Part shown: piece after piece, positions 1 through 55,914 of the stretch | Layout of the letters: the number at the start of each line of letters is the position of its first letter | How positions within the stretch are numbered: position 1 is the stretch's first letter | Source of the DNA: Thermaceae bacterium | GTDB lineage: Bacteria; Deinococcota; Deinococci; Deinococcales; Marinithermaceae | DNA length: 55,914 nt | Direction: 5' to 3' | NCBI GenBank assembly: GCA_026981865.1 | Contig: JALSIA010000137.1 | Span: forward strand, 1-55,914 | The notes under the pieces: model-generated | What the model was told of the DNA's origin: nothing | Seen by the model: only the letters and a program-made list of their open reading frames with translations | The model's database searches: none | Made by a program: the position numbers and the translations under genes

Positions 1-1770
1 AGCCAGGACTTCTGGTACCACGTGCTCAGGGAGCGGGGGCTGGCCTTCGACGCGGCCATGGACGCCTACATGCGCCACCCCATGACGGTCGCGGGTACGA
101 ACGATGCGTTGGACGGAAAACTGGCCGACGAGTACTGGCACTGGTTCAGGGACCAAACCTACGAAAAGGGTGGGGCGACCGCCCGCCCCGCCCCGGCCTG
201 CCGGCCCGACCCCAACACCGCGATCACCGTGGCGCAGCTGAACGCCAACACCACCTCCGAGGCCTTCGTGGACCACAGCTACAAGCGTTACGTCTTCTCG
301 GGCGCCGTCTTCCGCTACAAGCTGCCGAACACCGAACCCTTCCCCGTCACCTGGAGGCTGTGGTTCACGATCTCCGGCGACCCCCTCACGCCGAACGACC
401 GCAACGCCGTCGACACCCAGGCCTGGAGCTGCAGCTGGCAGACGGGCCCCGTGGAGATCCGGGTGCCCCCCGGGCAGACCCTCGAAAGCGGCGCCCTGGC
501 CGCCAACGTCGATCTGGGCGCGGCCGCAGACGACGAGGCGACCCCGGTGGGAGGCGGGAAACCCTACCGGCTGCACGCCAAACCCCTGCGCGGCAAGGTG
601 GCGCTCGACGGGCCGCCGGGCGGGCTGAGCGTGACCGTGACCGAGCTCAGCACCCTTGGTTCGATGAGCTACGCCCTGACCGAAACCTCGCCGGGGAGCG
701 GCACCTACCTGATCGCCCTGCCCGTGGGCCGCTACGACATCCGCGCAAGCGGCAGCGGCGGCTACTCGGCCACGTACCGCAACGTGGCGGTCCAGGAAAG
801 CACCACCGCGACCCCGACCCCCGAAAACCCGCCGGGGCGCGAGATCGTCTTCCTGGGACGGTCGTCGGGCGGCCCGTTGAACCTTTACCTCTGGGACCTC
901 GATCGGGGAACGGTTCGCGCCCTGACCTCGTTTGCCGACGATGCCTGGGCCGACCCCGCGGCGCAGGCGGTGTCCTTCGCCGCCGTGCGCACCGCGGCAG
1001 GGGACCTGGTGGCCGTGATGCTCCAGGATCCGGGCTCGAATGGCACCGAGGCGCTCTACCGCCTTAGCCTCGCCGACGCCCAGGCCGTCCCCGCGGCCAA
1101 CCTGCCCGGGAGCTACCAGCTCAGCTACGTCAACCTGAGCTTCCAGGAGAGCGGCCCAGCAGCGCTGCGCTACTTCGAGGACACCCTGGGAACCCGGCAG
1201 CTGCAGATGATCGACCTGCTGACCGGCGAGGTCGTTTGGACCGCGGACGTGAGCGGGTACGCCACGCAATGCGGCTGGCGCCCCGGCCGCAGCGTCTGGG
1301 CCGGAGGGTACCTGCTGGGCTGCGGAAACATGGATTCCAGCTCGAACTGGACGGCCCTGGTCGCCGCCGTTCCCTCGCCGCTGGGTGGTTACCAGGGCAC
1401 CCTCGCGCGCGACCCCACCTTCATGCAGTTCGAAGGCCCCGCCGACTTCGGCGGCATCAACCTGGGCAACTCGTTGATCTTCGTGGAGCGCGCCCTCTAC
1501 CCCGACTTCTCGGAAGCCACCGGGTTCGTCGTCGACGCCAACACCACGGCCAGCACCTTCGTCGCACTGCCCGGAGAAACCCCTTACCGCTGCAGCCCCG
1601 CACCCAAGCTCATGCAGGTGGCCTGCCTGCGCACGGGCGGGGTGGTCGTGCACACCATCGACGGCACCGGCGCCGTCACCCAGACCGAGAGCTTCGCCCT
1701 GCCCGGGGGGTACACCATCGACACCGGCCAACTGGACGCGATCGACTTCGTGGAACCGCTCGAGCGCTGA
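1..1770 (+). CDS. secreted propeller-like protein, 5' truncated
   Basis: The reading frame is open from base 1, so the true start lies upstream of the window; 589 residues are visible. The first ~60 residues (FWYHVLRERG, YWHWFRDQTYE) look like the end of a folded domain I cannot name. A Pro-rich linker follows, then Ig-like beta segments (about 75-275), then a TolB/PD40-like propeller segment starting at REIVFLGRSSGG (~281) with NLYLWDLDRG. Several Cys in the C-terminal half suggest an exported protein. The stop is 15 bp before a strong hairpin shared with the convergent gene. Function is unknown; an extracellular or lipid-anchored protein is an inference from composition. Confidence 0.6.
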   Translation, partial: SQDFWYHVLRERGLAFDAAMDAYMRHPMTVAGTNDALDGKLADEYWHWFRDQTYEKGGATARPAPACRPDPNTAITVAQLNANTTSEAFVDHSYKRYVFSGAVFRYKLPNTEPFPVTWRLWFTISGDPLTPNDRNAVDTQAWSCSWQTGPVEIRVPPGQTLESGALAANVDLGAAADDEATPVGGGKPYRLHAKPLRGKVALDGPPGGLSVTVTELSTLGSMSYALTETSPGSGTYLIALPVGRYDIRASGSGGYSATYRNVAVQESTTATPTPENPPGREIVFLGRSSGGPLNLYLWDLDRGTVRALTSFADDAWADPAAQAVSFAAVRTAAGDLVAVMLQDPGSNGTEALYRLSLADAQAVPAANLPGSYQLSYVNLSFQESGPAALRYFEDTLGTRQLQMIDLLTGEVVWTADVSGYATQCGWRPGRSVWAGGYLLGCGNMDSSSNWTALVAAVPSPLGGYQGTLARDPTFMQFEGPADFGGINLGNSLIFVERALYPDFSEATGFVVDANTTASTFVALPGETPYRCSPAPKLMQVACLRTGGVVVHTIDGTGAVTQTESFALPGGYTIDTGQLDAIDFVEPLER

Positions 1771-1784
1771 ACGCCCCGCAACGA

Positions 1785-1816
1785 GCGACGCGGGGGCGGT
1801 CGCGCCCCCGCGTCGC
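1785..1816. terminator. bidirectional hairpin between convergent genes
   Basis: Perfect 14-bp inverted repeat, arms 1785-1798 and 1803-1816 with a GTCG loop, lying between two convergent stops (1770 + and 1828 -). It is very GC-rich and lacks a long T run on either side, so it may act as a bidirectional stop or mRNA-end stabiliser. Confidence 0.7.
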
Positions 1817-1827
1817 GTTTGGCGCAC

Positions 1828-2577
1828 TCAGCCCGAGGGTTGCTCGGGACCCTTCCACAGCAGGCGGCCGCAGCTGGGGCAGCGCACCACCTGCTGCCCC
1901 TGGTAGACCCGCTGGGCCACGTGGGTGGGCAGCTGCACGCTGCAGGCGCTGCAGCGGTAGACGCCGCCCTTGGCGTAGACCAGCGCCACGCCCACCCCTT
2001 TGCGGGCGCGGCGGATGGCCTGGTACTCGCGCAACAGGTTCTTGGGGACGGCCGCCGCCATCTCCTCGCGCTTGGCCAGCTTCTCCTGGTACTCGGCCTC
2101 GAGCTGGGCCACGCGCTCGGCGTTCTTGGCCTCGAGCGCATCGAGCTCGGGCTTCATCTCGGCCATTTCGGCCTCGAGCGCCTGGATCTGCTCGGCCAGG
2201 TTCTCCATCTCCTCGAGGATGGGCATGGTCAGTTCGGTGAGCTCGTCGATGCGGGTCGAGAGTTGCTGGATGCGGTTTTCGAACTGGGTCTGCTCGCGCA
2301 CGCTCGAGGACTGCATCTGCTCGTCCTCGGCCTGCTTGCGCTTGGCGGTGAGGTCTTTGATCTCCAGATCGTTCTGCTTGTACTCGCGCTGCAGGGTTAG
2401 GTAGCGCTCCTTGAGCTGGCCCAGCCGCGCCGACAACTCGGCCCACTTCTCGCGGGCCTCGATCAGCTCGGGCGGCAACAGTTCCTGCTGTTCCTTGATT
2501 TTATCAAGCTCTTGGTCGCGCTCCTGAAGGGTGTACAAGTCGGCAAGGGCACCCGCAATATTCACGTCCTTCATCAT
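1828..2577 (-). CDS. coiled-coil zinc-ribbon protein (COG1579/CT398-like)
   Basis: 249 residues. Residues ~10-180 form a long Glu/Lys/Leu-rich antiparallel coiled coil. The C-terminus carries a four-cysteine zinc ribbon (CSAC at 209-212, CPSC at 233-236). This architecture and length match COG1579/CT398-like proteins, thought to act as nucleic-acid-binding or scaffold factors; no enzymatic role is established. Two in-frame ATGs are adjacent; the upstream one is used here. The gene lies 15 bp downstream of nth on the same strand and probably shares its transcript. Confidence 0.8.
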   Translation of the reverse strand: MMKDVNIAGALADLYTLQERDQELDKIKEQQELLPPELIEAREKWAELSARLGQLKERYLTLQREYKQNDLEIKDLTAKRKQAEDEQMQSSSVREQTQFENRIQQLSTRIDELTELTMPILEEMENLAEQIQALEAEMAEMKPELDALEAKNAERVAQLEAEYQEKLAKREEMAAAVPKNLLREYQAIRRARKGVGVALVYAKGGVYRCSACSVQLPTHVAQRVYQGQQVVRCPSCGRLLWKGPEQPSG

Positions 2578-2592
2578 AACACCCCGGCGGGC

Positions 2593-3264
2593 TCAGGCGT
2601 TTCGGCGGTTAGGGCAGTCGTCCACCAGCACGCAGGCGTCGCACTTCGGCTTGCGCGCGGTGCAGACGTAGCGGCCGTGGAGGATGAGGGCGTGGTGCAC
2701 GAAGATCCACTTCTCGCGGGGAAAGAGCGCTTCCAGCTCGGCCCCGATCTTCTCCGGAGTCCGGGCGCGCGCGAGGCAGAGCCGGTGCGCCAGCCGCGCC
2801 AGGTGGGTGTCCACGGCGATGCCCGGGACCCCGAAGGCCGCGCCCAGCACCACCGTGGCCGTCTTCCAGCCCACACCGGGCAGCGCCATCAACGCCTTCT
2901 TGTCGCGCGGGACCTCGCCGCCGTGCTCCTCCACGAGCCTCTGCGCCAGCGCCACCAGGTTGCGCGCCTTGGTGCGGAAGAGCCCGATGCGGCGGATGAA
3001 GGGCTCGACCTCGCCGGGGGTGGCCGCCGCCAGCACCTCGGGGGTGGGAAAGCGCGCGAAGAGGGCGGGGGTGGCCTCGTTGACCGACCTGTCGGTGGCC
3101 TGGGCGCTGAGCACGGTGGCCACCAGCAGCTGGAAGGGGCTCTCGTGACGCAGCTCGGTGCGCGCCTGGGGGTAGGCGGCCTCCAGCTTCTCCAGGATGC
3201 GCAGGGCACGCTCGCGTTTCCTGGCCTTGGACTCGCGCGGGCAGCGCAGCTTCGCGGGCGCCAT
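2593..3264 (-). CDS. nth: endonuclease III (DNA glycosylase/AP lyase)
   Basis: 223 residues. Base-excision repair enzyme that removes oxidised pyrimidines and nicks AP sites. The helix-hairpin-helix motif LPGVGWK carries the catalytic Lys134, and VDTHLARLAHR the catalytic Asp152. The C-terminal [4Fe-4S] loop has the canonical C-x6-C-x2-C-x5-C spacing (Cys201, 208, 211, 217). The ATG at 3264 is chosen because it fits the family N-terminus and lies 7 bp after a TATAAT box, predicting a leaderless mRNA. The frame stays open upstream, but that part overlaps the divergent ASCH gene. Probably transcribed together with the zinc-ribbon gene downstream. Confidence 0.95.
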   Translation of the reverse strand: MAPAKLRCPRESKARKRERALRILEKLEAAYPQARTELRHESPFQLLVATVLSAQATDRSVNEATPALFARFPTPEVLAAATPGEVEPFIRRIGLFRTKARNLVALAQRLVEEHGGEVPRDKKALMALPGVGWKTATVVLGAAFGVPGIAVDTHLARLAHRLCLARARTPEKIGAELEALFPREKWIFVHHALILHGRYVCTARKPKCDACVLVDDCPNRRNA

Positions 3265-3271
3265 GGGGCCG

Positions 3272-3277
3272 ATTATA
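3272..3277 (-). promoter_or_regulatory. -10 box of nth
   Basis: TATAAT on the minus strand, 7 bp upstream of the nth ATG; a weak TTGGGG -35 lies 16 bp further upstream. The predicted transcript starts at or next to the ATG. It overlaps the opposing -10 box at 3274-3279. Confidence 0.75.
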
Positions 3278-3279
3278 CT
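3274..3279 (+). promoter_or_regulatory. -10 box of ASCH gene
   Basis: TATACT, 6 bp upstream of the ATG at 3286, predicting a leaderless transcript. It shares the TATA core with the nth -10 box on the other strand. Confidence 0.7.
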
Positions 3280-3285
3280 GGCCGC

Positions 3286-3672
3286 ATGCCCCGCCCCAAG
3301 CGCGGCCTGATCGTGCGCGAACCCTACGCCGGCTGGATCGTGGACGGCGTGAAGACCTGGGAGATCCGCAAGCACCCCACGCGTGTCCGCGGCCCCATCG
3401 GCATCGTCAGCGGCGGCCGCCTCATCGGGCAGGTGGACGTGGTGGGGGTGGAGGGACCCTTCGGCGCGGAGGAGCTGGCGGCCCACGAAGACCGCCACCG
3501 CGCCGGCGGGTTCCTCGAGGCCTACGCCCAGGGCAAGCCGTTGTGGGCCTGGGTGCTGGAAAACCCCCGGCGCTACCCCGAGCCTCTGCCCGTACCGCCG
3601 CGCCGGGGGCGGATGCTGTGGGTGAACCTCGACGGGGTTCAGTGGCCCGGCTCGGACCAGACCGAGCCGTAG
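3286..3672 (+). CDS. ASCH-domain protein
   Basis: 128 residues. The ASCH fold (PUA-like, RNA- or modified-base-binding) is indicated by the N-terminal signature GLIVREPYAGWIVDG and the G-x-K-x-W-E-x-R motif GVKTWEIR, followed by IGIVSGGRLIGQVDVVGV. The family has been linked to RNA binding and, in some members, to amidohydrolysis of modified cytidines; no specific substrate can be read here. Its start is only 21 bp from the nth start on the other strand. Its last 34 bp overlap antisense the 3' end of the ABC-ATPase gene. Confidence 0.8.
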   Translation: MPRPKRGLIVREPYAGWIVDGVKTWEIRKHPTRVRGPIGIVSGGRLIGQVDVVGVEGPFGAEELAAHEDRHRAGGFLEAYAQGKPLWAWVLENPRRYPEPLPVPPRRGRMLWVNLDGVQWPGSDQTEP

Positions 3673-5402
3673 CCAACGTAGACGATGCGGTCGGGCTCGA
3701 GCGCAGCGCGCACCTCCTCCCGGTGGCTGCTGACCACCAGGGTGATCCCCGCCTCGCGCACGAGGCGGGCCAGCGCCCGGGCGAGCCGGCGTGCGTTCGG
3801 CCCGTCGAGGTGGGCGGCGAACTCGTCAACGAGCAACAGGTCGGGGCGCCCGGCGAGGAGCAGCGCCAGCCGGAAGCGCTCGCGTTGGCCTGTGGAAAGC
3901 TGATCGGGGAGGGCGCGCCAGAGCACCGCGTCGGCCAGACCCACCCGCCCCAGCAGCTCCGCCGCGGCCGGCACGTCCTGCAGCCGGCGCGCCACCCGCT
4001 CGAGCAGCACCTCGTCCCCCAGAGCAGGCTCGGCGACGCCGGGCAGGTAGGCCTCGACCCGTCCCTCGGGCACGTCCACCCACCCGGCGTCGGGCATCTC
4101 GTCCCAGAGCAGGCGCAGGAGCGTCGTCTTCCCCGCCCCGCTGGCGCCCCACAACAGCTGCACCGTTCCTGGTTCGATGCGCAGCTTGACGCCGCGCAAC
4201 ACCCGGCGCTCGATGCGGCGGCGGCGCACCCCGAAGGCTTCGAGCAGCACCCGTACCTCGGGCGCCAGCTCCTCCAGGTTCAGGTCGCTGGCGTACGCCT
4301 TGTCCACCCCGTGGAAGACCACGGGGCCGGCAAGCCCGCGCACCCGGCCGTAGCGTGGGCGGTAGAGCCGCCCCCGGTGCTCGACGGCATAGGGATCGGA
4401 CTGCAGGAAGCGGCGCATGCGGCGCGCCGCCGCGTCGGTGAGCGGGTAGGCGAGGACGGGCCGCCCGGAGGCGGTGTCCCACAGGTAGCGGAACCCCGCG
4501 TTCTCGAAGAAGGGATGGTAGCGGGCCATCTGCGCGACCGTGCACACCAGCTCCTTGTCGCGCCGCCCGTCGGGAACGCCGCGCTCCACCGCCCACTCGA
4601 GCCCCAGGCGCACGATCCGCGCGCCCAGGCCGTCCGAACGGTAATCCGGGTGCACGACCGCGCGCGCGATTCGCGCGGCCGCCACCCGCACCCGGTCGAT
4701 CACCCGCTGCGCCGCTTCTTCCCAGGGATGCCCCTCGGGCAGCAAGCCTTTGACGTCGAAGGTGGGGTGGAACCAGTCCGCGGGAAAGACCTCTTCGCGA
4801 ACTCGCCGCTCGATCCCCCCGGGGGTGCGCCGGTGCATCGCCGGCAACGGCGGGTCGATCCGCAGGTAGGCCACGATGGCCGGTTCGAAGGGCTTGCGCT
4901 CGGCGAGTTCCATGACCAGGAAACGGCTCGCCGGGGTGGAGCCGCGGATGTCGAGCAGCCGCCCCTCGCCCTGCCGGCATCGCGGCTTGGCGGACGCCCG
5001 CACCCGTCGCCCGTCCGGGCAGCGCCACACCGCCACGGTCTCGTGATCCGCGGCGTAGTGGTACTGCTCCAGCTCGGCGATCGCTTCGTAGTCCTGTTCG
5101 AAGCGCGCCTCGCGCACGCGCAGGGCATAGCCGTAGAGCGTGCGGACGTAAACGCCGGAACGCGCGTGTTCCACCTCGCGCTCGAAGGGGGGCCAGTGCA
5201 CCCGTCCCGCCCGCTTGAGCACGTAGTCTTCCGCGTCGAGCAGGTTGCCCACGGCCCCGCCCCGAATCCGCAGCTGCACCTCCTCGCCCTCGCGCAGCCA
5301 ACGCGCCGCGTCGCCGCTCATCCGCAGCGTGGGCCCACCGGCGAGGTCCACCTCGCCGAACCAGCGCCAGTAGACGCGCCGCGCCGCGATGCGGTAGTTC
5401 AT
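3639..5402 (-). CDS. ABC-type ATPase fused to GNAT-like acetyltransferase domain (COG2401-like)
   Basis: 587 residues, soluble. The N-terminal ~160 residues include a beta-rich domain. A GNAT-like segment spans about 160-310, with the acetyl-CoA motif region AVVHPDYRSDGLGARIV (248-264). A single ABC ATPase domain occupies ~400-580: Walker A GASGAGKTT (419-427), signature LSTGQ (502-506), Walker B LLLVDEF (522-528) and switch His560. No membrane segments are present and no permease gene is adjacent, so it is not a transporter. This fusion matches COG2401, best known from archaea; the substrate is unknown. The start is supported by a -10 box 6 bp upstream. Confidence 0.8.
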   Translation of the reverse strand: MNYRIAARRVYWRWFGEVDLAGGPTLRMSGDAARWLREGEEVQLRIRGGAVGNLLDAEDYVLKRAGRVHWPPFEREVEHARSGVYVRTLYGYALRVREARFEQDYEAIAELEQYHYAADHETVAVWRCPDGRRVRASAKPRCRQGEGRLLDIRGSTPASRFLVMELAERKPFEPAIVAYLRIDPPLPAMHRRTPGGIERRVREEVFPADWFHPTFDVKGLLPEGHPWEEAAQRVIDRVRVAAARIARAVVHPDYRSDGLGARIVRLGLEWAVERGVPDGRRDKELVCTVAQMARYHPFFENAGFRYLWDTASGRPVLAYPLTDAAARRMRRFLQSDPYAVEHRGRLYRPRYGRVRGLAGPVVFHGVDKAYASDLNLEELAPEVRVLLEAFGVRRRRIERRVLRGVKLRIEPGTVQLLWGASGAGKTTLLRLLWDEMPDAGWVDVPEGRVEAYLPGVAEPALGDEVLLERVARRLQDVPAAAELLGRVGLADAVLWRALPDQLSTGQRERFRLALLLAGRPDLLLVDEFAAHLDGPNARRLARALARLVREAGITLVVSSHREEVRAALEPDRIVYVGYGSVWSEPGH

Positions 5403-5408
5403 GCGTCC

Positions 5409-5414
5409 AGCCTA
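5409..5414 (-). promoter_or_regulatory. -10 box of ABC-ATPase/acetyltransferase gene
   Basis: TAGGCT on the minus strand, 6 bp before the ATG at 5402. Fits the leaderless pattern. Confidence 0.55.
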
Positions 5415-5439
5415 CCGCGCGGGCGGGAGACCGCGGGAA

Positions 5440-6933
<1,494 letters not shown>

Positions 6934-7995
6934 TCACGGCCGCGCGCGCAACTGCACCCGCACCGGGTTGTGGTCGGAACTGGCGAAGTCCAGGTCCTCG
7001 GTGCGCACCTGCTGCACCTCGACGTTGGGGCTCACCAGGAAGCCGTCGATCACGGTCACGTAGTTCTCGCCCGGGCGCCACGGGCGACTCACGGAGCGGT
7101 TGGTGGGCGTGTGGGCGTCGTAGGCCCAGGTCCAGCCCGCGGGCGTCCAGTCCTCCGGGAAGGGCAGGTAGAAGGCGGGGCGCGGTTCGCTGTGGGCAAA
7201 GGCCGCGTCGGGGTCCACCCCGGGCAGGATCAGGTTCCAGTCGCCGCCCACGACCACGTAGTTGCCCCGCGCATACTCGCGGGTCATGACCTCCTTGATG
7301 TAGCCGAGCTGCTGCTCGCGCAGCTGGCCGGCGTCGAAGGCCGAGTTGTGGGTGTTGATCACCACCCAGTCGCGTCCGTTCGCGGCCGGGTAACGGGTGA
7401 GGACGAAGGCGCGGTCGAGCTGCACCAGCTGCACCAGGAAGCCGTACCGGCCGGGAAGGGTGTGGCGCTCAGCAGCGGCGGGGCGCCAACGCGACAGCGT
7501 CATCAGCCCCGACTTGACCCGGCCCATCGGCCGGGTCGCGGGCACCGGAACGAAGGCGACGTCGTAGTTCTTGGCCAGGGCGAACGCGTAGTCGGGGAGC
7601 GCCCGCGCCAACGCCAGCGCTTCGTTGATGCCGTAGCTGCGGCGGGAAGCCAGGTCCACCTCCTGGATCAGCACCACGTCGGCGGGGCGCTCCCTGAGGT
7701 GGGCGGCGATGCCCGCAAGGTAGCGCTCCACCTCGTCGCGGCCGGGCCAGCCGTGGGTTCCCCCGTCGAGAAAGAAGTCTTGCTCGGCACCCAGGCCGGC
7801 GTAACCGATGTTCCAGGTCAGGAGGCTCAGGCCCGCGGGCGCGCCGAAACTTCCCTGCCCCTGAACCGCGATCGGTTCCACGGGCTGCGGCCGGTAGTCG
7901 GTGATCCAGAGCCAGCCCACGAGGCCGGCGAAGGCCAGGGCCACGAGCAGCACCAAGCCGAAGAGGGCTGCGAAAAAACGCCGGAGGATCGTCAT
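6934..7995 (-). CDS. membrane-anchored endonuclease/exonuclease/phosphatase family protein
   Basis: 353 residues. One N-terminal membrane segment (about 7-30) is followed by an EEP-fold domain. Catalytic motifs in order are LTWNIGYAGLG (Asn), IQEVDLASR (metal-binding Glu), a GDWN motif (Asp/Asn) and SSDHNPV (Asp-His). The family includes DNA/RNA nucleases, phosphoinositide phosphatases and sphingomyelinases; an extracytoplasmic phosphodiesterase is the likeliest reading, with unknown substrate. It starts 9 bp after the stop of the MFS gene and probably shares that transcript. A TAGCAT hexamer (8002-8007) 6 bp before the ATG could give a separate leaderless transcript but coincides with the MFS stop codon. 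Confidence 0.8.
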   Translation of the reverse strand: MTILRRFFAALFGLVLLVALAFAGLVGWLWITDYRPQPVEPIAVQGQGSFGAPAGLSLLTWNIGYAGLGAEQDFFLDGGTHGWPGRDEVERYLAGIAAHLRERPADVVLIQEVDLASRRSYGINEALALARALPDYAFALAKNYDVAFVPVPATRPMGRVKSGLMTLSRWRPAAAERHTLPGRYGFLVQLVQLDRAFVLTRYPAANGRDWVVINTHNSAFDAGQLREQQLGYIKEVMTREYARGNYVVVGGDWNLILPGVDPDAAFAHSEPRPAFYLPFPEDWTPAGWTWAYDAHTPTNRSVSRPWRPGENYVTVIDGFLVSPNVEVQQVRTEDLDFASSDHNPVRVQLRARP

Positions 7996-8004
7996 GTCCC
8001 TATG

Positions 8005-9150
8005 CTACGCCGGGCGGAAGCGGCCGCCGCCCCGGACCCAGACGAAGCCCAGGACCGTCAAACACGCTCCCAGGGCCATCAGCGGGAAGAGGGCGCCCAG
8101 CCCCAACGCCGCGGCGACCGCACCGCCCACGGGCGGCCCCACCAGTCCCCCCAAGTCCCAGCTGGCGGTGAAGAGGCTAAAGGCCGAACCCCGCAGCTCC
8201 GGCCGGGCGGCGCGGGTGACGGCCACGATGTTCGCGGGCAGGTAAAGCCCCGCCCCCGCCCCCATGAAGAAGCCCGCGGCGAAGGCGAGCGGCGGCAACG
8301 GCAGCGCCCAGAGCAGGAAGAGCCCGAAGGCGGCACTCACGAACCCCGCAAGCGCCACCCACCCCGCCTCGAAGCGGTCGGCTAGGTAACCCGCGGGCAG
8401 CCGGAAGATCACCGAGACGAGGCTGTAGAAGGCCAGAAACGCACCCACCCAGGCTGCGCGGTAGCCGGCCTCGTCGAGCACGAGGGGATAGAAGGTCTGC
8501 AAGGTGGCGAAGACCGCCGCGAACCCGGTGTTGGCCAGGGTGGGCGCGAGAATGCCCCGGTCGCTCAGGACCGCCCCGAAGTTGGCCCACCAGGGGTTGG
8601 CAGAAGGAGTGTCGAGCGTCTCCGGTACGCCCAGGTAGAAGACCGGTATCCAGACCAGCTGCACCAGCAGCACCAGCGCCCACACCGCCGTAAAGCCGAA
8701 GTAGTCCACCAGGAAGCCGCCCAGGGCGGTGCCGCTCATCACCCCGATGCCCAGGATCAGGTTGCGGGTGCCCATCACGCGGCCCACCACGTGCTCGGGC
8801 ACCAGGTCGCTGGTGATGGCCAGCGAGCTGGGGGCAAAGAGGGCCATGGCCGCCCCTTGTAGAAAGCGCCCGACCAGCACGGCGGCGAGGGGCCCCAGAT
8901 AGAAGAGGCCCGAAAGCGCCCCCAGGCCCAAACCGATCAGGCTCGGCTTCTTGCGACTCCAACCGTCGGAAGCCCAGCCCCCGAACGGCCGCAGCGCCAA
9001 CCCCGCGAGCGGCATCAGCGCCACCGCCCAGCCGATCCAGGCCGCCCCGAGGCCCTGGGCCTTGAGGTAGAGGGGCAGCGTGGGCACGGTCAAGCCGTAG
9101 GCCAGAAAGAAGAGGAAGGTGGCGAGGTGCAGGTTCCAGACGGCACGCAC
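8005..9150 (-). CDS. MFS transporter, probable drug/small-molecule exporter
   Basis: 381 residues, about 12 hydrophobic segments from residue 8 to the end. The cytoplasmic loop after TM2 carries a shortened MFS motif (FGGWASDGWSRKKP) and mid-protein PEHVVGRVMGTRN is typical of DHA-type efflux proteins. Secondary active transport across the inner membrane; the substrate cannot be deduced. The GTG start at 9150 is preceded by a 6-bp-spaced -10 box and an operator-like palindrome. The EEP phosphodiesterase follows on the same transcript. Confidence 0.85.
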   Translation of the reverse strand: MRAVWNLHLATFLFFLAYGLTVPTLPLYLKAQGLGAAWIGWAVALMPLAGLALRPFGGWASDGWSRKKPSLIGLGLGALSGLFYLGPLAAVLVGRFLQGAAMALFAPSSLAITSDLVPEHVVGRVMGTRNLILGIGVMSGTALGGFLVDYFGFTAVWALVLLVQLVWIPVFYLGVPETLDTPSANPWWANFGAVLSDRGILAPTLANTGFAAVFATLQTFYPLVLDEAGYRAAWVGAFLAFYSLVSVIFRLPAGYLADRFEAGWVALAGFVSAAFGLFLLWALPLPPLAFAAGFFMGAGAGLYLPANIVAVTRAARPELRGSAFSLFTASWDLGGLVGPPVGGAVAAALGLGALFPLMALGACLTVLGFVWVRGGGRFRPA

Positions 9151-9156
9151 CCTTCC

Positions 9157-9162
9157 AGCTTA
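9157..9162 (-). promoter_or_regulatory. -10 box of MFS gene
   Basis: TAAGCT on the minus strand, 6 bp before the GTG start. A CTGACC hexamer 18 bp upstream (9181-9186) could be the -35 and forms one arm of the neighbouring palindrome. Confidence 0.55.
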
Positions 9163-9170
9163 CTCCGAAA

Positions 9171-9186
9171 CTGACCCACCGGTCAG
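9171..9186. promoter_or_regulatory. operator-like inverted repeat upstream of MFS gene
   Basis: CTGACC-CACC-GGTCAG, perfect 6-bp arms with a 4-bp spacer, overlapping the predicted -35 of the MFS promoter. Size and placement suit a TetR- or MarR-type repressor; no such regulator is encoded next to it. Confidence 0.5.
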
Positions 9187-9425
9187 CCTTCGCCTAGGCG
9201 GAACGGCAGGGGGACGGCCACCGGGCCGCGGCCCTCGCCGCCTACGCCCGGTGCCTGGACTCTCGGGCGAACCCTACCGGGTGCGGCTCGAGCTGCCCGC
9301 CCGCTCCGACCACGCGCGGGCGCGCCCGGGCACCCGATTTCGAAACGGCGCGGGCTTCTCCGCCAACGACCCGGTTGGAAAATCCGGTTGCGCGGGGAGG
9401 TTGAGCGCGGCAAGCGCGGGCAGCT

Positions 9426-9431
9426 TATAGT
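9426..9431 (+). promoter_or_regulatory. -10 box of first small membrane protein gene
   Basis: TATAGT, 7 bp before the ATG at 9439; leaderless pattern. Confidence 0.6.
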
Positions 9432-9438
9432 GCAGAGG

Positions 9439-9741
9439 ATGGACGCCACCGCCCAAGTCGCTGCTGCCTCTTTGCTCTTCACCGCCGGATTTCTCGGCAT
9501 CGCGGTGCGGTCCCGCAGCTGCCGCACCCCCCGCTGCACCCGTACGCTCGGCTCCGCCCTGGTGTTCCTGGTCCTCCTCCTGGTGGCCTTGGTTACGTTT
9601 GCGGTCGCCTCCGGCCGCGTCGTTCCCACCGAGCTGCCCACCTGGGTCACGAAAGGGTTGGGTTCGCTGCTGGGCCTCTCGATCGCCTTGGCCGCGCTCA
9701 GCTACCTGTGGGCGCTGGTGCAAAGCGAGGGAAGCGGCTGA
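9439..9741 (+). CDS. small membrane protein, tandem family member 1
   Basis: 100 residues with three predicted membrane helices (about 5-23, 38-57, 73-93). The loop after helix 1 is basic and carries Cys28 and Cys33 (RSRSCRTPRCTRTLG), a C-x4-C spacing repeated in the next gene. Helix 3 ends in SYLWALVQ. I do not recognise the family. Two further genes with the same layout follow on the same strand, so a local duplication is likely. The ATG is chosen over upstream in-frame starts because a TATAGT box lies 7 bp before it. Confidence 0.7.
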   Translation: MDATAQVAAASLLFTAGFLGIAVRSRSCRTPRCTRTLGSALVFLVLLLVALVTFAVASGRVVPTELPTWVTKGLGSLLGLSIALAALSYLWALVQSEGSG

Positions 9742-9799
9742 AGAAAGCGGGGGACGGAAACCGAGGCGCCCCGGGTCCATCGCGCCGGGGCAACGGAAG

Positions 9800-9805
9800 T
9801 ACAAT
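9800..9805 (+). promoter_or_regulatory. -10 box of second small membrane protein gene
   Basis: TACAAT, about 37 bp upstream of the ATG at 9843. This would give a leadered mRNA with an AAAGGGGG ribosome-binding site at 9831-9838, unlike the two flanking leaderless paralogues. Confidence 0.5.
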
Positions 9806-9842
9806 GGGCTCGGGAAAAGGCTGGGAGACCAAAGGGGGCGGT

Positions 9843-10160
9843 ATGCCCAGGGACCTTTTCGGGGTCGTGGCCTTCGCCTTGAGCGCCAGCGCCAGCTTCT
9901 TGCTGCTGGCCCGCCTGGCTTCGCGCTGCCGCGAGCCGGCGTGCGTGAATCGGGCCGGCCGCTGGTTGGGGGTGCTCGCCTTCGGCTGGGTCTTCGCGCT
10001 CGTCGCTTGCCTGGTCTGGGGGCGGTTCGCCCGGGCGGGGCCGTTCGCACCGGGCCTCTTCCATACACCGCTGGAACGTTGGCTGGCCTGGATCATGGCC
10101 TTCTCGGGGTTGTTCGCCGCCGCCAGCTACCTGCGGGCGGTGGCCCGCTGGGGGGAATAG
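9843..10160 (+). CDS. small membrane protein, tandem family member 2
   Basis: 105 residues, three predicted helices (about 5-25, 42-60, 80-100). The loop after helix 1 has Cys29 and Cys34 (ASRCREPACVNRAG), the same C-x4-C spacing and following R-x-G pattern as member 1, and helix 3 ends SYLRAVARW. The ribosome-binding site AAAGGGGG is 4 bp from the ATG. Function unknown; membrane location and paralogy are inferred from the sequence. Confidence 0.7.
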   Translation: MPRDLFGVVAFALSASASFLLLARLASRCREPACVNRAGRWLGVLAFGWVFALVACLVWGRFARAGPFAPGLFHTPLERWLAWIMAFSGLFAAASYLRAVARWGE

Positions 10161-10164
10161 CGCT

Positions 10165-10170
10165 TAACCT
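10165..10170 (+). promoter_or_regulatory. -10 box of third small membrane protein gene
   Basis: TAACCT, 6 bp before the ATG at 10177. Confidence 0.5.
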
Positions 10171-10176
10171 TTGGGT

Positions 10177-10473
10177 ATGTTCCAGGCTATCGCCCTCCTA
10201 GCCATTTGGTGCCTGCTTTTCTGGCGGCTGGGCCAGCGGATTCGCGCCGCACCCTGCGGCCGCGAACTCGCGCGCACGGGGTACGCGCTCTTTGCGCTGG
10301 CGCTTGGGGGCACCGTCCTGATGGCGCTCGGCGCCGCCCTCAACGTCGGCCCCGCACGGCCCCTCACCGCGGGCGAACGGTTGCTGATCGCGGGGGCGGC
10401 GCTGTTCCTACCGGTGAGCGGCGGGTCGGCGATGCAGGCCTACCTGAAACGCGCTCTGGAGTGCGACGGTTGA
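10177..10473 (+). CDS. small membrane protein, tandem family member 3
   Basis: 98 residues, three predicted helices (about 3-17, 34-56, 69-84). The loop after helix 1 keeps one Cys (Cys27 in RIRAAPCGRELARTG) but the first Cys of the pair is lost; helix 3 is followed by AYLKRAL, resembling SYLWAL and SYLRAV in its neighbours. A TTG 6 bp upstream is a possible alternative start, but the ATG is correctly spaced from the -10 box. Unknown function. Confidence 0.65.
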   Translation: MFQAIALLAIWCLLFWRLGQRIRAAPCGRELARTGYALFALALGGTVLMALGAALNVGPARPLTAGERLLIAGAALFLPVSGGSAMQAYLKRALECDG

Positions 10474-10480
10474 CGGGAAA

Positions 10481-10504
10481 GGCCGCCGGGCGCGCCCGGC
10501 GGCC
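10481..10504. terminator. bidirectional terminator
   Basis: A 24-bp perfect palindrome (12-bp arms, no spacer) between convergent genes. On the minus strand it is followed by CCTTT-like sequence. Confidence 0.65.
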
Positions 10505-10520
10505 GAACGATCGTAACGGG

Positions 10521-11366
10521 TTAGCGTCCCTTGCCGTTCACCTCGCGCTGGTGGGGCAGCGGGATGTACTGCACGCTCGGCTTGCCGCCGCGCGGCTGGG
10601 GGTAGAGCTCCATCAGCTCGTACACCTCAGGCGGCATCTCGGTGCTCACCGGCAGGCCGAACCCGCGCGCCTGGGCCACGTCGATGGGGTAGTCGTGGGT
10701 CCAGGTGCCCTGGCTGAGCAGGGTGGCCACGTCCTCGACGCGGTCGTCGGGGATCGTGTTCTTGAGCAGTCCCACGACGGTGTCCTTGACCTGCTTGAGC
10801 GCCTTCTTGGACACGTCGGCGAGGATCAGGGTTTCGTCATCGATGTCGGCGATCTCCTTCATCTCCAGCACCTTGACGATCGAGGCCGCGGGCTTGTTGC
10901 CGAGCTGCGGGTCCACCGGCCCCAGCACCGCGTTCTCGTCCATGACGATCTCGTCGGCGCCCAGGGCGATCAGCGTGCCGCCGGACATGGCGTAGTGGGG
11001 CACGAAGACGGTCACCTTGGCGGGGTGGCGCTTGAGGGCCTCGGCGATCTGCTCGGCCGCCAGCACCAGCCCGCCCGGCGTGTGCAGGATCAGGTCGATG
11101 GGCACGTTCTTGTCGGTCATGCGGATGGCCCTGAGCACCTGCTCGGAGTCGTCGATGTCGATGAAACGCGCCAGGGGGATGCCGAGCAGGCTGATGGCCT
11201 CCTGGCGGTGGATCAGGGTGATCACCCGGCTCTTGCGCCTCTTCTCGAGCGCCGCCATCTTGCGGGCACGCGCCGCGAAGAGGGCCTGCTGCTGAAAGTA
11301 GGGGCTCATCATCGAAAAAATGATGAAGAGCCAGAACAGTTGGCTGATCCAGTCGCTGCTGTTCAC
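10521..11366 (-). CDS. membrane-anchored Clp-fold serine protease (SDH proteinase family)
   Basis: 281 residues. One N-terminal membrane helix (~8-22) and a charged linker precede a ClpP/crotonase-fold domain. HTPGGL (95-100) forms the oxyanion region and Ser128 in YAMSGGTLIALGADEI is the likely nucleophile; the following MDENAVLGPVDPQLG matches the SDH_sah proteinase family. Such proteases are thought to cleave membrane proteins. It is the last gene of a five-gene operon, 11 bp after the rhomboid protease, suggesting sequential intramembrane or juxtamembrane proteolysis. GTG start with AGGAGG 7 bp upstream. Confidence 0.85.
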   Translation of the reverse strand: MNSSDWISQLFWLFIIFSMMSPYFQQQALFAARARKMAALEKRRKSRVITLIHRQEAISLLGIPLARFIDIDDSEQVLRAIRMTDKNVPIDLILHTPGGLVLAAEQIAEALKRHPAKVTVFVPHYAMSGGTLIALGADEIVMDENAVLGPVDPQLGNKPAASIVKVLEMKEIADIDDETLILADVSKKALKQVKDTVVGLLKNTIPDDRVEDVATLLSQGTWTHDYPIDVAQARGFGLPVSTEMPPEVYELMELYPQPRGGKPSVQYIPLPHQREVNGKGR

Positions 11367-11377
11367 CTATGCACCTC

Positions 11378-12052
11378 CTAGAAACCGTACATGCCGTGCC
11401 AGAAGGGCTCGGCCTTGTATTCGCGACGGGGCCGGGAAAGGTAGGTGAGCAGGTAGCCGACGGTGAACCCGCCCACGTGCGCCCACCAGGCCACGCCCGG
11501 CAGGCCCAGGGCCCCGTAGAGGACCTGGATGAGCACCCAGTAGCCGATGAAGAAGGCGGCCGGGAACCAGAAGAAGATTGGCGGCAGCGGCCAGATCAGG
11601 GTCAGGATCCAGGCCGTGGGGAAGAGCAGGAAGTACGCCCCCAAGACCCCGGAAATCGCCCCCGAGGCGCCGATCATGGGCACGGTGCTGCCGGGAAGGA
11701 AAAGGGCCTCGACGAGCGCCGCACCGACGCCCGCCAGCAGGTAGACCAGCAGGTAGCGTCCGCCGCCCAGGCGCGACTCCACCGCCGGGCCGAAAATCCA
11801 GAGGAACCACATGTTGCCCAGGATGTGCTCGAAGCCCCCGTGCAGGAACATGCTGGTGAAGACGTGGCCAAAGTAGCCCACGGGATCGGCGAAGAAGAGC
11901 TTGGGCACGAAGCCGTAGACGTAGACCGCCTGCCGAAACCCCTCGGGACCGAGGCTCAGCTGCCAGAAGAAGACGAGGACGTTGGCGGCGATGAGCAGGC
12001 GCGTTATGAGCGCGGGGCCGTGGTGCCGGATCGAATCGCGGACGGGAAACAC
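11378..12052 (-). CDS. rhomboid-family intramembrane serine protease
   Basis: 224 residues, six predicted membrane helices. The catalytic dyad is Ser130 in GASGAISG and His192 in AHVGGF; HGGFEHILGN (71-80) supplies the conserved His/Asn of helix 2. Cleaves transmembrane substrates within the inner membrane. GTG start with GGAGG 8 bp upstream; starts 3 bp after the stop of the RAMP-like gene and is followed 11 bp later by the Clp-fold protease, so translation of the three is probably coupled. Confidence 0.93.
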   Translation of the reverse strand: MFPVRDSIRHHGPALITRLLIAANVLVFFWQLSLGPEGFRQAVYVYGFVPKLFFADPVGYFGHVFTSMFLHGGFEHILGNMWFLWIFGPAVESRLGGGRYLLVYLLAGVGAALVEALFLPGSTVPMIGASGAISGVLGAYFLLFPTAWILTLIWPLPPIFFWFPAAFFIGYWVLIQVLYGALGLPGVAWWAHVGGFTVGYLLTYLSRPRREYKAEPFWHGMYGF

Positions 12053-12055
12053 GGA

Positions 12056-12787
12056 TCAACCCTCCTTCCTCAGGTTCACCCAGCCCAGGCTGCGCCGGGT
12101 CTCGGGGTCGTAGAGGATCCTCCGCGGCAGCGGCCGGGCGTGGAAACGGCGCTCGAGCGCGCGGTCCGCCGCCGCCGAGCGCGCGAAGGCCAGGAAGCGC
12201 CCGCCCTCGGGCTCCGGCGTCCAGTACCCCATGCGCAGCGGCCAGAACGTCCCCTCGCCCTCACGGGCCTCCAGCGAGCGGTAAAGCGGCGCCGTCTCGG
12301 GGAGGATCCGCGTCAGCTCCGCGGCCTCGGCGGAGGCCAGCACCGCCCGGTAGCGCCGCGCCGCCGCGGCCAGCCAGGTTTCCAGTTCGGGCTGCAAGAC
12401 GGCGGGGGCCTGCGCGCGCCCCTCGAAGAGCTCCAGCTCGAGCGCGTCCTCCACCCGTCCTGCGGCCGTGTCCACCACGAGGACGCGCCGCCGCACCGGC
12501 TCCGCCAGGGGAAGGTCGGCCGGCGCGAGCGCCTCCAGTTCGGGCTGGCGTGCCAGCAGCGCCTCCAGCATCGCCGCCGCCAACTCGCCGGCGCTGCCCT
12601 TGAAGGCGTGCTGGGTGAAGCGGCGCATTTCGGCGGCGAAGGCCTCGTCGCGCTCGATGGCGTAGACGAGCGCCGCGGCCAGCAGAGCCTCGCGCAAGGC
12701 GGCCCCGGGCAGGTACGCCGCTCCGCCGCGCCGGGGAAAACCTTCGGGCCCGGCGGCCAGGGGGGCGAGGGTCTCGAGTACGAACAC
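12056..12787 (-). CDS. RAMP-superfamily-like protein (Csm5/Cmr-like), no CRISPR locus nearby
   Basis: 243 residues. The N-terminus reads ETLAPLAAGPEGFPRR then GGAAYLPGAALREAL, closely resembling the strand, G-loop and YIPGSSLKGA helix of type III CRISPR RAMP proteins such as Csm5. Near residue 181 is FWPLRMGYW, and the C-terminus has LGWV (234-237), matching the Csm5/Cas RAMP C-terminal glycine motif. No other Cas gene or array is in the window. Known: such folds bind RNA. Inferred: an RNA-binding partner in this operon. GTG start 2 bp after the previous stop. It could instead be an unrelated protein with convergent motifs. Confidence 0.55.
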   Translation of the reverse strand: MFVLETLAPLAAGPEGFPRRGGAAYLPGAALREALLAAALVYAIERDEAFAAEMRRFTQHAFKGSAGELAAAMLEALLARQPELEALAPADLPLAEPVRRRVLVVDTAAGRVEDALELELFEGRAQAPAVLQPELETWLAAAARRYRAVLASAEAAELTRILPETAPLYRSLEAREGEGTFWPLRMGYWTPEPEGGRFLAFARSAAADRALERRFHARPLPRRILYDPETRRSLGWVNLRKEG

Positions 12788-12789
12788 GC

Positions 12790-13284
12790 CTAGACCTGCT
12801 TGAGGAAGACTTCGGGGAACTCGAAGAGCACCCGGTCGCGGGCGAAGTTGGGGCCTTCCTGGTAGGCCACGGAGACGTAGCCGGCGGCCTCGAGGCCACG
12901 GTAGATCTCCTGGGCGGTGGCGTGGTCCACGCCGAGCTGCCGCTCGAAGAACTCCAGGGCCTCTTCCACGGCCTCGTCGCTGGCGCCCACGAAGGCGCCC
13001 CACTCGCCCTTGACCATCCGCGCCAGGGCGGCCATCGAGACCGGCTTGCTGGTGAAGACCCAGCGCGGGCTCGTGCCGGGAAGGTGGTGGGCGTGCCCTT
13101 CCTTTTCGAGTTCGCTGGCCCAGCGCACGGCCTCCGCGTGCCCCATCCCCGTCTTCATGAAGAGGGTCACCAGCGCGTCGCGCTCCCCCACCAGCCCCTG
13201 GGGGTAGGTCCGCGCCAGGTACCGGGCCAGTTCGGTTACGTCGCCCCGCTCGAGCAGCTGTTTCACCTGATCCAGGTCCACCAT
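12790..13284 (-). CDS. small protein with winged-helix-like segments, unknown function
   Basis: 164 residues, soluble, no membrane segments. Composition and the pattern QVKQLLERGDVTELARYL, then ALVTLFMKTGMGHAEAVRWASELEKEG suggest one or two helical or winged-helix domains; the second half (ALEFFERQLGVDHATAQEIYRGLEAAG) could be another. I do not recognise the family. Good ribosome-binding site (AAAGGAGG) before the ATG. Sits between the DUF505-like gene (11 bp upstream) and the RAMP-like gene (2 bp downstream). Confidence 0.7.
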   Translation of the reverse strand: MVDLDQVKQLLERGDVTELARYLARTYPQGLVGERDALVTLFMKTGMGHAEAVRWASELEKEGHAHHLPGTSPRWVFTSKPVSMAALARMVKGEWGAFVGASDEAVEEALEFFERQLGVDHATAQEIYRGLEAAGYVSVAYQEGPNFARDRVLFEFPEVFLKQV

Positions 13285-13295
13285 AGCGGCCTCCT

Positions 13296-15293
13296 TTACT
13301 CCAACTCTACGAGACCGTGCACGTCCTCGCCGGGATTCATGGCCTCGGCGGCCTCGAGCAGCAGCAGGCCCGCCTCGTTGATCGAGTTGCGCCCCACGAA
13401 GCCGGCGGCGCGAGCGGCTTCGAGTGCGTCCTCGAAGACGTCGCGGGGCAGCCCGCTGTACTCGATGGCGTCGCTCAGGTTGCGGGGCAGGACGCGCACC
13501 CGCTTCTCCTTGACGTAGAGGCTGCCCACGGCCCGCAGGGCCTCGACGACCCGGAAGATCAGGGGGTTCACCGGGTTGCCGAAACCCTCGGGCACCCCCG
13601 CAAGCGCGCGGTCGAGCCGCTCGCCGGCTCGGGTCTCGACGACGTTGCCGTCCGGCAGGCGGTCGATCAGGTGGCGCGCCTCCAGCTTTTCAAGCGCCCA
13701 GCGGATGCGCTCGCGGTCGAGCTTGCCCTCGAGCGCGGCGTAGACCTCGTCCACGCTTACGCCGCGGGCGGGCACGCTGTGGAAAACCATCAGCTCGTAG
13801 CGCGAAAGGTGCGGCAGGCGCTCGGCGTGCTCCGCCAGCTGGGCGTAGAGGAGGCCCGAGCGCGTGGGTTCGGCGCTGCCCACGAGCCCCTGCTCGCGGG
13901 CCTCCCGCCACCATGCATGGCCCGGCGCCGAGAAGGTCTTGCGCGTCATGGTGATGGCCTTGACCGCGGTGGCGCTCACGTCGCGGCGGTTCGCTCGCTG
14001 GTCGTCGAGGACCAGCTCGCCCCAGTCCGTCAGGTAGAAGACCTCGCGGCCTTTCTCGTCCTCACCGGTTTCGAGAAGGCCGAAGGACTCGAGGCTCAAC
14101 AGGGCCTCGCGCAGGTCGAAGTTGTCGTCGTACCAGCGCGCCAGATCCGCCGCGGCCTGAAAGCGTTCGGCGATGAGGCGCTGCTTTTCGGGCATCTCGT
14201 CGAGCTTGCGCCCGTATTTTTCGACGAGCGCCCTGTACTCGGCCGCCTTGCGGTCGATCATCGCCCGCCGGAGCACCTCGAAGCTCGGGCGCTCCTCGGG
14301 GTTCGTCTCGCTGGCCTTCTGCCAAAGCACCGCGATCTGCTCAAGCACCTCGGCCTCCTCGGCCTCGAGTGCGATGCTCCACACGTCCCCGCGCACGCCG
14401 CCCTGCCACAACCGCAAGGCTTCGAGCGCCCACTCCCCGGCCGGCAGCAGCTCGCCTGCAGGACCCACGTAGCCCAGGGCCTGCAGCGTGGCCAGGCCCG
14501 CCTCGGTGGCTTCGCCGGCGTCGACGTAGTCGGCCAGGGCCCAGAGGAGGTCGGCGGTGAGCACGTCGCCCTCGCCCCAGCCGCCGGTGGCCAGCGCCTT
14601 TTTGACCGCCTGCCCCAGCGCGGTAAAGGCGAAGACGTCGGAGTCGGGCAGCGAGTAGGCGACGAGACGCATGGCCTCGAGCCGCTGTTCGTCGTGCGCC
14701 GGAGTGGACAGCTCGCTGGAGGGCGCCGGCCCCAGCGGCAGCTCGCGCACCACCTCGGCCAACGCCGCGTCGATCTCGAGGCCGGGCTCGGCGGCGCGGT
14801 AGATCTCCAGTACCCGGCGGCCGGCGGTGGAGAGGGTCAGGTACTCCTTCTTGGTGGCGCGTTCGCGCACGCGCACGGCCAGCCCCCGCTCCATCAGGGC
14901 GTCCGCGGCCAGCGGCCCCACCCGCCCCGCGCGCTCGGCGGCGTCGAGCATGGCGATCACCTCGCTGCCGATCCAGCGCCAGCCCTCGGGCCAGGCCTCG
15001 GGGCGGGCGAGGCCGCGCCCCTCGAGCACCACGAACTCGCCCTCCGTCCCCTCTTCGGCTTCGGCGCGGGCGTCGGGACCCTGCCGGTAGAGGTCACGGA
15101 GCAGCCGCGCCAGCTCGCGGCCAAAGTAGGTGGGCACGATCCGCACCGGTGTGCTAAAACGCGCCAGGCCCGCGAGCTCCAGCTCCACGAAGGTCGGCTC
15201 GTCCACCTCCTCGAGCGGGGTGTAGGGCTGGTTGGCCTGCTCGTCCGCGAGCAGGCGTTCGAGCGCCTGCGCGTGTTCCTTTTTTATCACCAT
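13296..15293 (-). CDS. large cytoplasmic protein, possibly DUF505 family
   Basis: 665 residues, acidic, without membrane segments. It starts MVIKKEHAQALERLL and contains many repeated helix-turn-helix-like units, each with a LEALGYVG or RHLIDRLPDG-like wing, spread over its length (near 130-175, 225-310, 400-440, 500-660). The start and size recall DUF505, a family of archaea and thermophilic bacteria with no known function; that assignment is from memory. First gene of the operon, with a ~200-bp upstream region holding AT-rich regulatory DNA. ATG preceded by GGGGGA. Confidence 0.6.
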   Translation of the reverse strand: MVIKKEHAQALERLLADEQANQPYTPLEEVDEPTFVELELAGLARFSTPVRIVPTYFGRELARLLRDLYRQGPDARAEAEEGTEGEFVVLEGRGLARPEAWPEGWRWIGSEVIAMLDAAERAGRVGPLAADALMERGLAVRVRERATKKEYLTLSTAGRRVLEIYRAAEPGLEIDAALAEVVRELPLGPAPSSELSTPAHDEQRLEAMRLVAYSLPDSDVFAFTALGQAVKKALATGGWGEGDVLTADLLWALADYVDAGEATEAGLATLQALGYVGPAGELLPAGEWALEALRLWQGGVRGDVWSIALEAEEAEVLEQIAVLWQKASETNPEERPSFEVLRRAMIDRKAAEYRALVEKYGRKLDEMPEKQRLIAERFQAAADLARWYDDNFDLREALLSLESFGLLETGEDEKGREVFYLTDWGELVLDDQRANRRDVSATAVKAITMTRKTFSAPGHAWWREAREQGLVGSAEPTRSGLLYAQLAEHAERLPHLSRYELMVFHSVPARGVSVDEVYAALEGKLDRERIRWALEKLEARHLIDRLPDGNVVETRAGERLDRALAGVPEGFGNPVNPLIFRVVEALRAVGSLYVKEKRVRVLPRNLSDAIEYSGLPRDVFEDALEAARAAGFVGRNSINEAGLLLLEAAEAMNPGEDVHGLVELE

Positions 15294-15392
15294 CTTGTGT
15301 TCCCCCTATCGTTCAGTCTAGTCCAGCCGGCGCGCGGCGCCGCGCGCCGGAACCGGCCCCATACGGGCAGCCTCGATACCGCAACATTATTG

Positions 15393-15419
15393 ATTGCATA
15401 TCGCGGTGAATATGTCAAT
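15393..15419. promoter_or_regulatory. AT-rich inverted repeat and TTGACA upstream of DUF505 operon
   Basis: ATTGCATAT (15393-15401) and ATATGTCAAT (15410-15419) form an imperfect inverted repeat with one unpaired base. The right arm contains TTGACA on the minus strand (15418-15413). No clean -10 is found at 16-18 bp, so the promoter itself is uncertain; an operator role is an inference. The rest of the 15294-15499 gap shows nothing else. Confidence 0.4.
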
Positions 15420-15499
15420 GAGATGACTTATCCTTCTTGACACACACGGACTATAGCCCAGGCGAGCCGCCGCCTAAGGTCCCGTCCTTTACCGCGGGT

Positions 15500-16615
15500 T
15501 CAGGTTTCCTCGTCGAAGAAGAGCTCGGCCTTGATCTCGCGTTCCTCTTCCAGGTTGCCGCCCAGCGCCGCCCCGAGCACGCCGATCGTCGCGGTGAAGA
15601 CGGCGTAGCGCAACAGGTGCTCGGCCGTGGGCGAGGCGCCCATCCAGGCTTCGAGCAGCGCCCGGGGCAGGACCCAGGCCCCGGCGAGCGAGAGCAGGAG
15701 CAGGCCCAGCCACAGAGAGAGCATCCCCAGCCCCAGCGTCCCCAGCAGCACCAGGCGGGTGCGGGCCAGCTGCTCGCGCCAGGCGTGCTCGCGGCCGAGG
15801 CGGCCCAGGTCCTGCCCCGAAAAGATGAAGGCCGCGGCGGCCACGATGCTGAGCGCCGCCAGCCCCAGCACCGCTCGCCAGGAAAGGTGCGCCCCCAGCG
15901 CCCAGGCGTCCGAGGTGAGCAGGAAGTAGACGACGCTGACCGCCGCGGCGGCGCTGAGCCGCCCCAAGTAGATCGGCATCCGCCAGGGGCGGTAGCCCCA
16001 GATGGCCGAGAGGATCTCGCGCGGATCCTTGGCGAAGGTGCGGCCGTAGAAGCTGAACGCGCCCCAACGCACGCGCACGTCCTCGAGGCGGGTGCGCGCC
16101 ACCTCCTCGAGCTGGCGCCGCGCCTGTTCGCGCTGCGCCTCGGGGAAGGGCGCGAGCGCGAGGTCCTCGGGGCTCTCGACCGGGCGCATGGGCCCCGACC
16201 CGGCGTGGTCCAACCCCCAGAGGTGGCCGAGCAGGTGGAGCGCCAACGCCGCCAGGCGGCCCGCGAGCCGGGCCCCCGAACCCAGCCGGCTGCTCGAGGC
16301 GACGGCCGCCTCCAGCGCCGAGCTGGGCACGCCCAGGGTGCTGGGCCCGTGCCGCGAGATCAGCTCGTTGGGCACGACGACGAGGACGTAGTCCCAGTGC
16401 CGGTGCAGCTTTTCCGCCACACCGACCTCGAGCAGGTCGACGGGGTCGAGGGCGCCGCGGGGCATGAAGGCGCGGCGCTCGGAGGTCTCGATCCGCCAGG
16501 CAAACTCTGGAAAGGCCGCGCTCAGGTGGTCGTGCAGCCGCTTGCGGGCGGTGTCGTAGGCGGCCAACACCTCGGGGTCGCGCAGGTCGGCGCCCAGCAC
16601 CCACCCCAGCACCAC
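15500..16615 (-). CDS. membrane protein with degenerate metzincin-like domain
   Basis: 371 residues. The N-terminal ~200 residues are soluble. Residues 127-137 read HLLGHLWGLDH, the H-x3-H-x2-G-x2-H zinc signature of metzincins, followed by Met143 (GPM) where a Met-turn could lie. The catalytic Glu after the first His is replaced by Leu, so peptidase activity is doubtful. Four membrane helices follow (about 210-360), including WRAVLGLAALSIVAAAAFIF. GTG start 13 bp after the PsiE-like gene; last gene of the GNAT-led operon. Function unknown; the zinc-site reading is from the motif alone. Confidence 0.65.
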   Translation of the reverse strand: MVLGWVLGADLRDPEVLAAYDTARKRLHDHLSAAFPEFAWRIETSERRAFMPRGALDPVDLLEVGVAEKLHRHWDYVLVVVPNELISRHGPSTLGVPSSALEAAVASSSRLGSGARLAGRLAALALHLLGHLWGLDHAGSGPMRPVESPEDLALAPFPEAQREQARRQLEEVARTRLEDVRVRWGAFSFYGRTFAKDPREILSAIWGYRPWRMPIYLGRLSAAAAVSVVYFLLTSDAWALGAHLSWRAVLGLAALSIVAAAAFIFSGQDLGRLGREHAWREQLARTRLVLLGTLGLGMLSLWLGLLLLSLAGAWVLPRALLEAWMGASPTAEHLLRYAVFTATIGVLGAALGGNLEEEREIKAELFFDEET

Positions 16616-16628
16616 CTCGGGGCGGCGG

Positions 16629-17069
16629 TCAGGAATACGCCTCCTCCTCCCCTCCGGGGTGGCGGGGCGGCGGCCAGCGCACCGCCAAGGTGCGGGCGAG
16701 CATCAGCAGCAGGATGCCCGCCGTCCACCCGACCACCTCGAGGCCCTGGTAGTCGTGGGCGTAGAGCTTGATGATCAGTTCCCGCAGCAGGAAGATGGCG
16801 CCGGCGTCGAGGAGGACGTGGATGCGCACCCGCTGCCATTCGAAGTAGTCCACGAAGGTGCGCACCAGCTCGATGACGACGAGCAGCGTCAGCGCGTCGG
16901 TAATCAGCGTCTGGAAGGCCTCGGGGGTGGTGCCGGGACCCAGGGTGTGCCCAAGGTTGGTCAGCACCCGCCACACCCCCACGAACATGCCCAGCACGAG
17001 CACCACGATGGCCAGGTTGAAGGCCACCTGGATGCTCAGCTTGTACAGCCGCGTCACCGGCCCTTGCAT
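16629..17069 (-). CDS. PsiE-like small membrane protein
   Basis: 146 residues, four predicted membrane helices (about 14-32, 54-72, 82-100, 108-125). Length and layout fit the phosphate-starvation-inducible PsiE family, whose function is unknown. ATG start 4 bp after the stop of the thioredoxin-fold gene, so it belongs to the operon that begins at the GNAT gene. Confidence 0.6.
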   Translation of the reverse strand: MQGPVTRLYKLSIQVAFNLAIVVLVLGMFVGVWRVLTNLGHTLGPGTTPEAFQTLITDALTLLVVIELVRTFVDYFEWQRVRIHVLLDAGAIFLLRELIIKLYAHDYQGLEVVGWTAGILLLMLARTLAVRWPPPRHPGGEEEAYS

Positions 17070-17073
17070 CGTT

Positions 17074-17574
17074 CTAGCAACCGCTGGGTTCGGCCAGTTC
17101 GTACTCGCCCTTGTTCTCCAGGTCGGTAATCAGGGGTTTGGCCCGGGCTCCTGCCGCGGCCGCGGCGCGCTCGGCCAGGGTGTTGAGCGCGAGCTTGTGG
17201 AAGCCGGTGAAGGCCACGTCCACCTTCCCGTCCGCGAAGTAGTGGACGGTGGGAACGTGGGTAGCGCCGAAGGCCTCGAGCACCGCGCATCCTTCGGCGA
17301 CGACCGGGTACCCCTCGAGGTAGTTGCCCAGGTAACCCTTCACGTAGCGCTCGGTGGCCTCGCGGTCCGCGCTGGAGACCAGCCAGACGGGCAGGTCGGG
17401 CAGCATCTCCTGCAGCTTGCGCAGGAAGCCGACCACGTTGCGGCTGGCCGCCACGTCGGGGTGGACGAAGGCCAGCACCAGCGCGGCCGGGGGCGCGGCG
17501 AGGTCGAGCTCGCGACCGTCCAGGGCAGTGAGCTTGAGGTGGGGCGGTTCGGCTCCTTTGGGCAGTACGTTCAT
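17074..17574 (-). CDS. thioredoxin-fold/peroxiredoxin-like protein without CXXC
   Basis: 166 residues. Alternation LVLAFVHPD...NVVGFLRKLQ...VWLVSSADRE...THVPTVHYFADGKV is that of an AhpC/TlpA-type thioredoxin fold, including the cis-Pro in VPT. The usual catalytic Cys after the first strand is absent (HPDVAASRN), and the only Cys residues are one mid-protein and the final residue (PSGC), so redox activity is doubtful. A strong AAAGGAGG precedes the ATG at 17574; an open frame continues upstream but overlaps the GNAT gene. Second gene of its operon. Confidence 0.7.
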   Translation of the reverse strand: MNVLPKGAEPPHLKLTALDGRELDLAAPPAALVLAFVHPDVAASRNVVGFLRKLQEMLPDLPVWLVSSADREATERYVKGYLGNYLEGYPVVAEGCAVLEAFGATHVPTVHYFADGKVDVAFTGFHKLALNTLAERAAAAAGARAKPLITDLENKGEYELAEPSGC

Positions 17575-17585
17575 TCGGGCCTCCT

Positions 17586-18020
17586 TTAGAGCATGCGGCG
17601 TCTCCACAGCCGTGCGGGCTCGAGCCCCAGGGCCTCCAGGGCCGCTTCGGGAAGGTAGGAGCCCTCGGCGTCCAGCACCTCGACGTCGAGCGCGCCCACG
17701 GTGCGGGCCACCCCGAAGGCCTGCTCCAAGAGGCGCAGGGCGTTCTCGGGGCTTTGGTAGCCGGGGTCGAGCACGAGCCGGTCCACCACGGCAACCGGGC
17801 CGTCGTCGTAGAGACCCCGCCGCAACCACAAGGTCACCGCGCCCACGACCCGGCCGTCGTCCTCAAGCACGACCAGCGTGGTGCCCTCGCCCCCAAGGAA
17901 ACGCAGCAGTTGGGCGTTCAGTTCGCCCACCAGCTCCGGCTCCAACCTCCGGCCCACGATCCCCTCGAGCAGGCGACGCAGGTCGGCGGCGTCCCGCGGT
18001 TCTCCCGCCCGCACGCGCAT
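17586..18020 (-). CDS. GNAT-family acetyltransferase
   Basis: 144 residues. The sequence runs MRVRAGEPRDAADLRRLLEG, strands GTTLVVLEDDGRVVGAVTLWL, then VVDRLVLDPGYQSPENALRLLEQA, a GNAT layout with a degenerate Q/R-x-x-G-x-G/A loop. N-acetylation of an unknown small molecule or protein is inferred. It begins the operon GNAT, thioredoxin-fold, PsiE-like, metzincin-like. The ATG at 18020 is 9 bp downstream of a consensus TATAAT. Confidence 0.75.
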   Translation of the reverse strand: MRVRAGEPRDAADLRRLLEGIVGRRLEPELVGELNAQLLRFLGGEGTTLVVLEDDGRVVGAVTLWLRRGLYDDGPVAVVDRLVLDPGYQSPENALRLLEQAFGVARTVGALDVEVLDAEGSYLPEAALEALGLEPARLWRRRML

Positions 18021-18029
18021 ACCAAGGCG

Positions 18030-18035
18030 ATTATA
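18030..18035 (-). promoter_or_regulatory. -10 box of GNAT operon
   Basis: TATAAT on the minus strand, 9 bp before the ATG at 18020; predicted leaderless or near-leaderless mRNA. Confidence 0.7.
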
Positions 18036-18101
18036 CGCGGCCTCCGGGGGACGGCCGTCCGTCTCATGAGGCCTTGCGCAACGCATGCCAAACTGGAAAG
18101 G

Positions 18102-18938
18102 ATGCGCGTCGTCGTGATCAGCGGCCTCTCCGGCGCCGGCAAGAGCACGGCCCTGGCCCACCTGGAAGACCTGGGCTATTTTGCGGTGGACAACCTGCCG
18201 CCCGCGCTCTGGACCGAGCTGGTCGCCACGCTGAAGGCCGCAGGGGTGCGGCGGGTCGCCCTTGGGATCGACGCGCGCGCCCGCGCCTTCCTGGACGCCG
18301 CGACGTTCGCGATCGACGCCGTCGCCGGCGCCGGCGCGGAGCCGGTCCTCGTCTTCCTCGAGGCCAGGCCCGAAGTCCTTCTGGCCCGCTACAACCTTAC
18401 CCGGCGGACCCACCCCCTCCGCGGCGGTCACCTGCTGCGCGAGATCGAGGCCGAGCGCGGGCTGCTGGCTCCCCTGCGCGGGCGCGCCGACTGGATCCTC
18501 GACACCAGCGAAACCGGCCCGGGCGAGCTGGGCCAGCGGCTGGCCCAGCTGCTCGGCGAGGAGCGCCCCTTCGTGCTGCGCCTGATCTCTTTCGGCTACA
18601 AGTGGGGACCGCCCCAGGTGGCCGACCTGCTGCTCGACGTGCGCGCCCTGCCCAACCCCCACTGGGAGGAGGCGCTCCGGCCGCGCACCGGCACGGACCC
18701 CGAGGTCGCCGCCTACGTCTTCTCGGGGGAGGCCGAACCCTACTACCGGGCCTTGAAGGAAACCGCGACACGTGCGGCCGCTGCGGCCCGCGCCGCGGGC
18801 CGCAGCGGCTACACCGTCGCCGTGGGCTGCACCGGCGGGCGCCACCGCTCGGTGGCCGTCGTCGAGCGGCTGGCGCGCGAACTGCGCGAAGACTTCGAAG
18901 TCGAACGGGAGCACCGTGATGTGGGCAAAGAGGGTTAG
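18102..18938 (+). CDS. rapZ: RNase adapter RapZ / nucleotide-binding protein
   Basis: 278 residues. P-loop GLSGAGKST (8-16), DNLPP at the switch region, and the C-terminal domain with SFGYKWGPP and GCTGGRHRSV typical of RapZ/YvcJ. In E. coli RapZ binds GlcN6P and guides small-RNA decay; in Gram-positive bacteria YvcJ is a GTPase of uncertain role. The role here is inferred. Its 3' end overlaps yvcK by 20 bp, the usual gene order of this pair. A GGAAAGG sequence lies directly before the ATG; no clear -10 box. Confidence 0.93.
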   Translation: MRVVVISGLSGAGKSTALAHLEDLGYFAVDNLPPALWTELVATLKAAGVRRVALGIDARARAFLDAATFAIDAVAGAGAEPVLVFLEARPEVLLARYNLTRRTHPLRGGHLLREIEAERGLLAPLRGRADWILDTSETGPGELGQRLAQLLGEERPFVLRLISFGYKWGPPQVADLLLDVRALPNPHWEEALRPRTGTDPEVAAYVFSGEAEPYYRALKETATRAAAAARAAGRSGYTVAVGCTGGRHRSVAVVERLARELREDFEVEREHRDVGKEG

Positions 18939-20196
18939 GCGGCTGCTCGGCTTCCTGCGCTGGCTGCGGCCGGGCATGGGGGTGAAGCGCTTCGTCCTGG
19001 TCGCCGCGGCGGGCATGCTGCTGATGTTCCTGGGGGTCGCCCAGCTGAGCTGGCAGGGCGTCTTCCTCGACTGGGTCCTCGACTTCGTGCTCTTTACCCG
19101 CAACCTGGGCCTGCCGCTTTGGCTCTCGGGCACGGTCTCCTTCCTCATAGGGCTCGGGGTGTTCAGCCTGGGCATCCGCGCCATGAACCGCTCGATCCTC
19201 TCGGCCGTCACCGACCCCGACGAGCTCCCCGAGCGCATCTGGAAGAAGCGGCGGCTCGAGGCCGGCCCCCGCGTCGTCGCCCTGGGCGGGGGGACCGGGC
19301 TTTCCAACCTGCTCGGCGGCCTCAAGGCGCGCACGGCCAACCTGACCGGCGTGGTCGCGGTCACCGACGACGGCGGTTCGACCGGCCGCCTGCGCAAAAG
19401 CTTCGACGTCCCCGCGGTCGGCGACCTGACCGATTGCCTCGCCGCGCTTAGCGAGGTCGAGCGGATGCCCGAGCTGATGAAGTACCGCTTCCAGCGCGGC
19501 GAGGGGCTTTCGGGGCACACCTTCGGCAACCTCTTCCTGGTCAGCCTCTTCGAGCTCACCGGCGACTTCGCCGAGGCCGTGCGCATGGCCGACCGGGTGC
19601 TGGCGCTCTCGGGCGCGGTCTACCCCTCGACCCCCCACCCCGCGCGCCTCGTCGCCGAGCTGATCGGCGGCGAGCGGGTGGAGGGGGAGTCGCGCATCCG
19701 CGAAACGCCCGGCCGGGTGCGGAAGGTCTGGCTCGAGCCCGAGAACCCCCCGGTGATGCCCGAGGTGCTGCGGGCGCTGGCGCGCGCCCAGCTGATCGTC
19801 CTCGGCCCTGGCAGCCTCTTCACCTCGGTGATCCCCAGCTTTCTCCCCCCCGACCTGCGCCGGGCGATCGCCGAGAGCCCCGCCCGGTTGGTCTACGTGA
19901 CGAACGTCATGACCGAACCGGGCGAGACCGACGGCATGGACGCCTACGCCCACTACAAGGCGGTGGCCGAGCACCTGGGGCGCCGGCCCGACGCGGTGCT
20001 CGTGCATACCGCCCCGCTCGATCCCGGAGCCCTCGCGCGCTACGCCGAAGAGGGGCAGCGCCCCGTCGCCTATGACCCCGCCCCCTTCGACGCCGACGGC
20101 GTGCGCGTCATCGAGGGCGACTTCGCCCACGCCGGCGCCTTCGTACGCCACGACCCCGAAAAGCTGACGGCCCGGCTTCTGGAGTGTGTACGGTGA
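18919..20196 (+). CDS. yvcK: YvcK/CofD-family gluconeogenesis factor with N-terminal membrane anchor
   Basis: 425 residues. The C-terminal ~320 residues are a YvcK domain: ALGGGTGLSNLLGGL, VTDDGGSTGRLR and LTDCLAAL, binding UDP-sugars in the B. subtilis protein and needed for growth on gluconeogenic carbon and for cell shape. The N-terminal ~100 residues hold two membrane helices (RFVLVAAAGMLLMFLGVAQL; LSGTVSFLIGLGVFSLGI), giving a membrane-tethered form. ATG at 18919 chosen over the adjacent GTG because of spacing from GGGAG. Overlaps rapZ and the next gene. Confidence 0.92.
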   Translation: MWAKRVRRLLGFLRWLRPGMGVKRFVLVAAAGMLLMFLGVAQLSWQGVFLDWVLDFVLFTRNLGLPLWLSGTVSFLIGLGVFSLGIRAMNRSILSAVTDPDELPERIWKKRRLEAGPRVVALGGGTGLSNLLGGLKARTANLTGVVAVTDDGGSTGRLRKSFDVPAVGDLTDCLAALSEVERMPELMKYRFQRGEGLSGHTFGNLFLVSLFELTGDFAEAVRMADRVLALSGAVYPSTPHPARLVAELIGGERVEGESRIRETPGRVRKVWLEPENPPVMPEVLRALARAQLIVLGPGSLFTSVIPSFLPPDLRRAIAESPARLVYVTNVMTEPGETDGMDAYAHYKAVAEHLGRRPDAVLVHTAPLDPGALARYAEEGQRPVAYDPAPFDADGVRVIEGDFAHAGAFVRHDPEKLTARLLECVR

Positions 20197-20888
20197 ACTG
20201 GTTCGTTCTCGCGCTGTTGCTGCTTACCGACCCGGTCGGCGACGACCACGGCGCCGGCCTCGACTACCCCCGCGCCGCCGTCTATCAGCAGGTCGGCGCC
20301 GCCGACCTGACCGGCTTCGAGATGAAACGGGTGGAAGGGCGCTGGCGGCTCGGCGTGCGCCTCGCCCGCTACCCCAACCCCGCCGGCGCGCCGCTGGGGT
20401 TCTCGCTGGCCGTCGTGGCCGTCTACCTCGACACCGAACCCGGCGGCGAGGAGGCCCTGCCGGGCGCCGGTCTGCGCACCCCCGCGGGCGGCGGCTGGGA
20501 GGAGGCCTACCTGATCAGCGGCTGGGGGGCCGAACGGCGCACGCCGGACGGGGCCACCGCCCCCGCACGCGCCTGGCGCGAGGGCGACTGGATCTGGCTC
20601 CAGACCGACCTGAGCCGGCGGCCCCGCGCCTACGTGGCCGCCGGCCTCTACGACCCCTTCGAACCCTGGGGCTTCCGCCGCGCCCTGCCCGGGGGCGGCG
20701 TCTGGTACCTGGACGGCCCCGCAGACGCGGCGCGCGCGCTCGACGTGATCGCCGCGGACCAGGCGCAGGTCTGGAGCTCGGGCGTGCTGCCGCCCGCGCG
20801 CAAGCGCTTCCCCTGGCGCTCGCTTTTCGCCGGGGCGCTGGGGCTCGCCGGTGCGGGGCTTGTGGGGTACGCCTGGCGCAGACGGTAG
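20193..20888 (+). CDS. glucodextranase C-terminal-domain-like protein, membrane anchored
   Basis: 231 residues. A short N-terminal hydrophobic signal ([10 protein letters not shown]) is followed directly by [14 protein letters not shown], the hallmark start of the glucodextranase C-terminal domain (PF09985), a DOMON-like carbohydrate-binding beta-sandwich; [11 protein letters not shown] and VYLDTEPGG fit. The C-terminus has a membrane segment ([19 protein letters not shown]) ending in RRR, likely an inner-membrane tether. GTG start overlaps the yvcK stop (GTGA). Next to the GH57 branching enzyme, so glycan binding at the envelope is inferred. Confidence 0.75.
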
Positions 20889-20891
20889 GAT
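20886..20891 (+). promoter_or_regulatory. possible -10 box of GH57 gene
   Basis: TAGGAT, 7 bp before the ATG at 20899; overlaps the previous stop codon, so it may be chance within an operon. Confidence 0.35.
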
Positions 20892-20898
20892 GAGGACG

Positions 20899-22464
<1,566 letters not shown>

Positions 22465-22466
22465 CC

Positions 22467-23942
22467 GTGCGCCGCCTCATCGCCCTGGCCCTGCTCTCTG
22501 GCCTGGCGCTGGCCCAGGTGCCGGCGGCTTGGCTGGGCCTCGAGGTGCGCGAGCAGGAAGGGGCGGTGGTGTTTCGCAAGGGCGCGCTCGCCTTCAGCTA
22601 CGTGCCCGGCTTGGGCTGGACCGCGCCGCTCGACCCGGCGCTGCCGCCGCCCCGCAGCCCCGACTACCGCCTCGACGAACGGGTGCTGCGCGCGGCCGGT
22701 CTGATCCCCGAAACCCTGGCCAGCGCCCGCCTGCGCTACCGACTCGCCCCGGACCGCCTGCGCCTGGTCCTCGACCTGCCGCCCGGCCCCGCGCCCGAGC
22801 TGCCCCGCGCCGAAGGCGAAAGCCCCGGATGGTTCACCTTCTACGCCCCGTACTTCGTTCCCAACCCGCCCGACCTGGACGGGCTCGCCTTCCGCTACGA
22901 CGAGCGCGGTACCGAGATCCGCTTCCTCGCCCCCGAAGGCCGGGTCTACCGCTGGCGCACCTTCGAGCTGGGCGCGCCGGCGCGCTTCGTGATGGACGCC
23001 TACTTCGTGCCTCCTCCCCGGGTCCAGCGCGTCGCCCCTGGCTTCGAGCTGCGCCGCGAGTACGTCTGGACGCCGGAGCCGCTGGAGCTGGTGCGCCTCG
23101 TCGCCGCCCCCGGAGCCTGGCGGATGCGCCCGGTGGGCACGCCGGGCCGGCGCGCCAAGCTGAACGCGCTCGCCCCGGGGGCCCTGGCCGTGCTCAACGG
23201 CGGCTACTACGACCCCAAGACGGCCACCCCCATCGGGCTGTGGGTCGTGGACGGGGTGCCGCGGAGCCTGCCCTACGGCCGCAGCGCCCTGATGTGGGAC
23301 GGCGGCCTGCCCCAGGCGGCGGTGCCGAAGTTCGAGGCCTGGGTCGAGACCGGCTCCGGCGAGCGTTACCGCGTGGGCCTCAACCGCTGGCCCGCCCGCC
23401 TCACCGCCCACACGCTGCCGGGGCGCGTCGGCCGCAAGGGCGAGAACGTGATCGTGGTGGAGGGCGACCGGGTCGTCCACACCTACCCCGCACCGGTCGA
23501 CCTCGAGCCCGGGCGCTGGGCGCTCAGCTACCCGGACGGCGACGCCGACTGGACCGGACGCCTCAGGCCCGGGAACCGGCTCTCGCTCTACGTCAACCTC
23601 GACCCGCCGGTGCGCTACGCGCTCGAGGCCGGCCCCCTGCTCGTCCAGGCCGGCCGCCTCGCCTACCACCCCGCGGCCGAGGGGTTCGCGGCGGACGCCC
23701 CGCAGATCACCAAGGTCACCTACCAGGCGGCCGTCGCCTGGACCCGCGAGGGCGAGCTGTGGTTCGTGACCAGCGGCAAGACGACGCCCGGGGTCCTCGC
23801 CGAGCAGCTGCGGGCGCTGGGGGCCTGGGGGGCGATCCGCATGGACAGCGGCGGCTCGGCGCAGCTCTACCTGCAGGGCACGCTCGTCTTCCCCGCGCGC
23901 GAACGCCCGGTGGTGAGCGGGCTGGCGCTGTGGCCCCGTTAG
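22467..23942 (+). CDS. secreted phosphodiester glycosidase-family protein (NAGPA domain)
   Basis: 491 residues. Signal peptide [16 protein letters not shown] at the N-terminus; the first ~200 residues are beta-rich with no identified domain. The C-terminal ~270 residues match the NAGPA/phosphodiester glycosidase fold (PF09992): [19 protein letters not shown] and, near the end, [16 protein letters not shown]. Bacterial members act on sugar phosphodiesters, for example in polymer or exopolysaccharide metabolism; substrate unknown. GTG start 2 bp after the branching-enzyme stop, last gene of the rapZ operon. Confidence 0.85.
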
Positions 23943-23958
23943 CCACGAGGGCGCTGGG

Positions 23959-23964
23959 TATACT
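23959..23964 (+). promoter_or_regulatory. -10 box of dcd
   Basis: TATACT, 6 bp before the ATG at 23971; leaderless pattern. Confidence 0.7.
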
Positions 23965-23970
23965 CGGCAC

Positions 23971-24522
23971 ATGAGCGTCAAGCCCGACTGGTGGATCCGG
24001 CGGATGGCCCGGGAAGAGGGGATGATCGAGCCCTTCGAGGAGAACCTGGTGCGGGAAGGGGTGATCTCCTACGGGGTCAGCTCGTTCGGCTACGACCTGC
24101 GCGCCGCCCCCGAGTGGAAGGTCTTCACCAACGCCTACGGCGCGGTCGTCGACCCCAAGGCCTTCGACCCCCAGAGCTTCGTCGAGATCGAAGGGGACGC
24201 GGTGCTGATCCCGCCCAACTCCTTCGCCCTCACCCGCTCGGTCGAGTACATCCGCATGCCCGAAAACGTGATCGCCATCGCACTGGGCAAGTCCACCTAC
24301 GCCCGCTGCGGCATCGTGGCCAACGTCACCCCGCTCGAGCCCGGCTGGGAAGGGCACGTAACGCTCGAGATCTCCAACACCACCCCGCTGCCCGCCCGCG
24401 TCTACGCCGGCGAAGGCATCGTGCAGATCCTCTTCTTCGAGGGGGAGCAGCCCGAGACCACCTACAAGAGCCGCCGCGGCAAGTACCAGGGTCAGCGGGG
24501 CATCACCCTGCCGAAGATATGA
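23971..24522 (+). CDS. dcd: dCTP deaminase
   Basis: 183 residues. Converts dCTP to dUTP in pyrimidine deoxynucleotide synthesis. Conserved elements are [25 protein letters not shown] (SxxARxG motif), [19 protein letters not shown] with the catalytic Glu, and [12 protein letters not shown]; the C-terminus [12 protein letters not shown] closes the active site. Length is typical. The next gene overlaps its stop (ATGA), so translation is probably coupled. Confidence 0.95.
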
Positions 24523-25400
24523 AGCGCGCACTCCTCCTGCCGGCGCTCGCACTGCTCGCCCTGGTCGGGGCGGGCTGCGCCCAGTCCCAGGGGCCGGCGT
24601 CCGTGACCCTCTACGTCGCCGGCGACATCGCCACCTGCTGGTCCGACGCCGACGAGGCCACGGCCGCGCTGATCGAGCGTCTGGCCCCCGAGGACGCGAC
24701 CTGGTACGTCCTCGCGCTGGGCGACCTCGCCTACTCCGCCGGTACCGACGCCCAGTTCCGGGACTGCTACGCGCCCTCCTGGGGGCGCTTCAAGAACCGC
24801 ACGCTGCCGGTGCCGGGCAACCACGAGTACTACAGCGGCGGCGGCGGGTACTTCCGCTACTGGGGCGCGCGCGCCGCGCCGCCCGAGGGCTGGTACGCGA
24901 CCCGGCTGGCGGGCTGGCGGCTTTTCGCCCTGAACAGCAACTGCGACTGGGTCGGGGGCTGCGGGGAGGGCTCGCCCCAGTACGCCTGGCTCGAAAACCG
25001 GTTGCGCGAGGAACCGGACGGCTGCGCCCTCGCCTTCGCCCACTACCCGCGCTACAGCTCCGGCCGCCACGGTGACCTTCCCGGAATGGACCCGCTGTGG
25101 GACCTGCTCCACCGCTACCGCGCCGAGCTGTACCTGGCGGGGCACGACCACGACTACGAGCGCTTCGCCCCCCGCGACGCCGCCGGCGCCCACGATCCCG
25201 AAGCGGGTCTGGTGCAGTTCGTCGTGGGAACCGGGGGTGCGGCCCTGCGCCGCGCGGGTGCCCCGGGCCCGCTCAGCCGGGCGTTCGCCGACGACGCGCA
25301 CGGGGTGCTCGAGCTCACGCTGGAACCGGGCGCCTACGCTTGGCGCTTCGTGGCCACGGACGGCCGGGTGCTCGACCAGGGAACGGGCGTCTGCCGCTGA
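24519..25400 (+). CDS. metallophosphoesterase lipoprotein
   Basis: 293 residues. Signal peptide with lipobox LVGAGC predicts an exported lipoprotein. Calcineurin-like metal motifs in order are AGDIATC (atypical first motif with Asp), [21 protein letters not shown] and GHDHDYE. The spacing resembles purple acid phosphatase-like enzymes. Extracytoplasmic phosphate release is inferred; the substrate is unknown. Starts within the dcd stop codon. Confidence 0.87.
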
Positions 25401-25426
25401 CCCACCGCCCCTTCATTTCCCCGCGG

Positions 25427-25432
25427 TATCCT
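25427..25432 (+). promoter_or_regulatory. -10 box of cyclophilin gene
   Basis: TATCCT, 6 bp before the ATG at 25439. Confidence 0.55.
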
Positions 25433-25438
25433 GCCGGT

Positions 25439-26089
25439 ATGCGCACGACCCTCGTCCTCGCCCTGGCCCTGGCCCTAGGCCTGGGGCTTGCGGGCTGCAA
25501 ACCCAAGAAATCCGAGGGCACGGCAGGCGGGACCGCCCCCACAACCGTGCAGAAAGCAGGCGCCATGGAAACCCTGGACTACCTGAGCGAAACCCCGGTC
25601 CGCAGCTTCGACAAACCCGAGGTCGTCACCGACCACAAGAAGTACGACTACTACGCCGAGATCGAGACCAGCAAGGGCAGGGTCACGATCGACCTACTCG
25701 AGGACAGCGCCCCAAACACCGTCAACTCCTTCGTCTTCCTGGCGCTGCACCGCTTCTTCGACGGCCTCAGGTGGCACCGCGTCGTTCCCGGCTTCGTGGC
25801 CCAGACCGGCGACCCCACCGGAAGGGGTTCCGGCGGGCCCGGCTACCGCTTCGGCCTGGAGATCGACCCGGCGCTGAGCTACGACGCCGCCGGCTGGGTG
25901 GGCATGGCCCGCACCGCCGACCCCAACACCAACGGCAGCCAGTTCTTCATCACCCTGGCCCCCGCGCCGCACCTGACCGGCGGCTACACCATCTTCGGCA
26001 AGGTGACCGCCGGTATGGACGTGGTGGAGAAGCTCACCCAGCAGGACACCCTAAAGACCGTCCGCATCCTGAGGAAGCCCAAGCCTTGA
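25439..26089 (+). CDS. cyclophilin-type peptidyl-prolyl isomerase lipoprotein
   Basis: 216 residues. Lipobox LGLAGC near residue 20 predicts an exported lipoprotein. The cyclophilin domain starts at ~70: VTIDLLEDSAPNTVNSFVFLA, then FFDGLRWHRVVPGFVAQTGDPTG with the catalytic Arg, GWVGMARTADPNTNGSQFFI and TIFGKVTAGMDVV. Speeds X-Pro isomerisation in folding exported proteins. The HAD gene starts inside its stop codon. Confidence 0.93.
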   Translation: MRTTLVLALALALGLGLAGCKPKKSEGTAGGTAPTTVQKAGAMETLDYLSETPVRSFDKPEVVTDHKKYDYYAEIETSKGRVTIDLLEDSAPNTVNSFVFLALHRFFDGLRWHRVVPGFVAQTGDPTGRGSGGPGYRFGLEIDPALSYDAAGWVGMARTADPNTNGSQFFITLAPAPHLTGGYTIFGKVTAGMDVVEKLTQQDTLKTVRILRKPKP

Positions 26090-26727
26090 AGCCGACGATC
26101 GTCTTCGACCTCGACGGCACCCTGGTGGACTCGCTCGCGGACATCACCGCGAGCTTCCACCACGTGCTGCGCGAAGCCGGCCTGCCCCTGCCCGAGGATG
26201 CGGAGATGGCCGACCTGATCGGCCGGCCCCTGGCCGAGATGTTCCGCCGGGCGGCACCCGAACACGACGCCGAAGAGCTCTCCGAAGCCTACCGCGCCCA
26301 CTACCGCGCCCACATGGCCGACCAGAGCCGCCCCTACCCGGGCGTGCCCGAGCTGCTGGGTGAGCTGCGCACGCGCGGCTTCGCGCTCGCGGTGGCCACC
26401 ACCAAGCGCAGCGCCACCGCCCGCCGGCTCGCCGAGGCCGTGGGGCTGCTGCCGCTGCTCGACCACGTCCAGGGCACCGACGGGCTCGCGCCCAAGCCCG
26501 CACCCGACGTGGTGCTGGCGGCGCTCGCGGCGGTGGGCGGCCGCGGGGTCTGCATGGTGGGCGACACCACCCACGACGTCCTGGCGGGGAAGGCGGCGGG
26601 GCTGTGCACCTACGCGGTCAGCTGGGGCACCCACCGCCCCGAGGTGCTGGCCGCCGCAGAGCCCGACCACCTGGAGCCCGACCTGAACCGGCTGCCGCGG
26701 CTGCTCGAAGCGCTCGCCGTTGGGTGA
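26086..26727 (+). CDS. HAD-superfamily phosphatase (phosphoglycolate phosphatase-like)
   Basis: 213 residues. HAD motifs: VFDLDGTLVDS (motif I), AVATTKR (motif II), KPAPDVVLAALAAV (motif III Lys) and MVGDTTHDVLAG (motif IV). The helical cap between residues ~15 and 85 is of the Gph/PpaX type. Phosphoglycolate or another small phosphate ester is the probable substrate. A TTG start overlaps the cyclophilin stop (TTGA); there is no in-frame ATG or GTG nearby, and coupled translation would explain the weak start. Confidence 0.88.
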   Translation: MKPTIVFDLDGTLVDSLADITASFHHVLREAGLPLPEDAEMADLIGRPLAEMFRRAAPEHDAEELSEAYRAHYRAHMADQSRPYPGVPELLGELRTRGFALAVATTKRSATARRLAEAVGLLPLLDHVQGTDGLAPKPAPDVVLAALAAVGGRGVCMVGDTTHDVLAGKAAGLCTYAVSWGTHRPEVLAAAEPDHLEPDLNRLPRLLEALAVG

Positions 26728-26746
26728 ACGGTCGAGGTCTTCGCCC

Positions 26747-27559
26747 CTACCCCAGGCGCGGCGGCTCGATGGCCGGTTCGAGCCCCAGCTCCTCGAGCAG
26801 CTCCTTGAAGGTGCCCAGGTTCACCAGCGCCTGGCCGCGCGGGGTGTTGTGGAAGACCACCCAGGCCTCCCGCAGCTCTCCAGCGCGCCCTGCCAGGGCG
26901 CGGGCGTAGGGGCGCAGCTCCTCAGGGGTGTAAAGGTAGTCGTAGCGCTCTTCGCGCTCCGCGTGGTCCCACCACTTCGCGGCGTTGCGCCCCATCAGGC
27001 GCAGGTAGGCGACCGGCGCCGTCACCACCGGGCCGCTCTGCGGCAGGCCCGCAAGCGGCGGGTAGTCGCCGCTCACCCAGACGAGGCCCTGCTCGCGGAA
27101 GGCTTCCCAAACCGGCTCGCACGCCCAGCTGGCGTGGCGCAGCTCGACCGCGAGCGTCCGCCCCGCGAAGCGGCGGACCACCTCGAGCAGGTAGCGGCGG
27201 TTTGTGGGGGTGCGGTGAAAGCTGTAGGGAAACTGAGCCACGAAGGGCCCCAGCGCGCCGGCCTGCTCGAGGGGCTCCACCGCGGCAAAGAGGCGGGCGT
27301 AAGCCTCGTCGCTCGCGTCGCGGGTGTGGGTGACCGAACGGTGCACCTTGACCGCGAAGCGCACCCGCCCGCCCGAACGCTCGAGCATGCCCGCAAAGGT
27401 CTTCGCCGCGGGCACGTGGTAGAAGCTGGCGTTCACCTCCACCGCGTTGAAGTGGCGCGCGTAGTGCCACAAGTAGTCGCGCGGCTTCAGCCCCGGCGGA
27501 TAGAAGATCCCCTTCCAGTAGGGGTAACTGAAGCCGCCGGTTCCGAGGTATAGCTCCAT
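26747..27559 (-). CDS. DUF72 family protein (YecE-like)
   Basis: 270 residues. The sequence begins MELYLGTGGFSYPYWKGIFYP and continues FNAVEVNASFYHVP, RFAVKVHRSVTHTR, FVAQFPYSFHRT and LAVELRHASW, a clear DUF72 TIM-barrel pattern. Function is unknown, although the fold resembles xylose-isomerase-like enzymes. Convergent with the HAD gene. ATG at 27559 selected because the frame upstream lacks the family N-terminus and a -10 box lies 5 bp away. Confidence 0.9.
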   Translation of the reverse strand: MELYLGTGGFSYPYWKGIFYPPGLKPRDYLWHYARHFNAVEVNASFYHVPAAKTFAGMLERSGGRVRFAVKVHRSVTHTRDASDEAYARLFAAVEPLEQAGALGPFVAQFPYSFHRTPTNRRYLLEVVRRFAGRTLAVELRHASWACEPVWEAFREQGLVWVSGDYPPLAGLPQSGPVVTAPVAYLRLMGRNAAKWWDHAEREERYDYLYTPEELRPYARALAGRAGELREAWVVFHNTPRGQALVNLGTFKELLEELGLEPAIEPPRLG

Positions 27560-27564
27560 GCCCC

Positions 27565-27570
27565 AGCCTA
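27565..27570 (-). promoter_or_regulatory. -10 box of DUF72 gene
   Basis: TAGGCT on the minus strand, 5 bp before the ATG at 27559. Confidence 0.5.
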
Positions 27571-27619
27571 CCCGCAAGCCGTGGCCCGCTGCTGGCGAAG
27601 TGGCAGAACGCCCCGGCAC

Positions 27620-27648
27620 GGGGTATGCTGGGTCCAGTAGGGGGTATG
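27620..27648 (+). promoter_or_regulatory. CsoR-type operator candidate and -10 region
   Basis: Two direct copies of GGGGTATG (27620-27627 and 27641-27648) lie 21 bp apart, just before the CsoR-family gene. The first includes a TATGCT -10 candidate (27623-27628). G-tract/GGTAT half-sites are typical of CsoR/CstR operators, so autoregulation is inferred. Confidence 0.45.
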
Positions 27649-27653
27649 GGTAT

Positions 27654-27932
27654 ATGTCGATGCGCACGACCGACCTGGGCGACGAGACCGTAGACAGCAT
27701 CATCAAGCGTCTGCGCCGCATCGAAGGGCAGGTGCGCGGCCTGCAGAAGATGGTGGGCGAAGGGCGCCCCTGCGACGAGGTGCTGACGCAGATGACGGCG
27801 ACCAAGAAAGCCATGGAGTCGGCCGCCAACCTGATCCTCAAGGAGTTCCTGACGCTCTGCGCCACCGACGTGGCCGAGGGCGACCCCGCGAGCCCCGAGG
27901 AAATCGCCAACGTGCTGCGCAAGTTCGTCTGA
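27654..27932 (+). CDS. CsoR/FrmR-family metal- or sulfur-responsive repressor
   Basis: 92 residues, all-helical. VDSIIKRLRRIEGQVRGLQKMV is helix 1 with the DNA-contact Arg. The sensor positions are Cys40, Phe65 and Cys69, at exactly the spacing of Cys36-His61-Cys65 in CsoR, but with Phe replacing the copper-binding His. This argues against Cu(I) sensing and suits a thiol/persulfide sensor (CstR-like) or another signal. No copper or sulfur gene is adjacent. A second in-frame ATG 6 bp downstream could be the start. Confidence 0.88.
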   Translation: MSMRTTDLGDETVDSIIKRLRRIEGQVRGLQKMVGEGRPCDEVLTQMTATKKAMESAANLILKEFLTLCATDVAEGDPASPEEIANVLRKFV

Positions 27933-27948
27933 ACCCGCGCACGCGAAG

Positions 27949-27974
27949 ACGCCGGCCCGCGCGCGGGCCGGCGT
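27949..27974. terminator. bidirectional terminator
   Basis: A 26-bp perfect palindrome (13-bp arms) between the convergent CsoR-family and DUF1931 genes. No T run. Confidence 0.6.
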
Positions 27975-27990
27975 GGTCCTGCGGGGCGGC

Positions 27991-28437
27991 CTAGAGGAGC
28001 AGGTCGAAGACCCGCTCGAGCCGCTCCCAGTGTTCGGTCTGAGGGTTCTTGACGTCCGGGTCCAGCTCGCGGATCACGCGCGCCGCCGCGACCACCAAAG
28101 CGCCCGCCAGCTTGGGAAGCAGCGCCCGCACGTCGTCGCTGACCTCCAGGTCCAGCGGCGGCAGGCCCGCGAGGTGGTCGAGCACGGGCTCCAGCTCGGG
28201 GGCGACGTCCAGCTGCTCGAACTCGCGGATCGTTTCCTGCAAGCCTTTGGTGACCGGCAGATCGGGCACGTAGATGACGTCGCGGGCGTTGTACTTGGCG
28301 TTGCGCTCGGCGACGATGAGCAGGTCGTAGATCTTCTTGCCCAAAAAGTCGGAGAGCCGCTTCAGGTCGTCCTTGTCCACGTCCAGCGACGCCGCCTGCC
28401 GGAAAAGCCGCTCGAACTGCGGTACGCGCATGATCAC
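27991..28437 (-). CDS. DUF1931 histone-fold protein
   Basis: 148 residues. RVPQFERLFRQAASLDVDKDDLKRLSDF and KIYDLLIVAERNAKYNARDVIYVPDLPVTKGLQETI match DUF1931, a bacterial/archaeal family with two fused histone-fold-like units related to archaeal histones. DNA binding or a structural role is inferred; none is proven for the family. GTG at 28437 is 8 bp from GGAGG; the ATG at 28431 is an alternative. Last gene of the stress-type operon led by the ferritin-like gene. Confidence 0.85.
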   Translation of the reverse strand: MIMRVPQFERLFRQAASLDVDKDDLKRLSDFLGKKIYDLLIVAERNAKYNARDVIYVPDLPVTKGLQETIREFEQLDVAPELEPVLDHLAGLPPLDLEVSDDVRALLPKLAGALVVAAARVIRELDPDVKNPQTEHWERLERVFDLLL

Positions 28438-28462
28438 GGGCACCACCTCCCCCGTCGGTTCG

Positions 28463-28885
28463 CTAGGACTCGACCTCGACCTGGATCTTGCGCGGCTTGG
28501 TCTCCTCGGCCCGGGGCACGGTCAGGTAGAGGACGCCGTTCTTGAACTTGGCGGCCACCTTGCCCAGGTCGTAGACCGCGGGGATCGAGAAGCTGCGCAC
28601 GAAGGTGCCGTACGGCCCCTCCACCCGGTGGTAGGCCACGTTCTCCTGCTTCTCGAAGGGCCGTTCGGCCTTGACCGTCAGGGTCTCCTCCTCGGCGGTA
28701 ACCTCGACCTTGTCGGGGTCGATGCCGGGGAGGTAGACCGCGAAGTGGAGGCCGTGCTCGTCCTCCCAAACGTCCACCAGCGGCGCCAGCGTCTGCTCGC
28801 CGCGCGCCCCCCGGCCCATGCCCAGACCGCGGCCCAGCCGCTCCTGCAGTTCCTCGATTTCCTTGAACGGATCCCAACGCATCAT
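28463..28885 (-). CDS. Hsp20/alpha-crystallin small heat-shock protein
   Basis: 140 residues. MRWDPFKEIEELQERL at the N-terminus; the alpha-crystallin domain runs ~35-130 with VDVWEDEHGLHFAVYLPG, LTVKAERPF and the conserved FKNGVLYLTVPRAE (A-x-x-x-n-G-v-L). An ATP-independent holdase for unfolding proteins. The C-terminal I-x-I anchor is weak (KIQVEVES). ATG 7 bp after GGAGG. Between the eRF1-like and DUF1931 genes. Confidence 0.95.
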   Translation of the reverse strand: MMRWDPFKEIEELQERLGRGLGMGRGARGEQTLAPLVDVWEDEHGLHFAVYLPGIDPDKVEVTAEEETLTVKAERPFEKQENVAYHRVEGPYGTFVRSFSIPAVYDLGKVAAKFKNGVLYLTVPRAEETKPRKIQVEVES

Positions 28886-28905
28886 GGTTGCACCTCCACT
28901 CGCTT

Positions 28906-30090
28906 TCACCAGCGTTTGAGCCCCGCGAGACCGCCGAACTCGCGTTCGAGGCGGTCCGCGTTGTCTCCGCGAACGAACTCCACGCGCGCCCCGAAGAGGC
29001 CGGCGAGCTCGACCAGCGTCTCGGCCAGGTCGGCCTCCTCCGCCGCGCCCGGGCAGACGGCCTCGGCGCGTTCACGCGCGAGCGCCACGTACCCGGTGTC
29101 GGGGCAGCGCCAGACCTTGCCCCGTGGGTGCCAGGGCATCACGAGCACGTAGACCCGCCCCTCCTGCAGGGCCTCGAGCACGTTCTCGGTACCCCAGACG
29201 CCCTCTTCGCGGATGCGGTCGAGCAGCTCGGCCTCCTTCCTGCGCTCCACCTCTTCGATGGCCGCCTCGGTGAGCGCCAGCACCTCGCCGGCGTCCACCT
29301 TGCTGCCGCCGGCGGGCATGGGCAGGTGGGCCACCACCCGCTCGCGTACGGCGCGCGGGAGCAGCTCCTCGAAGTAGCGGGTCTCCTCGGGCACGCCCAT
29401 CAGCATCAAGCGCTCGGCCCCCAGCCGCTCGAGCCAGCGCTCCAGCTCCCCGGCGAGCTGCCGGTAGAAGCGGTGGGTCCAGGCCAGCACCCGGCGGTCG
29501 AAGCGGTCGCGGCCCATGCCCCCGCGCGCCGTGGTGCCGAGCGCGCCCGGTCCCATGGGGGTGGCGGGCTTCGACTCCGAGAGCTTGCGCCAGGTCTCGG
29601 GCGCCACCGCTCGGAAGGCGTCGGCCACCTCGCGCACGTCGTTCAGGTAGACCTCGAAGAGCCGCCAGCGCTCCTCGTCGAGCAGGACTACGGCGTAGCG
29701 TTCGTACTCGTCCAGCGCCAGCACCAGCGGCAGCACGTAGGGCTCGCCCCAGCGCGCCAGCACCTCGCCGTGGGGCAGGTTCACCACCGGCAGATCGACG
29801 TTCAGGTCGTAGACCTCGATCTCGTCCTCGGTGGCGAAGACCGCGCGGGTGCGGCCGCGGATCACGTCGTGCTCGAGCCGATCGAGCACCCGGTCCCGCA
29901 CCTTCGCGGGAACGCCAAGGGCCGCCATCGTGTCCTTGGCGCGGATCACGAAGGGCTTGCGCTTCCCGGACGCCGAGTAGTCGAGCACGTCGCGGCTGGC
30001 GGGGTTGGTGGCCAGGTAGAGCGAGAGGACGGGTCCGCTACGCAGCCCGATCTCGTTCCTCAACTTTTGGATGGCCTCTTTGGAGATCAC
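28906..30090 (-). CDS. eRF1-like (baeRF-type) ribosome-associated protein
   Basis: 394 residues. The N-terminal part has LSLYLATNP and the central part GEPYVLPLVLALDEYERYAV, as in bacterial archaeo-eukaryotic release-factor (baeRF) proteins. The C-terminal third matches eRF1 domain 3: GVWGTENVLEALQEGRVYVLV, a Cys pair around a short loop (VWRCPDTG, AVCPG), then LAETLVELAGLFGARVEFV. No GGQ tripeptide is seen, so peptide release is unlikely; a role in ribosome stress or dormancy is inferred from family proposals. GTG start with AAAGGAGG. Confidence 0.78.
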   Translation of the reverse strand: MISKEAIQKLRNEIGLRSGPVLSLYLATNPASRDVLDYSASGKRKPFVIRAKDTMAALGVPAKVRDRVLDRLEHDVIRGRTRAVFATEDEIEVYDLNVDLPVVNLPHGEVLARWGEPYVLPLVLALDEYERYAVVLLDEERWRLFEVYLNDVREVADAFRAVAPETWRKLSESKPATPMGPGALGTTARGGMGRDRFDRRVLAWTHRFYRQLAGELERWLERLGAERLMLMGVPEETRYFEELLPRAVRERVVAHLPMPAGGSKVDAGEVLALTEAAIEEVERRKEAELLDRIREEGVWGTENVLEALQEGRVYVLVMPWHPRGKVWRCPDTGYVALARERAEAVCPGAAEEADLAETLVELAGLFGARVEFVRGDNADRLEREFGGLAGLKRW

Positions 30091-30103
30091 GGCCGCCTCC
30101 TTT

Positions 30104-30553
30104 CTATGCGCCTCCGGCGTGCGACTCCATGCGCGTCACCACGTCCAGCAGGTCACGGTAGTTCTCTTCTTCCTCGTGCTGGATCCGCGTCAGCAGCTCC
30201 CGCAGTTCGGGGTCGTCGGCGCCGTAGGCTTCCTCGAGGTAACGCACCTGGTCGGCCTTCTCGGACTCGAAGGCCTCGAGCACCTCCCGCCAGGTGGGCG
30301 CCGCGGGCAGCCGGGGCGGGGGGGGCGGCGTGCCGCCCCGTTCGCGGATCTTGGCGCGCAACCACTCCGCGTGCTTGCGCTCGCGCGCGGCGATGCGCTT
30401 CAGCACCTTGCGCAGGTGCTCGTACGGCAGGCCTTCGGCCGCCGCCTCCACCAGGGCGGCGTCGTGGAGCTCGTCCGCGTAACGCTCGGCCAGCACTTCG
30501 AGCAGGTGGTCCTTTTGCTTCGGGGTCATGCGTCGCAACCACTGCGCCCACAC
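30104..30553 (-). CDS. ferritin-like/rubrerythrin-like diiron protein
   Basis: 149 residues, two helix pairs. Possible metal ligands are YADELHDAA (Glu), ARERKHAEW (E-x-x-H), FESEKADQ (Glu) and QHEEEENY (Glu/His), in the order expected of a ferritin-like four-helix bundle; a Pro-rich linker (~75-86) separates the halves. Iron or peroxide handling is inferred. GTG start downstream of AAAGGGGG. First gene of the stress-type operon, with a good promoter upstream. Confidence 0.7.
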   Translation of the reverse strand: MWAQWLRRMTPKQKDHLLEVLAERYADELHDAALVEAAAEGLPYEHLRKVLKRIAARERKHAEWLRAKIRERGGTPPPPPRLPAAPTWREVLEAFESEKADQVRYLEEAYGADDPELRELLTRIQHEEEENYRDLLDVVTRMESHAGGA

Positions 30554-30579
30554 GGCTCTCGCCCCCTTTCGCTACCTGT

Positions 30580-30608
30580 AACATATCATTTGATATTATT
30601 CATGTCAA
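30580..30608 (-). promoter_or_regulatory. promoter with internal palindrome for ferritin/eRF1-like/Hsp20/DUF1931 operon
   Basis: On the minus strand TTGACA (30608-30603) is 17 bp from TATGTT (30585-30580), a near-consensus housekeeping promoter. An ATATCA-TT-TGATAT palindrome (30583-30596) overlaps the spacer and -10 and could be a repressor site. The mRNA has a leader and a ribosome-binding site, unlike most genes here. The remainder of the gap to 30676 is AT-rich. Confidence 0.7.
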
Positions 30609-30664
30609 TCTTAATGTGCGTCGAATTGTACGTATCCTGCGGTCGGCGGGGCCGGCGGCGGGGG

Positions 30665-30670
30665 TAGAAT
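30665..30670 (+). promoter_or_regulatory. -10 box of apgM
   Basis: TAGAAT, 6 bp before the ATG at 30677. Confidence 0.65.
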
Positions 30671-30676
30671 GCGGGC

Positions 30677-31912
30677 ATGGACCTCCTCCCCCACCTCAAG
30701 GAACTGAGCCGCACCACGCCCAGCAAGATCCTCTTCGTCGTGCTCGACGGGGTGGGCGGGCTGCCCCGCGAACCGGGCGGGCCTACGGAGCTGGCCGCGG
30801 CCCGCACCCCTAACCTCGACGCCCTGGCCGAAAAGGCCAACCTGGGGCGCGTCACCCTGGTGGCCCCCGGCTTCGCGCCCGGCTCCGGGCCCGGCCACCT
30901 AAGCCTCTTCGGCTACGACCCCTTCCGCTACGAGGTGGGGCGCGGCGTCCTCTCGGCGCTGGGGCTGGGCCTCGAGCTGGGGCCCGACGACGTCGCGGTG
31001 CGCGGCAACTTCGCCACCCTGAACCCCGACGGCACCATCGTCGATCGACGCGCCGGCCGCCCCCCCACCGAGGAGAACCGGCGGGTGCTGGCGAAGTTGA
31101 AGGAGCGCATCCGCGAGATCGACGGCGCCAGGATCGAACTCCACACCGAGTCGGAGCACCGCTTCGTGCTGGTGCTGCGGGGCGTGGGGCTGGGCGACCG
31201 GGTTCACGACACCGACCCCCAGAAGACCGGGGTGCCGCCGCTTGCGGCCCGCCCCCACGACGAAAGCGACGAGCCCAGCGCCAAGACGGCCGACATCCTG
31301 AACAAGTTCACGGCGCGGGCCCGTCAGGTGCTCGCGGACGAACCCAAGATCAACGGGGTGCTGCTGCGCGGCGTCTCCAAGCGCCCGGTCTGGCCCACCC
31401 TGGGCGAGGTCACCGGGCTCACCCCCGCGGCGATCGCCAGCTACCCGATGTACCGCGGGGTGGCCTCGCTGGTGGGGATGACCCCGCTGGAGGTCGAGGT
31501 GGGCGAGGACCCCGACGCCCCCGAAGGCAAGCTCGCGGCCCTGAAGGCCCACTGGGAGGCCTTCGACTACTTCTACCTGCACTTCAAGAAGACCGACTCC
31601 ACCGGTGAAGACGGCGATTTCGACGCCAAAGTGCACAAGATCGAGGCCTTCGACGCCCTGCTCCCCGAACTGCTGGCGCTGGGGCCCGAGGTGATCGCCG
31701 TCACCGGCGACCACTCCACGCCCAGCGTGATGAAGGCGCACTCCTGGCACCCGGTACCCTTCCTGCTCTACGGCCCCAACCTGCGCGCCGACGCCGCCCG
31801 CCGCTTCACCGAAGACGAGGCGGCGGGGGGTGCGCTCGGCGACCTGCACGGCACCCACGTGCTGCCGCTCCTGCTGGCGCACGCGGGCAAGCTGCAAAAG
31901 TTCGGGGCCTAG
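30677..31912 (+). CDS. apgM: 2,3-bisphosphoglycerate-independent phosphoglycerate mutase, archaeal type
   Basis: 411 residues. Interconverts 3- and 2-phosphoglycerate in glycolysis. Alkaline-phosphatase-superfamily metal motifs are FVVLDGVGG near residue 23 and the C-terminal [36 protein letters not shown] carries the phosphorylated Ser region, and [10 protein letters not shown] and [15 protein letters not shown] fit the ApgM family rather than GpmI. Length is typical. Its last 4 bp overlap the convergent VanW-family gene. Confidence 0.95.
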
Positions 31913-33063
31913 GGGCGCGGCGGCGGACCGGCACCCTGCACCTCGGGTTTGCCAATGATCGGCGGGAGCGGCACCGCGGGCTCGAGTCCCGGGGGGCCGA
32001 CCAAGAAGACGTCGCCCCAGGGGCGGTAGACGCTCTCGAAAACGTCCTCATAGACGCGGCCGTCGTCGTAGTAGACTTTGCGCCGCACTACCGCGGTCAG
32101 CCCCTCGGCGGCCCAGTCGACCTGCTTGCGGTATCCCGGCTCGAGGGTCTCGTCCACGACCTCGCGGGGCTCGAGCGGCGGTTTGCGATCGTGGACGAAC
32201 GGCCCCTCCCACTCGACGCTGCGGTCGGCGGTACCGAAGAGGCGCACGTAGAGCTTGTACCCCCGCACCTGCGCCAGCACCAGGACGTCGCCGGGGGTGT
32301 CGTTGATGAACCGGAGGTCGCGCCAGGGCTGGTAGATGGTGGCGTCCAGGCCCACGGGGCGGTAGTAGCGCAGCTGGTAGCTGTGGGGGTAGCGCTCGGT
32401 CACCGGCAGCCCGGCGAAGAAGGCGGCGCGGAAGGCGGTGGTGGAAACCTGGCAGATGCCGCCGCCCACCCCCTTCTCGGTCGCGTCGCCGACGATGACC
32501 AGCGACTCCACGTAGCCGCGCTCCTCGTCGATCGCGCCCACCGCGCGGTTGAAGGAGAACTCGGCGCCGCGGGGGATCCAGGTGCCGCTCAGGTGCGCCG
32601 CCCCGGTGCGGATGTTGTGGATGCGGGCCCGGCTCGAGCCCCAAAACCCGGTCACCCCCTCGCCGATCAGCTCACGCACGCCGCGGGCGTACCATTCGGT
32701 TACGCTCGGCTCGGGTTCGATCACCTCGACGGGAATCACGAACTGGGAACGGCCCAGAAAGGCGGCGTCGCGGTAGGCCACGACGGCCGCCTCGACGTCC
32801 ATGCGGTAACCGCGGCGCTGCAAGGCAACCCAGCCCCGCTCGGGGTCGTAGACCCAGCGCGCCGGCCGCGCCTCCCGCCGGGCCATGTCCGCAAGGGCGC
32901 GCACCTCGTCGATGCTGTTCACCGGAAACGTCTTGGTGCCCACGTACTCGTGCAGCTCACCGCCCACGATCTCGTAGTCGCGGATCACCCAAACGGCGTT
33001 CACCTGCGCCAGCGCGGGTGCGAACAGCAGAAATATACCTAGAATCTTCCAAATTTCACGCAT
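31909..33063 (-). CDS. secreted VanW-family protein
   Basis: 384 residues with signal peptide [19 protein letters not shown]. The VanW domain (PF04294) occupies ~165-290: [40 protein letters not shown] and [17 protein letters not shown]. Its function is unknown; members are envelope proteins often near peptidoglycan genes. The ATG at 33063 has GGAGA 7 bp upstream and a TAGGAT box further out. Convergent with apgM and divergent from the beta-barrel gene. Confidence 0.85.
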
Positions 33064-33086
33064 TCCAAGATCTCCGCAGTCTTCCC

Positions 33087-33092
33087 ATCCTA
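33087..33092 (-). promoter_or_regulatory. -10 box of VanW-family gene
   Basis: TAGGAT on the minus strand, 23 bp before the ATG; gives a short leader containing GGAGA at 33071-33075. Confidence 0.4.
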
Positions 33093-33121
33093 CCCTAAGG
33101 CCGTCCGGGCCGCCGTTCATA

Positions 33122-33135
33122 CCCCCGTTTGAGGG
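33122..33135. repeat. CCC-GTTTG-type motif, copy 1
   Basis: CCCCCGTTTGAGGG, centred about 31 bp upstream of the -10 box of the beta-barrel gene. Shares its core with three motifs at 38509-38606 next to the pilin-like genes. Confidence 0.4.
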
Positions 33136-33159
33136 AAGAATTGCGTAGCCATGGGCGTT

Positions 33160-33165
33160 TAGAAT
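33160..33165 (+). promoter_or_regulatory. -10 box of usher-like beta-barrel gene
   Basis: TAGAAT, 7 bp before the ATG at 33173. This spacing argues for 33173 rather than the ATG at 33164, which overlaps the box. Confidence 0.65.
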
Positions 33166-33172
33166 GGTCGGG

Positions 33173-36088
33173 ATGGCCTTACGCGCCGGCACGCGCCTGC
33201 ACGCCGTACTCTGGGTCGCCCTGCTGCTCGTCGCGCAGCCGGCAGGCGCCCAGGGCGTCCAGGTCGAGCGGGCCTCCCCTGCGGTCAAAACCGCGGCTCC
33301 CGGGCACACGGTCACCCACGTCTTCGCGCTGCAGGGAAGCGGTACCGTACAGGTGCGCCTCACCTCCGAACACGGCTGGCCGTTGCTTACTCGCGAACGC
33401 ACGATCGCGCTCGAGGCGGGGCGGCCCTACTACTTCCCGGTCACGCTGCGCGTGCCCGAAGGCGTTCCCGCCGGAACCCGCGACCGCCTGCGCCTCCAGG
33501 CCGACGGCGCCTCCGCCGACGCCTTCACCGAGGTGGCCTACGCTCCCGGGCTCGAGGCGCACTGGCCGGCGGAGGTGGCCTACGTTCCGCCCTTCGGGCG
33601 CTTCGCGCTGGAGGTGGCGAACACCGGCAACGGCGCCGACGTCGTCCTCGTGCGCCTGCTCACCCTGCAGGGGGTGCCCGTCTACCAGGCGCGCCTTCCC
33701 CTCGAGCCCGGTGAGCGGCGCGAGCTGCGCGTGACCGCGGCCGAGCCGCGGGTGCTGCGGGTGGTCGTGCGGCTCGAGCGCGGCGGGCTCGAGCGCGAGG
33801 GGTACCTCGCCGTCCAGCCGGCGCGCGCCAAGGGCGACGGCGGCTTCCGGCTGCTCGGCCGCCTCGGCGCCGCCTACCGCTACCCAGGCGACCTCTCGTT
33901 TTCTTTGGGCGCGGCCGGACCGCTTTCCGACTTCACCCACTTCAGCCTCGGCGCGGGTTACGCCCCGGGCGGCTCGCCCGCGGGGGTGCTCGGCTTCAGC
34001 TGGGACGGCGGCTACCTGAGCGCCGCCTTCGGCCCCAGCTACGGGCTGGCCCTGGGGCTGTTCGAGGGTGCGGTCAGCACCCAGATCGCGCTCAGCGGGC
34101 CCGTCTGGCAGGGCAGCATGAACTTCGACGTCAGCGGACGCGGCTACGGATTCGGCGCGGCCGCGCTCCTCGACGAGGATCCGAGCCTGCGGCTGCGCGC
34201 CGACCTCGCCACCGGGAAGGGCAAAGCGGCGACCTTCCGGCCCGGCACCCTCACGGCCTCCCTGACGCTGCGGCCCTTCCGCGCCCAACTGAACGGAGAC
34301 CTCGCCTACGGCTTCCGCTACCGCGACTGGCCGATGCGGCTCCAGGGCGGCTTCTCGGGGGTGCCGGCCGCCCCCGTCGAGTTCCACTTCAGCGCCGACG
34401 TCAACCCCGAACCCTTCAGCGTGGGGGGGCGCCTCACCTGGACCGGGCTGGGCGTCGACGACTGGGGGCTGGCGGCGGCGAGCAGCAGCGAGCGGCTCGA
34501 TCTCGACCTGCCGCTCGCGGTCACCTTCGGTGCGGCGGCCGGCCCCGACCGCCTGCGCGCCTTCGCCCGCACGCGGCTCGACCTGCCCGCCCCCTGGAGC
34601 GACCTCGGCGCCGAAGCCCGCGTCGAGCACCGCGCGGGGCGCACGTCGTTCACGGTCTCCGGGGGCAGCGAGGCCGGCGTCGCGGAAGGGATGGCGCTGT
34701 TCGCGCTGAACGGCCGCCTCGGCTGGCCGCTCGAGGAGAACGAACTGCAGCTGGGCCTGCGTCTGGGCGGCAGCGAGCTGCGCACCCGCGCCGACCTGGC
34801 CTGGTCGCCCTGGAAACCCAACCTAAAAACCGCCCTGGCGTTCGAAGCGCCCGCCGGAGGCGCGCTGCTGCAGGCCCGCATCGACCGCGAGTGGTACGGG
34901 GGCCGCACCGCCCTGGGCCTCGGAGCGCAGATGCCTTTGGTCCTCGAGGTGCCGCCCGCCGTGACCCGCCTCTTCGGCGGCCGCAACGTCGGCATCGTGG
35001 CCGGCGAGGTCCGTGTCGAGGGGCCCGCGCGGTTGCGCGAAGGTCTCGTCGTGCGGGCCGGCGACCGCGAAACCCGAACCGACGCCGAGGGACGCTTCCG
35101 GCTGGAACTGCCCCCAGGGACCCACACCGTCGAGGTCGACCCCAACCGGCTGCCGGCCGTGCTGGTGCCCGTGCGCGGCCAGGTCCGCGTCGAGGTGCGG
35201 CGGAAGCAGAGCGTCTCCGTTCGCCTCGTCCTGGCGGCGCGCAGCGTCCTGGAGGGACGGGTGCGCGTCGTCGTCGAGCCCGGTCGCGAGCTCCCGCCCC
35301 GCCGCTTCGCGGTCGCGATCGAAGACGCATTGGGGCGGCGGACGTCGCTCTTCACCGACCCCGGCGGGGCGTTCACGGTGCCCGCACTCGCGCCGGGACG
35401 CTACACCGTGCGCCTGCTCGAAGACCTGCTTCCTGACGGTTGGGAGGCTTTGGTGCCGGCGGCGACCGTCCTGCTGCGTCCCGGCGAGACGGCGCGGGTG
35501 GAGCTGGCCGTCCGCCCCCCCCTGCGCAAGGTCTACACCGGCGGCAGCGTGCAGATCCTCGAGGTGCGGCCCGAAGCCGACCGGGTGCCGCCGGGGTCCG
35601 CGCCCCTCGTCGAAGTGCGCCTCCGAGGCGCAGCCAACCGGGTGGTCGTGACCCTGCAGGACCGCATCGTCGGCATCCTGCTGCCGGCTGCGGAGGAAGA
35701 AGGCCTCTGGCGCGGCCGCCTGCACGTGCCCGTCGACGCCAAAGGGCCGCTGGCGTTGCAGGTGGAAGCCTTGAACGGCGCGGTCGCGCGCTACCCTTTC
35801 TTCCTGAGCGTCAGCCCCGACGCCCCCTGGGGGGTGGTGCGGTCGCTGCCGGTGGCGCGCCCCGGCCAGACCCTGGAGGTGGCCGTGCACTGGTACGCTC
35901 CGGTGGAGTCAAGCTGGCTCGAGGTCGAAGGGGAACGCGTCGAACTGACCGGTCAGGGGGCCGACTGGACCGGGAAGCTCGTCGTGCCCGCGGACGCGGC
36001 GGCGCGCTGGAGCTTTACAGCCAAGGCGCGGCTGGGCTCTGGCGAGCTGGTGGAGCTGGCGAAGTTCGTCTTGATCCGGAAAGACTAA
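33173..36088 (+). CDS. large outer-membrane beta-barrel protein, usher-like
   Basis: 971 residues. A signal peptide ending in AGAQ (~25) is followed by an Ig-like region with an NEW3-type segment (~30-210). About 225-600 is a long run of alternating amphipathic strands rich in Gly and aromatics (FSLGAGYAPGG, GYLSAAFGPSYGLALG), typical of an outer-membrane barrel. The C-terminal ~370 residues hold carboxypeptidase-regulatory/Ig-like domains (GRFRLELPPGTHTVEVD, GAFTVPALAPGRYTVRLLED). The order exported domain, barrel, C-terminal Ig domains is that of fimbrial ushers, but sequence similarity to PapC is not evident to me. Convergent with three genes that include a PapD-like chaperone. Function is inferred. 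Confidence 0.65.
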   Translation: MALRAGTRLHAVLWVALLLVAQPAGAQGVQVERASPAVKTAAPGHTVTHVFALQGSGTVQVRLTSEHGWPLLTRERTIALEAGRPYYFPVTLRVPEGVPAGTRDRLRLQADGASADAFTEVAYAPGLEAHWPAEVAYVPPFGRFALEVANTGNGADVVLVRLLTLQGVPVYQARLPLEPGERRELRVTAAEPRVLRVVVRLERGGLEREGYLAVQPARAKGDGGFRLLGRLGAAYRYPGDLSFSLGAAGPLSDFTHFSLGAGYAPGGSPAGVLGFSWDGGYLSAAFGPSYGLALGLFEGAVSTQIALSGPVWQGSMNFDVSGRGYGFGAAALLDEDPSLRLRADLATGKGKAATFRPGTLTASLTLRPFRAQLNGDLAYGFRYRDWPMRLQGGFSGVPAAPVEFHFSADVNPEPFSVGGRLTWTGLGVDDWGLAAASSSERLDLDLPLAVTFGAAAGPDRLRAFARTRLDLPAPWSDLGAEARVEHRAGRTSFTVSGGSEAGVAEGMALFALNGRLGWPLEENELQLGLRLGGSELRTRADLAWSPWKPNLKTALAFEAPAGGALLQARIDREWYGGRTALGLGAQMPLVLEVPPAVTRLFGGRNVGIVAGEVRVEGPARLREGLVVRAGDRETRTDAEGRFRLELPPGTHTVEVDPNRLPAVLVPVRGQVRVEVRRKQSVSVRLVLAARSVLEGRVRVVVEPGRELPPRRFAVAIEDALGRRTSLFTDPGGAFTVPALAPGRYTVRLLEDLLPDGWEALVPAATVLLRPGETARVELAVRPPLRKVYTGGSVQILEVRPEADRVPPGSAPLVEVRLRGAANRVVVTLQDRIVGILLPAAEEEGLWRGRLHVPVDAKGPLALQVEALNGAVARYPFFLSVSPDAPWGVVRSLPVARPGQTLEVAVHWYAPVESSWLEVEGERVELTGQGADWTGKLVVPADAAARWSFTAKARLGSGELVELAKFVLIRKD

Positions 36089-36846
36089 GGCTCGTAGGGC
36101 TTCAATTCGGGCGTCTCGAACGCGCCGCCGCGGACGCCGAGCGTCGCGGCCGTCCGGCGGACGAAGAGGCCGGGCGTAAGCGTGAGCTGGGCGCTGCCGG
36201 TCTCGTTGCCGTGCAGCACCAACCGCGCCGGCAGCACCCAGGTGAAGACCGCGGTCCAGCAACGATCGTTGTACAGGCTGCGGCAGGTGGGGTAGCGGCG
36301 GTTGAAGTTTCGTACGTCCGAGATCTCCGGGGCGCCGAAGGAGATTGTCTGTGAAGCCTGCCAGGCGTTCCAGGAACCCGCGAGCGGCGGCACGCCGGCC
36401 GGAGGCGTGGTGAAGGGGCTGAGGAACTGCCCGTCCACCCGCCCCAGGTCGCCGCGGGCGTCGACCTGCAAGGCGTACGCGCGCTCGATCAGGCGCACGA
36501 GTGGATCCGTGCCGTAGGTGCGGTCGTCGGCGCGACGGCGGCCCCAGAACTTGACGGTCAGGACCGTGGCGTAGACCAGGTCGCCGCTGTTGGGGTTTGT
36601 GCCGTAGACGACGACCGGAGGCGCGGCCGGGCAACCCGCGGGAAGCGCGAGGTTGCTCACGGAGGCGCCGCCCGCGGGCGTCGCCCCCGGCTCCAGCAGG
36701 CCGGCGCACATCAACTCGAGGGCGCTGGGGCTGAATGTCAGGGTGGTCGGGTCGAAGCGGTTGTCTTGGTCCACGTTGTAGTACCAGACCTGAGCCGAAC
36801 CCAGACCGGCCAGAACGAGCAGCAGCGCCACGAAGCCACGCCTCAC
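36085..36846 (-). CDS. secreted protein of the chaperone/usher-like locus, unknown family
   Basis: 253 residues. Signal peptide RRGFVALLLVLAGLGSAQ. The mature part is beta-rich with four Cys (LMCAGLL, AGCPAAPP, PTCRSL, DRCWTAV), suggesting disulfides in the periplasm or outside. The C-terminal half contains FTWVLPARLVLHGNETGSA. No family recognised. GTG start overlaps the chaperone stop (GTGA), so the two are translationally coupled; a structural subunit or adaptor is possible. Its stop overlaps that of the barrel gene by 4 bp. Confidence 0.65.
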   Translation of the reverse strand: MRRGFVALLLVLAGLGSAQVWYYNVDQDNRFDPTTLTFSPSALELMCAGLLEPGATPAGGASVSNLALPAGCPAAPPVVVYGTNPNSGDLVYATVLTVKFWGRRRADDRTYGTDPLVRLIERAYALQVDARGDLGRVDGQFLSPFTTPPAGVPPLAGSWNAWQASQTISFGAPEISDVRNFNRRYPTCRSLYNDRCWTAVFTWVLPARLVLHGNETGSAQLTLTPGLFVRRTAATLGVRGGAFETPELKPYEP

Positions 36847-37664
36847 CGGAACGCCACCTCCCCGTAGAGCGGCGGGCCGCCGTAGCTCCCGGCCGGCCCC
36901 TGGGGCTGGATCTCGATCTGCGCGAGGATGACGTCGTCAGGCAGGTCTTCGGGTAAGGCCAGCCGGTAGCGCACCACCCCCTCGCGCAGCAGCACCCGCT
37001 CGGGCAGTTCCAGGCGCTGCGCCACCTCGCCCGCGGTGTTCACGAAACGCAGCTCGCCGTTCAGCCGCAGGTAGACGTTGCCGGTGTTCACCACGTCGGC
37101 GACCAGGTACCGCTTCCCCGACGCCTCATCGGTCGCCACCGTGACGCCCTGCAGCTCGGCGGCGGGCTGCTCGGTGCCCTGGACGGTGACGTAGACGACG
37201 GCCAGCGCCCGGGTACGCATCAGCGCCACGATGCCCTTCCGCTCGACGGGCCGCGGCTCGGTCGTAAAAGCCAGCGCCGCCCGATAGCTGCCGGAAAGCT
37301 CCGGACTCGCCGGAACGCTGACGGTAAAGCGCACCTCGTGGGTGGCGTCGCGCTCGAGCGTGAAGGGATCCAGCACGGTGCTCAGCCACGCGGCGGCGCT
37401 GTATGGCAACGAACCCGGGGGAAGCGTCTTCACGCCACCGTCGGGATCGATCAGCCAATCTACGAGGCTTACCTCGATGACCTGATCGGGGGTGTTGCGG
37501 CTGAACAGGGCCACCGACTGGGTGGTGGAATCCCCGGGAGCCAGCACCAGTTCGTAGCGCGGCGGCGCCACGCCGATCCCCGTCTGCGCCGACGCCGAGA
37601 CCAGCAACCAAAGCAGAAGAACCCCCGGCGACCAATTCCGGGGGCTCAAGAGGTTCCTAAACAC
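36843..37664 (-). CDS. PapD-like periplasmic chaperone
   Basis: 273 residues. Signal peptide region VLLLWLLVSASAQ. Two Ig-like domains follow: domain 1 has VAPPRYELVLAPGDSTTQSVAL, VSLVDWLIDPDGG, ERDATHEVRFTVSVPASP and SYRAALAF, the order of a pilus chaperone of the COG3121 type; domain 2 runs ~165-265 (VADVVNTGNVYLRLNGELRF). Predicted to cap secreted subunits before assembly. The GTG at 37664 is preferred because a TATACT box lies 6 bp upstream; an ATG at 37697 overlapping the preceding stop would add 11 residues. Confidence 0.65.
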   Translation of the reverse strand: MFRNLLSPRNWSPGVLLLWLLVSASAQTGIGVAPPRYELVLAPGDSTTQSVALFSRNTPDQVIEVSLVDWLIDPDGGVKTLPPGSLPYSAAAWLSTVLDPFTLERDATHEVRFTVSVPASPELSGSYRAALAFTTEPRPVERKGIVALMRTRALAVVYVTVQGTEQPAAELQGVTVATDEASGKRYLVADVVNTGNVYLRLNGELRFVNTAGEVAQRLELPERVLLREGVVRYRLALPEDLPDDVILAQIEIQPQGPAGSYGGPPLYGEVAFR

Positions 37665-37670
37665 CGTTCC

Positions 37671-37676
37671 AGTATA
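37671..37676 (-). promoter_or_regulatory. -10 box of PapD-like chaperone gene
   Basis: TATACT on the minus strand, 6 bp before the GTG at 37664; predicts a separate leaderless transcript within the operon. Confidence 0.6.
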
Positions 37677-37696
37677 CCCAAGGGGGAATGTGGGCA

Positions 37697-38368
37697 TTAC
37701 GGAGCGGAAGCGGTGTAGGTAACGAGGGTGGTGACGGCGCTGGTGGTGGCCGCGGAGGCCGTGGGGTCGACGTCGGCGGCGAAGGTGAGCGGGATGGCGT
37801 ATACGCCGGCGTACTGGGTGTACAGACCATCGGCATGGGTGGCCAGACCGGCTGCGGTGCCGGTAGGAATGTTGGTGAAGCCAATGCTGGTCGCGTCACC
37901 GAAATCGGGAGCCACCTTGTAGGTCACGCCGGAAGGAAGGCTGTCGGCCACGACACTCACCGAGTAGGTGGACGAGTTGGTGATGACCAGCAGCGAACCG
38001 TCGGCATTGCCCAGGTTGTTCCAGTTCACGGTGTAGCCGCTAGTGGAAACGCTGGTGGGACCGAACCGGCAGCTGCCCAGCGAGTTAGGGTTCGTGGGAG
38101 CATTGCTCTGCGCGGTAACGTTCAGCGACGAGGTAACGAGGCTGCCGATGCAGCTCTGCAGGTTGGCCTTGGACGCCTGGCCCGCAGTCCCCGCGTACAC
38201 CACGGTTCCGGTCGTGGTGGCGGTGAAGTCGAATTCCACCGAGCTGGTATTGGTGTAGACGTAGGCGTAAGTGGGGAAGCTGAAGTTCCAGTTCTGCTGC
38301 GTTTGCGCCAGCGCCCCGACGCTCAGGAGCGCACCGGCCAACACCAAGAGTCTGATCGCGTTCTTCAT
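37697..38368 (-). CDS. secreted pilin-like subunit candidate
   Basis: 223 residues. Signal peptide KNAIRLLVLAGALLSVGALAQ. The mature chain is rich in Thr, Ser, Asn, Val and Tyr, and predicted all-beta (WNFSFPTYAYVYTNTSSVEF, GYTVNWNNL, YSVSVVADSL). It has two Cys (QSCIGS, GSCRFG) likely forming a disulfide, and ends in strands YAIPLTFAADVDP and LVTYTASAP. Such composition and the adjacent chaperone suggest a surface-fibre subunit. Its base composition is visibly less GC-rich than its neighbours. Strong AAGGAGGAG ribosome-binding site before the ATG. Confidence 0.6.
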   Translation of the reverse strand: MKNAIRLLVLAGALLSVGALAQTQQNWNFSFPTYAYVYTNTSSVEFDFTATTTGTVVYAGTAGQASKANLQSCIGSLVTSSLNVTAQSNAPTNPNSLGSCRFGPTSVSTSGYTVNWNNLGNADGSLLVITNSSTYSVSVVADSLPSGVTYKVAPDFGDATSIGFTNIPTGTAAGLATHADGLYTQYAGVYAIPLTFAADVDPTASAATTSAVTTLVTYTASAP

Positions 38369-38483
38369 CGTCGTATCTCCTCCTTGTAGGGGTTTGGTCG
38401 GTCGCGCCACTGGCTCGCCGCTCGTCCCTTGGCGCCCGTATAGGGACCTGGCGGGTCATCGCCTCCAACTACACATCCCAGGC

Positions 38484-38508
38484 TAGGCAAGCCGCACCGG
38501 CTTGCCTA
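38484..38508. repeat. 10-bp perfect inverted repeat
   Basis: TAGGCAAGCC, loop GCACC, GGCTTGCCTA. No T run on either side and no gene ends nearby, so it is not an obvious terminator. Confidence 0.6.
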
Positions 38509-38522
38509 CCCCCAAATGGGGG
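38509..38522. repeat. CCC-(A/G)TTTG-type motif, copy 2
   Basis: CCCCCAAATGGGGG, 6-bp arms with a 2-bp centre, directly abutting the previous hairpin. Confidence 0.45.
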
Positions 38523-38537
38523 CACCCAAACGGGGTG
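38523..38537. repeat. CCC-GTTTG-type motif, copy 3 (inverted)
   Basis: CACCCAAACGGGGTG; its complement reads CACCCCGTTTGGGTG, an inverted version of copy 4. Confidence 0.45.
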
Positions 38538-38590
38538 AGGGGCTTCGTAGCACCTCATCGGAACGGGTTCAACGAGGGGCGGTTTCCTAT

Positions 38591-38606
38591 CACCCGTTTG
38601 GGGGTG
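38591..38606. repeat. CCC-GTTTG-type motif, copy 4
   Basis: CACCCGTTTGGGGGTG, palindromic flanks CACCC/GGGTG. Confidence 0.45.
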
Positions 38607-38817
38607 TTCCTGGCCATCTCGAAGCGCTAGGCTGAGGGTGCGAGGCTCCGCCAACGGGGCGGGCGCTCGTGGGCCGCAGGACGGCTCAAATCTTGGAGGC
38701 GTTGAACCGTGAACCCCAATCTGGGCACCAAGGGACACGGGGAGCCAGTGGTGCAACCGGCCAAGAAGATGATTGCGCTCTTTTACGATCACTTCCCCCC
38801 ATCGAGCACGACCGGTT

Positions 38818-38849
38818 GCATTCCACCCACAAAGGAGTGGTGGGAATGC
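38818..38849 (+). promoter_or_regulatory. hairpin presenting the ribosome-binding site of the 141-residue gene
   Basis: GCATTCC (38818-38824) pairs with GGAATGC (38843-38849); after one bulged G, ACC (38825-38827) pairs with GGT (38839-38841). The loop holds AAAGGAG (38831-38837) and the ATG (38846-38848) is inside the stem. Such a structure could control translation. Confidence 0.5.
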
Positions 38850-39271
38850 AGAAGAAGATATGGATTGCGGCGCTCGCGCTGGTTCTAGGCCTGGCCTGGG
38901 CGGGCGGCAACACGACGAATTTCGTAGTGCGCATGCCCGAAATTCTCTGGCTCGAGATCAACGGCAAGCAGGCGGAACGGGTTCCCGTCCGCGTGGAAGA
39001 CGGCAGGGTTTCGCCGGGGGTGCTGCACGTCCGCGTGGTGGGCAACACCGCCTGGCGCCTCACCGTGACGGCCACCCCGCTGGTGGGGCCGCTCACGCTG
39101 CCGCCCGAGCGGCTGGTGCTCGCGGGGCAGGCGCTTTCGTCCCTCGAGCGCACCGTGCGCGAGGGCGTGGGCAGCGCCCGCTTCGACCTGGACCTGGGGG
39201 TCCGGCTCGAGCCCGGTGAGCCCGCAGGCCCCTACGAAGGCCTGCTCACCTTCGTGCTCTACCGGCTCTAG
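38846..39271 (+). CDS. small secreted beta-rich protein, possible subunit
   Basis: 141 residues. Signal peptide QKKIWIAALALVLGLAWAGG. The mature ~120 residues begin NFVVRMPEILWLEING and end GPYEGLLTFVLYRL, with a central WRLTVTATPL. The strand order resembles the 223-residue protein (SFPTYAYV, YSVSVVA, GVYAIPLTF), hinting at a shared pilin-like or WxL-like beta-sandwich. No Cys. Divergent from the subunit/chaperone genes across the hairpin-rich region. Function inferred from context only. Confidence 0.6.
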   Translation: MQKKIWIAALALVLGLAWAGGNTTNFVVRMPEILWLEINGKQAERVPVRVEDGRVSPGVLHVRVVGNTAWRLTVTATPLVGPLTLPPERLVLAGQALSSLERTVREGVGSARFDLDLGVRLEPGEPAGPYEGLLTFVLYRL

Positions 39272-39273
39272 CG

Positions 39274-40176
39274 TTACTCGTACCCGAGCTCGCGGAGCGC
39301 CTCCGGGTCCTTGCGCCAGTTGGGGTAGACCTTGACCTCGAGGTCGAGGAAGACCGGGCGGTTCAAAAAAAGCTCGAGCTGCTTGCGCGCCGCCCGTCCC
39401 AGCTCCTTCAGCATGCGCCCCCCCTTTCCGATCAGTATCGGTTTGTGCGCCTCGCGCTCCACGTAGAGGACGGCGCGGGCGTAGAGGGTGCCGCTGTCGC
39501 GCTCGGCCACCTCCTCCACCTTGACCGCGACCGCATAGGGGATCTCCTGGCGCAGCCGCTTCATCACCTCCTCGCGGATCGTCTCGGCGATCCAGTCCTC
39601 GATGGGCTGGTCGCTTTTGGCATGGTCGGGCGGGTAGAAGAAAGGCCCTTCGGGCAGCAGGGCCAGGATCTCGGAGCGCAGGTGGGCCGCGTCGCGTTCG
39701 GACAGGGCGCTGATCCTGCGCACCTCGGCCCCGGGCAACAGCGCCGCGTAGGCCGCGAGCGCCTCGTCCGGGTACTTGGCGGCGTCGGCCTTGTTGCCCA
39801 CGAGCAGCACCGGCTTCTTGCCCACGTAGGGCTCGAGCGTCCGCGCCACCAGCTCGTCTTCGGGGGTGGGGGGGTGGCGCAGGTCCACCAACCAGAGGAT
39901 CACGTCGACGTCGGAAAGCGCCTCGGTGACCTGGCGGTTGATGTAGTCGCCCAGGGCGTCGGCAGGTTTGTGCAGGCCCGGCGTGTCCACGAAGACGATC
40001 TGCCGGTCCCCCTCGGTGTAGATTCCGCGCACGCTCTTGCGGGTGGTCTGGGGCTTGGGGCTGATGGGGGCCACCTTGACGCCCAGCATCTGGTTGAGCA
40101 GGGTGCTCTTGCCCACGTTGGGCTTGCCCAGGATGGCCACGAACCCGGAGTGCGTGCGTTCGCTCGCTTCGCTCAT
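39274..40176 (-). CDS. era: GTPase Era
   Basis: 300 residues. G1 [10 protein letters not shown]2 region [12 protein letters not shown]3 DTPGLHKP, G4 NKAD and G5 near ISALSE. The C-terminal KH domain includes [20 protein letters not shown], which binds the 3' end of 16S rRNA during 30S maturation. The ATG at 40176 is 7 bp after a TATACT box. Its stop is 2 bp from that of the convergent secreted-protein gene. Confidence 0.97.
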
Positions 40177-40183
40177 CGCCCCC

Positions 40184-40189
40184 AGTATA
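40184..40189 (-). promoter_or_regulatory. -10 box of era
   Basis: TATACT on the minus strand, 7 bp before the ATG at 40176. Confidence 0.7.
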
Positions 40190-40225
40190 GGCGGGCGCGG
40201 TAAGCGGGCTTGCATTCGCCCCGAA

Positions 40226-40253
40226 AGCGTGTTGCTATAATGTGCAACACGCT
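40226..40253 (+). promoter_or_regulatory. perfect palindrome around the moaA -10 box
   Basis: AGCGTGTTGC (40226-40235) and GCAACACGCT (40244-40253) are perfect 10-bp inverted repeats. The 8-bp centre is TATAATGT, containing a consensus -10. A TTGCAT (40210-40215) lies 20 bp upstream, rather far for a -35. Likely an operator controlling moaA. Confidence 0.7.
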
Positions 40254-40266
40254 GGAAGGGGGCGCT

Positions 40267-41244
40267 ATGAAGCTCATCGACAACTACGGCCGCGTGCTCC
40301 GGGACCTGCGCATCTCCATCACCCCGCGCTGCAACTACCACTGCGTCTACTGCCACCCGATGGGGATGGAGATGAGCGACCCCCCCGGAACCGTAACCAC
40401 CGACGACGTGCGCCACTTCCTGCGCGCGGCCGCGGGTCTGGGCATGGACGCGGTGCGCTTCACCGGCGGTGAGCCGCTGGTGCGGCGCGAACTGCCCGAG
40501 ATGATCGAGGCCGCGGCCGCCACCCCGGGGGTGCGCGACGTGGCCGTGACCACCAACGGCACCCTCTTCCGCCGCCGCCACCGCGAGCTGCTGGACGCGG
40601 GGCTCTCGCGCGTCAACATCTCGATCGACGCGGTGAACCCCGACGTCTTCCGCAACCTGACCCGCGGCGGCGAGATCGCCCAGGTGTGGGACGCCATCGA
40701 GCTGGCGCTCGAGCTGGAGCTCCACCCCGTCAAGCTGAACGCGGTGGTCATCGGCGGCGTCAACGACCAGGAGGTGGGCGACCTGGCGGCCCTCTCGGTG
40801 GACCGCCCGCTGCACGTCCGCTTCATCGAGTACATGCACCTCAACAACGCCCCCTTCGACGAATACCAGCGCCAGTTCGTCTCCGGGGCCGAGACGCGGC
40901 GCCGCATCGAGGAACGGTTCGGGCCGCTCGAGGAGGTGCCCACCGACCCCAGCTCGCCCGCCCGGGTCTGGCGCATCGCCGGCAGTCAGGGCACCATCGG
41001 CTTCATCAACTCGGTTTCCGAGCCGTTTTGCACGAACTGCAGCCGTCTGCGGCTGACCTCGGACAAGAAGATCCGCCCCTGCCTGCTCACCGACCTGGAG
41101 TTCGACATCGCCCCCGCCTTCGAGGCGGACGATCCGGTCCAGGCCCTCCAGGAAGCCCTGCTCTTCGTGGCCGGCAAGAAGCCCAAGCAGGGCTCGACGC
41201 TGCCCACGGTGCGCGAGCGGGTGATGCTGGGCATCGGCGGCTAG
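40267..41244 (+). CDS. moaA: GTP 3',8-cyclase (molybdenum cofactor synthesis)
   Basis: 325 residues. Radical-SAM enzyme for the first step of molybdopterin synthesis. The N-terminal cluster is CNYHCVYC (C-x3-C-x2-C). The C-terminal second [4Fe-4S] cluster uses CTNC plus a downstream Cys (IRPC). GGEPLVR binds SAM, and the chain ends in the conserved Gly-Gly (MLGIGG). ATG after GGAAGGGGG. Unlike most genes here it has a leader, and its promoter holds a strong palindrome. Abuts the convergent DUF6394-like gene. Confidence 0.96.
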
Positions 41245-41586
41245 CTACTCTTCTTCCATGTAGCTCTTGAGCACGGTATCGATCACCACCAGCAGCACGC
41301 TCACCACGTTGGCCGCGAGCGCCCCCCAGGCGAGCGAGACCGCCTCGGCGGGGTTCCCTGCGTAGAAGAAATAGAGCGCCGGGATCAGGTGCAGGTCGGC
41401 CACCAGACCCGTGGCCATCAACTCGGCCGAGAGCACCCGGCCCTCGCCCATCTTGAGCAGGGTCGCCGCCAGGTTGGTGACTACGGTAACGAAGAGTTCG
41501 ACCCCGTTGGGAAAGACCACGAAGCTGACGTTCGTGGTCAGCGCCATCAGGACGAAGAAGTCGGTCAGCAGTTTACGGGAGCTCAC
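41245..41586 (-). CDS. DUF6394-like small membrane protein
   Basis: 113 residues, three predicted membrane helices. LFVTVVTNLAATLLKMGEG and LMATGLVADLHLIPALYFF resemble the conserved core of the DUF6394 family (from memory), whose function is unknown. GTG start lies inside the end of the K+ channel gene, overlapping by 14 bp, so the two are co-expressed; an accessory role to the channel is an inference. Confidence 0.65.
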   Translation of the reverse strand: MSSRKLLTDFFVLMALTTNVSFVVFPNGVELFVTVVTNLAATLLKMGEGRVLSAELMATGLVADLHLIPALYFFYAGNPAEAVSLAWGALAANVVSVLLVVIDTVLKSYMEEE

Positions 41587-42667
41587 GTTCCACCTCCAGC
41601 CGTTCGCGCAGTTTCTCCAGCCGCTCGGCGCGCCCGAAAAGGATCAGGGCGCACCCGGGCCGCACCTCGTGATCGTCGTCCAGATCCAGGTCGAGCCGTC
41701 CGTTCGGCATGCGCAAGGCCACCACGTTGACCCGCAGCTCACGCCGCAGCTCGCCCACGCGGCGCCCCGCCCAGGGGTGCCCCTCCTCGACGCGCACCTC
41801 CAGCAGGTCCACGTCGGTCTCCTCCCCAAAGGCCAGCCGGTCGAAGAGGCCCTGCAGGTAGCTGGACTCGGGGTGGAACAGATAGGCCGCGAGCCGGCCC
41901 GCGACCATGCGACCGGGGTAGAAGGCGCGGTTCGCACCCAGCTCCTCCAGGCGCTCGGCGTCGTCGGGCGAGGAGGCGAAGGAGTAGATGGCGAACTCCT
42001 CGGGCTCGGGGCGCAGGAGCCGCGCCACCGCGATGATCGAGATGTTGCGGGCGTCGTCGCCCAGGTTGACCACCATCCCCTCGGCGCGGCGGATGCCCGC
42101 GGCCAGCAGCGTTTCCTGCTCGAACGGGGCCTCGGGCAGGTAGTAGGGCAGGCGCAGCTCGGCGATGCGCGCCAGCCCCTCCTGGGTGTCGTCGAGGACG
42201 ACGAACGGCACCTTGCGGCGCTCGAGCAACCGCGCCAGCTCGGCCGTCACCTCGTCGAACCCGGCGAGGATGTAGTGCCCCTCCAGCTTGTCGATGGCGT
42301 TCATCATGGAAAGCCTCCTCCAAAGGTGCTGCAGCTCTTCCTTGAAGATCACGCGCGCGATGACGGTGATCGTGCTGGTGAAGACCCCCACCCCACCGAG
42401 CGCCAGGAAGGTGGTGAAGATGCGCCCGGCCATGGTGTCGGCCCCCTGCACCACCTCACCGAAGCCGATGGTGCCGATGGTGATCACGGTCATGTAGAAG
42501 CTGTTGATGAAATCGCCGCCCGAGAGCACCATGTACCCCAGCGTGCCCGCGGCCAGCGTGAAGTGCAGGATCACCAGCGGGATCGAGAGTTCCCGCAGGA
42601 TCTCGAACAGGCGCCGCTCGTACCGCTCGCGCAGGCGGGTCCGGCGGCGGCCCCTTCGTCGCTGCAT
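41573..42667 (-). CDS. MthK-like potassium channel with RCK domain
   Basis: 364 residues. Two membrane helices (~27-50, 82-104) flank a pore loop with filter TIGTIGFGE. An RCK/TrkA-N domain follows (~130-250), where GHYILAGFDEVT replaces the GxGxxG loop, as in the Ca2+-gated channel MthK (GWSEST). A TrkA-C domain runs ~280-364 (GALHP-type loop EEGHPWAGRRVGELR). K+ flux gated by an ion or nucleotide is inferred. The ATG has a TACAAT box 6 bp upstream. Confidence 0.9.
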   Translation of the reverse strand: MQRRRGRRRTRLRERYERRLFEILRELSIPLVILHFTLAAGTLGYMVLSGGDFINSFYMTVITIGTIGFGEVVQGADTMAGRIFTTFLALGGVGVFTSTITVIARVIFKEELQHLWRRLSMMNAIDKLEGHYILAGFDEVTAELARLLERRKVPFVVLDDTQEGLARIAELRLPYYLPEAPFEQETLLAAGIRRAEGMVVNLGDDARNISIIAVARLLRPEPEEFAIYSFASSPDDAERLEELGANRAFYPGRMVAGRLAAYLFHPESSYLQGLFDRLAFGEETDVDLLEVRVEEGHPWAGRRVGELRRELRVNVVALRMPNGRLDLDLDDDHEVRPGCALILFGRAERLEKLRERLEVERELP

Positions 42668-42673
42668 GAACGA

Positions 42674-42679
42674 ATTGTA
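42674..42679 (-). promoter_or_regulatory. -10 box of K+ channel gene
   Basis: TACAAT on the minus strand, 6 bp before the ATG at 42667. Confidence 0.65.
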
Positions 42680-42686
42680 CCTGCCG

Positions 42687-43853
42687 TCAGTCGAGCAGCG
42701 CGGCGATGCGGCGGCCCGCCTCGGCCAGGACCTCGGGCGGCTGCACCAGGGCGAAGCGCACGTAGCCGTGCCCCCCGGGGCCGAAGCCGCGGCCCGGCGC
42801 CAACGCCACCCCGGCGTGCTCGACCGCGCGCAGGGCGAAGCGCACGTCGTCCATGCCCGCGGGCAGCCTCAGCCAAAGGTACATGCTCGCCTTGGGCCGG
42901 CTGACCGGCACCCCGCAGCCCTCGAGCGCCTCGACCAGAGCGTCGCGGCGGCCACGGAAGACCTGCACGTCACGCAGCACCCGGTCGGGGGGCAGCCGCA
43001 GCGCGGCGATGCCCATCCGCTGGATGCCCAGGTACTGGTTGAAGTCCACCGGGGCCTTGGCGGCCTCCAGGGCGGCAATGGCGCCTGAGTTGCCCAAGGC
43101 GAAGCCCAGCCGGAAACCGCCCATGTGGAAGCTCTTGGAGAAGCTGAAGAGTTCGACGGTGCGTTCGAGCGCCCCCTCGAGCACCAGCGGACTGACGGCC
43201 TCCCCTTCGTAGACCATGTCGATGTAGGGGTTGTCGTGCACCACGAGCAGGTCGTGGGCCTCGGCGAAGGCGAGGGCGCGCTCCCAGAAGCTGCGGTCCG
43301 CCAGGGCTGCGGTGGGGTTGTTGGGGTAGTTGAGCACGATCACCCGCGCCCGCTCGAGCGCCCCCGGGTCCAGTTCCTCGAAGACCGGAAGCAGGTCCTC
43401 CCCCAGCTTCAGGGGCACGGCCTCGAGCCCCGCCAGCGCCGCCGCACCCCAGTAGCTGGGGTAGGCCACCTCGGGAATCAGCACCGCATCGCCGGGGTCG
43501 GCGACGGCGAGGAACAGATGCGCGAGCCCTTCCTGGCTGCCGATCAGGCTGAGCGCCTGGGTGGAAGGGTCGAGCTCGAGGCCGAACCGCCCGGCGTACC
43601 AGCGGGTCGCCTCTTCGAGAAAACGCATCGTGCAGCTCTTTAGGCAGTACCCCCAGGTGGCGGGGTCGCGCGCCGCGCTCTCCAGCTCGGCGATCAACTC
43701 GCCCGGCACCGGCAGGTCGGAGGCGCCGATGGAAAGGTCGATGACGCGCTTGCCCTGGGCACGCGCGGCGCTCTTGGCGCGGTCCATCAAGAGGAAAACG
43801 GACTCGGGCATCGCCCGAACCCGCCGGCTGGCCCAACGGTTGGGTAACGTCAT
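42687..43853 (-). CDS. class I/II PLP-dependent aminotransferase
   Basis: 388 residues. Fold-type I enzyme: DLSIGASDLPVP at the start, VLNYPNNPTAAL, HDNPYIDMVYEG, and the PLP Lys in FSFSKSFHMGGFRLG, then LGIQRM and PKASMYLWLRLP. Closest in pattern to LL-diaminopimelate or alanine/aspartate-type aminotransferases; the exact amino acid cannot be told. ATG 7 bp after a TAAAAT box. Downstream of mog on the same strand. Confidence 0.87.
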   Translation of the reverse strand: MTLPNRWASRRVRAMPESVFLLMDRAKSAARAQGKRVIDLSIGASDLPVPGELIAELESAARDPATWGYCLKSCTMRFLEEATRWYAGRFGLELDPSTQALSLIGSQEGLAHLFLAVADPGDAVLIPEVAYPSYWGAAALAGLEAVPLKLGEDLLPVFEELDPGALERARVIVLNYPNNPTAALADRSFWERALAFAEAHDLLVVHDNPYIDMVYEGEAVSPLVLEGALERTVELFSFSKSFHMGGFRLGFALGNSGAIAALEAAKAPVDFNQYLGIQRMGIAALRLPPDRVLRDVQVFRGRRDALVEALEGCGVPVSRPKASMYLWLRLPAGMDDVRFALRAVEHAGVALAPGRGFGPGGHGYVRFALVQPPEVLAEAGRRIAALLD

Positions 43854-43860
43854 GCGCCCT

Positions 43861-43866
43861 ATTTTA
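43861..43866 (-). promoter_or_regulatory. -10 box of aminotransferase gene
   Basis: TAAAAT on the minus strand (within TATAAAAT), 7 bp before the ATG at 43853. Confidence 0.65.
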
Positions 43867-43872
43867 TACGGG

Positions 43873-44373
43873 CTAGGTGTGTTCGTGGCCCCCAGGCACG
43901 CTGCGTCCGCTCACCTGCTCGACCGCGTGCGGCAGGATCTCGAGCAACGCCTCCACCGACTCGCGGGCTCCCTTGGGGCTGCCCGGCAGGTTGATGATCA
44001 GCGTCGAGCCGCGCACCCCGGCCACCCCCCGCGAAAGCGCGGCCATTGGGGTCTTCTTCACCCCTTCGCTGCGCACCAGCTCGGCGAGGCCCGGCACCTG
44101 CCGCTCCACCACCTCCAGGGTGGCCTCGGGCGTGTGGTCGCGCAGCGCCAGCCCGGTGCCGCCGTTGGTGAGGATCAGGTCGAGGCTGTCGCGATCGGCC
44201 CAGAGGCGCAGTACGCGGCGGATCTGGGCCACCTCGTCGGGCACCACCTCGTAGGCGACCACCTCGTAGGGCCCGCTCGCAAGCACCTCGCGGATCGCCT
44301 GGTGGGTCGTGTCGGCCCGCTCCCCGCGGGAGCTGCGGTCCGATACCGTTAAAATTCCTACGCGAATTGCCAT
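43873..44373 (-). CDS. mog: molybdopterin adenylyltransferase MogA/MoaB-like
   Basis: 166 residues. LTVSDRSSRGERADTT at the N-terminus, LILTNGGTGLALRDHTPEAT (the GGTG motif binding molybdopterin) and INLPGSPKGARESVEALL are diagnostic. Activates molybdopterin by adenylation before Mo or W insertion. MoaB-type naming is equally possible. moaA is 3 kb away, so Mo-cofactor genes are scattered here. Confidence 0.9.
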   Translation of the reverse strand: MAIRVGILTVSDRSSRGERADTTHQAIREVLASGPYEVVAYEVVPDEVAQIRRVLRLWADRDSLDLILTNGGTGLALRDHTPEATLEVVERQVPGLAELVRSEGVKKTPMAALSRGVAGVRGSTLIINLPGSPKGARESVEALLEILPHAVEQVSGRSVPGGHEHT

Positions 44374-44382
44374 GTCTTACTC

Positions 44383-44388
44383 ATAGTA
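44383..44388 (-). promoter_or_regulatory. -10 box of mog
   Basis: TACTAT on the minus strand, 9 bp before the ATG at 44373. Confidence 0.5.
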
Positions 44389-44410
44389 CAGCACCCAACG
44401 GCATCGGGGG

Positions 44411-45420
<1,010 letters not shown>

Positions 45421-45424
<4 letters not shown>

Positions 45425-46746
45425 GCGTCCATCGTACCCAAGGCGCCCTGCGCCTCCACCCAGCGCGCCAGCGCCAGCAGCGCGGCGTCGCGGCCGGGAG
45501 CGGCGGCCAGCATCAGGCCCAGCCCCGGTGCGAGGGGCAGGCTGACCGCGGGCCCGGCGTAGAAGTTGAAAAGCATCGTGTAGGCGAGCACCCGGTCGTT
45601 GGCGCGGAAGAAGGCCTCCTCGGAGGCCTCCACCTCGGCCCGCGTCGGCGGCGGCACCGGCGCGGTGGGCAGGACCAGGGCGTCCGTACCCACGAGCCCG
45701 GCCCAGAACGCAGGCACGCGGCGGGCGCGTTCGCGCCGGAGCTGCACGTGGTCGACGCTCGGGCGCCCGGCCACCGCCAGCACCCGCCGCACCACCCGCG
45801 GGTCCATGGCCTCGCCGTGGACCTCGAGCAGCCCGCGCCAACGGGCGTAGGCCTCGTGGGCGGCGAGGGAACCGTAACGGCGGTAGAGTTCGTAGACCTC
45901 CGCAAGGGCGGGCAGCGGGCGGCGCTCGAGGCGAGCCCCCGCCGCCTCGAGCCCCGCGAGCGCCCGCTCGAAGGCGTCTTGCACCTGGGGCCGCACCCGC
46001 TCGAGGAGGTCGTCGGGCACGAGCAACCGCGGCGGCGCGGCGGGCAGCGCCAGCGGCCGGTGGGGTTCGCCCGCGAGGGCGAGGAAGAAGGCCCAGGCGT
46101 CCTCCACGCTGTGGGCGAGCGGACCTACGGTGTCGAGGCTCACGGCCAGCGGCGTCACCCCGCGGGTGGGCACGCGACCCCAGCTGGGCTTGAAGCCGAC
46201 GAGGCCGTTGAAGGCTGCGGGGATGCGCACCGAGCCGCCGGTATCGGTGCCCACGGCCAGCGGCACGAGGCCGCGCGCCACCGCCACGGCCGAGCCCGAG
46301 GACGACCCGCCCGGCACCCAGTCGGGGTTCAGGGCGTTCGCGGGCGTGCCGAAGTGGGGGTTCAACCCGAGGCCCGAGAAGGCGAGCTCGTTGAGCTGGC
46401 TCTTGCCCACGACGACCGCGCCCGCACGTTCCAGGTTCTGCACCGCCGCCGCGTCCGCCGTTGCCGGCTCACGCAACCGCGCGAGCACCGCGGAACCGGC
46501 CGCGGTGACCGCCCCGGCGACGTCGAGCAGGTCCTTGACCAACACAGGTACGCCGTCGAGGGGCCCCAGCGGCCGCCCCGCGGCGTAGCGCTCGGCGCTT
46601 TTGTGCGCAGCGGCCAGGGCGCGCTCCCCGGTCCGCACCGCCACCACCGGGCCGGGCTCGAGCCTTTCGAGGACGCGCTCGGTTTCGCGAACGGGATCGC
46701 GGACGCTGCGGGCGTAGTCCCGCACGAGGTCGGCGGCGGTCTCCAC
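45421..46746 (-). CDS. amidase signature family hydrolase
   Basis: 441 residues. Catalytic triad regions: [14 protein letters not shown] (Lys), [15 protein letters not shown] (cis-Ser) and [16 protein letters not shown] (nucleophile Ser). No GatB gene is adjacent, so it may be a stand-alone amidase rather than GatA; substrate unknown. GTG start with a TAGACT box 6 bp upstream; divergent from the histidine phosphatase, 35 bp between starts. Confidence 0.88.
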
Positions 46747-46752
46747 GACTCC

Positions 46753-46758
46753 AGTCTA
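46753..46758 (-). promoter_or_regulatory. -10 box of amidase gene
   Basis: TAGACT on the minus strand, 6 bp before the GTG at 46746. Confidence 0.65.
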
Positions 46759-46769
46759 CCGAGCGGTGT

Positions 46770-46775
46770 TAGGGT
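46770..46775 (+). promoter_or_regulatory. -10 box of histidine phosphatase gene
   Basis: TAGGGT, 6 bp before the GTG at 46782; back to back with the amidase promoter. Confidence 0.5.
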
Positions 46776-46781
46776 GGGGGG

Positions 46782-47408
46782 GTGGAAGTCTGGCTCGTGC
46801 GCCACGGGGTAACCGCCCACAACCAGGAAGGCATCTGGCAGGGGCAGCGCGACGTGCCCCTCGCTCCCGAGGGGCGGAGTCAGGCGCAGCGGCTGGCCGT
46901 CCGCCTGGCGCGACTCGGCCTCACCTGGACGGCGCTCCACAGCTCGGACCTGAGCCGGGCGCGCGAAACCGCTGAGATCGTGGGCGAACGCCTGGGCCTC
47001 ACGGTGCGCAGCGACCGGCGGTTGCGCGAGGTCTGCGTCGGCGAGCTGGCCGGCCTGACCCGCCCCGAGGTGCGGGCGCGTTTCGGCGACTATGTGGCCC
47101 GCTCGCAGGAAGACCCCTGGAACGCGCGCTTTCCCGGCGGCGAAACGCTGGCCGAGCTGTACGACCGCGTCTGGGCCTTCTTGAACGAGCTGGGCGAGGG
47201 GCGGCACCTGGTCGTCTCCCACGGCGGCGCGATCCGCGCCGCCGTATTGGGGACGGTCGAGGCCCAAAGCGCGGTGCCCTGGCGCATCCGGCTCGAGAAC
47301 ACCTCGATCACCCGGCTGCACTTCCCCGAGGGGGTGCGCGGCGGCGGCTTCGTCCATACCGTCGGCGACGCGGCCCACCTGGAACCCGGCTGGAACACCG
47401 GCGGCTGA
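46782..47408 (+). CDS. histidine phosphatase family protein
   Basis: 208 residues. LVRHGVTAHN carries the phosphorylated His, SSDLSRARETAE the second Arg, PGGETLAELYDRV the Glu and VSHGGAIRA the second His. The fold is shared by alpha-ribazole phosphatase (CobC) and phosphoglycerate mutase-like enzymes; which one is not clear. GTG start. The TauE-like permease begins 3 bp downstream. Confidence 0.9.
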   Translation: MEVWLVRHGVTAHNQEGIWQGQRDVPLAPEGRSQAQRLAVRLARLGLTWTALHSSDLSRARETAEIVGERLGLTVRSDRRLREVCVGELAGLTRPEVRARFGDYVARSQEDPWNARFPGGETLAELYDRVWAFLNELGEGRHLVVSHGGAIRAAVLGTVEAQSAVPWRIRLENTSITRLHFPEGVRGGGFVHTVGDAAHLEPGWNTGG

Positions 47409-47411
47409 ACC

Positions 47412-48140
47412 GTGGCGGCGGCGCTCAACCTGCTCGCGGTCTTCGCCTTCGCGGTCAAGGGGCTGGCGGGGTTCGGCCCCGCGCTCTTCCTCGTCCCGGT
47501 GCTGAGCCTCTTCTGGCCGCTGCGCCAGGTCGTGCCCTACACCGCCTTCCTGCTCTTTTTGGCCAACCTGCCGATGCTCTGGCTGGTGCGGCGGGGGCTC
47601 GAGCCCCGGCGCGACCTTCCCGCCGCGGCCGCCTACGCGCTGGGGCTGGTGCTGGGCACCCGCCTGCTCGTCGCGCTGCCGGAGGCCCGGCTCAAGTTCG
47701 CCCTGGGGCTGGTGCTGCTCGTCTTCGCGCTCTGGAGCCTGGTGCGCCTGCCTACCGCCGGGGCGGCACCGCCGCCGGACGCCGCCGAGCTGGCCCGGCT
47801 CACCCTGGTGATGCTCTCGGGCGGCCTCCTCGTTGGCGCCCTGGGGGCGGGGGCGCTGCCGCTCTTCGTCTACCTGCCGCTGCGCTACCCGCCTGCGGCG
47901 ATGCGCGCTCTCTTCACCAGCGCCTTCGGCCTGGGCACGCTGGCCTGGACGCTGGCCAACTGGCAGGCGGGGCTGCTCACCGGCGAGCTGGTGCGGCTGG
48001 CGCTCTTGAGCCTGCCGGGCACGCTCGCGGGGCTGTGGCTGGGGGCGCGGCTCTTCGAGCGGCTGCCGCAGCGCGGTCAACTGCGCGCGGTGGCGCTTCT
48101 GCTCGTGCCGGTGGCGCTAAAGCTGATGGGGGCGTTCTAG
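47412..48140 (+). CDS. TauE/SafE family permease
   Basis: 242 residues, about seven or eight hydrophobic helices. VFAFAVKGLAGFGPALFLVP at the start and LVMLSGGLLVGALGAGALPLFVY in the second half are the paired repeats of the TauE/SafE family (export of sulfite/organosulfur anions in studied members). Substrate not determinable. GTG start 3 bp after the phosphatase. Its stop overlaps the convergent zincin gene by 4 bp. Confidence 0.85.
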   Translation: MAAALNLLAVFAFAVKGLAGFGPALFLVPVLSLFWPLRQVVPYTAFLLFLANLPMLWLVRRGLEPRRDLPAAAAYALGLVLGTRLLVALPEARLKFALGLVLLVFALWSLVRLPTAGAAPPPDAAELARLTLVMLSGGLLVGALGAGALPLFVYLPLRYPPAAMRALFTSAFGLGTLAWTLANWQAGLLTGELVRLALLSLPGTLAGLWLGARLFERLPQRGQLRAVALLLVPVALKLMGAF

Positions 48141-48526
48141 CGGCGACGCCGCTTCAGGGCCTGCAACTGGCGCACGTCCTCCTGGATCAGGTCGTCGCGC
48201 CACGCCAGGCTCTCGACGTGGTGGCGCAGCTCGTGGAGCAAGGTCTCCCAGGTCTCCGCCTCCCAGTCGAAGCCGGGGTCGTGGCGGGCGATCTCGGCGA
48301 AGGAGCCGTAGTAGAGCGCGATGTGGCGGCCCAGGTGCACGTGCCCGGCGAAGACCGAGGGCGGACCAGGGTCGGTGTACTCGCCAAGGCGAACCACGCC
48401 TTCTAAACCTTCCGGGTCCTCTTTGAGCTGCGGCAGCACGTGCACGCCCTGCAGCTCGTGCTTGAACTCGTCGGGGATCTCGTCCCAGAGCCGGGTCACC
48501 AGATCCACGAACTCCTCGTAGGTCAC
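48137..48526 (-). CDS. small zincin-like metallopeptidase family protein
   Basis: 129 residues. The HExxHH motif reads HELRHHVESL near residue 98 and is preceded by an acidic stretch (WEAETWETLL), matching the minimal metallopeptidase/zincin family PF06262. Zinc binding is likely; a natural substrate is unknown. GTG start with a TAACCT box 6 bp upstream; divergent from the ArsA-like gene, 44 bp between starts. Confidence 0.85.
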   Translation of the reverse strand: MTYEEFVDLVTRLWDEIPDEFKHELQGVHVLPQLKEDPEGLEGVVRLGEYTDPGPPSVFAGHVHLGRHIALYYGSFAEIARHDPGFDWEAETWETLLHELRHHVESLAWRDDLIQEDVRQLQALKRRRR

Positions 48527-48532
48527 GCCTCC

Positions 48533-48538
48533 AGGTTA
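48533..48538 (-). promoter_or_regulatory. -10 box of zincin gene
   Basis: TAACCT on the minus strand, 6 bp before the GTG at 48526. Confidence 0.5.
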
Positions 48539-48558
48539 CCGGAGACCCACCTGAGAAG

Positions 48559-48564
48559 TACCCT
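48559..48564 (+). promoter_or_regulatory. -10 box of ArsA/Get3-like gene
   Basis: TACCCT, 6 bp before the GTG at 48571. Confidence 0.5.
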
Positions 48565-48570
48565 GAAGGC

Positions 48571-49470
48571 GTGGCAACGGTGCGGCTGGTCGCGGGCAAG
48601 GGCGGCGTAGGCAAGACCACGGTGACCGCCGCCCTAGCCCTCCACGCGGCCGGACGTGGCGAACGGGTGCTGCTCGTCTCCACCGACCCCACCGGGGCGC
48701 TGGGGCAGATCTTTCCGGGGGTCACGGACCGCGTGCGCACGGTCGCCCCCGGGCTCGAGGTCGTCGAGCTGACCCGGCCCGCGGTCCTGGCCCGCTGGCG
48801 CGAACGCTTCGGCGAGGAGGTCTACCGGGTGCTGCGCAGCCTGCTCCCCGTGGAGCGCGACGTCCTCGACTACCTCGAGGGGGTGCCCGGCCTCGAGGAA
48901 GAGTTCCTGCTCAGCTACCTGCTCGATGCGCTCGATTCGGGGCAGTACGACCGCATCCTCTGGGACGCGGCCCCTACCGCGGGCACGCTCGCCCTGCTCG
49001 AGGCCCAGGCGCTCTTCTACGACCACCTCACCCAGGCCCACCGCCTCTACCTGAAGCTCCAGGGCTACCTGAAGGGTGCCGATCCCACGCCGCTGATCGA
49101 GGGCTGGCGCATCCTCACCGGCCGCATCCTGGCGATGCTGCGCACGCGCACGCGGGCCTGGGTGGTGGCCCAACCCGAGCGGCTGCCGGTGGTTCAGGGG
49201 CTCGAACTGATGGCGGCGCTGGAGCGGTTCGGCATCGCGCTCGAACGCGCGGTGTTGAACCGGGTGCTGCCCGAAGCCGCCTGCCCCGGTTGCGCCTTCT
49301 ACGAGGCCAGGGTGCGCGAGCAACGGGTCTGGGCCCGGCGCTGGCGCGAACGCAGTCCGGTGCCCGTACGGCAGCTACCCGAATTGGCTTCCCCGCCGCT
49401 CGCCGCCGCCGAGCTCGAACGCCTCGGACACCTGCTCGAGGAGGAATCCGACGCAGATCCGCACGCTTAG
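48571..49470 (+). CDS. ArsA/Get3-family ATPase
   Basis: 299 residues. Deviant Walker A GKGGVGKTT (9-17), STDPTGALG as switch I and WDAAPTAGTLALLE as switch II. The zinc-dimer motif CPGC (near residue 232) followed by YEARVREQ corresponds to the CxxC of Get3. One ATPase domain only, as in Get3 rather than double-domain ArsA. Membrane-protein targeting, arsenite or another role cannot be told; there is no ars gene adjacent. Its 3' end overlaps a decayed cupin gene. Confidence 0.88.
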   Translation: MATVRLVAGKGGVGKTTVTAALALHAAGRGERVLLVSTDPTGALGQIFPGVTDRVRTVAPGLEVVELTRPAVLARWRERFGEEVYRVLRSLLPVERDVLDYLEGVPGLEEEFLLSYLLDALDSGQYDRILWDAAPTAGTLALLEAQALFYDHLTQAHRLYLKLQGYLKGADPTPLIEGWRILTGRILAMLRTRTRAWVVAQPERLPVVQGLELMAALERFGIALERAVLNRVLPEAACPGCAFYEARVREQRVWARRWRERSPVPVRQLPELASPPLAAAELERLGHLLEEESDADPHA

Positions 49471-49780
49471 CGACCTCATCCGCTTGGACCCCGGAATAGA
49501 AGCAGAAGATTCCCGTCTTCGGCTCGCCCTACCTCTACTGCGACCCCTACACCCTGCCCCCGGGTCAGCCGCAAAGACCCTTCGCCTTCCAAGCGGCGAA
49601 CAAGATCGTCTACGTTCTCGAGGGTTCCCTGCACCTCCGCGGAGGGGAAGAAGAGGCCGCCTCGCCGCCGGACAGGCGCTGCGCATACCCGCCGGCACCC
49701 TCAACGCGCCGGAAAACACCTCCGGCGCCTCCGCCGTGGCCCTGGCGTTGGCCCCCACCCCCGCTGCACCGAACGCATGA
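49451..49780 (+). pseudogene. frameshifted cupin-domain gene with lost start codon
   Basis: Three frames must be joined to read a cupin. Frame A (from 49451) gives QIRTLSDLIRLDPGIEAE; frame B (from ~49506) gives KIPVFGSPYLYCDPYTLPPG and NKIVYVLEGSLHLRGGEEE; then frame A resumes with LAAGQALRIPAGTLNAPENTS and the stop at 49780. The expected ATG at 49451 is ACG, although GAGGAGG (49438-49444) sits 6 bp upstream. A single sequence error would not explain all three changes. A small-molecule-binding or regulatory cupin was probably lost. Confidence 0.7.
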
Positions 49781-49784
49781 AAAG

Positions 49785-49808
49785 GCGCCGGGCCCGGAGG
49801 CCCGGCGC
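49785..49808 (-). terminator. terminator of the dctPQM operon
   Basis: On the minus strand a perfect 10-bp stem (arms 49808-49799 and 49794-49785, loop TCCG) is followed by CTTTT, a classic intrinsic terminator 15 bp after the dctM stop. Confidence 0.8.
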
Positions 49809-49822
49809 GGCCCGACGCTGGA

Positions 49823-51112
49823 CTACTTCATCAAACCCGGCAGCCACAGGCTCAGTTGCGGGAAGAAGATGAGCAGCACGAGCACGAAGAGGAGTACCGA
49901 GTAGAAAGGAATCACCCCGCGCACCACCTCGCCCAGCGGGGCCCGGGTGATGCCCGAGATCACGAAGAGGTTGAGCCCCACCGGCGGGGTGATCATGGCC
50001 AGCTCCATGCTGATCGTCATTACCACGGCGAAGTGGATCAGGTCGATGCCCACGGTCTCCAGGATCGGCTGGAGCACCGGCAGCGTGATCAGGATGATCG
50101 AAACCGCCTCGAGGAACATGCCCAGGACGATGAACATGCCCGAGGTAACGGCGAAGACCGCGTAGCGACCCATCCCCGTGGCAGCGATCCATTCCGCGGT
50201 CAGCTGCGGCACCTGCTTCTGCGTCATGTAGAGCGAGAAGAGCATGGCCGCGGCCACGATGAGGTAGATCATCGAGGTAATGCTCACGCTCTCGCGCACG
50301 ATCGCGATCCAGTCGCGCCAGGTCGTCTCCCGGTAGATGAAGACGCTCACGAGCACCGCGTAGAAGAGCGCGATCACCGACGATTCGGTGGGCGTGGCGA
50401 TTCCCGAGTAGATCGTGCCCATGATTAGGAAGGGCAGAAAGGCCCCCGGCAGGGCGACGAAGAGGGCGCGCCAGCGCTCGGACCAGCCGGCTCGCGGCAG
50501 GTGCCCGTAGTCGTTCTTGATCGCATACCAGATGGCGAAGGCGATCAGGCTCCCGCCCAGCAGGATCCCCGGGATGACGCCGGCGATGAACAGCTTCCCG
50601 ATCGACTGGTCGGTGGTGATCCCGTAGATGATCATCGTGATGCTGGGCGGAATCAGGATACCCAGCGTGCCCGCCGTGGCCACCAGGCCCATGGCGTAGC
50701 GCTTGGAGTAGCCGTTCTGGATCATGGCGGGGATGGTCACCGACCCGATCGCGGCCGCGGTGGCGGGCGAGGAACCCGAGATGGCCGCGAAGATCATCGA
50801 CGAAACGACGACGACCACGGAAAGGCCGCCGGGAAGGTGCCCCACCCAGGCGCGCACCGCCTCCACCAGGTACTTGGCGATACCCCCGCGGGCCATCACC
50901 ACCCCGGTGAAAACGAAGCCGGGGATGGCCAGCAGGGCGAAGGAGTTGATGCCCTCGAACATGCGCGAGGCCGCCTGCAGGATGTTGAAGTCGCCCTGGA
51001 CCCAGAAGGTGATCAGGCTGGCAACCGCGAGCGAGACCCCGATGGGCACGCGTACGAGCAGAAGAACGACGAAGGTGCCGAACAGAACGGTCATCGCGAG
51101 GCCCACGCTCAT
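49823..51112 (-). CDS. dctM: TRAP transporter large permease DctM
   Basis: 429 residues, about 12 membrane helices. FTGVVMARGGIAKYL, SSMIFAAISGSSPATAAAIG, GTLGILIPPSITMIIYG and MITPPVGLNLFVISGI are hallmark DctM segments. Forms the Na+-driven channel of a tripartite ATP-independent periplasmic transporter with dctQ and dctP. ATG overlaps the dctQ stop (ATGA). Confidence 0.96.
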   Translation of the reverse strand: MSVGLAMTVLFGTFVVLLLVRVPIGVSLAVASLITFWVQGDFNILQAASRMFEGINSFALLAIPGFVFTGVVMARGGIAKYLVEAVRAWVGHLPGGLSVVVVVSSMIFAAISGSSPATAAAIGSVTIPAMIQNGYSKRYAMGLVATAGTLGILIPPSITMIIYGITTDQSIGKLFIAGVIPGILLGGSLIAFAIWYAIKNDYGHLPRAGWSERWRALFVALPGAFLPFLIMGTIYSGIATPTESSVIALFYAVLVSVFIYRETTWRDWIAIVRESVSITSMIYLIVAAAMLFSLYMTQKQVPQLTAEWIAATGMGRYAVFAVTSGMFIVLGMFLEAVSIILITLPVLQPILETVGIDLIHFAVVMTISMELAMITPPVGLNLFVISGITRAPLGEVVRGVIPFYSVLLFVLVLLIFFPQLSLWLPGLMK

Positions 51113-51690
51113 ACGCCCGCCACCTCCTCGTGGATCGGCTCACGTCCCCGCAGCACTTCGAACAGGTTGATCGCGAACTGGAGGGCGAAGAGCAGGAACC
51201 CCAGTGGAATGATGAGCTGCAGGATCCACTCGGGAATGTCGGTGTAGATCGACTTGAGCCCCAGCATCTTCAAGAACAGGATCAGCTTCCACCCCGTCAC
51301 CGCCATGAAGGCCGCGAAGACCAAGCCAATGAAATTGGCCAGCAGGTCCATGCCGTGCTTCGCGCGCTCGCCGACCGCGGAATAGAGCAGGTCCACGCCG
51401 ATGTGGCGCCGCTCGCGCAAAGCGACCGAGAAACCGAACATCGCCCCCCAGGCCACGAACACGCGGGCGAACTCATCGGCCCATCCCAGCGGATTGTTGA
51501 ACACGTAGCGGGTGACGACGCTGATCATGACCACGGACAGGCCCGCGGTGAGGTACACGGCCGCGAGCACGTCTTCCACCACGGCGATCGCGGCCTTGAG
51601 AAGAGGCACCCGTTCCGCCAACCAGGCCAGAGCCAGCATCAAGACGGTGACCACCGCGGTCCAGGCCATGAGTTCGGGCGTGCTTACCAT
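51109..51690 (-). CDS. dctQ: TRAP transporter small permease DctQ
   Basis: 193 residues, four membrane helices (about 10-28, 38-60, 105-125, 150-172 of the chain). VISVVTRYVFNNPLGWADEFARVF is the conserved DctQ pattern. The small permease supports the large one. Ribosome-binding site before its start; preceded by a hairpin that separates it from dctP. Confidence 0.9.
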   Translation of the reverse strand: MVSTPELMAWTAVVTVLMLALAWLAERVPLLKAAIAVVEDVLAAVYLTAGLSVVMISVVTRYVFNNPLGWADEFARVFVAWGAMFGFSVALRERRHIGVDLLYSAVGERAKHGMDLLANFIGLVFAAFMAVTGWKLILFLKMLGLKSIYTDIPEWILQLIIPLGFLLFALQFAINLFEVLRGREPIHEEVAGV

Positions 51691-51711
51691 GCTGTACCTC
51701 CTGGACGGAGC

Positions 51712-51733
51712 GCCGGGGGGCGGGCCCCCCGGC
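51712..51733 (-). terminator. hairpin between dctP and dctQ
   Basis: Perfect 9-bp arms 51712-51720 and 51725-51733 with a 4-nt loop. There is no T run, so it probably attenuates read-through or protects the dctP mRNA end, giving more binding protein than permease. Confidence 0.55.
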
Positions 51734-51763
51734 TTGACGTCGAGTTCCCCAGGGGTCCGCGGG

Positions 51764-52747
51764 CTACTTGAGCGCCTTGATGGCGTTGATCAGGTCCCAG
51801 CCCACCTTGGGCCCGTACTCGTCGTAGACCGGCTTCATCGCCGCTTCCATGGCCGCCCGGTCTTCGGGGCTCAGCTTGACGACCTCCATGAGCTCGCTGA
51901 GTTTGTTCAGCGCGTCGGCGTTCAGCTTGACGGCCTCCTCGAAGGCCACGTCGTTGGCGTGAGCGATGCCGTCCATGAAGATCTTCTTCTGCTCGGGGTC
52001 GAGGCTGTTGAGGAAGATCTTGTTGGTGATCACCACGTAGTCGAGGCGGCCGTGACCCGTGAGCGAAAGGTACTTCTGGACTTCGTAGTAGCGTTGGGTG
52101 TAGATGTTCGAGAGGGTGTTCTCCTGGCCGTCCACCACGCCCTGCTGGAGCGCCTGGTAGACCTCGGAAAAAGCCAGGGGCACGGCGGTGGCGCCCAGCG
52201 CCTTCATCTGCGCCTCGAGCACGCCCGAGGTCTGGGTGCGGAACTTGAGGCCCTTGAAGTCCGCGGGGCGGCGCAGCGGCTTGTTGGCGGTGAAGTGCTT
52301 GAAGCCGTTGGGCCAGAAGCCCAAGCCCACGAGGCCGGCCTTCTCGAGGCTGGTGAGCAGCTTCTGCGCCGCGTCCGACTGGGTGAACTTCTTGAAGTGG
52401 TCGTTGTCGCGGAACAGGTAGGGCATGTCCACGAACTGGAAGGCCGGGTTGTAGCCTTTCAGTTTGGTGGCCGAGGGTACGAGCAGCTGGATGTTGTTGA
52501 AAATAAGCGCATTCAGGCCTTCGGCGTTATCTTTATACAGCTGGCTCGAGGGGTAAAGCTCGACCTTCATCGCCCCGCCCGAGGCCTTCTCCACGTACTC
52601 TTTGAAGGCCTGCGCCGCCTTGCCCTTGGGGGTATTGAGCGTGGTGACGAAGGAGAACTTGATGGTGACGGGCTTGACCGCCAGCGCCATGGGCGCCAGC
52701 ACGGCCAGGGCGAGGGCTCCTACCAGGATGCTGATTCGCTTGAACAT
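51764..52747 (-). CDS. dctP: TRAP transporter substrate-binding protein DctP
   Basis: 327 residues. Signal peptide FKRISILVGALALAVLAPMALA. KFSFVTTLNTPKGKAA, PADFKGLKFRTQTSGV (Arg that binds the substrate carboxylate), FSEVYQALQQGVVDGQENTL and DAAQKLL fit DctP. Binds an organic acid, perhaps a C4-dicarboxylate, sialic or aromatic acid; not resolvable. The ATG at 52747 is preferred over a GTG 9 bp upstream, because GGAGG (52756-52760) overlaps that GTG and is 8 bp from the ATG. Confidence 0.94.
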   Translation of the reverse strand: MFKRISILVGALALAVLAPMALAVKPVTIKFSFVTTLNTPKGKAAQAFKEYVEKASGGAMKVELYPSSQLYKDNAEGLNALIFNNIQLLVPSATKLKGYNPAFQFVDMPYLFRDNDHFKKFTQSDAAQKLLTSLEKAGLVGLGFWPNGFKHFTANKPLRRPADFKGLKFRTQTSGVLEAQMKALGATAVPLAFSEVYQALQQGVVDGQENTLSNIYTQRYYEVQKYLSLTGHGRLDYVVITNKIFLNSLDPEQKKIFMDGIAHANDVAFEEAVKLNADALNKLSELMEVVKLSPEDRAAMEAAMKPVYDEYGPKVGWDLINAIKALK

Positions 52748-52772
52748 GTGCTTCACCTCCGCTGCAAAAGTT

Positions 52773-52789
52773 ATACCTACACGAGGTAT
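52773..52789. promoter_or_regulatory. operator-like inverted repeat at dctP start
   Basis: ATACCT-ACACG-AGGTAT, perfect 6-bp arms, just downstream of the predicted dctP -10, near the transcription start. Confidence 0.45.
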
Positions 52790-52817
52790 TCTACGTATAT
52801 TCCGCCGTGAGGCTCAA
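52788..52817 (-). promoter_or_regulatory. dctP promoter
   Basis: TTGAGC (52817-52812) and TAGAAT (52793-52788) on the minus strand, 18 bp apart. The mRNA would have a ~35-nt leader with a ribosome-binding site. Confidence 0.55.
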
Positions 52818-52908
52818 GGGCATTTGGCCCACGTTTTTCCGATGGGGGCGGCGAATTCCGTTGGATTTAGGTAATTCAAATCACATTTGCGCACTTCCGC
52901 GGTTCGGC

Positions 52909-52914
52909 TAGACT
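52909..52914 (+). promoter_or_regulatory. -10 box of 71-residue gene
   Basis: TAGACT, 6 bp before the ATG at 52921, with TTGCGC (52887-52892) 16 bp upstream as a possible -35. Confidence 0.6.
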
Positions 52915-52920
52915 GGCAGC

Positions 52921-53136
52921 ATGACCCCCGGCGCCGCGGCCCTGTTGCGCCTTGCCCTGTGGGCCCTGCCCCTGGTGCTGGGATACCTTGCCGGGCGGAG
53001 CTGGGGACGGTTTCGCGTCGTGGGGGGACTTCTCCTAGGGGCCCTGGCGGTTGGCGCCCTGGTCAAACCCTTTCCCTTGGGATGGGTACTGATCGTACTC
53101 GGGTTCCTCGGGGGCGTGCCCCTGGGGCGAAGGTAG
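52921..53136 (+). CDS. small two-helix membrane protein
   Basis: 71 residues with two predicted helices (ALLRLALWALPLVLGYLAG and LGWVLIVLGFLGGVPLG) joined by a basic segment RSWGRFRVVG. Ends in RR. No family recognised; conserved length and a good leaderless promoter make it a likely real gene. It precedes the FMN reductase by 44 bp. Confidence 0.6.
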   Translation: MTPGAAALLRLALWALPLVLGYLAGRSWGRFRVVGGLLLGALAVGALVKPFPLGWVLIVLGFLGGVPLGRR

Positions 53137-53168
53137 GTTGGGCTACGCGGACGCCGCGCGGCTGTGCA

Positions 53169-53174
53169 CATAAT
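53169..53174 (+). promoter_or_regulatory. -10 box of FMN reductase gene
   Basis: CATAAT, 6 bp before the GTG at 53181. Confidence 0.5.
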
Positions 53175-53180
53175 GTTCGC

Positions 53181-53735
53181 GTGAACGTACTTGGAATCTC
53201 CGGAAGCCTGCGGTCCGCCAGCGCGGCGCGCAGGGCGCTCGAACGCGCCCTAGCGGGGGCCGAATCCGCCGGGGCGCAGGTGCGGCTGCTCGACCTGCGC
53301 GCGCTCGACCTGCCCCTCTACGACGAGGACGAAGCGCGCTACACCCCCGTCCAGCGCGCCGCCGTCGCCCGCCTGCAGGAGACCGCAGCGGCGGCCGGTG
53401 CCTTCATCATCGCCTCCCCCGAATACCACGGGGGGATGAGCGGCGTGATCAAGAACGCGATCGACCACCTGGCGGGCCGCCACTTCCGCGGCAAGGCCGC
53501 CGGCATCGTCGCCGTAGCCGGCGGACGCGTGGCCCCGGTGAGTACGGCGCTGATGCTGCGCGCCGTGCTGCGCCAGCTCGGAGCCTACACCATCCCCCAG
53601 CAGGTGCTGCTCCCCGAGGCGGAGCAGCTGTTCGACACAGCGGGAAACCTGGCGGACGCGGAGCTGGCCCGCAGGCTCGAAGACCTGGGGGCCGAGGTGG
53701 TGCGGCTGGCGCGGGCGCTGGCTCACTCGAGTTGA
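53181..53735 (+). CDS. NADPH-dependent FMN reductase-like flavoprotein
   Basis: 184 residues. Flavodoxin fold with GISGSLRSASAARRAL binding the FMN phosphate, LDLPLYDEDE, and ASPEYHGGMSGVIKNAIDHL, the family signature. Reduces flavins, azo dyes, quinones or chromate in studied members. GTG start chosen from the -10 spacing and family N-terminus; the frame continues upstream without support. Confidence 0.9.
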   Translation: MNVLGISGSLRSASAARRALERALAGAESAGAQVRLLDLRALDLPLYDEDEARYTPVQRAAVARLQETAAAAGAFIIASPEYHGGMSGVIKNAIDHLAGRHFRGKAAGIVAVAGGRVAPVSTALMLRAVLRQLGAYTIPQQVLLPEAEQLFDTAGNLADAELARRLEDLGAEVVRLARALAHSS

Positions 53736-53759
53736 GTCCGCATCCGCTGCACCGCCTCA

Positions 53760-54944
53760 CTAGGAGCTAGGTTCCCCTTCACGACGACCCGTCATGCGGA
53801 AAAGCCAAACCAGGGCTGCGCTGAGTGTCGTTCCGGCCCCAAGCATCGCGATGCTCGCCCCCGGTCCCACCCTCTCGATCAGCCACGGCGCTGCGGCAAA
53901 ACCCAGCGGTGTGAGCAGCATGGCCACGGTGTTCACCGCGGCGAAGACCCGCCCCAGCAGGTCTTCGGGAAGCCGGGCCTGCAGGTAGGCAATGAAGACC
54001 GTGCCGCTGACGTTGGCCATGGCGTCGTTCAGTGCGCCCAGCGCGGCCGCTATGGGCAGCGAGCGGCTCCGGCCCAACCCCACCAGTGCCAGCCCCTGAA
54101 CCAGGCCGCTGGCAAAGATCAGCCGCTCGCTGGAACGCAGGGGCGCGGCCGCGAGGGCCAGGTTGGAAACCGTCATGCCCAGGTTCATGGCCGCGGTGAG
54201 GAGGGCGTAGGCGCCGACCCCGCCCAGGCCGGCGGCATAGAGGGGCGCGGCCACTTGGAAAGCGGCGGCGAAGAGGTTGGCGACCGCCAGGAAGAGCACC
54301 GGCCGCAGGATTCGGGCCGAGTGCACCAGGTATGCGAACCCCGCGCCTGCATGCGCCAGGTCCAGGGTTTCGCCTCCCCCGCTGCGCGGCAGGGGTGGCA
54401 GACCCAACAAGAGCAGGCCGGCCGCCAGAGTCGGCACCGCCGCCAGCGCGAGAACCCCGGCCGATCCGGCAACCGAAAACAGCAGCCCCCCCAGCAGCGG
54501 GCCCGCGAGATGAGCGGCGTCGCTGGCCAGGCTGAGCTGGGCGTTGACGCGCACCAGCTCGTCTTTGGGAAACAGCGCTGCGGGGATGACGTAGCCGAAC
54601 GAACTCAGCAGGCTGCCCAAAACCGAAAGGGCGAGGCTGCCGGCGACGAAGACGAGCGGGCCGGGCTCCCGCACCAGCGCGCCGGCCATCCCCAACAAGA
54701 CCAGGGCGTTGAGCGCCGCGCCCGCCAGCAGGGCACGGCGGGGTTCGATGCGGTCAGCTAGGACGCCGCCGACCAGGTTGAGCACCAGCCCGGGCAGCAT
54801 CCCCGCCAGCAGCGTTCCGCCCAGGGCCGCCGCTCCGTAGCGGCTCGAGCCCCAGGCCAGGGCAAAATTCGTCAGGGCTGCGGAGAGCCCTCCGGCAGCG
54901 TAGCTCAACCACAGCACGCGCCGGTAGCGTAACGTAGGTTTCAT
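53760..54944 (-). CDS. MFS transporter
   Basis: 394 residues, about 12 membrane helices. GGVLADRIEPRRALLAGA (MFS motif A) and a second-half RLPEDLLGRVFAAVNTVAM loop. Resembles the macrolide/enterobactin-type exporters of the MFS (DHA3). The ATG at 54944 is 7 bp from GGAGG. Preceded by a ~200-bp structured, gene-free leader. Confidence 0.85.
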   Translation of the reverse strand: MKPTLRYRRVLWLSYAAGGLSAALTNFALAWGSSRYGAAALGGTLLAGMLPGLVLNLVGGVLADRIEPRRALLAGAALNALVLLGMAGALVREPGPLVFVAGSLALSVLGSLLSSFGYVIPAALFPKDELVRVNAQLSLASDAAHLAGPLLGGLLFSVAGSAGVLALAAVPTLAAGLLLLGLPPLPRSGGGETLDLAHAGAGFAYLVHSARILRPVLFLAVANLFAAAFQVAAPLYAAGLGGVGAYALLTAAMNLGMTVSNLALAAAPLRSSERLIFASGLVQGLALVGLGRSRSLPIAAALGALNDAMANVSGTVFIAYLQARLPEDLLGRVFAAVNTVAMLLTPLGFAAAPWLIERVGPGASIAMLGAGTTLSAALVWLFRMTGRREGEPSS

Positions 54945-55250
54945 TTGATGACCTCCGGCTGCAAGTGCGCGCCTCGCACGCACCGTGTTCGAAATTGTTC
55001 AAAGGGGAACTAAAGGTTAAAGCCGCCCGCGGTTCGCCGTCCACGCCGGCCCACCAAGCCGCAAGGCGGAGGCGCGGAACCAACGGTCCGAGCCGGCCGG
55101 CCGAGTCGGGCCTTGCGGGCGGTCTGCTTACTTGTGGCGCATTCTGGGCATACCAGGGCTACCTTTCGGAGCTAGTTTAGCACCCTCGGCCAGCGTTGCA
55201 CGCACGGCGGCAGGTGACGGAACTGGACATACCTGCTAGACTGAGGGGCC
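54945..55250. other. gene-free divergent region with structured leader of MFS gene
   Basis: No gene found. Inverted repeat CCGCAAGG (55059-55066) / CCTTGCGG (55111-55118) encloses two further stems, around 55076-55090 and 55091-55104. On the minus strand this could be a folded 5' leader of the MFS gene. The prfB start region lies at the right end. Confidence 0.4.
55237..55242 (+). promoter_or_regulatory. -10 box of prfB
   Basis: TAGACT, 8 bp before the ATG at 55251. Confidence 0.55.
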
Positions 55251-55914
55251 ATGGACGCACGTGAACTGAAGCAGAAACTCGACGCCCTCCGGGGGTATCT
55301 TTGACATCGCCGGCAAGAAGGCGCGGCTTGCGGAACTCGAAGAAGAACTAGGCAAGGAAGACCTCTGGAACGATCCGGCGGCGGCGCAGAAGCTGACCCA
55401 GGAAGCGGCGCGGCTGAAGAAAGTGGTGGAGGAGTACGAGCAGCTCTCGGGCGACCTGGAGAGCCTGATCGAGCTGTGGGACGAGGCCTCGCCCGAGGAA
55501 CGGGAAAGCCTCGAGCCCGAGCTGGAGGAGGCGGCGAAGAAGCTGGAGGACCTTTACCACCAGACCCTGCTCGGCTTCGAACACGCCGAGAAGAACGCCA
55601 TCCTGACGATCAAGCCCGGCGCCGGCGGCACCGAGGCCATGGACTGGGCCGAGATGCTGCTGCGCATGTACACCCGCTGGGCCGAGCGCCACGGCTTTTC
55701 GGTGGAGCTGGTGGACGTCACCCCGGGCCCCGAGGCCGGCATCGACTCGGCCGAGCTGATCGTGCGCGGCGAAAACGCCTACGGCCTGCTCTCGGCCGAG
55801 CGCGGCGTGCACCGGCTGGTGCGCCCCAGCCCCTTCGACTCCACCGGCCGCCGCCACACCAGCTTCGCCTCGGTGGAGGTGAGCCCCGAGGTGGACGACA
55901 CCGTGGAGATCGAG
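55251..55914 (+). CDS. prfB: peptide chain release factor 2, 3' truncated, programmed +1 frameshift
   Basis: The first frame runs 17 codons from ATG 55251 to TGA 55302-55304; translation resumes in the +1 frame (DIAGKKARLAELEEELG) to the window end. Domain 1 is a coiled-coil-like helical region. ILTIKPGAGGTEAMDWAEMLLRMY and AERGVHRLVRPSPFDS are RF2 sequences near the start of the catalytic domain. RF2 releases peptides at UGA/UAA. The C-terminal portion, including GGQ, lies beyond the window. Confidence 0.95.
55291..55305 (+). other. RF2 programmed frameshift site
   Basis: GGGGGTATCTTTGAC: an internal Shine-Dalgarno-like GGGGG, the slippery CTT codon and the in-frame TGA followed by C. Low RF2 lets the ribosome shift +1, an autoregulatory loop conserved in many bacteria. 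Confidence 0.95.

Follow-up and report, generated by a model that had tools for sequence, protein, structure and literature searches.

A probable c-di-GMP-controlled, chaperone-usher-like surface assembly system in the Deinococcota

Five neighboring genes of a Thermaceae bacterium, which we will refer to as A to E, probably specify a surface assembly system of the Deinococcota that is chaperone-usher-like and controlled by c-di-GMP. The computational analyses reported here establish the gene set and its co-conservation, the folds of A and C at the level of predicted models, the homology that C has with WxLIP as well as with chaperones of the PapD_N type, and the presence of riboswitches. The system appears to be a new variant of chaperone-usher-like assembly, apparently undescribed before. 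An earlier note on this DNA had proposed a divergent surface system of the chaperone-usher type, and this interpretation of the system as chaperone-usher-like and remote is supported overall.

Gene cluster and its conservation

The DNA examined (the window) is a 55.9-kb stretch (55,914 nucleotides) of contig JALSIA010000137.1 from the Thermaceae bacterium assembly GCA_026981865.1. The region from 33164 to 39271 consists of five neighboring ORFs, whose products are all exported and which all have, as judged by eye, a signal-peptide-like N-terminus:

33164..36088, plus strand: A, usher-like outer-membrane protein, 974 aa from the ATG at 33164 or 971 aa from the ATG at 33173
36085..36846, minus strand: B, secreted protein of 253 aa, encoded between C and A, in which four cysteines are invariant; no Pfam match
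36843..37697, minus strand: C, exported chaperone of 284 aa with two Ig domains, WxLIP/PapD-like
37697..38368, minus strand: D, secreted subunit candidate, 223 aa from the MKNAIRLL start
38846..39271, plus strand: E, secreted subunit candidate, 141 aa from the ATG

The genes D, C, and B form a leftward operon with a 4-nt overlap between C and B. A and B converge, and D and E are transcribed away from each other. A promoter and terminator scan of the region between D and E gave nothing exceeding the shuffles. When single proteins of the window were searched directly against Pfam, NCBIfam, and PDB sequences, no chaperone and no usher were found, and each of the four genes carries a hypothetical-protein annotation in those Deinococcus plasmid records that were examined.

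The A–E set is kept in the same order in relatives from the family, and this joint conservation places the cluster far beyond chance. In 111 Deinococcota genomes, C was located within 3 kb of A for 54 of the 60 strong A genes, usually with one subunit-sized gene between the two, and the other six A genes are on contigs without a detected strong C. A and C are strictly paired, and a lack of co-conservation, which would have counted against the proposal of the earlier note, was not observed. Because related A–C pairs are found across the phylum, a restriction of the system to the family of the window was no longer considered.

The two-Ig chaperone

The predicted model of C (pLDDT 89) consists of two Ig domains, in agreement with its initial description as an exported two-Ig protein. 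In a fold search with this model the best match was WxLIP (2e-11), followed by CfaA, CsuC, Caf1M, and FimC (5e-9 to 1e-6). The relationship to WxLIP is also seen with a sequence profile (3.6e-4) and in an hhalign comparison that spans both Ig domains (91–92%). Furthermore, 11 of 34 members of the C family match the Pfam family WxLIP_PGBD (PF06030), the best of them at 9e-4, and the one for which a cut-off was printed falls below it; the C protein of the window itself does not match PF06030. No C-terminal transmembrane helix is present in C, which ends in a strand and a short polar tail.

A scan of the collection with a narrower C alignment led to a cyanobacterial locus, and the profile of C is homologous to the cyanobacterial chaperones over its full length (hhalign 99.9%, P 1.4e-33; reversed decoy 0.6%). 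One scanned cyanobacterial member, from Plectonema, matches Pfam PapD_N (1.2e-7) above the cut-off, and its gene is part of a subunit-subunit-chaperone-usher-like operon. Direct comparison of C with the PapD family of E. coli gave only 2–7%. Based upon the fold matches and the homology to a PapD_N-positive cyanobacterial protein, C can be placed with the two-Ig periplasmic chaperones of the PapD superfamily. The suggestion that the system is a remote or independent version thus holds in its first part, C being a remote homologue, but the PapD_N-positive cyanobacterial homologues speak against an independent invention.

The predicted G1 strand of C has alternating hydrophobic residues (156, 158, 160, 162, and 164) across the family. 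With regard to the chaperone cleft (Arg8, Lys112), the Arg is kept in 20 of 34 family members and an equivalent of the Lys is absent, the register being set by hhalign and by eye. An apparent homology between C and E (92% with signal peptides) was discarded, as it fell to 32% once these were cut.

The usher-like outer-membrane protein

The 971-residue exported protein that had been described as possessing an Ig-like N-terminus, a barrel, and an Ig/carboxypeptidase-like C-terminus corresponds to A, and this description is borne out by the predicted model and by Pfam. Its parts are as follows:

Signal peptide, then about residues 33–219: N-terminal pair of C-related Ig domains
Residues 229–595: plugless barrel with 26 strands, from the predicted model
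About residues 605–790: two TTR/CarboxypepD_reg-like domains (Pfam 2e-11)
Residues 795–974: two C-terminal Ig domains

The strands of the barrel are amphipathic and the longest loop is of 11 aa. By prediction only, A does not match a 24-strand barrel with an inserted plug domain, and it also lacks an N-terminal domain of the usher type. A starts instead with the pair of Ig domains that resembles C (96.8%, P 2e-10). A closed or tiny pore would have argued against the proposed system, but the barrel is predicted to be large.

The ushers FimD and PapC are the sole outer-membrane proteins among the top 50 PDB fold matches of A, which contain no LptD or polysaccharide exporter and include axonemal and complement proteins. 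The Foldseek TM-scores are low (0.13–0.23 on the query), and therefore the fold match concerns domain order only. At the sequence level, the usher family PF00577 is missing from the 25 families listed for A together with 31 homologues, and it was detected in none of the 111 Deinococcota genomes, so that the earlier statement that no PapC-like sequence is evident was right. As judged by its sequence, A does not belong to the PapC family of ushers. Homology of A to the E. coli ushers was rejected (34–37% only, and 15% for the N-terminus plus barrel); in the alignment with them the second Ig domain and first strands of A fall on the usher plug region, which is a hint only. For the C-terminal domains, comparison with those of the E. 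coli ushers gave 2% for A and 27% for its cyanobacterial relatives.

Subunit candidates

D is the first gene of its operon and its product has two invariant cysteines. E has a WxL-like motif (WRL) in register with WxL and a C-terminal strand of the form G-x-Y...FxL, and a member of its family is found beside nearly every C gene. The similarity of E to WxL is weak (61% with the signal peptide, 23% without), the Pfam WxL family PF13731 has no match in this genome, where the first motif of E is WRL and the second FVL, and a search of PDB sequences with the E-family profile revealed nothing relevant. The earlier note had pointed to a likeness between two of the small secreted proteins. D and E do share the signal peptide plus an N-terminal strand and, by eye, a similar last strand, but the likeness is limited (hhalign 95.6% with the signal peptide, 12.5% without). 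That between E and B is confined to the signal peptide, and a relation of E to FimA-family subunits was rejected (10%, last strand only). We infer that B is a candidate for a tip or special subunit.

Riboswitches and palindromes

Two riboswitch aptamers and three palindromes were identified at the cluster:

38387..38475, minus strand: c-di-GMP-II-GAG aptamer (RF03169) in the D-C-B operon leader; 57.3 bits against a gathering threshold of 40, E 1.1e-9
38686..38771, plus strand: c-di-GMP-II aptamer (RF01786), leader of E; 67.3 bits against a gathering threshold of 53.5, E 6.9e-14
33122..33135, no strand: palindrome CCCCCGTTTGAGGG, 28 bp upstream of A, identical in genomes G001, G002, and G004
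38509..38522, no strand: palindrome CCCCCAAATGGGGG, between D and E
38593..38604, no strand: palindrome CCCGTTTGGGGG, between D and E

By their covariance-model matches both aptamers qualify as members of the c-di-GMP-II class situated in 5' leaders, whereas c-di-GMP binding and a change in expression are inferred, and the ligand preferred by the GAG class may be a different one. The whole genome has three elements of this class. Across the C loci, such an element was found within 3 kb of 26 out of 87, and in 25 of these 26 it is upstream on the same strand. No literature linking c-di-GMP-II riboswitches to a gene cluster of this kind was found in the searches made. Neither the two riboswitches nor the link to WxLIP had been recorded in the earlier note.

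The three palindrome sites are the only ones in the window and all lie within the A–E cluster. The expectation is 0.5 by the count of the script, which scores the same sites as six overlapping matches, and the palindrome was picked after the sequence had been read. These sites are candidates for a shared operator.

Proposed mechanism and alternative explanations

In the mechanism that we favor, D, E, and probably B would be exported into the periplasm, where C would bind each subunit by donating to it a hydrophobic strand, that of the F1-G1 hairpin (around residues 150–172). The subunit would then be handed from C to A, whose C-like N-terminal Ig pair may receive it; the 26-strand barrel would let the growing chain cross the outer membrane, and the C-terminal TTR and Ig domains would handle the chain. 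The two riboswitches, before E and before D-C-B, would sense c-di-GMP, a biofilm signal, and the palindrome common to the promoter region of A may tie A into the same regulon. Strand donation, passage through the pore, polymerization, the building of a fibre or coat, a role in adhesion or biofilms, and the direction of the response to c-di-GMP are all inferred.

Since the closest solved relative of C is WxLIP, by fold, profile, and hhalign, it is also conceivable that the cluster encodes a diderm surface complex of the WxL type, in which C stays on WxL-like subunits and anchors them, A is an exporter or anchor in the outer membrane, and no subunit chain is formed. The PF06030 matches within the C family and the motif of E in register with WxL are consistent with such a complex. 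However, C lacks the C-terminal transmembrane helix of WxLIP and is nearly always accompanied by a dedicated 26-strand barrel, its cyanobacterial relatives are in subunit-chaperone-usher-like operons with PapD_N in the one scanned, and the similarity of E to WxL is weak without the signal peptide; we regard this possibility as unlikely.

We give still less credence to A being a general outer-membrane channel for some other cargo, for instance polysaccharide, S-layer, or lipid, with the Ig proteins as periplasmic scaffolding. The barrel of LptD has 26 strands, the number predicted for A, which shows no usher homology; but the top 50 fold matches of A include neither LptD nor a polysaccharide exporter, A is strictly paired with C and with secreted subunit-like genes, and the cluster contains no glycosyltransferase or lipid genes. 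That A–E are unrelated secreted Ig-like proteins that merely happen to be neighbors is scarcely credible: both Ig and TTR domains occur widely and give promiscuous matches, as the axonemal and complement proteins illustrate, but the constant set and order in family relatives, the A–C pairing, and the riboswitch class and palindrome that the genes have in common all oppose it, and it is largely refuted by the co-conservation.

Significance

To our knowledge, type IV pili are the only surface fibres of the Deinococcota that have been studied in detail. If the chaperone-usher-like reading is correct, these bacteria would have a second class of surface structure, controlled by c-di-GMP, and the chaperone-usher principle would be seen to work with a differently built pore. 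The cluster would also supply heat-stable proteins that lend themselves to structural work. The system is also a possible bridge that links chaperone-usher pili with the WxL/WxLIP surface systems of Gram-positive bacteria; the WxLIP paper (PMC10599100) makes no mention of such a relation. We suggest, quite tentatively and with more doubt than conviction, that the WxLIP/WxL pair and the chaperone/subunit pair of these pili share an ancestral strand-donating module, which in Deinococcota was joined to a separately recruited, plugless 26-strand usher bearing a duplicated chaperone as N-terminal receptor, under the control of c-di-GMP riboswitches.

Comparison with known systems

Like the cyanobacterial systems of the CccS/CccP/UshA type (PMC4390875, PMC6755745), the present cluster combines secreted subunits, a PapD_N-type chaperone, and a large usher-like protein in an operon arrangement. 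CarboxypepD_reg domains are found in the cyanobacterial usher-like protein (at its end) as in A, and the TTR domains of the two are homologous (98.7%, P 4.5e-16); the barrels, in contrast, are not alignable (4.5%), and the C-like N-terminal Ig pair is a feature of A. The cyanobacterial subunits also differ in that they seem to be SCPU-like, which has been published for CccS; the five scanned here had no Pfam match.

With the archaic and alternative chaperone-usher systems (Csu, CFA/I; PMC4654587) the cluster shares the two-Ig chaperone fold, CfaA and CsuC being among the best fold matches of C, a predicted outer-membrane barrel flanked on either side by putative periplasmic domains, and small, beta-rich secreted subunits. 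It differs from them in that A has no PF00577 domain, no plug, and 26 predicted strands rather than 24, C is without the cleft lysine, and the subunits are from another sequence family. Archaic systems are said to occur in Deinococcus-Thermus (PMC4654587); as indicated above, no genome analyzed here has PF00577.

Compared with the WxL/WxLIP (DUF916-DUF3324) systems of Bacillota (PMC10599100; PDB 9i25, 9i1y), the relation of C extends across its two domains, by fold as well as by profile, and E has WxL-like features. WxLIP, however, has a transmembrane helix that C does not, PF13731 matches nothing in this genome, the second motif is FxL or YxL, and an outer-membrane barrel is added here. In the published model a strand of the WxLIP hairpin completes the WxL sandwich (PMC10599100); in effect, this is donor-strand complementation without being so called.

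Organization and conservation of the gene cluster

The five open reading frames (ORFs) on which the earlier note had based its proposal of a divergent chaperone-usher-type system were all found at their places in the window, which is a single contig of a draft genome.

Features of the cluster (coordinates, strand, description)
33164-36088, +, ORF A, usher-like barrel protein
36085-36846, -, ORF B, subunit candidate
36843-37697, -, ORF C, two-Ig chaperone
37697-38368, -, ORF D, subunit candidate
38387-38475, -, c-di-GMP-II aptamer RF03169 (GAG class; Rfam), before D-C-B
38686-38771, +, c-di-GMP-II aptamer RF01786 (Rfam), before E
38846-39271, +, ORF E, subunit candidate

The D, C and B genes form a tight leftward operon, with a 4-nt overlap between C and B; A is oriented towards B, and D and E are transcribed divergently. 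A VanW-domain protein (Pfam 2.6e-42) is encoded at 31912-33015, divergent from A, and an upstream region containing a palindrome is common to both.

Homologue searches were carried out in 81 and then 111 Deinococcota genomes. In the larger set, 60 strong matches to A (47 genomes) and 59 to C (46 genomes) were detected, both proteins being present in 45 genomes. A C gene lies within 3 kb of 54 of the 60 A genes; the other six are on contigs without a strong C match, several of them near a contig end. The convergent layout of the window is seen in 15 A-C pairs, where a gap of 0.76-1.4 kb holds B or its counterpart, and 39 pairs are on the same strand, with a gap of at most 0.7 kb in 37 of these, which usually holds one subunit-sized gene. 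The same-strand form is also found as a second copy in the host genome (contig C196, G000:C196:36299-40840, locus L079), consisting of C, a subunit and an A of 1063 aa, and as a four-gene set on the Deinococcus plasmids CP058536 and NZ_CP034185, all labelled 'hypothetical protein'. The variant is real and phylum-wide, and apparently undescribed until now.

A third group of C loci is present in genomes of family f4 (G065:C1:73144-75325, G093:C5:15156-17324, G035:C9, G020:C9, G051:C9, G037:C50 and G063:C32), with one to three c-di-GMP-II elements upstream and an A that is far more divergent or not detected. Owing to a frameshift or a sequencing error, the A gene of L082 and the C gene of L087 (genomes G067 and G018) each appear as two overlapping frames.

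The chaperone and the subunit candidates

As a single sequence, C had no telling match in Pfam or the PDB. Its AlphaFold2 model (34 homologues, pLDDT 89) consists of two Ig domains, and its best Foldseek matches were Enterococcus faecium WxLIP structures (2e-11), followed by CfaA, CsuC, Caf1M and FimC (5e-9 to 1e-6); TM-scores were about 0.4-0.5, perhaps due to a differing hinge. The sole convincing PDB sequence relative of the C profile was EfmWxLIP1 (3.6e-4). Against five lactic-acid-bacterial WxLIPs both domains were aligned (hhalign probability 92%, P 6e-7; 91% with signal peptides cut), and 11 of the 34 C members weakly matched Pfam WxLIP_PGBD. A Gram-positive-type WxLIP fragment (55% identity) in a plasmid record labelled Klebsiella pneumoniae (CP069367.1:102073-102468) is probably contamination or a mislabelled record.

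Scanning our collection with C retrieved a cyanobacterial relative from Plectonema radiosum (L137), a 304-aa chaperone that is above the Pfam PapD_N cut-off (1.2e-7; 32.2 vs 23 bits) and whose operon also encodes two secreted subunit-like proteins and a 1207-aa usher-like protein. When this protein was aligned with twelve other cyanobacterial chaperones, C matched the set at 99.9% (P 1.4e-33; reversed decoy 0.6%). C thus belongs to the PapD superfamily as a distant member, via the cyanobacterial branch. Direct comparison with Escherichia coli PapD-family chaperones gave merely 2-7%. The classical cleft pair is not retained: Arg47, resembling Arg8, is present in 20 of 34 members, and a lysine equivalent to Lys112 is absent. 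Hydrophobic alternation in the G1 strand is conserved.

Members of the E family occur beside nearly every C gene. Common to them are a V-x-V-x-I-P strand at the N-terminus, a motif of the W-x-L type and, as the last strand, G-x-Y...Y/F-x-L; by eye, these elements are in register with a WxL domain. With hhalign, E and WxL gave 61% (P 8e-5) with signal peptides and 23% (P 9e-4) without, and a possible relation remains an unproven lead. In the Plectonema operon, the E profile matched the first of the subunit genes (9e-5). The Trueperaceae gene that separates C from A specifies a longer protein with an E-like domain at its end, a layout that we infer to be that expected of a tip protein. Invariant cysteines number two in D and four in B.

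The predicted barrel protein A

The model of A (32 homologues, pLDDT 87.7) has a pTM of only 0.55, so the placement of its domains is uncertain. It predicts two Ig domains at the N-terminus followed by 26 consecutive strands, each of 7-15 residues and linked by loops 2-11 residues long, with no room for a plug. A short helix bearing the conserved FGGR motif comes next, then two TTR-like domains and, last, another two Ig domains. Along the strands, hydrophobic residues alternate with polar ones (mean difference 3.2 vs 1.4 in permutations); as the Ig strands alternate too, this supports strands but not by itself membrane insertion. Of the 50 best fold matches, only FimD and PapC are outer-membrane proteins (E-values to 1e-13), but with TM-scores of 0.11-0.23 on the query the likeness is one of domain order only.

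The N-terminal Ig pair of A and the chaperone C are related (96.8%, P 2e-10; reversed decoy 13.9%, P 0.002), which suggests that this putative pore carries a duplicated chaperone module. A relationship was also found between the TTR part of A and the C-terminal end of the cyanobacterial usher-like proteins (98.7%, P 4.5e-16), a link that is supportive but not decisive, since TTR domains are common; the two barrels could not be aligned (4.5%).

Regulatory elements

Between D and E, a space of 0.48 kb contains two divergent c-di-GMP-II-class aptamers, both above the Rfam gathering threshold, whose ligand is assumed from family membership to be c-di-GMP. The whole host genome has three such elements; the third (G000:C9:900-984) is the sole one outside this space, and the gene downstream of it could be a further regulon member. 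Across the phylum, 26 of 87 C loci have an element within 3 kb, upstream and on the same strand in 25, where we estimate a chance expectation of about 1% (few elements per 2-4 Mb genome, more in some). Same-strand loci mostly lack them, including the second host-genome copy, near which none was found among the elements listed.

Three copies of a palindrome of the form CCCCC-RTTTG-GGGGG are present in the 55.9-kb window, each of them in this cluster: one 28 bp before A and two between D and E (script count 6, overlapping matches included; expectation 0.5). As it was chosen by eye, the weight of the evidence rests on its confinement to the cluster. It is kept at the same places in two relatives (G001, G002), and before A and before D in a genome of the same genus (G004).

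Proposed mechanism and relationship to known systems

The system most likely works like a chaperone-usher system: the genes, predicted folds, homology and switches are documented here, whereas all steps of traffic and assembly are inferred. A change in c-di-GMP, of unknown direction, would turn on E and D-C-B, with A kept in step via the shared palindrome. Exported subunits would be caught by C through strand donation and taken over by A, using its C-like receptor domains, and the chain would be released outward through the barrel. WxLIP has been predicted to insert a hairpin strand into WxL (PMC10599100), the same trick as strand donation in chaperone-usher pili.

If ushers are defined by PF00577, a plug and 24 strands, A falls outside that family. 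Archaic chaperone-usher systems are stated to occur in Deinococcus-Thermus (PMC4654587); no PF00577 protein was detected in any of the 111 Deinococcota genomes. Cyanobacterial subunit-chaperone-usher-like operons were observed at L137 and L156-L169. Their usher-like proteins likewise left PF00577 unmatched, in scans of an entire genome and of five additional proteins, and the cyanobacterial 'usher' family may be wider than annotated. The nearest known relatives of the Deinococcota system are the cyanobacterial CccSP/UshA-type operons, for which flocculation was unimpaired in a UshA mutant (PMC6755745).
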